Assembly (NCBI GenBank): GCA_022565595.1
Contig: JAIUML010000037.1
Coordinates: 1 to 33,689 of the forward strand
Source: Saccharospirillum sp.
GTDB taxonomy: Bacteria; Pseudomonadota; Gammaproteobacteria; Pseudomonadales; Natronospirillaceae
Direction: 5' to 3'
DNA: 33,689 nt
Below the pieces are notes generated by a model. That model saw only the letters and a program-made list of their open reading frames with translations. It made no database searches and was not told the DNA's origin. Positions 1-33,689 of the stretch are shown here, in pieces (position 1 is the stretch's first letter; every line of letters starts with the position of its first letter). Made by a program: the position numbers and the translations under genes.

Positions 1-154
1 GCACAGCGCTCATCGCTCTCCCGCGGGCTTGGTGTCCCAGAGGGCTGTCGAGCTACTGTGCCGCAGTACAGAACAGAAATTGCCTTACTTCTGCCATCTC
101 TGTCCAGTCCTACCAAACATACAAGGGCTTAATCTTCCTCTCTCCGACAGCTGG

Positions 155-2362
155 CTAGAGCGCGTCCCATTGTGACTGCAGGTGTGCTCTCACCCGCTCT
201 GCTTCTGCGTCGTCATACCCCATGTGGGGTATGAACTGCAGCAGTTGCGGTATGGGGAAGCCGAGGGCTATGCCGTACATGGGGTGACTTTCCTTGAACG
301 CGAGTCTGTCGATTTCTGCTTGCAGGATGGGGGCTGTGCGGCTGTCGTTGAGCCAGTCCTGTACCGTGTCACCCATGGTTGGCAAGAGGCGAACTTCGGT
401 GTCGGATTCGATGTCGACCCAGAGCGTTTCGCGGATGTCGCGTGATGAGGTGCCGAGACGCAGTTCGAAACGGCCGCTCTCTTCAGCGAAGCGGTCAAGG
501 TGGGGTACGTAGTAGGCGAAGGCATGGGCGTCGAGTTGCAGCGTGACGATTTGGCTTTCACCGGGTTGCAGCAGGACTTTAGCAAAGGCCTTGAGTTCGT
601 GCTCTGGGCGTTTGTAAGTGCTTTGTTCGTCGTGGATGTACAACTGCACGACTTCGGCACCGGCGACATTGCCCGTGTTGGTGACCTTGCATTGCACCTG
701 GCGTTGATCGGGGTTGTAGCTGAGGCCTTCCAGTTTGAACTGGGTATAGCTGAGGCCGTGGCCGAAGGGGTATTGAACGGGCAGATGTTTGGTATCGTAG
801 TAGCGGTAGCCGGTGAACAGGCCTTCGTCGTAGGAGACGGTTTCTCGGGTTCCCGGGAAGGTTTCGAAGGTGGGGTTGTGCTCCAGCCTGATGGGAAAGC
901 TTTCGGTGAGTTTGCCACTGGGGCTGAGTTCACCGAACAACACCCTGGCCAGGGCTTCGCCGCCGCCTTCGCCTGGCAACCAGGCTTGCACGATGGCTGA
1001 GGCAAAGGGTTCGAACTGACGAGTCTCCAGTGCCGAGCCGCTGTGCAGTACGACGGTCAAATCCGGGTTGGCTTCTACCAGTGCGCGAATCAGGCGCAGG
1101 TGATCGGGCGCGAGCTTCATGTCGCTGCGATCAAAGCCTTCGCTTTCCATGGAATCTGTGGTGCCGGTGAGCAGGATGACTCGGTCGGCGTCTCGCGCTA
1201 CATCAACGGCGGCTTCCAGTTGCTCGGGGCTGACTCGGGTTTCGGTATAACCTTCAGCAAAGGTAACGTCGGCGCGCTGGCCAATGGCGGACAGGGCATC
1301 ACTGAGGCGCTTGGGTGTCATATGGGAACTGCCACCGCCCTGGAAGCGGGGGTTGCGACCAAAGTCACCGATGACGGCCAACTTCTGTTCGGCTTTCAGC
1401 GGCAAATGTTTTCCATCGTTCTTGAGCAGAACAATGGATTCTGCTGCCAGTTGTACGGCCAGTTCGTGGTGTTTGTCCCAATCTACGATGACGGTCTCTT
1501 TGTTATCCAGCACCTGCTTGATCAACGTCAGCACTCGCCCAGCGCGGTCGTTCAGAGCATCGTCTGTTAATTCGCCGGTCTCGTAAGCGGCGAGCAATTC
1601 GGCATCGCGCTCACCCGGGCCAGGCATTTCCAGATCCAGGCCATTGATGTGCGAAGCGGCTTTGTCTTTTACCGCTACCCAGTCGGACATGACCAGGCCA
1701 TCGAAGCGGAGCTGGTCGCGCAGTATACGTTGCAGCAAGTCAGGCGATTGGCAGGCGTGCACGCCGTTAACGGCGTTGTAGGCACCCATCACTGTCCAGG
1801 GTGGGTTTTCTCGCATGACCTTGGCGAAAGGTTCGACATACAATTCCTGAAGGGTGCGCTCATCTATCTGGGCATTGATCAGGAAACGGCGTGTCTCCTG
1901 TTCGTTGCCGGCAAAGTGTTTGAGGCAGGCACCGACCCCGCGTGATTGCAACCCTTTGACGAAGGCCGAGGCCATGGCGCCACTCAAGAAGGGGTCTTCC
2001 GAGAAGTATTCGAAGTTTCGACCGCCCAGAGGAGTGCGCTTGCCATTGACACCAGGACCCAACAACACGCCCACGTCCAGTGCCTGACACTCATCGCCAA
2101 TGGCAGCAGCGGCTTGTTCGAGCAGGGCCGGGTTCCAGCTTGCTGCCATGGCGGCTTCTACTGGAAAGACGGTTGCTGGCGCAGCAGAGCCATCCAGCGC
2201 CATGGAGCCGCTCAAGCGCACGCCATGAGGACCATCGGTGAGGGTAATGTCAGGTATGCCAAGGCGCGCAACACCGTGCATGTGCCAGGCATCCTTTCCG
2301 CACAACAGGCGGACTTTTTCTTCGGTGGTCAATTGTTCCAAAATGGCTTGAACATCAAACAC
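155..2362 (-). CDS. Glycoside hydrolase family 3 beta-glucosidase
   Basis: Predicted to release glucose or related sugars from beta-linked oligosaccharides by the retaining GH3 mechanism. The 735-residue product has the usual order: a TIM-barrel domain (about 1-290) with the KHFAGNEQE motif near 148-155 and the nucleophile motif VMSDW (Asp227), an alpha/beta sandwich domain (about 310-500) and a C-terminal fibronectin-III-like domain (about 570-660). There is no signal peptide, so it is probably cytoplasmic and acts on imported oligosaccharides. The start is GTG at 2362, supported by a GGAG six bases upstream; no ATG lies nearby. The exact substrate (cellobiose, xylobiose, other) cannot be read from the sequence. 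No sugar transporter or regulator lies beside it in the window. Confidence 0.93.
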   Translation of the reverse strand: MFDVQAILEQLTTEEKVRLLCGKDAWHMHGVARLGIPDITLTDGPHGVRLSGSMALDGSAAPATVFPVEAAMAASWNPALLEQAAAAIGDECQALDVGVLLGPGVNGKRTPLGGRNFEYFSEDPFLSGAMASAFVKGLQSRGVGACLKHFAGNEQETRRFLINAQIDERTLQELYVEPFAKVMRENPPWTVMGAYNAVNGVHACQSPDLLQRILRDQLRFDGLVMSDWVAVKDKAASHINGLDLEMPGPGERDAELLAAYETGELTDDALNDRAGRVLTLIKQVLDNKETVIVDWDKHHELAVQLAAESIVLLKNDGKHLPLKAEQKLAVIGDFGRNPRFQGGGSSHMTPKRLSDALSAIGQRADVTFAEGYTETRVSPEQLEAAVDVARDADRVILLTGTTDSMESEGFDRSDMKLAPDHLRLIRALVEANPDLTVVLHSGSALETRQFEPFASAIVQAWLPGEGGGEALARVLFGELSPSGKLTESFPIRLEHNPTFETFPGTRETVSYDEGLFTGYRYYDTKHLPVQYPFGHGLSYTQFKLEGLSYNPDQRQVQCKVTNTGNVAGAEVVQLYIHDEQSTYKRPEHELKAFAKVLLQPGESQIVTLQLDAHAFAYYVPHLDRFAEESGRFELRLGTSSRDIRETLWVDIESDTEVRLLPTMGDTVQDWLNDSRTAPILQAEIDRLAFKESHPMYGIALGFPIPQLLQFIPHMGYDDAEAERVRAHLQSQWDAL

Positions 2363-2424
2363 GGTACGCTCCAGACTGTAAAACCTGGACCCATTGTAAC
2401 CGGTTTCAGGTTGGTTTGTGTACT

Positions 2425-2739
2425 CTACTGGCCATGCAGACGCCGAGCGGCCATGTATTCAGGCATTTTGCCGATGTCGTTATAGCAGGGATCGCCGTCT
2501 TCCATACGGATGACCTGGTCACCGGGCACATAAGGAATGCTGCATTCGACTTCTTCAAGTGCGGTGTGCAGAAGATCAGCCATAAGTCTTTCGAGTGGCT
2601 GCCCATAAACATCCGCAAGAGCCAACAAACGCGTTTTATCAGCACGAGCCAAACTGATCGGGACAACCTCCAATTCGCGATCACGTTCGCGCTTGGCTTC
2701 CCATTGCTGTAACAATTCGCTGAACCGTGGGTTGGACAT
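2425..2739 (-). CDS. Small conserved protein of unknown function (pilin-assembly-annotated family)
   Basis: A 104-residue soluble protein with no membrane segment. The ATG at 2739 is preferred over an upstream in-frame start because a perfect AGGAGG lies just upstream. The N-terminus (FSELLQQWE) and the C-terminal pattern (IPYVPG followed by an acidic GDPCYNDIG segment) resemble a small family in Pseudomonas and relatives that is often labelled 'pilin assembly protein' or 'type 1 pili tip component'. That label is weak, and no pilus genes are near. The middle (LARADKTRLLALADVYG) looks helical. It sits 62 bases upstream of the GH3 gene on the same strand and could be co-transcribed with it. 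Function unknown. Confidence 0.75.
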   Translation of the reverse strand: MSNPRFSELLQQWEAKRERDRELEVVPISLARADKTRLLALADVYGQPLERLMADLLHTALEEVECSIPYVPGDQVIRMEDGDPCYNDIGKMPEYMAARRLHGQ

Positions 2740-2812
2740 GGCGGCCTCCTGTTGCCATAAAATGTCATAATAGAGTGTAGAAGCTCGTGCTCCATGCACA
2801 AACTTTTGATGC

Positions 2813-2852
2813 GGCTCTCTTCAAACATGCGCAATGCTGCTCGCTGAGAGCC
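2813..2852. repeat. Inverted repeat downstream of hutH
   Basis: GGCTCTC at 2813-2819 pairs perfectly with GAGAGCC at 2846-2852 across a 27-base loop. It lies between the end of hutH and the start of the small conserved gene. There is no T-run after either arm, so it is not a standard intrinsic terminator. It may still end or protect the hut transcript, or it may be chance. Confidence 0.3.
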
Positions 2853-2886
2853 GGCACAGAACCCGACTTCCTGGCGGGCTTGCAAA

Positions 2887-4410
2887 TCACCCGATAAAAG
2901 CCGGTGTCAGTTCGCTGAGCTGGCGCTGACGAATCAATTGTGCCGCACGGGCAATGTCTGGTGCGAAGTAGCGATCCTTGTCATAGAACGGTACTTCGTT
3001 CCTCAACACAGCCTTGGCTTGTTCCAGCGTTTCACTGCTGCGATTGGGGGACCGAAAGTCCAGACCCTGAGCCGCCGAGAGCCATTCGATGGCGAGTATG
3101 CCTTCGACGTTCTCGTAAATATCCGCCAGGCGCCGCCCGGCAAAGGTGGCCATGGAGACATGATCTTCCTGGTTGGCGGAGGTGGGCAGTGAATCGATGG
3201 AGGCCGGGTGCGCAAGCGTTTTGTTCTCGCTGGCCAGTGCCGCTGCGGTGACCTGAGCAATCATGAAGCCACTGTTGACACCGCCATTGTCGACCAGGAA
3301 GGGGGGCAGGCCGCTGAGGTTGCTGTCGATCAGCAGGGCCATGCGCCGTTCCGAGAGCGCACCAATTTCTGCCAGGGCGATGGCGAGCATGTCCGCTGCC
3401 ATGGCCACGGGTTCGGCGTGGAAGTTGCCGCCGGAGAGAATGTCATCCTCATCGGCAAAGACAAGTGGGTTGTCGGACACGCCGTTGGCTTCGGTCAGCA
3501 AAATGCCAGCCGCGTATTGCAGTTGTTGCAGGCAGGCGCCCATGACCTGGGGCTGGCAACGCAGGGAATAAGGGTCCTGCACTTTGGCGCAGTCTTCGTG
3601 GGTGTGCTGAATCTCCGATTCACCCAGGATGTCGCGGTAACGCTGCGCCATTTCGATCTGGGCGGCATGGCCGCGCACTTCATGGATGCGGGCATCGAAG
3701 GGTGTGCGCGAGCCCATGGCGGCGTCTACGGCCATGGCACCAACCAACGTAGCTGAGCGCAGAGCGTTCTCGGTGTCGAACAGGCCTTCGAGTGCGAAAG
3801 CCGTAGATGCCTGGGTGCCGTTGAGCAGGGCCAGGCCTTCTTTCGGGGCAAGCGTAACGGGCTCGATTCCGACGATTTGCAGGGCTTCCCGAGCGGGCAT
3901 TTTGCGGCCATCGATAAAGGCTTCTCCTTCTCCCAGCAATACGACGCTCATGTGCGCCAGAGGTGCCAGATCACCCGAGGCGCCGACAGAGCCTTTTTTC
4001 GGGATGGCCGGAATAACATTGCGGTTGACCAGATCCACCAGCTTTTGAATCACTTCAAGGCGGATGCCGGAGTAGCCGCGCGCCAGGGAGTTGATTTTCA
4101 GCACCATCAGCAGGCGAACAGTGGCTGGAGACATGAAGTCGCCGATACCGGCCGCGTGCGAGAGCACGATGCTGCGCTGCAGGTTTTCCAACTCTTCCGG
4201 GGCGATGCGGGTGTTGGCCAGCAAGCCAAAGCCGGTATTGATGCCGTAGACGGTGCGCCCTTCGGCGATGACACGCTCCACTGCCTTGGCGGCCCGGTGA
4301 ACGCCATCGAAACAACTCGGGTCCAGTTGCAGGTCGACCTTCTGATCGCGCACCAGGCGCAATTCCGACAGGCTCATCTGGCCGGGTTTGAGGATGAGTT
4401 GCACAGTCAT
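2887..4410 (-). CDS. hutH: Histidine ammonia-lyase
   Basis: Catalyses L-histidine to trans-urocanate plus ammonia, the first step of histidine degradation, in the cytoplasm. The 507-residue product has the normal family length. The ASG triad that forms the MIO electrophile is at 144-146 within [14 protein letters not shown], and the active-site tyrosine is in [10 protein letters not shown] (Tyr55). The ATG overlaps the hutU stop codon in an ATGA arrangement, and its GGAG ribosome site lies inside the end of hutU, so translation of the two genes is probably coupled. It is the last gene of the hutI-hutU-hutH operon. Confidence 0.97.
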
Positions 4411-6107
4411 TTGTTTTCTCCACTTTGAGTCACGCTGCCCTGGATCATCGGCAGGTCGAGGTTGTTTTCCAGAGCACAGTCGATGGCAATATCATAGCCT
4501 GCATCGGCGTGCCGCATCACACCCGTTGCCGGGTCGTTGTGCAGAACTCGGCCAATGCGTTTGGCGGCAGCTTCGGTGCCATCACATACTATGACCACGC
4601 CAGAGTGCTGGCTGAAGCCCATACCCACGCCGCCGCCATGGTGCAGGCTGACCCAGGTAGCGCCTCCGGCGGTGTTGAGCAGAGCATTGAGCAGCGGCCA
4701 GTCAGAAACGGCGTCAGAACCATCCTGCATGGCTTCGGTTTCGCGGTTAGGCGAGGCGACCGAGCCGGAGTCAAGATGGTCGCGGCCGATCACGACTGGG
4801 GCCTTGAGTTCGCCGGTGCGCACCATTTCGTTGAAGGCGAGGCCCAGCCTGGCGCGATCTTTCAGGCCGACCCAGCAGATGCGGGCCGGCATGCCCTGGA
4901 AGCTGATGCGTTCGCGTGCCATATCCAGCCAGTTGTGCAAGTGGGGGTGGTCGGGCAGCAGTTCCTTGACCCTGGCGTCGGTCTTGTAGATGTCTTCCGG
5001 GTCGCCACTCAAGGCTGCCCAGCGGAAGGGACCAACCCCCTGGCAGAACAGAGGGCGAATATAGGCTGGCACGAAACCGGGGAAGTCGAAGGCGTTGTCG
5101 ACGCCCATGTCCTGGGCCATCTGGCGGATGTTGTTGCCGTAGTCGAAGGTGGGAATGCCCTGTGCCTTGAAGGCGAGCATGGCACGAACGTGATCGACCA
5201 TGGAGAGCTTGGCGGAGCGCACGACGGCTTCGGGTTCGATTTCGCCTTTGGTGACATATTCGTCCCAGGTCCAACCTTTTGGCAGGTAGCCGTGCAGGGG
5301 GTCATGGGCGCTGGTCTGGTCGGTGACCATGTCGGGGCGAACGCCGCGTTTGACCAGTTCGGGCAGGACGTCGGCTGCGTTGGCGCAGAGGCCGATGGAG
5401 ACGGCTTTGCCTTCGCTGGTGTAGCGATCGATGCGGGCCAGGGCGTCGTCGATGTCGCTGGCCTGTTCGTCGAGGTAGCGGGTGCGCAGGCGGAAATCGA
5501 TGCGGCTTTGTTGGCATTCGATGTTGAGTGAGCAGGCGCCGGCCATGCTGGCGGCCAGTGGCTGGGCGCCACCCATGCCGCCGAGGCCAGCAGTAAGAAT
5601 CCAGCGGCCTTTGAGGTTGCCGTCGTAGTGTTGGCGGCCGGCTTCGACAAAGGTTTCGTAGGTGCCCTGGACGATGCCCTGGGAGCCAATATAAATCCAG
5701 GACCCGGCGGTCATCTGGCCGTACATCATGAGGCCTTTTTTATCGAGTTCGTTGAAGTGTTCCCAGTTGGCCCAGTGCGGTACGAGGTTGGAGTTGGCGA
5801 TGAGGACGCGGGGGGCGTCGGCGTGGGTTTTGAAAACACCGACGGGTTTGCCGCTTTGCACCAGCAGGGTTTCGTCGTCTTCGAGACGTTGCAGGGTTTC
5901 GACGATTTTGTCGTAGCAGGCCCAGTTCCGGGCGGCGCGGCCGATGCCGCCGTAAACCACAAGTGATTGTGGGTTTTCGGCGACTTCAGGGTCAAGGTTG
6001 TTCATCAGCATGCGCAGGGGGGCTTCGGTAAGCCAGCTTTTGGCGGTCAGCTTTGTGCCAGTGGCGGCTTTGATGACTCGGCTTGTGTCGGTTCTGTTGT
6101 CGTTCAT
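4407..6107 (-). CDS. hutU: Urocanate hydratase
   Basis: Converts urocanate to 4-imidazolone-5-propionate using tightly bound NAD+. The product is 566 residues counted from the ATG at 6107. The NAD-binding glycine-rich segment [10 protein letters not shown] is at 174-183, and the cysteine of ARICW (Cys411) matches the catalytic Cys410 of the Pseudomonas putida enzyme. The open frame continues upstream to 6278, but that part translates a palindromic intergenic repeat and is not protein-like, so I start at MNDNRTD. hutU lies 195 bases downstream of hutI, with repeat copy A in the gap, and overlaps hutH by four bases. Confidence 0.96.
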
Positions 6108-6133
6108 CTTGGTTACCTTATTTGTCGGTCTTG

Positions 6134-6172
6134 ATTTTTTTTCGGTGGTCCGAGTTTTTTGGCGGTGGTCCG
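6134..6172. repeat. Short imperfect tandem repeat beside repeat copy A
   Basis: Two adjacent units of about 20 bases each carry a run of T followed by GGTGGTCCG: the first around 6134-6152 and the second around 6155-6172. It lies between the hutU start and the 108-bp palindromic element. No function is apparent. Confidence 0.5.
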
Positions 6173-6174
6173 CA

Positions 6175-6282
6175 CCGGGTAGGGGTAAGCCCCTGGAAGG
6201 GACGCCATGAACCCATCCCTGGGGGCTCGGCTGTCCACATCCTTGTGGACAGACGCCCTTCCAGGGGCTTACCCGCACCCGG
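6175..6282. repeat. 108-bp structured palindromic repeat, copy A
   Basis: The outer stem is GGGTAAGCCCCTGGAAGGG at 6183-6201 paired perfectly with 6256-6274. It extends after a 2-by-2 internal loop by CCGGGT (6175-6180) with ACCCGG (6277-6282). Inside is a 27-base core at 6203-6229 beginning CGCCATGAACCCATCC, then a perfect 9-bp hairpin, CTGTCCACA at 6231-6239 with TGTGGACAG at 6244-6252 and loop TCCT. The same element with different stems occurs at 15969-16076 in the same orientation. It sits in the hutI-hutU gap, so it is transcribed within the hut operon. Confidence 0.85.
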
Positions 6283-6302
6283 CGCTGGTCAATTGCGATT
6301 AC

Positions 6303-7562
6303 TCACATTTCAAATAAATGTCCACTACCCCCTTGTGAGTTGTGCGTTATTTGGCCTTTATAAACTCGCTGCCTTAACCGATTCGGCTGAATGCTGTAAG
6401 CCAGTTCTGCCGGGTGTTCGACTTGCCAATGGCAGAAGGTGGCGGTTCGGCCTTCGGCGAGGGTGCCGTGGGTGTAGTGGATGCCCAGGGCCCTGGCGGC
6501 GTTGCTGGTGACGCCTTGCAGAGCCTCCGTGGGTGTGAGCCGGAACAGGGTGCAGGCCATGTTGAGCATCAGGGTGAGCTGGAATATGGGCGATGAGCCG
6601 GGGTTGGCGTCGGTGGCTATGGCCATGGGGATGCCGGCTTTTCTTAGTTGTTCGATCGGTGGCACTTTGGTGTCGCGCAGGGTGTAGAAGGCGCCGGGTA
6701 ATAGGGTGGCGACGGTGCCGGAGTCTTTGATGGCTTCTATGCCGGTGTCGTCAAGCCATTCTATGTGGTCAACGGAGAGTGCCTGGTAGCGGGCGCAGAG
6801 TTCGCTGCCGTGTTGGTTGGACAGTTGTTCGACGTGGCCTTTTACCGACAGGCCGAGTTTTTGTGCGGCCTGAAATACTCGTTCGCATTGGGCGGTGGTG
6901 AAGGCGATGTTTTCGCAGAAGACGTCGACGGCGTCGGCCAGTTGCTCTGCGGCGATGGCCGGTAGCATGTGCTCACATACTTCGGTGATGTAGTCGTCTG
7001 CCCTGCCCTTGTATTCTGGCGGCAGGGCGTGTGCGCCTAGAAAGGTGGTGACTATGTCGACTGGCAGTTCGCTCCCGAGTCTGCGGGCGACTCTGAGCAT
7101 TTTGCGTTCGTGTCCGAGGCTGAGGCCGTAGCCGGATTTGATTTCGACGGTGGTGACGCCGTCTGCGATCAGGGCTTCGAGCCTGGGTTTGGCGCTGGCG
7201 AAGAGTTCGTCTTCTGTGGCAGCGCGAGTGGCGTTGACGGTGCTGAGAATGCCGCCGCCCTGAGCGGCGATGTCGGCGTAGCTGACGCCTTCGAGCCGTT
7301 GTTCAAATTCATTGGCACGGTTGCCGCCGAAGACGAGGTGGGTGTGGCAATCGATCAGGCCAGGGGTTATGACGCCGCCCTGCCCTGCGATGGATCCGTC
7401 CTCCAGCCATTGGGTGGGCACTTGCTCACTGGGGAGCAGGCGTTCGATGCGGCCTTCGTTCATCACCACTGTCATTGGGGTGTCGTGGGTTCGGGCACCA
7501 TCGAACAGGGTGACCTGATGCCAGAGTTGCCGCTGACCGGATGCCTTGGTGGTATGACTCAT
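6303..7562 (-). CDS. hutI: Imidazolonepropionase
   Basis: Hydrolyses 4-imidazolone-5-propionate to N-formimidoyl-L-glutamate, the third step of histidine degradation. It is a 419-residue amidohydrolase-fold enzyme. The metal motif is DCHTHLVF (His73 and His75). Further ligand-bearing segments are GHVEQLSN and the aspartate of [10 protein letters not shown]. The ATG at 7562 is preceded by a GAGG-type ribosome site. It is the first gene of the minus-strand hutIUH operon, and the HutC-type operators lie directly upstream. Confidence 0.96.
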
Positions 7563-7582
7563 CGTCTGACCCTCGCCTTATT

Positions 7583-7592
7583 TGTATATACA
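7583..7592. promoter_or_regulatory. HutC-type operator 1 at the hutI promoter
   Basis: A perfect 10-base palindrome, TGTATATACA, lies about 20 bases upstream of the hutI start. A minus-strand TTGACT (7618-7613) lies 20 bases further upstream, so the palindrome falls in or just after the expected -10 region. Known HutC repressors bind TGTA-type palindromes and are released by urocanate. Repression by blocking RNA polymerase fits this placement. Confidence 0.65.
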
Positions 7593-7696
7593 TTTAATCG
7601 AAAGCGAGGAAAAGTCAACATCTGGAATGTAAAAAGGTGTTTTACTTTGCCCATCTATTCGAGCTAACGTCGATAAGACGCTTCAATTCAAGCTAT

Positions 7697-7706
7697 TGTA
7701 TATACA
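7697..7706. promoter_or_regulatory. HutC-type operator 2
   Basis: A second exact copy of TGTATATACA lies in the hutC-hutI gap, its centre 114 bases from operator 1 and about 30 bases past the hutC stop. Two identical 10-base palindromes in one 174-base gap are unlikely by chance. It may allow DNA looping or cooperative HutC binding. Confidence 0.55.
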
Positions 7707-7736
7707 TATGTTGAGCAAGGGTTAACCGCATGGACC

Positions 7737-8447
7737 TTATTTCGAAAGGGTTGTACGCAGTTTGTAGCGATCACCCGGGTGCAGCAGGCGGGCGTAGCTG
7801 ATGAGGTGTTCGCCGGACCAGGTGCGTCGGGTCATGCACAGGCAGGGTTGGCTGGTGTTGGTATCGAGCCATTGGGCGGTCTGGGCGTCCGGCAGCAGGG
7901 CTTCGACGACGTGTTCGAGGTCGGTGATGGGGCAACGGGCGACGAGTATTTCGTTCGGGGTGTGCTGGCTGAAGTCGGTGTCGAGGTAGTCCGGTACCCA
8001 TTTCGGGTTGACGTAACGGTCTTCGAGTTGGATGGGGCGGCCGTTGTCAAAGTGAATCAGAACGCTGTGGAAGACCTCGGCACCCATGCGCACGCCGAGC
8101 TTGAGGGCGGTTTCATCATCAGCGGCAATGGCTTCGCAGCGCACCACTTCGTTGTGATAGTCGTGCCCTCGTTGGCGCACTTCGTCGGCTATGTTGTTGA
8201 CTTCGGTCAGGGGAGATTCGGCTTTGCGGTCGGTGACAAAGGTACCCAGTCCGACCTGACGGATCAGGTAACCCTCCTGCACCAGATCGCGGATGGCCTT
8301 GTTGGCGGTCATCCGGCTGACGCTGAATTGCACCGCGAGCTTTTCTTCTGGCGGAATCTGGTGATCCGGCTGAAACTCGCCGGATTCGATGCGTTCAAGC
8401 AGGTACTGCTTGATGCGCTGGTATTGGGGTGGGGCTTTGACGGTCAG
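7737..8447 (-). CDS. hutC: HutC, GntR-family histidine utilisation repressor
   Basis: Transcriptional repressor of the hut genes; urocanate is the known inducer in this family. It has an N-terminal GntR winged helix (about residues 8-75 from this start), including the typical IPPEEKLAVQFSVSRMTANKAIRDL helix-turn-helix stretch split over two helices, then a UTRA ligand-binding domain to the C-terminus. No ATG is available. I place the start at CTG 8447 because GAGGAG lies seven bases upstream and the resulting N-terminus fits the family. In-frame TTG codons at 8507 (256 residues) and 8471 lack a ribosome site. A -10-like GATAAT at 8522-8517 would put the transcript start almost on the 8507 codon. 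Confidence 0.9.
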   Translation of the reverse strand: MTVKAPPQYQRIKQYLLERIESGEFQPDHQIPPEEKLAVQFSVSRMTANKAIRDLVQEGYLIRQVGLGTFVTDRKAESPLTEVNNIADEVRQRGHDYHNEVVRCEAIAADDETALKLGVRMGAEVFHSVLIHFDNGRPIQLEDRYVNPKWVPDYLDTDFSQHTPNEILVARCPITDLEHVVEALLPDAQTAQWLDTNTSQPCLCMTRRTWSGEHLISYARLLHPGDRYKLRTTLSK

Positions 8448-8562
8448 AACGAAACTCCTCGACAGACACAACTGAGCGACGAAATCTACTTTACAGCATT
8501 CGGACAAACTGTTGTCATTATCAATGTCCGATCAAAAACATTGTTTCTGGGTGACCATTGAT

Positions 8563-8672
8563 GTGGTGCACGGATGCACCACGGGATTCAGGCTCGCAAG
8601 TGCCAGAATCTGCGAGCCAGGAAAAACCACGCTTTTCCTGAGCGACTCCGCGAAACGACAGGATGTCGTTTC
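8563..8672. repeat. Cluster of three perfect hairpins between hutC and hutG
   Basis: Hairpin 1: GTGGTGCA (8563-8570) with TGCACCAC (8575-8582), loop CGGA. Hairpin 2: GGCTCGCA (8591-8598) with TGCGAGCC (8611-8618), 12-base loop. Hairpin 3: GAAACGACA (8652-8660) with TGTCGTTTC (8664-8672), loop GGA. All arms are perfectly complementary and none is followed by a T-run. The cluster fills the divergent hutC-hutG region and resembles REP-like extragenic elements. Confidence 0.7.
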
Positions 8673-8731
8673 AGGATGGTGATGAGATAGTGTAAACGAA
8701 ATCAGCCCCCAACAGCACAGGTGAACAAACA

Positions 8732-9700
8732 ATGTGGCAAGCGACTGATTTTTCCGTCTGGCAGGGCCGGGTCGATGCAGAAGACGGGGACGCAGGGCAG
8801 CGCTGGCACCAGGTGATGCGTGAACCTGATGCCGATCAACCCGGAACCTGTTTGTTGGGGTTTGCCTCCGACCTGGGAGTGCGGCGCAATCAGGGGCGAG
8901 TTGGGGCGGCAGAAGGGCCCGCTGCCTTGCGTAATGCATTGGGCAGTCTGCCGGCTCACCCGGACCACCCCCTTTATGATGGTGGTGATGTGCTGTGCAC
9001 GGATGACCTGGAACAAAGCCAGGCCTGCTACGCGACTGAGGTGCGCAAGCACCTGAACCAGAAGCATTTTGTGATCGGGTTGGGTGGTGGTCACGAGATT
9101 GGCTGGGCCAGCTTCCAGGGCGTGCGCCAATGGCTCGATCAACACGACCCGGGTGCGCGCCTCGGCATCTTGAATTTCGATGCTCATTTCGACCTGCGCA
9201 CACCCAACCCCGATGGCACCTCCGGCACGCCTTTTCGGCAAGTTGCCGATTGGTGTTCTGAGCGAAATAAACCCTTCGAATATGCCTGTATCGGCATCAG
9301 CGAAGCGGCCAACACCCAGGCGCTGTTTCAATACGCGCACGAGAAAAAAGTACGCTATTTACGCGACCGGGATTGCATCGACCTGCACGCCAGCCCCTTT
9401 ATTCGTCGTTTTATAGGTGAGCTGGACTACCTCTACGTAACGGTTTGCCTGGATGTGTTGCCCGCTTCGGTTGCGCCGGGGGTCAGCGCCCCATCCGCCA
9501 TTGGCATTCCCGCTGGTTTTTTGTTGTTTTGTCTGGAAGAAGTACGCCGCTGTTGTTTGCATGCCCACTGCCAGTGGTTAATGGCAGACATTGCTGAATT
9601 GAACCCCAGTTTTGATCTCGACAACCGCACTGCACGAACCGCAGCGCGCATTACATGGGAATTGGATCGATTGCAGCGCAGTGACACCCACTCACTCTAA
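8732..9700 (+). CDS. hutG: Formimidoylglutamase
   Basis: Hydrolyses N-formimidoyl-L-glutamate to L-glutamate and formamide, completing the four-step hut pathway. It is a 322-residue member of the arginase/ureohydrolase family with a binuclear manganese centre. Visible metal motifs are GGGHE (about 113-117), NFDAHFD (about 149-155) and the C-terminal CLDVLPASVAPGVSAP. In the last one Cys stands where arginases usually have the first Asp of a D-x-D pair. The gene is divergent from hutC. No copy of the TGTATATACA operator is seen upstream, so HutC control of hutG is uncertain. The ribosome site is weak. Confidence 0.93.
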   Translation: MWQATDFSVWQGRVDAEDGDAGQRWHQVMREPDADQPGTCLLGFASDLGVRRNQGRVGAAEGPAALRNALGSLPAHPDHPLYDGGDVLCTDDLEQSQACYATEVRKHLNQKHFVIGLGGGHEIGWASFQGVRQWLDQHDPGARLGILNFDAHFDLRTPNPDGTSGTPFRQVADWCSERNKPFEYACIGISEAANTQALFQYAHEKKVRYLRDRDCIDLHASPFIRRFIGELDYLYVTVCLDVLPASVAPGVSAPSAIGIPAGFLLFCLEEVRRCCLHAHCQWLMADIAELNPSFDLDNRTARTAARITWELDRLQRSDTHSL

Positions 9701-9718
9701 CCACAGGGCCATATAGGG

Positions 9719-9739
9719 GCCATGCCTTGATGGCATGGC
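9719..9739 (+). terminator. Possible terminator after hutG
   Basis: A perfect 8-bp hairpin, GCCATGCC with GGCATGGC and loop TTGAT, lies 18 bases after the hutG stop and is followed by TTTCAGTTATTT. The T-tract is broken, so termination may be partial. Confidence 0.5.
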
Positions 9740-9843
9740 TTTCAGTTATTTGAACAGCTTGCTCAACTTTATTCGCCAAGATCGCCTTGAGTAAAGGGTC
9801 AGGGGTCGTCATATTGGAATGGAATCCACAACAAGGTTCCACA

Positions 9844-10527
9844 ATGATCAATTTCCCCAAACGCTGGCCAGCGAGCAATCCCGACATCATTCAGCTCTAT
9901 TCCATGGCTACTCCCAATGGCCAAAAAATCGGCATCATGCTGGAAGAGACTGGTCTGGCTTACGAGTCGCACCTGATCAATATTATCAATAACGATCAGT
10001 TCGATGAGGACTATCTGAAGATTAACCCGAACAACAAGATCCCTTCCATCATTGACCCCAATGGCCCAAACGGAGAGCGCATTGCTCTGATGGAGTCCGG
10101 CGCTATCCTGATGTATCTGGCCGAAAAGTCCGGGCAGTTCATGCCTGAAGATGAAGCACAACGCTGGGAAACCTTGCAGTGGCTGTTTTTCCAGAAGGCA
10201 CACCTGGGGCCAATGCTGGGACAATTTGGTCACTTCTTTAAATTTGCCAAAGACAAGACCACAGACAACTATGGCCTGGAACGCTATACCGGTGAGGCAA
10301 AACGCCTTCTTGGTGTTGTAGAAAAAAGACTACAAGGCCGTGAGTGGATAGTGGGTGACCGCATGACGATCGCTGATATCGCCATCGTGCCCTGGATAAA
10401 ATGCATCGATTTCTACGAGGGGCATGAAGCGCTCCAGACCCACAGCCTGCCCAATGTTCAAGCTTATCTGACACGCTTTATGGATCGGCCCGCTGTGCAA
10501 AGAGGCGTCAAGGTCTGCAGCCTTTAA
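9844..10527 (+). CDS. Glutathione S-transferase, YfcG/YghU-like (Nu class)
   Basis: A 227-residue cytosolic glutathione transferase. The N-terminal thioredoxin-like domain (about 15-105) has ATPNGQKIGIMLEE and NPNNKIPSIID, both typical of the Nu-class proteins YfcG and YghU, and the glutathione-binding ESGAIL motif. The all-helical C-terminal domain (about 110-225) carries MTIADIAIVPW. Nu-class members mainly act as disulfide-bond reductases or peroxidases with glutathione; the substrate here is unknown. The start is ATG 9844; an in-frame TTG at 9787 gives a non-family extension through intergenic sequence. It has no operon partner on this strand. Confidence 0.92.
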   Translation: MINFPKRWPASNPDIIQLYSMATPNGQKIGIMLEETGLAYESHLINIINNDQFDEDYLKINPNNKIPSIIDPNGPNGERIALMESGAILMYLAEKSGQFMPEDEAQRWETLQWLFFQKAHLGPMLGQFGHFFKFAKDKTTDNYGLERYTGEAKRLLGVVEKRLQGREWIVGDRMTIADIAIVPWIKCIDFYEGHEALQTHSLPNVQAYLTRFMDRPAVQRGVKVCSL

Positions 10528-10553
10528 ACTCCCGAGTCGGAGATACTCTGGAA

Positions 10554-10805
10554 CTATTCGACCACCGCAAATCTGGGCAGGATGCCCAACAACAGGACAA
10601 AGGGCATCACCATCAACAAGGTGCCCTTCCACTGCTGGCGAATATGCCAAACGCCGTAGACAACGGCCAAAGGCGGCACCAGGGTAATGATTCCCCAGAC
10701 CATGGATTGTCTGAAGGCCTCCGTCATCAGAATGACGTAACCAACGATGGAGACACTCAAGATACTGTAGAAAAACAATAATGCCACGGTGACTCTCTCA
10801 ATCAT
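10554..10805 (-). CDS. Small integral membrane protein, unknown function
   Basis: I do not recognise this 83-residue protein. Three hydrophobic helices are visible at about 5-25, 32-50 and 60-78, joined by short polar turns. The start is uncertain: ATG 10805 has a GGTG six bases upstream, ATG 10817 adds four residues, and a GTG at 10868 directly after the upstream chemotaxis gene would add a non-hydrophobic tail. It lies downstream of the chemotaxis gene on the same strand, convergent with the glutathione transferase gene. Confidence 0.6.
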   Translation of the reverse strand: MIERVTVALLFFYSILSVSIVGYVILMTEAFRQSMVWGIITLVPPLAVVYGVWHIRQQWKGTLLMVMPFVLLLGILPRFAVVE

Positions 10806-10806
10806 C

Positions 10807-10837
10807 AAAGGCACCATTCTGGGTAATTGGTGCCTTT
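10807..10837 (-). terminator. Hairpin after the chemotaxis gene, possible terminator
   Basis: AAAGGCACCA (10807-10816) pairs with TGGTGCCTTT (10828-10837), a 10-bp stem with an 11-base loop, about 30 bases after the chemotaxis gene stop. The minus-strand 3' arm ends in TTT followed by GATGATT. It also sits immediately upstream of the likely start of the small membrane protein, so it could affect that gene's translation. Confidence 0.45.
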
Positions 10838-10868
10838 CTGGCAAGCCACATTGGCGCGAACCAGTCAC

Positions 10869-12437
10869 TCAGCCCTTCCCTTTGTAACCCAACCGAAAGC
10901 CACCCCAGTGACGGCCTTTGACATAGATGGGTGCCGAGACATCGTGCATTACCTCGCCTGTATCGCGCTTGTAGGTCTGCAGCAAGAAAGGTTCTTCGTG
11001 GCTACCGCAGCGTTTGCCGGTACGGTCAGTGAACAGCCGTTTGGTGCGATTACCGGCCATGTCCTTGTCAAAATCACCGGTCAAGGGTTGACTGAAGCAC
11101 TGGTTGTGCGTCGGGAAATAGCCATTGATATCGACAGCACCAGCGTAAATAATTTCGTCGTGACTGCTCAGAATTGGCTCCTGAACGGCTGGAAAACGTT
11201 CATCGGTCAAACGATCAAAACCGGTGCGGTATTTAATCGGGTTGGTATCCGGTATTGGGTCATATTCAAAGTGAAACAGCGCCTGTTCATCAATGGCGCC
11301 CTGCTCAATCGCCTTCTCCAGAACATCGCTGATTCGGCGTGCACCCTCCTGGGCGGTTACCGCCATTTCTCGATGCAAATCGGCCACTTCGTAATGGCGC
11401 AGCTCGATAAAGATGGTTTCGGCCCGCTCACTCAGCTCCAGAATGCGCTGCGACGATTCGCCAATGGAATGCTCTATAGAGTTCATGGCGCTGTGCAGAT
11501 GTTCTACTTCTTCACTGATGCCCTGACTGCTCTCTGCCACATTGTGCTGCAAGCTGCTCATCTCCTGAACACGCGCAGAGGCCTGCCCCATCACGCCCGA
11601 AACCTCGTTCAGTTTGGCACTAATGCCGTCCAGCTCTTCACCCAATTCGTGATCGGATTTCAACAACTCATCGAGCGACGCATTGGCGGAGTTGCTTTGC
11701 GACTGCATTTTCTCCAGCACGTCCGCTATGGTGTGTGTCGCTTCTGACGTCTGCTGGGCCAGTTTGCGCACCTCATCAGCCACTACCGCAAAGCCTCTGC
11801 CATGGTCACCGGCTCGTGCAGCTTCAATGGCCGCATTCAGAGCGAGTAGATTGGTCTGGTCCGCCAGGCGATTGATGGTATCAATAACCCCGTGGATCGA
11901 TTCGGACTGGGCTTTCAGTTCCGACATTTGCAACTGACACTGGCGCAATTGCTCGGTCTGGCGATCACGCACAACCTTTACGCCATTCATTTGTTGGTGG
12001 CCGGCGGTTGCCTGCTCACCAGCCTGGAGTACTCGAACGCTGGTGTCTTCCACCGCCTGGTTCATCGCAGCCGCAGCCTGTTCCAGACCCTCAACCCGCG
12101 CCAGTATATTGCCGGAGACGGTATTTTGTTTCGCCAGATGTAGTTGTATGCCATCGAGAAAGTGCGAAGCATTCGCCGAGCCTATGGCTATCTGGCTGGT
12201 GGCCGTGCTGATGACCGCTGGAGATTGATCCGGCTCAGTCAATGGTTTCGCTGAATTACTGTTTCGGCGTGCGTAGTAACTAACCGTCAGGAGCGCGACA
12301 AGGGTGAACAGGAATATCACGCCCGCCAGAACCAGTAAAGATTGCCCATAGAATGCCACCGCTGTTGCGACCAGGCTGATGGTTGCAGCCACCACTACCG
12401 CCATGATCACCTGAGTCTTATTGTTGTTCTTGATCAT
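10869..12437 (-). CDS. Methyl-accepting chemotaxis protein with C-terminal sensor-like module
   Basis: A 522-residue chemoreceptor-type signal transducer. Two N-terminal hydrophobic segments (about 10-30 and 35-53) form a membrane hairpin with no periplasmic sensor domain and no evident HAMP. A coiled-coil signalling domain (about 90-340) has the conserved hairpin tip [19 protein letters not shown] followed by [19 protein letters not shown] (about 190-227), which binds CheA and CheW. After it, residues about 380-522 form a separate domain with [18 protein letters not shown] and [11 protein letters not shown]. That pattern is found in other bacterial chemoreceptors with a C-terminal Cache-like module. 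Sensing is therefore probably cytoplasmic. The ligand is unknown. Confidence 0.93.
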
Positions 12438-12526
12438 TTTTTAGCCTGTAAACAGCCCTTTCTGCCAGACTAGCATGGCTAAGCAGTCGAAGGTTATCCG
12501 ACTTTCCGCTATGACAAGCCCTGCAA

Positions 12527-13228
12527 TCAGGAACTCAGGCCAGATACTGTCAATTCACCAGACTGCCGCCTGGCTTCAAACTCGGTCACGCTCAGATCCA
12601 ACCAACGGTCACCATTCAAACCCAGTAATACCTGATCAGTAACAGACACCATTTCATCCAGGTGATGGGTGACCAACAGAACGGTTGTGCCCAAGCTAGT
12701 CTGTATGTCTTTCACCCAGTCCAGCCCTTCCTGCCGCAGAGCAGGATCCAGCGAAGAGAAAGGCTCATCGAGCAACAAGACCGGTTTTCGCTGCAGAAAC
12801 ACACGCGCCAGTGCTACTCGCTGTTGTTGCCCACCGCTGAGCGCATATGGCTTGCGAGTCAACAGGCCAGCAATGCCAAAGCGCTCCGCAGCCTGCAGCA
12901 GAGCCTGACGCTGTGCTTCGGTCAGCCTGCCACTGGGGTTCAAACCCAGCGCCAGATTGACCTCGACACTGAGATGATCAAAGAGGTTGTGGCTTTGAAA
13001 CAGCATACCGAAGGGGCGTCGATGTGCCGGCAATGCCATGACGGAGTCTCCCTGCCATTGAACATCACCAGAATCGGGCTTGTGCAAGCCACAAAGCACA
13101 TTCAACAAGGTGGACTTGCCCACACCGCTGGTACCCACTATGGCCAGCAAATCGCCCGGTTTTACCTGAAAATGCCAGTGGAAAGGCTGATCAGCCCAGC
13201 GGCTTTTGACATTCTTGACTTCAAGCAC
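12527..13228 (-). CDS. thiQ: Thiamine/TPP ABC transporter, ATPase subunit
   Basis: Energises thiamine and thiamine pyrophosphate import with ThiP and ThiB. It is 233 residues, close to the E. coli protein. Walker A is GTSGVGKST, the signature is LSGGQQQRVALARV and Walker B is LLLDEPFSSLDP. The start is GTG 13228, with GGGGAG six bases upstream. It overlaps the thiP stop by eight bases, which implies translational coupling. The frame extends upstream to 13273, but that part is inside thiP. It is the last gene of the riboswitch-controlled thiBPQ operon. Confidence 0.94.
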   Translation of the reverse strand: MLEVKNVKSRWADQPFHWHFQVKPGDLLAIVGTSGVGKSTLLNVLCGLHKPDSGDVQWQGDSVMALPAHRRPFGMLFQSHNLFDHLSVEVNLALGLNPSGRLTEAQRQALLQAAERFGIAGLLTRKPYALSGGQQQRVALARVFLQRKPVLLLDEPFSSLDPALRQEGLDWVKDIQTSLGTTVLLVTHHLDEMVSVTDQVLLGLNGDRWLDLSVTEFEARRQSGELTVSGLSS

Positions 13229-14738
13229 GCAATGCTCCCCGAGCCCACTCGGCCAAAAACAACAAGAACGCACAGAGCGCCAACAACAGAACCATGATTT
13301 GTGCGGCCAACGTCATCTGGTAGCTGCCCATAGTCTGAAACACCAGCAAAGGCAGGGTCACAAAGTCCACCTGCCCGACCAAAGCGGCCACCCCCATATC
13401 GCCCAGGCTAAGCACGGCAGCCAGAGCCAGCGCCCATATCAATACCGGGCGCAACAGCGGCCAATACACCCAGCGAATCGCCTGGAAGACCGAAAAACCC
13501 AGTACCCTGATCAGCCGCTGATACTGCGCACGCGCCACCTGAGAACGGGCAGTCAGCGGTTGCACGATCAACGGCATGGCCATCAGGGCATTGATCCAGA
13601 TGACCAGCGGCCAGGTGGCTTGCCGAGCCCAACCAAGGCGCAAGCAGAGCAAGAACAGGCCCGTGGTCATCACCATGGCCGGTATCACCAGAACGCCAAA
13701 GTTCAGCCAACGCGCACTGGCATGATCGGCAATGCTCGGCATGCATCGAGACAACGCCAGCAACACCGACAAGGCAGCACTGCAGAAAGCGATGATCAGG
13801 CTGGTCTGCAGCGCTTGTGGCAGGCGCGATGGCCACTGCCAGCTTGCCGCCAGAGCACGATTGATCAGCGCAAGGTAGGGTGCCAGCAACAACACCAAAA
13901 GCAAAACAATGGCCAGCCACTGCACCAGGGTTGGCCAACCCCTGGCGTTTTGTCGCCTTGGCTGAGCCGACTCCATCGACAGCACGGCCCCACGGCCCAG
14001 CAATGCAATGGCGGTAAAGGCAATAGCGCCGTGAATCAGCGCATACAGTGCCGCCGCACGAGCATCGAAATCGTATTTCAATGCCTGAAAAACGGCCACT
14101 TCGAGGTTGGTATTGGCGGGCCCACCGCCCAAGGTCAGCACTACGGTAAAGCTGCTGAAACACAGCAGGGCGATAACGACAAAGACCGGGCCGGACGCCA
14201 CAGCCATCAAGGGGCCTTGCAGCCGCCGAAAGCGTTGCCAGGCGTTCAAACCCAGTACCTGCGCCAGCCGATGCTGATGATCGGGAATCTGGCCTAGGCG
14301 CTCCCACAACAACCGTACTGCGAAGGGGAAATTAAGGGCGACATGAGCAAGAAGGATGCCTTTCAATCCATAGACAGTGCCCTGGAGTGGCAACCAGCCC
14401 TGACGACCAAACAGGAAAACGATTCCGAGCACCACAGCCAATACCGGTAATACAAAAGCCAGGTTCAGAAATCCCGCCACCAGCCATTGGCCGCGAAAAG
14501 GCCGGTAAGCCAGAGCCAGAGCGAATGGCCAGGCCAGTACCAATGACAACAAGGCAGAGAGCAATGCCTGATAGATGGAAAACCAGAGAATGCGTACCAG
14601 CCAGCCGTCGAAATAGCTGGACCAGCCACCCCCCTGCCCCGGGTGTAGCGCCATACCCAGAGCCGCCAGTGCCAGAGTCAGCCAGAGCACGAAGGTGCCC
14701 AGCCGACCGAAGGCCAGGGATGGCCGGAAGGTGCTCAT
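13221..14738 (-). CDS. thiP: Thiamine/TPP ABC transporter, permease
   Basis: Inner-membrane permease of the thiamine importer. It has 505 residues in two homologous halves of about six helices each, as in E. coli ThiP, where one fused permease replaces two subunits. The cytoplasmic coupling loops are visible around the LGLNAWQRFRRLQGPLM segment in the first half and the LGFSVFQAIRWVYWPLL segment in the second. The ATG at 14738 lies three bases after the thiB stop, and its end overlaps thiQ. Confidence 0.94.
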   Translation of the reverse strand: MSTFRPSLAFGRLGTFVLWLTLALAALGMALHPGQGGGWSSYFDGWLVRILWFSIYQALLSALLSLVLAWPFALALAYRPFRGQWLVAGFLNLAFVLPVLAVVLGIVFLFGRQGWLPLQGTVYGLKGILLAHVALNFPFAVRLLWERLGQIPDHQHRLAQVLGLNAWQRFRRLQGPLMAVASGPVFVVIALLCFSSFTVVLTLGGGPANTNLEVAVFQALKYDFDARAAALYALIHGAIAFTAIALLGRGAVLSMESAQPRRQNARGWPTLVQWLAIVLLLVLLLAPYLALINRALAASWQWPSRLPQALQTSLIIAFCSAALSVLLALSRCMPSIADHASARWLNFGVLVIPAMVMTTGLFLLCLRLGWARQATWPLVIWINALMAMPLIVQPLTARSQVARAQYQRLIRVLGFSVFQAIRWVYWPLLRPVLIWALALAAVLSLGDMGVAALVGQVDFVTLPLLVFQTMGSYQMTLAAQIMVLLLALCAFLLFLAEWARGALRA

Positions 14739-14741
14739 GCC

Positions 14742-15725
14742 TTATTGGCTCGCCGCGTTGCGCCATTCCTGTAGCCAGGCTCGGCGGTTTTCAGCGACGG
14801 TTTCGCTGTCGAAATAGAGGGTTTCTGGCCGAGCCATTTGCTCAAAGGCTTCAGGCACTTCAGCATCCTCAAGTACGGGCCACATCCAGTTGGTACCGGG
14901 CAAAACGTCCTGAGCTGGGCGGCTGACCAGAAAGGCCAGGAAGTCGCGTGCCAGTTCGGGTTGTTCGGTTGTGGTCAGCACTGCAGCCACTTCGATCTGG
15001 GCGTAATGGCCTTCACTGAACTCGGCGGCCTGGAATTTGTCGGTGTCTTCCCAGGTCATGTGGTATGCCGGTGAGGTGGTGTAGCTGAGCACCATGTCGC
15101 TTTCGCCCTCCTGGAACAGAGCATAGGCTTCACTCCAGCCTGGTGTGACGGTAACAACACGAGACTGGAGTGCGCGCCAGGCCTGGTCGGCTTCATCACC
15201 AAAAACGGATTTCATCCACAACATCAGGCCCTGGCCTGGCGTGCTGACACGCGGATCCTGGTAGATGATGCTGGCATTGGACTCGTAGACCAGTTCGTAC
15301 AAGGATGCAGGCACAGACTCGACTCGAGTCTGATCGTAAACAAAGGCGAAGTGACCGTAGTCGTATGGCACGAAGGCATCATCCTGCCAGGCATAGGGCA
15401 GGCTCAAGCCAGAGAGGTCCAGGCCGTGGTCAGCCACCAGGCCGAGGGCGCGGGTTTCGGCGATCAGAGCGTCGTCGATGCCGAGAATGATGTCGGCGCC
15501 GGTGCCGCTGCCTTCGAGGCGCAAGCGGTTCAACAGGGAGACGCCGTCGTCCAGGCCGACGAAGTTGACTTCGCAGCCGCATTCGGCTTCGAAGCGTTCC
15601 TTGATTTGTGGGCCCGGGCCCCAGTCAGACACAAAGGAGCTGTAGGTGTAAACGGTGAGGCTGTTGGCGCCTGCCATGCTGGCGGTGGCGACCAGTGAAA
15701 GTGCTATTGCTGTGTGCTTGAACAT
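14742..15725 (-). CDS. thiB: Thiamine/TPP-binding periplasmic protein
   Basis: Periplasmic solute-binding protein delivering thiamine and its phosphates to ThiPQ. It has 327 residues, the same length as E. coli ThiB. An N-terminal signal peptide (MFKHTAIALSLVATASMAGA) is followed by the mature start NSLTVYTYSSF. Typical family segments are the SGTGADIILGIDD and VSTPGQGLMLWM stretches and the tryptophan/tyrosine-rich ligand pocket. The ATG at 15725 follows a GGGA ribosome site; an in-frame TTG at 15746 is less likely. The leader carries a TPP riboswitch. Confidence 0.95.
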   Translation of the reverse strand: MFKHTAIALSLVATASMAGANSLTVYTYSSFVSDWGPGPQIKERFEAECGCEVNFVGLDDGVSLLNRLRLEGSGTGADIILGIDDALIAETRALGLVADHGLDLSGLSLPYAWQDDAFVPYDYGHFAFVYDQTRVESVPASLYELVYESNASIIYQDPRVSTPGQGLMLWMKSVFGDEADQAWRALQSRVVTVTPGWSEAYALFQEGESDMVLSYTTSPAYHMTWEDTDKFQAAEFSEGHYAQIEVAAVLTTTEQPELARDFLAFLVSRPAQDVLPGTNWMWPVLEDAEVPEAFEQMARPETLYFDSETVAENRRAWLQEWRNAASQ

Positions 15726-15736
15726 TCGATTTTCCC

Positions 15737-15798
15737 GTATCAACAAAAAAAAGCGTATTGATACCGGCGTGCCGATGCGTTTTGAGTGACCGCATGGC
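15737..15798 (-). promoter_or_regulatory. Putative riboswitch expression platform upstream of thiB
   Basis: Two inverted repeats lie between the aptamer and the thiB start. GTATCAA and TTGATAC (15764-15758 and 15743-15737 on the minus strand) enclose a run of eight T, and a bulged stem pairs 15771-15779 with 15791-15798. The 7-bp stem ends next to the GGGA ribosome site. This favours translational control or a T-run terminator switch, but I cannot tell which. Confidence 0.45.
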
Positions 15799-15832
15799 CG
15801 AGAGAAAGGCAGATCGTTACAGGAACGGTCGT

Positions 15833-15915
15833 CTCAGCTCCCTACGCCAGCATTAACTGGTTCAGGTTCGGCGGGTGAGTCTCAGCCTGCGCGGTTACGC
15901 AAGCACCCCGGCGAG
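15833..15915 (-). promoter_or_regulatory. TPP riboswitch (THI element)
   Basis: Read on the minus strand, the conserved aptamer blocks appear in order: GGGGTGC, GGCTGAGA, ACCCG, CGAACCTGAACCAG and TTAATGCTGGCGTAGGGA, with closing strands TCTC and GAGA at the two ends. These are the diagnostic sequences of the thiamine-pyrophosphate aptamer. It precedes thiB by about 107 bases and should shut off thiBPQ when TPP is abundant. Confidence 0.96.
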
Positions 15916-15968
15916 AACACGGCTATTGTACAGCTTGAAGGGTTGGTTACCAAATGCCAAAACCCGCT

Positions 15969-16076
15969 CTGGCCAGTGGGCAGGCCTTTTCGGGGTCGCC
16001 ATGAACCCATCCCTGGGGGCTCGACTGCGGCCATCCAGGCCTCAGACGCCCCCGAAAAGGCCTGCCCACCAGCCAG
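15969..16076. repeat. 108-bp structured palindromic repeat, copy B
   Basis: The outer stem is GGGCAGGCCTTTTCGGGG at 15978-15995 paired perfectly with 16050-16067, and CTGGC (15969-15973) pairs further out with GCCAG (16072-16076). The 27-base core at 15997-16023 is identical to copy A. The inner hairpin is CTG-C-GGCC, loop ATCCA, GGCC-T-CAG (16025-16045). Total length matches copy A exactly, while the stem sequences differ. The gene-free stretch 15726-16163 holds the riboswitch, its platform and this element; I see nothing else in it. Confidence 0.85.
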
Positions 16077-16163
16077 CGCTAGTCAATTCAGCAATTGCCG
16101 ACCTGTACTTGAAAAAAACACCTGATAACGGATGATCAGACCTCGCTCTCAAAGAAAATCAAC

Positions 16164-16964
16164 ATGACCCAAGCTCTGACCCATGTACTCGACCATCTAA
16201 AAGCCCCCTTGAGCACCAACCTGAATGTGGCGCGCTTGCCGGGTGGTTTGTGCAATCGGCTGTATCGGCTGACCACTGCTGAGGGGTGTTTTGCGCTGCG
16301 GAGTAATCATCCGGGCAGTGAGCAGTTGGGGGTGGACCGTGAGCTTGAACGGCGGGTGTTGGCGGCGATTGCGGGGCAGGCGTGGAGCCCGCAGGTACTG
16401 GAGTGTGAGGCGGAGTGGTTGTTGTCTCGCTGGGTTGAGGGGTTGCCTCCGGCGCAAGGCGAGTTGACGGATTTAACTCAACTGCTGGGTTTGATGCAGT
16501 CCGTGCATGCCATTCAGCCGGAGGTGTCGGTGTTGAATATGGCGCGACGGCTGGAGGAACTGGTGGCTGCGGGGCCGGCCTGGCCTGAGCCGGCGGCGAG
16601 TGGGCTGGCTTTGTTGTTGCGCCAGTATGAACTGCCTGAGAGGCTTTGCTTGTGCCACAACGATTGGCATCCCGGCAATCTTCTGGTGACAACCGATGGG
16701 TGGGTATTGCTGGATTGGGAGTATGCGGCCCTGGGTGACCCGGCCATGGATGTGGCTGCGGCTTGTCAGGGGTTCAGGTTGCCGGAGGCTCAGGCGGCTG
16801 CCCTGGCAGAGGCTTTGTCCGTCGATTTACCGAGGTTGAATCAAGCTCGGGCCATGATGGAAGCCATTGCTCTGGCCTGGTATCGACTGCTATCTGACCA
16901 GACCGGTGCCAATGGGGACTCGCCAGACGCCTGGTGGCTGCGTTGGCAGTCCAATTTGGGGTAA
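16164..16964 (+). CDS. APH/choline kinase-family phosphotransferase, probable thiamine kinase
   Basis: A 266-residue small-molecule kinase of the aminoglycoside/choline phosphotransferase fold. The catalytic loop LCHNDWHPGNLL (about 169-180) has the Asp and Asn of the HxDxxxxN motif, and the metal-binding segment is LLDWEYAALGDPAMD (about 188-202). The N-terminal region LPGGLCNRLYRL is the nucleotide-binding loop. Size and motifs fit ThiK, which phosphorylates salvaged thiamine. The divergent thiBPQ operon next door supports that, but it is inference; choline or ethanolamine kinase remains possible. The ribosome site is weak. Confidence 0.85.
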   Translation: MTQALTHVLDHLKAPLSTNLNVARLPGGLCNRLYRLTTAEGCFALRSNHPGSEQLGVDRELERRVLAAIAGQAWSPQVLECEAEWLLSRWVEGLPPAQGELTDLTQLLGLMQSVHAIQPEVSVLNMARRLEELVAAGPAWPEPAASGLALLLRQYELPERLCLCHNDWHPGNLLVTTDGWVLLDWEYAALGDPAMDVAAACQGFRLPEAQAAALAEALSVDLPRLNQARAMMEAIALAWYRLLSDQTGANGDSPDAWWLRWQSNLG

Positions 16965-16972
16965 CAAGGATC

Positions 16973-18016
16973 TTACCGACCCAGGGATACCGATTCCACC
17001 TTGAAACACTGCACCACTGTATCGATGGCAGCGTCGTCGATGTCGAGGTGAGTCACCAGGCGTATCTGCTGGCCACCGGCAATGCGAATGCCGACGCCCG
17101 CCAGTGCTGCCTTGAGGGCGTTGCCGCGTTCGGCGCTGCCGACGTCGATGTACACCATATTGGTGTCGCAGCGTTGCACGCTGATGCCATCGACCGTGGC
17201 CAGCCCTTCTGCCAACTGTTGTGCGCGCCGGTGGTCATCGGCCAGCCGTTCTACATGATGGTCCAGCGCATGGAGTATGGCGGCCGCTATTATGCCGCTT
17301 TGGCGCATGCCTCCGCCGACCATCTTGCGCCAGCGACGGGCGGACTTGATGAAGGCTTCGGGCCCGGTCAACACAGAGCCCATGGGCGTGCCCAGCCCTT
17401 TGGAGAAGCAGAGGCTGACGCTGTCGAAGTATTGAGTCAGCGCATCCAGGGGTTTGCCCATGGCGACGGCTGCGTTGAACAGTCTCGCGCCGTCGAGATG
17501 CAGTGCCAGCCCCCGGTCGTCGCACAGTTTTCGTGCGCCCTGAAGAAAGGATTCCGGCATCACTCGACCGGCCTGAGTGTTCTCGAGAGACAACAGACGC
17601 GTTCTGGCAAAGTGAAAGTCGTCTGCCTTGATGGCGCTCGCGACAATGTCCAGATCCAGGGTGCCGTCGCTCTGCACGGGCAAGGGCTGCGGCTGAATGC
17701 TGCCCAGAACGGCGGCACCACCGGCTTCGTAGAAGTAGGTGTGGTAATGCTGACCCACGAGGTACTCGTCACCACGCTGACAATGCGCCAGCAGCGCCAC
17801 CAGGTTGCTTTGTGTGCCGGTTGGCAGCAGCAGGGCGGCTTCTTTTCCAGCCAATGCCGCGACTCTGGCTTCCATGGCATTAACGGTCGGGTCATCAGCA
17901 AAGACATCATCCCCCACTTCGGCGGCCATCATGGCTTCGCGCATGGCGACTGTGGGGCGTGTTACAGTATCGCTGCGCAAGTCGATGGACTTGCGCTGTT
18001 TAAAATCGCCAGACAA
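16973..18016 (-). CDS. ltaE: Low-specificity L-threonine aldolase
   Basis: PLP enzyme cleaving L-threonine or L-allo-threonine to glycine and acetaldehyde. The 347-residue product begins with the family signature IDLRSDTVTRPT. It has the PLP lysine in CFSKGLGTPMGSVL (Lys206), the phosphate-contacting HLDGARLFNA segment and the ring-stacking His region GQHYHTYF (about 89-95). The start is TTG at 18016, supported by GGAGA seven bases upstream; no ATG is available. It is divergent from tpx with overlapping promoters and convergent with the thiamine kinase gene. Confidence 0.94.
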   Translation of the reverse strand: MSGDFKQRKSIDLRSDTVTRPTVAMREAMMAAEVGDDVFADDPTVNAMEARVAALAGKEAALLLPTGTQSNLVALLAHCQRGDEYLVGQHYHTYFYEAGGAAVLGSIQPQPLPVQSDGTLDLDIVASAIKADDFHFARTRLLSLENTQAGRVMPESFLQGARKLCDDRGLALHLDGARLFNAAVAMGKPLDALTQYFDSVSLCFSKGLGTPMGSVLTGPEAFIKSARRWRKMVGGGMRQSGIIAAAILHALDHHVERLADDHRRAQQLAEGLATVDGISVQRCDTNMVYIDVGSAERGNALKAALAGVGIRIAGGQQIRLVTHLDIDDAAIDTVVQCFKVESVSLGR

Positions 18017-18029
18017 TTTGTATTCTCCA

Positions 18030-18079
18030 TTGCATTAGGCCGTCAAGGCCCCTATTACGTATAAGCATTGGTTGTTCAA
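18030..18079. promoter_or_regulatory. Overlapping divergent promoters for tpx and ltaE
   Basis: Plus strand: TTGCAT (18030-18035), a 17-base spacer and TATTAC (18053-18058), for tpx. Minus strand: TTGAAC (18079-18074), a 16-base spacer and TAATAG (18057-18052), for ltaE. The two -10 elements coincide, so polymerase binding would be mutually exclusive. Assigned by eye from consensus. Confidence 0.45.
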
Positions 18080-18106
18080 TTCAATTAACCAGAAAGGAGT
18101 TATCTC

Positions 18107-18604
18107 ATGGCTCAAGTTACCCTGCAAGGCAATCCTGTTAACACCATTGGTGAGTTGCCGGCGGTTGGCAGCAGTGCACCGGACTTCACCCTGACCAAAA
18201 CCGACCTGTCGGATGTGTCCTTGTCGGACTTCGCCGGAAAAACCCTTGTACTGAACATTTTCCCCAGTATTGACACCCCAACCTGCGCTCAGTCTGTTCG
18301 TCGTTTTAACGAAGAAGTGAGCAAGCTCGATGGCGTTGAAGTGCTATGCGTATCGGAGGATTTACCCTTCGCACAGGGTCGTTTTTGTGGTGCCGAGGGC
18401 CTGGAGCGAGTGACGCCTGCCTCTGCTTTTCGCAGTGACGATTTTGGCAAGTCGTATGGTGTCAGCATCGTTGATAGCCCGTTGAAAGGCCTCCTTGCTC
18501 GCTCTGTTGTGGTCATCAAGGATGGCAAAGTCGCCTACACCGAACTGGTAGCCGAAACAGCCGACGAGCCCAGCTACGAGGCGGCTGTTAAAGCGGCTGG
18601 TTGA
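18107..18604 (+). CDS. tpx: Thiol peroxidase (atypical 2-Cys peroxiredoxin)
   Basis: Reduces hydrogen peroxide and alkyl hydroperoxides using thioredoxin. The 165-residue protein has the peroxidatic cysteine in DTPTCAQS (Cys60) and the resolving cysteine in GRFCGAEG (Cys94), the spacing of the Tpx subfamily. The start has an AAGGAG ribosome site. In E. coli the orthologue is periplasm-extracted but lacks a cleaved signal, and none is seen here. It is transcribed alone. Confidence 0.97.
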
Positions 18605-18611
18605 ATAGGAT

Positions 18612-18630
18612 GCGGAACCTCAGGTTCCGC
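18612..18630. repeat. Hairpin at the convergent tpx/selO ends
   Basis: GCGGAACC (18612-18619) and GGTTCCGC (18623-18630) form a perfect 8-bp stem. Its 3-base loop is exactly the selO stop codon read on the minus strand. There is no T-run on the 3' side in either direction. It may act as a weak bidirectional end or a 3' stabiliser. Confidence 0.5.
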
Positions 18631-20092
18631 AAAATGTCTGATATACCCTCTCCTGAGCTGGGGCGGGTTCACTGTATTCTGCCAGGCTTTCGCTGCCGTC
18701 ATAGGGCCGACGAACGGCCGCCAGCATCTGCTCGAACGGCTCAAGATCCCCTTGCTCAGCTGCGCTCAATGCCGCTTCCACTTTGTGATTTCTCGGTATG
18801 ACATAGGGGTTGACCTGCTCCATCGCCCGAGCCACTGTTTCGAGGTCCTCTGATTGTTGTGACAAGCGCTGCCGCCATTCGGTCAGCCAGGAAGGTAATT
18901 CCGCAACGGCCTGCAAACCCTCAGGAAATACCGCAAGATTCGCTGAGCCTAACCAGTGGGACAGGGCTCTGAAAGTCTGGGTGAAATCCGCAGCTCCGGC
19001 CTGCATCAAGGCAAGTAAACGATCGATACGTTCCTTGTCGCCCTCTTCGACGTTGCTCAAGCCCAGTTTTCTATTGAAATTTGCCAGCCAGCATTGTTCA
19101 TAGCGCGGTTTGAATGCTTCAATGAGGGTTTTGGCTTCCTCGAAGCTCGCATCAGGCTGATCTTCTGCTTGTAACAGGGCCTCGGCAAGGCGAGCCAGGT
19201 TCCACTGCGCAATGATCGGTTGGTTACCATAGGCATAACGCCCGCCGTGATCGATAGAGCTGAAACGCGTCTGCGGACTGTACTGATCCATAAAAGCACA
19301 GGGGCCATAATCGATGGTTTCACCGCTGAGGGTCATGTTGTCGGTGTTCATCACCCCGTGAATAAAACCCAATGACATCCACTTCGCTACCAACCTTGCC
19401 TGTTGTTCACACACAGCCTTGAGCAAGGCCATGGCGGGTGTTGTGTCTATCGGCTCACTCGGGTAATGGCGTTTCAGGGTGTAATCTACAAGGGTATGAA
19501 GTGCCTCTCGGTTATCTCGCGCTGCAAAAAACTGAACGGTACCGATGCGCAAGTGACTGGCAGCGACTCGGGTGAGAATGGCCCCGGGCAAGGGCCGGTC
19601 CCGCATGACGGTTAGACCGGTGGTAACAGCAGCCAATGCTCTGGTGGTTGGCACACCCAAAGCATGCATGGCTTCACTGACGAGGAACTCCCGGAGCACA
19701 GGGCCTATGGGTGCCAAGCCATCACCCCCTCGAGAAAAGGCGGTGCGACCAGCGCCTTTCAATTGAACGTCGTAGCGCTCCCCCCGATCGTTCACCACTT
19801 CGCCCAGAAGAATGGCACGACCATCACCCAGTTGCGGCACGAACTGACCGAACTGATGACCGGCATAGGCTTGAGCAATTGGCTGAGCCCCCTCTGCCAG
19901 TTGCTGCCCACTGAACAGTCTGGCCAACTCGTCCTCTTTGGCAGCCTGATGCTCAATGCTCAACTGGTCGGCCAGTTCTGCATTGAATGCCAGCAACTGA
20001 GGCGTCTCTACCCTTGCAGGCTGCGCGTTACTGAAGAACCCCTCAGGCAATCGTGCGTAGCTGTTGTCGAAAGGGAATCGGACCATGGGCAT
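18620..20092 (-). CDS. selO: Protein adenylyltransferase SelO (YdiU family)
   Basis: SelO proteins have a kinase-like fold with inverted nucleotide binding and transfer AMP to proteins, linked in E. coli and mitochondria to redox and stress responses. The 490-residue product shows the family hallmarks AYAGHQFGQF (about 75-84), VQLKGAGRTAFSRGGDG (Lys112), HGVMNTDNM (Asp251, Asn252) and IDYGPCAFMD (Asp261). It ends in CGT, so a cysteine occupies the near-C-terminal position that is selenocysteine in animal SelO. The ATG at 20092 directly abuts the kinase stop codon; an ATG at 20086 is an alternative start. Confidence 0.95.
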   Translation of the reverse strand: MPMVRFPFDNSYARLPEGFFSNAQPARVETPQLLAFNAELADQLSIEHQAAKEDELARLFSGQQLAEGAQPIAQAYAGHQFGQFVPQLGDGRAILLGEVVNDRGERYDVQLKGAGRTAFSRGGDGLAPIGPVLREFLVSEAMHALGVPTTRALAAVTTGLTVMRDRPLPGAILTRVAASHLRIGTVQFFAARDNREALHTLVDYTLKRHYPSEPIDTTPAMALLKAVCEQQARLVAKWMSLGFIHGVMNTDNMTLSGETIDYGPCAFMDQYSPQTRFSSIDHGGRYAYGNQPIIAQWNLARLAEALLQAEDQPDASFEEAKTLIEAFKPRYEQCWLANFNRKLGLSNVEEGDKERIDRLLALMQAGAADFTQTFRALSHWLGSANLAVFPEGLQAVAELPSWLTEWRQRLSQQSEDLETVARAMEQVNPYVIPRNHKVEAALSAAEQGDLEPFEQMLAAVRRPYDGSESLAEYSEPAPAQERVYQTFCGT

Positions 20093-22603
20093 TCACTCTT
20101 GTTCGGATACTTGAGAGTCTATGGCGCCATGCGGAGGTGAATACAAGGGAAAGCGGAGGAAAAAGGTGGTGCCGACGCCTTCTTCAGATTCAAACCAAAT
20201 GGTGCCATTCATCAGTTCTGTCAACTCACGAGAAATGGCGAGCCCAAGGCCCGTGCCACCTTTTGAGCGCCGGTCACTGCTGTCTGCCTGGGTAAAGCGC
20301 TCAAAAACTCGGTCATGAAACGCAGGAGGAATTCCAACCCCTTCATCTTTCACAAAAACCTCTACATTGGTTCCCGATATTTTCCAGCCGACTGTCACCT
20401 GTCCGTTTGCCGGTGAGAACTTGACCGCATTGGAAATAAGATTAGTGATAACTTGCTCAAGCCGATGCATATCCACTTCCAGTTCAACGTCTTTACCACC
20501 ATCCAGCAGTATCAAACTTACGCCAAACTGACCTGCATACACCTCGTTCATATTGATGCAACTTCTTAGAAAAGCAGCAATCGATATCGGGGCTGATACT
20601 ATATTTAATTGCCCAGCACTCAGCTTTTCCAGGTCCAATAGCTCATTGATTAATCGCGTTAAACGTTCAGTATTTTTAATGGCGATTTGAACCATTTCCA
20701 GCGCTTTATCAGGAAGATCACCTGCGACCCCGCCACTGATTAACCTGAGGGTACCTCCAATGGCAGTCAATGGCGTGCGCAATTCATGGCTCACTGTAGA
20801 AACAAACTCGGACTTGACTTGCTCGTTTCTTTTTCGATCGTTAACGTTATGAATATAACCATACCAGGTCGTCCCTCCATTTGCCGTTCGCCTAGGAGTA
20901 GCATAACCTTCTACCCACTGATAGCCTCCCTCCATATCTCTAACTCGGTACTGACATTCCCATCGAGACAAATTTTCCGCCGATTTCTCGATAGAATCTG
21001 ACACTCTCGATAAGTCTTCATTGTGTATTCTTTCAAAGACAATACTCGCATCTTCAACAACTTCTTCAGGCGTCACCTGATATATATCTTTGATACCAGG
21101 GCTGGAGTATACAAAGGCGCCTCGGCCATCAGGCCACAGTCGATACTGGTAGAGCATGCCCGGAACCTGGTTGGCCAGTTCACGGAGTGTTTCCTCTGCT
21201 AAACTGCGCTCCATGTCTGCTGCAACCCACTGGCCTAGTATACGAAGAAACAATCTTTCACCATCATCAAAAGGCCGAGTCCTGGGTTGCCTCGAATAAA
21301 AAGTCAGAGCACCCACTGTTCGGCCATTGACAATCAGAATAGTACCAAGAAAGCTCTCGAACCGATGAGTGAGATAGGCGGGATGTTCAGAATATGGAGA
21401 CTTTGCCATGTGCTCAACAATCAAATAACCGTCGTTCTCAAACAAAAGCTGCCCATAAGAGTCTTCCAATCTCCATACCTTGGCTTTCTGCGGGGGTAGT
21501 TCAATGTTGGATTGCAACCAACGAATATTGTATGCACCCTTCTCTATTTCGCTGACCACTCCAACATCCACACCGAGATAATCCAAACCTACCCTCAATG
21601 CCTGATTTACTCGAGTACCGATATCTGTTCCAATCTCAGAGCTGATTTCATGAAGCAGCCTTAATGCCATCAATTGCCTGGATTTGGCTTCACGAGATGC
21701 TTTTTCTTTTGTAATATCGACGCTAATTCCAACGAGCCCATTGATCTCATCCTGTGCATTCAATAGCGGCAGTTTCGAGACTTGAAACCACGTGAGTTCG
21801 CCTTGATTGTTTACTGCATAATCTTCTTTTTTAATGATTGAAGTACCATTGACGGTAACCTCATGATCTTCATTGGCACCAATTTCAATCATCTCTTTTT
21901 GATCTGGATAGGTTTCGGCATCCGTCAGACCAATCAAATCTTCTTCATTTTCCACTCCGAGAAAACGCTGCTCGGCTTTGTTAGCCATCACCTTGCGGTG
22001 ATCAAGGTCCTTGACATATATATTGACAGGCAGATTATCAATAATGGTTCTTAACAATCGTTCTCGCTCAATGCTATGGCGTTGCGCTTCCTGTTGTTGT
22101 TTCTGGAATTCGCGCCATTCAGCCATATATAACTCTCGCTCGACCTGATTGGCTAAAACTCGCAAAAAATGTTGAGCTTGATCATCAAGTGAACGAGGCC
22201 TGGAGTCTATCAAACACAGAGTTCCCAGAGCCAACCCTTCTGGGCTTCTCAGTTGAGCACCTGCATAAAACCGTATGAACGGTGGCCCAGTAACCAGTGG
22301 GTTGTCCTCGAAGCGGACATCGGTTTTGGCGTCCGATATAACCATCACCTGAGATTCATTAATCGCATGGCCACAAAACGAAATACTACGATCTGTCTGA
22401 CGTGCATCCAGCCCTTGACATGACTTGAACCATTGTCGGTTTTCGTCAACCAGGGACACCAGTACAATTTCTACATCAAAGGTGTATTGTGCTAATGACG
22501 TCAACTGGTCAAAGCGCGACTCCGGCGTTGTATCGAGAATGCTCAACCGCTTTAGTTCGCTCAAGCGCTCGGCTTCATTGTCAGGCAATTCAGGTAGCTT
22601 CAT
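20093..22603 (-). CDS. Soluble multi-sensor histidine kinase (GAF-PAS-GAF-PAS-HisKA-HATPase)
   Basis: An 836-residue two-component sensor kinase without membrane helices, so it senses internal signals. Domains in order: GAF-like (about 20-155), PAS (about 180-300), second GAF (about 310-465), PAS (about 470-590), HisKA with VSHELRTP (phospho-accepting His606) and a HATPase domain with the N box (Asn725), DEGVGIP (753-759) and GGTGLGLAIS (782-791). There is no receiver domain and no response regulator gene in the window, so its partner is unknown. It lies 24 bases after slyD and its stop abuts selO. Its middle part reads noticeably AT-richer than flanking genes. Confidence 0.93.
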   Translation of the reverse strand: MKLPELPDNEAERLSELKRLSILDTTPESRFDQLTSLAQYTFDVEIVLVSLVDENRQWFKSCQGLDARQTDRSISFCGHAINESQVMVISDAKTDVRFEDNPLVTGPPFIRFYAGAQLRSPEGLALGTLCLIDSRPRSLDDQAQHFLRVLANQVERELYMAEWREFQKQQQEAQRHSIERERLLRTIIDNLPVNIYVKDLDHRKVMANKAEQRFLGVENEEDLIGLTDAETYPDQKEMIEIGANEDHEVTVNGTSIIKKEDYAVNNQGELTWFQVSKLPLLNAQDEINGLVGISVDITKEKASREAKSRQLMALRLLHEISSEIGTDIGTRVNQALRVGLDYLGVDVGVVSEIEKGAYNIRWLQSNIELPPQKAKVWRLEDSYGQLLFENDGYLIVEHMAKSPYSEHPAYLTHRFESFLGTILIVNGRTVGALTFYSRQPRTRPFDDGERLFLRILGQWVAADMERSLAEETLRELANQVPGMLYQYRLWPDGRGAFVYSSPGIKDIYQVTPEEVVEDASIVFERIHNEDLSRVSDSIEKSAENLSRWECQYRVRDMEGGYQWVEGYATPRRTANGGTTWYGYIHNVNDRKRNEQVKSEFVSTVSHELRTPLTAIGGTLRLISGGVAGDLPDKALEMVQIAIKNTERLTRLINELLDLEKLSAGQLNIVSAPISIAAFLRSCINMNEVYAGQFGVSLILLDGGKDVELEVDMHRLEQVITNLISNAVKFSPANGQVTVGWKISGTNVEVFVKDEGVGIPPAFHDRVFERFTQADSSDRRSKGGTGLGLAISRELTELMNGTIWFESEEGVGTTFFLRFPLYSPPHGAIDSQVSEQE

Positions 22604-22627
22604 CGCTATTGGTTGTCCAGTAAGGTG

Positions 22628-23110
22628 CTAGTGGTGGTGGCCACCCACTCCGTGGGCATGCCCATGGGCTATCTCCTCCGCACTGGCAACACGCACTTCA
22701 CTGATGGTGATATCAAAAGTCAGGGCTCTGCCAGCGAGAGGGTGATTGGTATCTACATCAGCAAATTTGTGACCAACCTTGGCCACCATGACATGGCGTC
22801 GGCCCTGGCTGGTTTGTACCTGGGCGATCATGCCGGGCTTCCAGCGCTTTGCACCCAGCAGGTGCTTTATTGGCAACCTCTGCATGGCATCGGGCTTGCG
22901 CGGGCCATAAGCATCTTCCGGTGGCACAGTCACCTGGAAAGACTCACCCGACTCGCGACCGGCCATGGCTTTCTCAAGGCCGGCGATGATGCCACCGTGG
23001 CCATGAAGGTAGGCGGTAGGTTCGGTCTCGATGTTGGACTCGATTTCGACACCCGAGTCATCGGTCAAACGATAATGAAACAATACAACGGTATTTTTTT
23101 CGACTTTCAT
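22628..23110 (-). CDS. slyD: SlyD-like FKBP-type peptidyl-prolyl isomerase
   Basis: Cytoplasmic prolyl isomerase and chaperone; E. coli SlyD also binds nickel and helps hydrogenase maturation. The 160-residue product has an FKBP core split by an insert-in-flap chaperone domain (about 70-125). Family segments are FHYRLTDDSG, YLHGHGGIIAGLEKAMAG and VPPEDAYG. The C-terminus GHAHGVGGHHH is a short histidine-rich metal-binding tail, reduced compared with the long His/Cys tail of E. coli. The ribosome site is AGGTGA. It is the first gene of the slyD-kinase-selO group. Confidence 0.93.
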   Translation of the reverse strand: MKVEKNTVVLFHYRLTDDSGVEIESNIETEPTAYLHGHGGIIAGLEKAMAGRESGESFQVTVPPEDAYGPRKPDAMQRLPIKHLLGAKRWKPGMIAQVQTSQGRRHVMVAKVGHKFADVDTNHPLAGRALTFDITISEVRVASAEEIAHGHAHGVGGHHH

Positions 23111-23127
23111 GATTCACCTGAATAAAT

Positions 23128-23143
23128 GCCTGACGTCTCAGGC
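23128..23143 (-). terminator. Weak hairpin between the DMT transporter and slyD
   Basis: GCCTGA (23128-23133) pairs with TCAGGC (23138-23143) around a 4-base loop. On the minus strand it is followed by ATTTATTC. It could be a weak terminator separating the exporter transcript from slyD. Confidence 0.3.
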
Positions 23144-23200
23144 TTGAATATCAATAATTTAGACCAGAAACGCTGACTTTTCGAACCGAACAAGGATGGC

Positions 23201-24109
23201 CTACAACGGCGGACTGGTCGGCACATCCACTCTTGCTGGGGGTTTTCTCGTGGCAAGCCATGAATGTACAAAGACGGCCCCCAGAATGGCCGACCCGCCC
23301 ACCAGTGTCATCGGCGGAATCGATTCATTGAGAATCAACCAGACCCAAACCGGGCCCAGTACGGCCTCTATCAACAAGAACAGGCTGACTTCCGGTGATG
23401 GCAAGTATTTGGTCGCCATCATCAACATCACCGATGCAATGGGCATTTGCAGCAGACCCATTAGCGCGAGCCAACCGTAGCTGGCTGGTTCAAGCGACAG
23501 CGGTTGGGCAAAGCCGAAGGCCAGGACGGCGGTTACCACACCACTCATGGCCACAACGGGCATCTTGGGCAGGTTGGGCAGACGACGGAGCAGCGTTAAG
23601 GTGAGCCCCATCAGCACGGCCAACAACAAGGCAACAAGATCACCCCGCCAGTTGTCCAACCCCATGGAACCGGCAAACACCACAACCACACCGACCATGG
23701 CAACCAGGATGGCAACCCAGGTTCTGAGCGGGATGGTTTCTCTAATTATCAGCCAGGAGAAAAGTGCCGCAAAAAAAGCGGAACTGCTCAGAATCACAAC
23801 CGTATTGGCAACACTGGTGTGACTGACACTGATCACGAAGAGACCAGTATTGATACCATACAATACGGTGACCACCAGAGCCGCCCAGCCATGCAACCAG
23901 TATTGCCGAAATTCGCGCAGCCGGCCTGAGGCGATGATGAACAGGCTCATCGAAATAAATACGAAGGTTCCTCGCCAGAAGGCCACATTGAACTCCGAGG
24001 TACCCGCCAGGCGCACCAGCAGGGCATCGAAACTCAGCACAAAGACACCGATACCGGCAATTAGAATGCCCTGTCGATGATCGATCAAGGGAGGGGACTG
24101 CGGGGTCAT
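23201..24109 (-). CDS. DMT-superfamily EamA transporter
   Basis: Inner-membrane transporter with ten predicted helices in two EamA repeats (about 15-140 and 155-290). Recognisable segments are the N-terminal GIGVFVLSFDALLVRL and FWRGTFVF, and in the second half the IEAVLGPVWVWLILNE motif typical of EamA proteins. The substrate is unknown; relatives export amino acids, metabolites or drugs. I use the ATG at 24109 (302 residues); an upstream GTG at 24157 adds a basic leader but has no ribosome site. Confidence 0.88.
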   Translation of the reverse strand: MTPQSPPLIDHRQGILIAGIGVFVLSFDALLVRLAGTSEFNVAFWRGTFVFISMSLFIIASGRLREFRQYWLHGWAALVVTVLYGINTGLFVISVSHTSVANTVVILSSSAFFAALFSWLIIRETIPLRTWVAILVAMVGVVVVFAGSMGLDNWRGDLVALLLAVLMGLTLTLLRRLPNLPKMPVVAMSGVVTAVLAFGFAQPLSLEPASYGWLALMGLLQMPIASVMLMMATKYLPSPEVSLFLLIEAVLGPVWVWLILNESIPPMTLVGGSAILGAVFVHSWLATRKPPARVDVPTSPPL

Positions 24110-24178
24110 CACTACGCTCTTCTGCCTGTTTATAGCGGCGAAGCGTCGTTGATTCACCCGGGGGTTGTCAATAACTGT

Positions 24179-25165
24179 TCAATTTATCCTGATCACCAGG
24201 CTGCCTCTTTTGTGGCCGGTTTCTACCAGACGGTGTGCCTCACGCAGTTGCGAAAATGCCATGACTTCGTGAATGACGGCTTTGAGTTTGCCCTCCGCCA
24301 CCCAGCGCAATAAATCCTCCACCAATTCCGCGCTGTCTGGTGCAACGCCCTTGACGCTGCGCCGGGTTCCAGACGACCGTGCCAGCAGGTCCGGCAAGCC
24401 ACCGGCTATGGGGAGGTAACGCCCGTGCTCGCGCAACCGTTTTTTGGCGTGCGCAAAATGTGTTGCGGCAACGGTATCGGCAATGATGTCGAACGGCTCT
24501 TCAAGATCTTGCAAGCTGCTCTGGTGGTAGTCTACTACCTTATTGGCACCAAGTTCGGCCACCCAGTTGGCATTCGCCTGACTGGTCATGGCGGTAACCA
24601 CAGCGCCCTCTTTCACCGCCAGTTGCACCAGGGCCACACCGACCGCGCCGGATGCGCCAATCACCAGTACTCGCTCCCCCGACTTGACGCTGGCAGAGCG
24701 CAAGAAATGCAGCGCGGTCAGGCCGCCGAAGACCACGGCAATGGCGTGTTCATCACTGACCCCCTCGGGCACAGGAACAGCCTTCTGCTCCGCCACACAA
24801 CAATATTGCGCATGAGCGCCACCACCTGCACCGGCAAGACCCACTACCCGATCGCCCACCTTGAGCCGTTGTACGTCAGTCCCTATGGTCACCACTTCAC
24901 CCAACACATTGGTACCCAGCACAGGTTGACGCGGCCGCCTCAAGCCAAAAACCAGACGCCCCATCCAGCCCATACCCCGGGGCAGATTTTGCGTACGGAT
25001 GCGAACGTCTGCGGAGTCTACGGTGGTAGTGGCAACTTTGATCAGCACCTGCTGCGGTTTTGGGACAGGCACTGCCCGTGTCTGCAACTCCAGGTTTTCT
25101 GGCTCGCCATAGTTTCGGCAGATCCAGGCTTGCATGGTGGCTGGAATCTTGTGGGTGGATGCCAT
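24179..25165 (-). CDS. MDR-family zinc-independent alcohol dehydrogenase/quinone oxidoreductase
   Basis: A 328-residue NAD(P)H-dependent oxidoreductase of the medium-chain superfamily. The N-terminal GroES-like domain has DSADVRIRTQNLP and LGTNVLGEVVTIG, and the Rossmann domain has LVIGASGAVGVALVQLA. The cysteine cluster for structural zinc is absent, as in the quinone oxidoreductase branch. The start is ATG 25165 with GAGGG upstream. It is divergent from the TetR-family gene, with two palindromic operators in the gap, so it is very likely that regulator's target. A role in detoxifying reactive carbonyls or quinones is inference. Confidence 0.9.
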   Translation of the reverse strand: MASTHKIPATMQAWICRNYGEPENLELQTRAVPVPKPQQVLIKVATTTVDSADVRIRTQNLPRGMGWMGRLVFGLRRPRQPVLGTNVLGEVVTIGTDVQRLKVGDRVVGLAGAGGGAHAQYCCVAEQKAVPVPEGVSDEHAIAVVFGGLTALHFLRSASVKSGERVLVIGASGAVGVALVQLAVKEGAVVTAMTSQANANWVAELGANKVVDYHQSSLQDLEEPFDIIADTVAATHFAHAKKRLREHGRYLPIAGGLPDLLARSSGTRRSVKGVAPDSAELVEDLLRWVAEGKLKAVIHEVMAFSQLREAHRLVETGHKRGSLVIRIN

Positions 25166-25226
25166 AAAGGGTTCCCTCATGAAGTCGGCGGAAGGCTGCG
25201 AGCACCATTGACAATCATCGAACGAA

Positions 25227-25243
25227 AACTTACAACGTAAGTT
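25227..25243. promoter_or_regulatory. TetR-family operator 1
   Basis: Perfect 17-base dyad AACTTAC-AAC-GTAAGTT in the divergent gap. It shares its half-sites with operator 2, centre-to-centre distance 34 bases. Confidence 0.75.
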
Positions 25244-25270
25244 GAATAGAGACACTATGACACTTACAGT
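25242..25270 (+). promoter_or_regulatory. Putative promoter of the TetR-family gene
   Basis: TTGAAT (25242-25247), a 17-base spacer and TACAGT (25265-25270). The -10 lies inside operator 2 and the -35 touches operator 1, which would give autorepression. Confidence 0.4.
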
Positions 25271-25277
25271 GTAAGTT
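25261..25277. promoter_or_regulatory. TetR-family operator 2
   Basis: Near-perfect dyad ACTTAC-AGT-GTAAGT, one outer base pair short of operator 1. It overlaps the predicted -10 of the regulator gene. Confidence 0.75.
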
Positions 25278-25301
25278 CGTCAACTGAAGCTGTTTTTAAA
25301 A

Positions 25302-25967
25302 ATGCCAGAATTTCCACCAACACCACGCCCAGCGCTCAACCAGGAACGCATAGTAACCATGGCCATCGACTTGGCCGACCAACAGGGGCTAAAAGCAGTG
25401 ACGATGCGCAAGACCGCGCAAAGACTGAAGGTTGAAGCCATGAGCCTTTATAATCACATAGCCAACAAGGAAGCCCTGCTCGATGCCATGGTTGAAGCGG
25501 TTGTTAGCGAAGTGATGCTGCCAGACCCGAATGGCGAATGGCGAGAAGAACTCCGGCATTGGGCCTTTTCAATGCAGGCCGTGCTGAACCGCCACCCCTG
25601 GGCGACGTTATTGCTTATGGAGCGCATCAACATTGGCCCAGCCATGCTCAGCCAGATTGATGCGGGTCTGGGCTGTCTGGTTAACGCGGGCTTCAGCCTG
25701 GCCGATGCCGACCAGGCTCGTAACGCCTTGACCAGCCATATTTATGGTTTCGTTTTGAACGAACAGAACTTTCCACTGGAACCGGGCTCCTACGCCGAGG
25801 CCGCCAAAACCTTCCTGCCCAATTTGCCCGAAGACACCTACCCTTATATGAGAGCCCTGGCTGTGGAGGTGATCGAAGGTCGATTCTCAGGGCTCAATGA
25901 TTTTTCGTTCGGGCTGGATCTGATTCTGGATGGGCTGGCCAGAAAGTCAGCAAGTTTAATGCGCTGA
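25302..25967 (+). CDS. TetR/AcrR-family transcriptional regulator
   Basis: A 221-residue repressor. The N-terminal helix-turn-helix (about 15-62) contains ALKAV-type TetR features: DLADQQGLKAVTMRKTAQRL followed by VEAMSLYNHIANKEALLDAM. The C-terminal helical domain (about 75-215) binds an unknown ligand and mediates dimerisation. The start at ATG 25302 has no obvious ribosome site, but the N-terminus fits the family. It probably represses itself and the divergent MDR oxidoreductase through the two operators in the gap. Confidence 0.92.
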   Translation: MPEFPPTPRPALNQERIVTMAIDLADQQGLKAVTMRKTAQRLKVEAMSLYNHIANKEALLDAMVEAVVSEVMLPDPNGEWREELRHWAFSMQAVLNRHPWATLLLMERINIGPAMLSQIDAGLGCLVNAGFSLADADQARNALTSHIYGFVLNEQNFPLEPGSYAEAAKTFLPNLPEDTYPYMRALAVEVIEGRFSGLNDFSFGLDLILDGLARKSASLMR

Positions 25968-25976
25968 GTAACGTTT

Positions 25977-27563
25977 TCAGGCGAAGGCGGTAGCCAGCAA
26001 CTGCCGAGTGTATTCGGCCTCTGGTGCGGAGAAGACTTTCTCCGCGACACCCTGCTCCACAACCTTGCCTTCCTTCATCACGATGATGGAATGACACAGG
26101 GATTTGACGACTTTTAAATCGTGACTGATAAAAAGGTAGGCCAGGTTGTATTCCGCTTGCAGGCGTTTGAGCAGTTCAATGACCTGGAACTGAACCGTTC
26201 TGTCCAGTGAAGAGGTCGGCTCGTCGAGAATGATGAACCTGGGCTTCATCACCAGGGCTCGCGCAATGGCAATGCGCTGCCGCTGGCCACCCGAGAATTC
26301 ATTGGGATAACGGAAACGCAACTCCGGATCCAGCTCGACCTGTTGCATCGCCTCGATCACTGCCTGGGTGCGCTCTTCCATGTTGCCCACTTTCTGTATA
26401 TCCAGCCCCTCACGGATGATCTGCTCTACCGACAAACGCGGGCTCAAGCTGCCGTAGGGATCCTGAAAGACGATCTGCATATAGCGTCGAAAAGGTCGCA
26501 TGCCTTTTTTGTCGAGGATCTGCAGGTCTTCATCGTCGAAGCGCAGTGCTCCTTTACTTGGTTCGAGCTTGAGTATTGCTCTGGCCAGAGTCGATTTGCC
26601 ACTACCACTTTCGCCCACCACGCCCAGGGATTCACCAGGCCGAATACTGAAACTGACGCCATCGACCGCTTTGACATGACCCACAGTGCGCCTGAGCACC
26701 CCGCGTTGAATGGGGAACCAGACACGAACATTACTCCCCTCAAGAATAGGGGGTTCATCTTTCACCGTCGGTTCAGGGTGATCTTTGGGTTCAGCCGCCA
26801 GCAGCCTTTTAGTGTAAGGATGCGCCGGGCGCTCAAAGACACGCGAAGTCAGACCGGTCTCCACCAATCGGCCGCGTTCCATAACAGCGACACGGTCCGA
26901 AAATCGTTTGACCAGCGTCAAGTCGTGAGTAATGAACAATACCGTCATACCCATGTCTTTCTGTAGCCGAGCAATCAGTTCCAGAACTTGTGCCTGAATG
27001 GTGACATCCAGTGCCGTTGTTGGTTCGTCGGCAATCAGCAGCTCGGGTTGATTGATCAATGCCAGAGCGATCATGACTCGCTGACGCTCACCGCCGGAAA
27101 GTTGATGCGGAAAGGCTTTCAATTTTTGCTCGGGGTTGCGCAGGCCGACCTTCTGTAACATGGCCAGTGCTTGCTCGGATGCTTCTTTCGTGGAAACCAG
27201 TTGATGCAGTTGCACCGTCTCGATCAGTTGCTTCTCGACCTTGTGCAACGGGTTCAAGGAGGTCATTGGCTCCTGAAAAATAACGCTGACCTTGCTACCG
27301 CGCAATCGCCTCAGCTCGTTATCCGTCATACCGAGAATACTTTGACCCTGCCATAAAATGTCCCCTCCCAAAAACTCCACGGGCGGGCTTGGCAACAGCC
27401 GCATAATCGACATGGCCGTGACGCTCTTGCCGGACCCACTCTCGCCCACCAGCGACACGATCTCACCCTTGTTGATGTCGAGGTTGATTTCGTGCACAAC
27501 GGGAGTGATAGCCTCTCCACTGCGAAAGCCTAACGAAAAGTTTTTATAAGACACCAATGCCAT
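25977..27563 (-). CDS. yejF: Peptide/microcin C-type ABC transporter, fused ATPase
   Basis: A 528-residue protein with two complete ABC ATPase domains, the YejF architecture. Domain 1: Walker A GESGSGKS (40-47), signature LSGGERQRVMIA (about 155-166), Walker B LLIADEP. Domain 2: Walker A GESGSGKS (317-324), signature FSGGQRQRIAIA, Walker B FIILDEP. It powers import with YejB and YejE. The ATG at 27563 lies 12 bases after the yejE stop with an AGGA ribosome site. It is the last gene of yejABEF and ends close to the convergent TetR gene. Confidence 0.95.
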   Translation of the reverse strand: MALVSYKNFSLGFRSGEAITPVVHEINLDINKGEIVSLVGESGSGKSVTAMSIMRLLPSPPVEFLGGDILWQGQSILGMTDNELRRLRGSKVSVIFQEPMTSLNPLHKVEKQLIETVQLHQLVSTKEASEQALAMLQKVGLRNPEQKLKAFPHQLSGGERQRVMIALALINQPELLIADEPTTALDVTIQAQVLELIARLQKDMGMTVLFITHDLTLVKRFSDRVAVMERGRLVETGLTSRVFERPAHPYTKRLLAAEPKDHPEPTVKDEPPILEGSNVRVWFPIQRGVLRRTVGHVKAVDGVSFSIRPGESLGVVGESGSGKSTLARAILKLEPSKGALRFDDEDLQILDKKGMRPFRRYMQIVFQDPYGSLSPRLSVEQIIREGLDIQKVGNMEERTQAVIEAMQQVELDPELRFRYPNEFSGGQRQRIAIARALVMKPRFIILDEPTSSLDRTVQFQVIELLKRLQAEYNLAYLFISHDLKVVKSLCHSIIVMKEGKVVEQGVAEKVFSAPEAEYTRQLLATAFA

Positions 27564-27575
27564 GAGTGGATCCTG

Positions 27576-28604
27576 TCAAGACTTACGAGGGTCAAAGGCA
27601 TCGCGCACACCTTCGCCAATAAAGATGAGCGTGGTCAACATGAACCCAATGATAAAAAAGGCCGTCATACCCAACCAGGGAGCCTGGATATTGGCTTTAC
27701 CTTGAGCCAAAAGAATGCCCAATGAGGGCGAACCTGGCGGCATACCAAACCCGAGAAAGTCGAGAGATGTTAAAATGGTGACCGAGCCCGAAAGAGAAAA
27801 AGGCATAAACGTGAGCGTCGCAACCATGGCATTCGGCAAAATGTGCCGGAACATCAAACGTCGATCACTCATCCCCATGGCTCGAGCGGCAAGTACATAC
27901 TCGAAGTTTCGGGTCTTCAGGAACTCGGCTCGCACGACACCAACAAATCCCATCCAACTGAACAGCAATAAAATGAGCATCAGCCACCAGAAATTCGGCT
28001 GAACAAAGCTGGACATGATGATAAGAATGTAGAGCATCGGCAGGCTGCTCCATATTTCAATGAATCTCTGCGCGAACAGATCCAGCTTGCCACCATAGAA
28101 CCCCTGAACAGCACCAGCAGCCACACCCACTATGGTCGAAATGATCGTGATGGTAAAACCGAACAGGACCGATATGCGAAAACCATAGATGACATTGGAC
28201 AGCAAATCTCTGCCCCGATCATCTGTACCCAGCCAATTCTCGGAAGAGGGAGGGCTGGGTGCAGGCTGCGGCAAATCGTAATTGATGGTGCGGTAGTGAT
28301 AACGAATGGGCGGCCACAGCATCCAGCCTTTTTCTTCGATAAGCTCTTGAGTGAATGGGTCCCGATAATCCGCTGTAAAATCAAAATCCCCGCCAAACTC
28401 AGTCTCACTGTAAGTAACCACCATTGGGAAAAACGGCTTGCCATCGAACCAGATCAGCAAGGGCTTGTCATTGGCTATTAATTCAGCAAAGAGTGTAATG
28501 ACGAATACAAAGGAGAATATCCAGAAACTCCACCAGGCTCTGCGGTTAGCTTTGAAACGCTCGAATCGCGCCCGGTTGAGTGGTGTCAACTGTATAAAAG
28601 CCAT
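27576..28604 (-). CDS. yejE: Peptide/microcin C-type ABC transporter, permease
   Basis: A 342-residue inner-membrane permease. The first helix at about 25-45 is followed by a long periplasmic stretch and then five helices. The EAA coupling loop is in VLAARAMGMSDRRLMFRHILPNA, here read as two consecutive parts. N-terminal and mid segments (NWLGTDDRGRDLLSNVIYGFR) are typical of DppC-type permeases and YejE. The start codon overlaps the yejB stop by one base (TGATG), so translation is coupled. Confidence 0.94.
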   Translation of the reverse strand: MAFIQLTPLNRARFERFKANRRAWWSFWIFSFVFVITLFAELIANDKPLLIWFDGKPFFPMVVTYSETEFGGDFDFTADYRDPFTQELIEEKGWMLWPPIRYHYRTINYDLPQPAPSPPSSENWLGTDDRGRDLLSNVIYGFRISVLFGFTITIISTIVGVAAGAVQGFYGGKLDLFAQRFIEIWSSLPMLYILIIMSSFVQPNFWWLMLILLLFSWMGFVGVVRAEFLKTRNFEYVLAARAMGMSDRRLMFRHILPNAMVATLTFMPFSLSGSVTILTSLDFLGFGMPPGSPSLGILLAQGKANIQAPWLGMTAFFIIGFMLTTLIFIGEGVRDAFDPRKS

Positions 28605-29719
28605 CAGCCCACCCTCGCTTCGAAGTCGATGCGCGGGTCAATCCATGTATACATCAGATCGCTGATGATCCCCATGAGCAAGCCCAACAGAGTGAATACA
28701 TAGAGGGTGGAAAAGATCACCGGGTAGTCCCGTTGCAACACAGATTCAAGCCCCAGCAACCCCAATCCATCCAGCGAGAAAATGGTCTCAATCAGCAGAG
28801 CACCGGTAAAAAAGATACTGATAAAAGCCGCAGGAAACCCTGCGATGATGATTAACATCGCATTTCGAAAGACATGTCCGTAGAGGATTTTTTTCTCGGT
28901 ACAGCCTTTGGCCCTGGCGGTCAAAACGTATTGCTTGTGAATTTCGTCCAGGAAAGAGTTCTTGGTCAGCATGGTCAAACCCGCGAAACCACCAATGACC
29001 AGGGCAGTAACAGGCAATACCATATGCCAAAGGTAATCGCCTATTTTGCCTAAAAGAGAGAGTTCGTCCCAATTATTGGAGACCAGCCCGCGTAGCGGAA
29101 ACCAATCGAAATAACTGCCACCCGCGAACAGTATGATCAGCAAGACAGCAAACAGGAAAGAGGGAATGGCGTTTGCCGCAAAGATTACAGAAGATGTCCA
29201 GACGTCAAAAGGTGTGCTGTGTTTAACGGCCTTACGAATACCCAGGGGTATAGACACAAGATAAATGATCAGGGTTGACCAAAGCCCGAGTGAAATCGAC
29301 ACCGGCATCCGCTCAACAATCAGCTCAACGACCGATCGGCCCCTGAACAGGCTCTCGCCAAAATCGAATCGCAGATAATTCCAGAGCATTTCAACGTAGC
29401 GAACGTGGATCGGCTTATCAAAGCCAAAACGTGCTTCAATTGCTGCAATATCGGCCTCTGTAAGACCTCGAGCCCCTCGATAGGCCGAGTCTCCGGTGCG
29501 TGATGATCTTTCACTCTCCCCGGATGACGGTGAAACCAGCTCCTGCTGCCCGCTACCAACAAACCGGTCCATCAGAGACGCCTGATTGCCCTGCATATTG
29601 GCAATCATCTGATCGACTGGACCGCCTGGTGCCAACTGAATAATAAAGAAGTTGATGGTAACAATGGCCCACAGTGTGGGAATGACCAGTAACAAACGCC
29701 GGATGATATAGGCTGTCAT
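28604..29719 (-). CDS. yejB: Peptide/microcin C-type ABC transporter, permease
   Basis: A 371-residue inner-membrane permease of the DppB/YejB type. Helix 1 is at about 8-30. A long hydrophilic periplasmic segment rich in Ser, Gly and Arg (about 45-85) follows, as in other YejB proteins, before the five-helix core. The coupling loop is at [22 protein letters not shown], again spanning the EAA region. It has an AGGAG ribosome site. In E. coli the Yej system takes up peptides and the antibiotic microcin C; the physiological peptide here is unknown. Confidence 0.94.
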
Positions 29720-29734
29720 TCGGTCTCCTGGCTT

Positions 29735-29784
29735 TCGCTGCTAGCGAGGGCTAATTCAATGAAACTGCCCACCTTCCCTGGTGG
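29735..29784 (-). repeat. Two small hairpins in the yejA-yejB gap
   Basis: TCGCT-GCT-AGCGA (29735-29747) and CCACC-TTCCCT-GGTGG (29769-29784) lie directly after yejA. Such intercistronic hairpins often protect the upstream binding-protein mRNA or reduce read-through, which would give more YejA than permease. No T-run follows. Confidence 0.4.
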
Positions 29785-29795
29785 TTCTTCAAATT

Positions 29796-31607
29796 TCAAC
29801 GAGCATTGCGCGGCGGCAAGGTTGCTGCCGCCTCTTCGTCCAGCCACCAGGTTGAAAGCCCCAGGGAGTACCTGGGCTGTGTTTCTGGCCGTGCAAATTT
29901 ATTCCAGTAGGCCACTCGGTCAGCGGGCACATACCAGTTTGGTATGACATAATGCTGCCATAGCAGCAACCGATCAAAGGCACGGCCATAAGCCAGCAAC
30001 TCATCATCGTTCTGTTGGTTATTGGCAATACCCATAACCAGTTCATCGATGATGGGGTCGGCAACACCAACGGAATTGTAGGTGGAGTCCAGATATTCAC
30101 TGTGCCACTCGATGACGAGGTTGTCCGAAGGGTAGGCCCCTCCGCCCCCCAATTGCGACACGATCAAGTCGTAATCTCGTTCGCGCATACGGTTAACGTA
30201 TTGGGTAACATCAACGGTGCGTATGTTCATGGTTATTCCAGCGCGGCTCAGGTTCTCCTGAAAGGGCAGGAAAATTCGCTCGAAATTTGGAGAATAGAGC
30301 AAAGCTTCAAACTGCAATTGGCCCTTATCCGGGTGAACCATCCTGTTGTTGCGCGTCTCATAGCCCGCTTCACGCAAGAGCGTCAGGGCCTGGCGCAGCT
30401 CATTACGCACATTACCACTGCCGTCGGTTCGGAAATTGTGGAACTCTTCGGTAAAGACTTCATCCGGTATCTGCCCACGGAAGGCTTCCAGTATTTCCAG
30501 CTCACGGCCTTCCGGCAAGCCACTGGCCATGTACTCGGTGTTCTGGAAGTAACTCTCGGTACGGGTATAGGCACCGAAAAAGAGGTTGCGGTTGGTCCAC
30601 TCAAAGTCAAACAGCATGCTGATAGCCATGCGCACGCGCCGATCTTCAAAATGCTGGTTCTGGATATTAAAGGCAAACGACTGCATGGCCTGAGGCCGCT
30701 CGTGAGGCAACTCTTCCTTTATAATATGACCCGCATCAAAGTTGGAGCCGGTGTATTGCGTCGCCCAGTCACGCGCGACATTCTCCTGACGCAAATCGTA
30801 TTCGCCTTTTTTGAAGGCTTCGAGCAGCACTGTTTCATCCAGGTAATAATCGTATCTTTCGAAGTCGAAATTCATCTGACCAACCCGGGTTGGGTGATCC
30901 AGCGCCCAATAGTCATCCAGACGCTGATAAACCACATACTGCCCCATACGGTAATCCGAGATGGTATAGGCGCCACTGCCCAATGGCACTTCGCTTATGG
31001 GCTCGGCGAGGTCGAAGTCCTTGAAGTAATGTTCCGGAAATACGTTCAGGCTGGCAATGCTGACCAGCAGGGATTTACTGCCTTCCTCCAGGTTGAAGCG
31101 CACTCTGCTGACATCCAATACCTCGGCAGTAACGCCACTGTAGAAGGTACGGAATTGAGGTACGCCTTCGTCCATGAATTTATTGAAGGTAAAGACCACA
31201 TCGGATGGCTTGATGGGCTCGCCATCCTGGAAGGTCGCATCGGGATGGAGGTGAAAGATAATCCAGTCGTGACTACTCGGATACTCAACCTGTTCGGCAA
31301 TCAAACCGTAAAGCACGCCGGCTTCATCACCATTGCTGACCATCAGGGAATCAAAGAGGTAACCGCGGATGTCGGCCGGAGTTGTACCCCGCTGCGCAAA
31401 ACGGTTGAAATTGTCGAAGTTACCGCGCACACCGTAAGTCACATAACCCTTGCGTGGGGCATCGGGGTTGACATAGTTCCAGTGCGGGAACCCTTCCGGG
31501 TACAGTGCGTCCCCGCGTTCAGCGATGTAATGGCTAATGGTGATATCTTCCGCCCAGGCACTGACGGCAAGCCCAACACCAAGGGCCACTGCTGCTATGG
31601 CTTTCAT
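29796..31607 (-). CDS. yejA: Peptide/microcin C-type ABC transporter, substrate-binding protein
   Basis: Periplasmic oligopeptide-type binding protein (SBP family 5) of 603 residues. The signal peptide MKAIAAVALGVGLAVSAWA is cleaved probably after residue 19 before EDITISHY. YejA-type features include the early FPHWNYVNPDAPRKG stretch, the DNFNRFAQRG segment and HLHPDATFQDGEPIKPSDV. It is the first gene of yejABEF, separated from yejB by 76 bases with small hairpins. Confidence 0.95.
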   Translation of the reverse strand: MKAIAAVALGVGLAVSAWAEDITISHYIAERGDALYPEGFPHWNYVNPDAPRKGYVTYGVRGNFDNFNRFAQRGTTPADIRGYLFDSLMVSNGDEAGVLYGLIAEQVEYPSSHDWIIFHLHPDATFQDGEPIKPSDVVFTFNKFMDEGVPQFRTFYSGVTAEVLDVSRVRFNLEEGSKSLLVSIASLNVFPEHYFKDFDLAEPISEVPLGSGAYTISDYRMGQYVVYQRLDDYWALDHPTRVGQMNFDFERYDYYLDETVLLEAFKKGEYDLRQENVARDWATQYTGSNFDAGHIIKEELPHERPQAMQSFAFNIQNQHFEDRRVRMAISMLFDFEWTNRNLFFGAYTRTESYFQNTEYMASGLPEGRELEILEAFRGQIPDEVFTEEFHNFRTDGSGNVRNELRQALTLLREAGYETRNNRMVHPDKGQLQFEALLYSPNFERIFLPFQENLSRAGITMNIRTVDVTQYVNRMRERDYDLIVSQLGGGGAYPSDNLVIEWHSEYLDSTYNSVGVADPIIDELVMGIANNQQNDDELLAYGRAFDRLLLWQHYVIPNWYVPADRVAYWNKFARPETQPRYSLGLSTWWLDEEAAATLPPRNAR

Positions 31608-31727
31608 TTTTATCCCCCTACTTCGACTTGTTCTTCTAAGATCAGTTTACGTAGCCCAGCTCTTGCCGGATGCGCTTATCCCATTTGCCAGTCCTTGAGG
31701 CGCTATAGTCGCGATCAAACCCTTCTG

Positions 31728-33050
31728 TTACAGGTAACCCCATTCCCGCAGGCGGCCAAAAGCATATTCTGCCTGCTGCCCCTGCTGAACCTGGCGCAGG
31801 TAGTCCTGATAAGCCGTTGCCGCCTGCGGCTTGTTGTCCTGCTGCTCATGGCTGTAACCCACCAGAAAACGCGTATTGGGGTTGCCTGGCAGCACCTGCT
31901 CGTAGCGCTGAAACTCAGTCAGGGCGCCACCCGCGTCATCCCGTGACAACAGGTTGATGCCCAACAGGTACATGGCCTGCCCTTCTTCCGGCTGTATCTG
32001 CCGAGCACGGCGCAAGGATTCTATCGCCTGAGTCGGTTGGTCTTGCATCATTTGTGCCTTGGCAGTAATCACCCAGGCGGGGTAGTCATCCGGGGTAGAC
32101 CGGCGTGCCTCCGCCAGTTTGGCATTGGCATTGCTGTATTCTTGTCTACCAATAGCCATTTCAGCGTCGCGCAGTGCCCGAATGGTATCGCTGCGGCGTC
32201 GCAACCGCGCGGTGTTATCCATATAGCGCTCTCTTTGAGTGGCGCGACTTGTCTCACTGCGATAATCACTATTCAGTTGCCGCTGTACATTGGCATAGCG
32301 CTCATCACTCATGGGGTGGCTGGAGAACATGACCTCCATCGAGCCTGGTTGACGATCGTTCATTGCCCGCAACATGCCCATTAGATCGACCATACCTTGG
32401 GGGTTTGCACCAGAAGCGACCATATAGTCCATACCCAGCCGATCCGCTTCTCGCTCGTTTTCGCGACTGTAGCGCGCCAGCAAGGCTGTAGCACTGATCG
32501 CCCCAACACCCGAGACAACTGAACCCAGGGTACCATCACCCGCCACAGCAGCGGTTGCTCCGACGGCCATTTGTGCCAACATGCCCCTGGTTGCCCGCTC
32601 GGCAGCATGGCGGGCATTCACATGGCCAGCCTCATGCCCCAGCAAAGCGGCCAGCTCTGCCTCACTTTGCATATCGAGCATGATGCCGCGCGTAATACCC
32701 ATACTGCCAGCCGGGAAGGTATAGGCGTTCACATAGTTGGCGTTGACCACATTGAAGTTGTAGGGCATATGCGAACGGTGACTGCGGCTCGCTACCTGCT
32801 GGCCAATTTGACGCACATAGCGGCCCAGCTCATCGTCCGGGTAGATGCCGTAATCCGCCGAGAACTGGTGGGGCGACTGGCTCTGGTCGATCTCGATCTC
32901 CTGCTCCTCTGACAGCAACAACAAGCGCCGCTGCCCGGTTACCGGATCGACTGCGCAACCGGTCAATACCGAAGGCACCACCACACCCGAAGTCGCAATA
33001 CTGGTCAGCCAGAGAAACTCCCGTCGGTTCAACCCTTTCCTGCGCGCCAT
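31728..33050 (-). CDS. M48-family zinc metalloprotease with TPR repeats, predicted Tat lipoprotein
   Basis: A 440-residue periplasmic peptidase related to BepA (YfgC) and LoiP, which act in outer-membrane quality control. The zinc motif is HEAGH (139-143), with the third ligand Glu201 in ENEREAD. The C-terminal half (about 290-430) contains TPR-like repeats, as in BepA. The N-terminus has a twin-arginine motif, NRREFLWL (about 8-15), and then a lipobox, LTGC (Cys32), suggesting Tat export and lipid anchoring. The ATG at 33050 gives the full twin-arginine signal. It stands alone between yejA and the tRNA cluster. Confidence 0.92.
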   Translation of the reverse strand: MARRKGLNRREFLWLTSIATSGVVVPSVLTGCAVDPVTGQRRLLLLSEEQEIEIDQSQSPHQFSADYGIYPDDELGRYVRQIGQQVASRSHRSHMPYNFNVVNANYVNAYTFPAGSMGITRGIMLDMQSEAELAALLGHEAGHVNARHAAERATRGMLAQMAVGATAAVAGDGTLGSVVSGVGAISATALLARYSRENEREADRLGMDYMVASGANPQGMVDLMGMLRAMNDRQPGSMEVMFSSHPMSDERYANVQRQLNSDYRSETSRATQRERYMDNTARLRRRSDTIRALRDAEMAIGRQEYSNANAKLAEARRSTPDDYPAWVITAKAQMMQDQPTQAIESLRRARQIQPEEGQAMYLLGINLLSRDDAGGALTEFQRYEQVLPGNPNTRFLVGYSHEQQDNKPQAATAYQDYLRQVQQGQQAEYAFGRLREWGYL

Positions 33051-33189
33051 TACCTATACCCTCAGAAACCCGGACAATGGCATTAAGATAGCAGAGGCTC
33101 CAAGACTTGGGTACGCCCCCACAAAGTCTTTACCCACTCACTGCAGACCCCTAAGGCACTGATTTAGATAATTTTTTTCTTCGAAAGGC

Positions 33190-33217
33190 TTGCAAAACCA
33201 GAATCCAGTGGTAACAT
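33190..33217 (+). promoter_or_regulatory. Promoter of the tRNA cluster
   Basis: TTGCAA (33190-33195), a 16-base spacer and TAACAT (33212-33217), followed by the GC-rich stretch GCGCCCC. A GC-rich discriminator is typical of stable-RNA promoters under stringent control. The transcript would start about 33 bases before tRNA-Glu. Confidence 0.6.
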
Positions 33218-33257
33218 GCGCCCCGCTTTCGACGGAAACGCCGAAGCAAAGTGTTAT

Positions 33258-33333
33258 GTCCCGTTCGTCTAGTGGCCTAGGACACCGCCCTTTCACGGCG
33301 GTAACAGGGGTTCGAGTCCCCTACGGGATACCA
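33258..33333 (+). tRNA. tRNA-Glu (TTC)
   Basis: A 76-base cloverleaf with encoded CCA. Acceptor GTCCCGT pairs with ACGGGAT, with G1-U72 as a wobble. The anticodon loop is CTTTCAC (33290-33296) with anticodon TTC, and the T-arm is AGGGGTTCGAGTCCCCT. It is closely similar to E. coli tRNA-Glu through the D and anticodon arms. Confidence 0.97.
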
Positions 33334-33340
33334 TTTTTTT

Positions 33341-33440
33341 GCGGGAATAGCTCAGTGATAGAGCACAACCTTGTACGAGGTTGGGGCGGGACGCGCAGTC
33401 TCGCGAGTTCTCGCGACCCGATTGGGTCGAAGGTTCTACA
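33341..33440 (+). pseudogene. Broken tRNA-Gly copy 1
   Basis: The first 34 bases match the 5' half of the tRNA-Gly at 33596, except one base in the D loop. The anticodon stem then encloses an abnormal 8-base loop containing GTA. The rest has a tandem TCTCGCGA motif with a 4-base loop in place of a T-arm and a CGACCC-GATT-GGGTCG hairpin (33413-33428). There is no 3' acceptor strand TTCCCGC and no CCA, so no mature tRNA can form. Confidence 0.75.
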
Positions 33441-33446
33441 AGTTTT

Positions 33447-33588
33447 GCGGGAATAGCTCAGTGGTAGAGCACAACCTTGAAAGCGTTGGGGGCGGGAGTG
33501 GTAGTCTCGAGAGTGCTCGAGATCACCTGTGCTGGGTCCCCGCCGTTTCTCGGGCGTAACAGGGGTGCGAGTCGGCTTCAGGTTCCCC
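33447..33588 (+). pseudogene. Broken mosaic copy 2: tRNA-Gly 5' half plus tRNA-Glu-like 3' half
   Basis: Bases from 33447 repeat the tRNA-Gly 5' half exactly through the D arm. The anticodon arm is mismatched (CAACC against CGTTG) around TTGAAAG. After a TCTCGAGA-type tandem motif, 33540-33573 resembles the tRNA-Glu anticodon and T arms: loop GTTTCTC keeps TTC in the anticodon position, and TAACAGGGGTGCGAGTC matches tRNA-Glu at 16 of 17 bases. The anticodon stem pairing is broken and no acceptor 3' strand is present. Confidence 0.75.
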
Positions 33589-33595
33589 TTTTTTT

Positions 33596-33670
33596 GCGGG
33601 AATAGCTCAGTGGTAGAGCACAACCTTGCCAAGGTTGGGGTCGCGAGTTCGAATCTCGTTTCCCGCTCCA
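33596..33670 (+). tRNA. tRNA-Gly (GCC)
   Basis: A 75-base cloverleaf with encoded CCA. Acceptor GCGGGAA pairs with TTCCCGC. The anticodon stem CAACC/GGTTG encloses TTGCCAA (anticodon GCC), and the T-arm is CGAGTTCGAATCTCG. It is the last unit of the array and the only intact Gly copy. Confidence 0.97.
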
Positions 33671-33689
33671 AATTAAAGAATAAAGCAGC

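Follow-up and report, generated by a model that had tools for sequence, protein, structure and literature searches.

A dispersed family of three-armed palindromic elements in Saccharospirillum and other Gammaproteobacteria

Two intergenic palindromes in a Saccharospirillum contig were found to belong to a large family of elements of about 125 bp, each of which folds as a T-shaped three-way junction with a long outer stem and two short arms. At least 142 matches to covariance model R1 (E ≤ 0.001) are present in the 4.77-Mb genome, and relatives occur in many Gammaproteobacteria. The description that fits it best is REP-like mobile DNA, in a three-armed and much larger form that has gone unrecognised. 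To the fuller reading, a dispersed REP-like mobile DNA element that is read by a trans-acting enzyme as a folded single strand, we give an even chance. The window referred to below is the whole stretch of DNA analysed, 33,689 nucleotides of contig JAIUML010000037.1.

The two window copies have the same orientation and identical 27-nt cores (6203-6229 and 15997-16023), as the initial annotation, made from the letters of the window, had reported. Both of the 108-nt stretches outlined there fold far better than dinucleotide shuffles, with z from -8.9 to -10.8 and 0/200 shuffles as good on the four strands tested (DNA parameters). The conserved unit is longer, however, and its conserved ends fall outside that 108-bp box (Table 1). 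The outer stems had been described as perfectly paired, which holds (19 bp in copy 1 and 18 bp in copy 2); the inner hairpin of copy 2 contains one C.T mismatch. The core had also been called invariant; this did not stand, as elsewhere in the family its pairs covary, GCC/GGC becoming GGC/GCC and CCC/GGG becoming TAC/GTA or TCC/GGA. Rather than being unpaired, the core is structured and contains arm 1. A TPP riboswitch at 15821-15920 (strand -), directly upstream of thiB, adjoins copy 2, and the divergent gene at 16164-16964 is closest to thiK, thiamine-kinase-like, with a score under the NCBIfam cut-off.

Table 1. Positions of the two element copies and their parts in the window
Feature	Position	Strand	Basis
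Element copy 1	6167..6291	+ (model orientation; strand inferred to fold, reverse)	R1 108.4 bits, E 5.0e-24, whole genome
Copy 1 site, between hutI and hutU			flanking genes named by NCBIfam
Copy 1 outer stem, 5' side	6183..6201	+	pairs with 6256-6274 in fold
Copy 1 arm 1, GCC-ATGAA-CCC-ATCCCT-GGG-GGC	6204..6226	+	fold and alignment A2; reverse-strand loop AGGGAT
Copy 1 arm 2, CTGTCCACA-TCCT-TGTGGACAG	6231..6252	+	sequence, fold; ACAAGGATGT on reverse strand
Copy 1 outer stem, 3' side	6256..6274	+	fold
Element copy 2	15961..16085	+	R1 140.7 bits, E 1.9e-32
Copy 2 site, between thiB (with its TPP riboswitch) and thiamine-kinase-like gene			thiB by NCBIfam
Copy 2 outer stem, 5' side	15978..15995	+	pairs with 16050-16067
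Copy 2 arm 1, as in copy 1	15998..16020	+	sequence, fold
Copy 2 arm 2, CTGCGGCC-ATCCA-GGCCTCAG, one C.T mismatch	16025..16045	+	sequence, fold
Copy 2 outer stem, 3' side	16050..16067	+	fold

Aligned copies begin with AACCCGC and end with GCGCTAGTC on the window strand. The outer stem, modelled with 26 pairs, contains a small internal loop in which CTA faces CAT, and is followed by two unpaired bases, usually TC, that lead into arm 1, which in the family reads GCC-(GTGAA)-CCC-(ATCCAT)-GGG-GGC with five bases bulged. One base later comes arm 2, made up of NG, a mismatch, about 8 pairs, a TCC-containing loop and the pairing partners; a further single base joins it to the other half of the outer stem. 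The whole forms a three-way junction, as had been thought plausible from the two window copies. In many Cellvibrionaceae copies arm 1 is CTACAGGGATGTA.

In longer subtypes, of 138, 174 and 195 bases, additional modules are found within arm 1 or in the arm-2 loop, and in the fetched loci 46/51 matches to three module sequences fall within elements. The 174-base subtype has its GGA loops on the opposite strand. At L152:4728-4877 and L151:2718-2856, outside the aligned model matches, modules of the 195- and 174-base subtypes stand side by side, possibly as a larger composite element. The 195-bp subfamily (L067:1030-1224, L244-L251; 12 copies) has a nearly invariant inner module, with 93% mean identity, and outer arms that are 78% identical, 6/12 of which pair without mismatch over the 18 bp compared. 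This subfamily was probably amplified recently, since genomes G003 and G004 contain many matches to it at about 80-94% identity.

The covariance model was built from 22 of 30 pattern loci, which were aligned with their flanks; of the remaining 8, one copy was omitted for its additional sequence and the others because they are not elements. In the 22-copy alignment (MAFFT, with the structure written from one row and the consensus) 30/42 pairs change on both sides, and the covariation score is 0.443 against 0.058-0.099 with slid partners; 0/500 shuffles reach any of the measures. A 150-row alignment, which was fitted to the covariance model and leans towards it, has 94.7% of its cells paired, with 38/42 pairs changed on both sides in 1353 cells, and scores 0.562 against 0.150 when shuffled (0/500 as high) and 0.069-0.091 with slid partners. 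The earlier proposal that structure is kept, as opposed to simple duplication, is thus upheld across many copies, and the data support maintenance of the stems by selection or correction.

The initial annotation had also suspected an abundant family, and the covariance-model search found far more than its two copies. Of the three outcomes that would have spoken against its proposal, namely two copies only, absence from relatives and lack of covariation, none was obtained. The first 16 bases of the core, at most 2 mismatches being allowed, occur at 37 places in the genome, compared with 1 for the reversed pattern. The count obtained with model R1 comes from scoring 150 of 2345 candidates, so more copies may exist in the genome. 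Of 28 genomes searched with this model (own included), 16 have between 2 and at least 126 matches and 12 have none; congeners contain 18, 7 and, in three cases, at least 126, and other genera 2-61. A pattern scan of named genomes gave at least 118 stretches, with Zobellella, Marinobacter, Saccharophagus, Stenotrophomonas, Xanthomonas, Alteromonas, Rheinheimera, Methylomicrobium, Halopseudomonas and Saccharospirillum among the matches listed. The model confirmed 168 non-overlapping copies in 111/118 of these loci, after removal of 5/173 rows (alignments A5 and A6) as overlapping lower-scoring opposite-strand matches. Scoring 150 candidates in each of fourteen named genomes gave at least 14-137 matches per genome. 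An even sample of 299 genomes from the phylum contained 16 (own included) with a match at E ≤ 1e-6, and all 16 belong to the same class as the window.

Outside Gammaproteobacteria there are two model matches (L296:194-303 and 1945-2064), in a metagenome bin that bears the title Desulfobulbaceae; another metagenome bin, titled Klebsiella pneumoniae (L308), has four. Both bins may be misassigned; for the L296 matches a misassigned contig or transfer is possible. In viral contigs the narrow pattern found 0 stretches and a looser one 14, of which 0 match the model at E ≤ 1e-5, and the plasmid search produced no two-copy match. On the elements of the window and of ten loci of other origin no Rfam model attained its gathering score, and a permissive Rfam search of copy 1 returned sub-threshold matches only. 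We found no description of the element in the open-access literature, subscription papers being mostly outside this coverage, nor any mention there of RHEPIPGGS, a string that the initial annotation had read from the core. The family is large and apparently undescribed.

For placement, 74 stretches around matches were fetched (610,633 bases including the window), and genes were called with an uncurated codon-score script that tolerates overlaps of up to 40 bases. Alignment A4 took the best 150 of 255 listed matches, from which 4 were removed as overlapping lower-scoring opposite-strand matches to leave 146 copies; 139 of these are flanked by predicted genes on both sides and the other 7 have no gene on one side. 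None of the 139 overlaps a predicted gene by more than 40 bases, which makes the element intergenic. Flanking genes, given relative to element direction, are -- in 55 cases, ++ in 45, +- in 20 and -+ in 19, showing no preference, and single copies likewise show no direction bias (20 ++, 30 --, 14 +- and 11 -+). On this absence of bias a 3' or 5' UTR element was rejected. Distances to the two neighbouring genes are asymmetric (45 and 189 bp) owing to pairs only, the 75 singles lying 51 and 54 bp away. Copies are also present in several gene gaps of a phenol-hydroxylase-type operon on L062, the functions being read from translations.

Where two copies share a gap they are convergent (+/-) in 33/33 cases, 29-175 bp apart. 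Among neighbours less than 200 bp apart in other genera, 26/39 are convergent, 6 divergent and 7 in the same direction, and Xanthomonas has alternating arrays of elements. At L305:2480-3354 of Xanthomonas hortorum three convergent pairs stand in tandem with a period of about 303 bp, resembling a BIME cluster. The 33 pair spacers are AT-rich (GC 0.40 against 0.56 for the loci), and show no similarity to one another at E ≤ 0.01; the stems of pair partners are no more similar than those of reshuffled partners. A pair moving with its spacer as a fixed unit, in the manner of a MITE or terminal repeat, was rejected on these two grounds.

Insertion-like presence and absence is seen both in the patchy copy number and in empty sites of relatives. 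The thiB site has no element in G002 and G005 and one each in G000 and G003, in the same orientation and with different stems. At the hutU-hutI site G000, G003 and G004 each have one copy in the same orientation, that of G003 being of the 138-base subtype. The convergent pair at L067:5928-6271 stands in a gap of 462 bp in the own genome; G000 and G004 also have a convergent pair at this site, and G002 and G005 an element-free gap of about 96-103 bp. Insertion boundaries are approximate. In G003 the gap that holds this pair in G000 and G004 contains a different palindromic repeat, of the GTTGGATTA...TAATCCAAC type (L235, G003:C3:485900-486900), which also adjoins the hut element of that genome (L227, G003:C1:216000-224500). 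Neither exact ends nor a duplication of the target site could be established.

Among high-copy congeners, 17 comparisons at 8 sites gave 8 elements at the same site in the same orientation, 1 in opposite orientation and 8 with none; in low-copy congeners 0/8 comparisons had an element in the orthologous gap. Some orthologous gaps were anchored on one flank, and L067:18441 was matched by its + member only and L078:1579/1808 by its - member only. The 8/17 agreements seem to us more than random insertion would give; ancient inheritance maintained by selection would fit them, and so would hot spots of insertion. Same-site copies are either inherited, with their stems turned over under a kept fold, or the result of site- and orientation-specific insertion. 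Sequence comparison could not separate the two, since copies that share a site (mean identity 0.631, n=10, including three at hut) are not closer to each other than copies at different sites (0.620, n=63). The arm-2 stem CTGTCCACA of the hut copy is common to G000 and G004, a shared sequence that favours inheritance of this copy.

Departures from pairing were used to compare the strands. On the window strand, the 6066 pair cells of the 146 copies contain 102 A.C, 29 G.T, 92 C.T and 28 A.G mismatches (A.C over G.T, p 1e-10 with cells taken as independent), and over the whole structure 21 columns have more A.C and 10 more G.T. The A.C/G.T asymmetry is confined to the outer stem, where it is distributed across the columns, with 97 A.C and 19 G.T there and 5 and 10 in the two arms. 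It recurs in other genera (A.C 177 vs G.T 77; C.T 182 vs A.G 29), where some of the counts are perhaps misaligned internal loops. G.T and G.A are the mismatches best tolerated by a folded strand. Since outer-stem mismatches read as these on the reverse strand, we take this strand to be the one that folds, and its folding appears to be what matters. A strand-biased mutation process might also lie behind the asymmetry.

On the folding strand G.U takes up 102/6066 cells (1.7%), close to G.A with 92, and the arms are almost purely Watson-Crick. Close copies (less than 10% stem divergence, 290 non-independent comparisons) show 422 double changes and, among single-sided departures, 212 A.C, 51 G.T and 285 others, so that wobble is not favoured. 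Together, the absent G-U preference and absent gene orientation argue for folded DNA over RNA, with RNA still conceivable. The initial annotation had left the choice between a mobile palindrome and a structured RNA motif. REP-like mobile DNA is now favoured; the loops are like those bound by CsrA/RsmA, but neither gene direction nor the frequency of wobble speaks for RNA.

A CsrA/RsmA-binding RNA is kept as the main rival reading because the reverse-strand arms carry ANGGAN-type GGA loops. Both arms present GGA on this strand. Among own copies 143/146 contain CANGGANG there, 80 of them at least twice, and among copies from other genera 165/168, with 121 at least twice; the opposite strand has it in 21 and 16 copies, and reversed-sequence controls have it in 7 and 2. 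At the other-genus loci only a second CANGGANG is independent, as the fetching pattern contains one. Hairpins of three pairs with a 6-nt ANGGAN-type loop occur at least once in 141/146 and 159/168 copies and at least twice in 69 and 112, and a loop of 4 or 5 nt is common in arm 2. PMC7652899 gives RUACARGGAUGU, mostly in hexaloops, as the CsrA SELEX consensus, and ANGGAN hexaloop hairpins as the ligand in RsmE structures. Judged from its sequence, a reverse-strand transcript would show two ANGGAN-type hairpins, and a CsrA dimer could bridge the arms, which we consider possible though unlikely. At the same level of doubt, dispersed copies might act as UTR binding sites or a sponge, and a convergent pair might serve either direction of transcription.

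The presence of ACAAGGATGT in arm 2 of copy 1 fits binding by CsrA, as does the coincidence of the GGA-loop strand with the strand inferred to fold from the mismatch asymmetry. In contrast, gene direction shows no bias, among singles either, wobble pairs are scarce and have no advantage over other mismatches, and the 174-base subtype displays its GGA loops on the other strand. Furthermore, arm 2 has about 8 pairs, whereas most SELEX hairpins described in PMC7652899 had four or fewer. A DNA-binding or nicking protein that reads the hairpin loop would explain the loop conservation equally. CsrA-binding RNAs of the CsrB/RsmY/Z type likewise have hairpins with ANGGAN-type loops on one strand; the element differs in its roughly 150 intergenic places and long outer stem, and no promoter or gene-direction bias is seen for it. 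A combination of the two readings, in which a class-wide mobile folded element provides about 150 intergenic CsrA/RsmA ligands per genome, placed so as to serve transcription from either side, as a genome-wide anchoring or titration system, with its stems renewed by concerted change, seems to us somewhat less likely again.

A REP-type transposase (RAYT/TnpA-REP) had been proposed as the mover, and this was not borne out. The genome has one Y1_Tnp gene (L031:1468-2181), a REP_Tyr_transpos relative that scores 64.6 bits against an NCBI cut-off of 80, and no element lies in the 9-kb stretch around it. After this gene comes a direct repeat, CTGACCCTATCGATTCCA, which has no relation to the element. 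Elements stand beside Y1_Tnp genes in 0/31 sources (30 distinct genes) and in 2/30, one of them marginal, the loci examined being the best Y1 matches only. Four genomes with elements have no Y1_Tnp match (G015 with 61 elements, G030 with 26, G031 with 22 and G032 with 38), and 7/12 element-free relatives have one. Across the 28 genomes (own included) and the 14 named genomes, Y1 is thus neither needed for elements nor sufficient, and RAYT is not supported as the mover. An unusual REP, moved in trans as a RAYT/TIRYT (Y1 HUH) substrate of TnpA classes 2.1 or 2.3, for which Quentin et al. 2018 (PMC6006769) recognised no REP, seems improbable on the same evidence. In its favour are a copy number of the REP kind, the inverted pairing of copies, their position between genes, and the Y1_Tnp match in 9/10 of the genomes with at least 19 elements among the 28 (own included). 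The mover is probably something other than the Y1 (RAYT) transposase of these genomes.

We also looked for other mobilising genes. When 1195 proteins were clustered, of which 380 are neighbours of elements, only five families recurred in at least 3 contig groups; all are large and host-type by sequence, and none resembles a mover. An autonomous form, with its gene enclosed by two convergent copies, was rejected after reading the proteins of six +/- cases, which show only host-type genes (the first six genes in the longest gene-containing case).

Mutation alone, with template switching copying each mutation across the hairpin so that stems stay perfect and seem to covary without selection, we hold to be the least probable of these explanations. 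Even where copies are close, double Watson-Crick changes outnumber each other class, wobble intermediates are scarce, and the divergent yet often mismatch-free outer arms of the 195-bp subfamily fit this process; the last result could alternatively come from mosaic assembly of modules. Template switching leaves the conserved loops and junction bases, the strand asymmetry, the amplification and the pair orientation unexplained.

Mobile DNA accounts for the covarying stems, conserved junction bases and loops, patchy high copy number, convergent pairs and empty sites. Against it stand the failure to find a mobilising gene by Y1 association or neighbour clustering, a strand asymmetry limited to the outer stem, and pairs that do not move as a fixed unit. 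In addition, CANGGANG on the folding strand of 143/146 copies is more than expected of dead transposon copies. We envisage that a trans-acting enzyme would recognise the reverse of the window strand, folded as single-stranded DNA, through its two GGA loops and would copy it into new intergenic sites, probably while the DNA is single-stranded in replication. Only lineages still able to fold would go on spreading, and template-switch correction between the sides of the palindrome probably adds to the concerted change of stems.

Several known systems resemble the element. REP/BIME/REPIN sequences are described in Di Nocera 2013 (PMC3733652) as palindromes of 20-40 nt tagged with GTAG or CGTC. They share with the element a high-copy intergenic palindrome, inverted dimers with variable spacers, occurrence as singles and clusters, and a copy number that is very uneven between relatives. 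In contrast to a short single hairpin, the element has about 125 nt and a three-way junction with two arms, stems that differ widely within one genome, no free GTAG/CGTC foot and no flanking RAYT/Y1 transposase gene. In the reverse-strand consensus GTAG is present only within the outer-stem internal loop (60-90% conserved in the own genome), and no GTAG/CGTC tag was seen by eye in Cellvibrionaceae copies. The TIR families of TIRYT transposases in Stenotrophomonas maltophilia, described in the same paper, are also self-complementary and form dimers, in a genus that carries the element. These TIRs flank a Y1 gene, whereas the element does so at 1/10 Y1 loci of two S. maltophilia genomes, marginally (L410, E 0.006); the comparison was by description, and identity of the S. 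maltophilia copies with one of these families keeps a small probability.

The overall shape has a parallel in DNA that is read folded. Terminal hairpins of the AAV type are T-shaped, with a long stem and two small arms, as in the element, and are read as folded single-stranded DNA. They differ from it in that no cargo or Rep gene is seen between element pairs, whose spacers are host-DNA-like. The attC sites and the targets of filamentous phages (dRS3) were also weighed as candidates.

If the reading as mobile folded DNA is true, an element with more than 100 matches in Saccharospirillum genomes and in Marinobacter, Stenotrophomonas, Xanthomonas, Methylomicrobium and Marinimicrobium has gone without a name that we could find or an Rfam model. 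It would provide a clean case in which covariation, usually taken as proof of RNA, may stem from folded DNA. The element would then permit a direct test between a new route for moving palindromes and a dispersed control element of the CsrA type.
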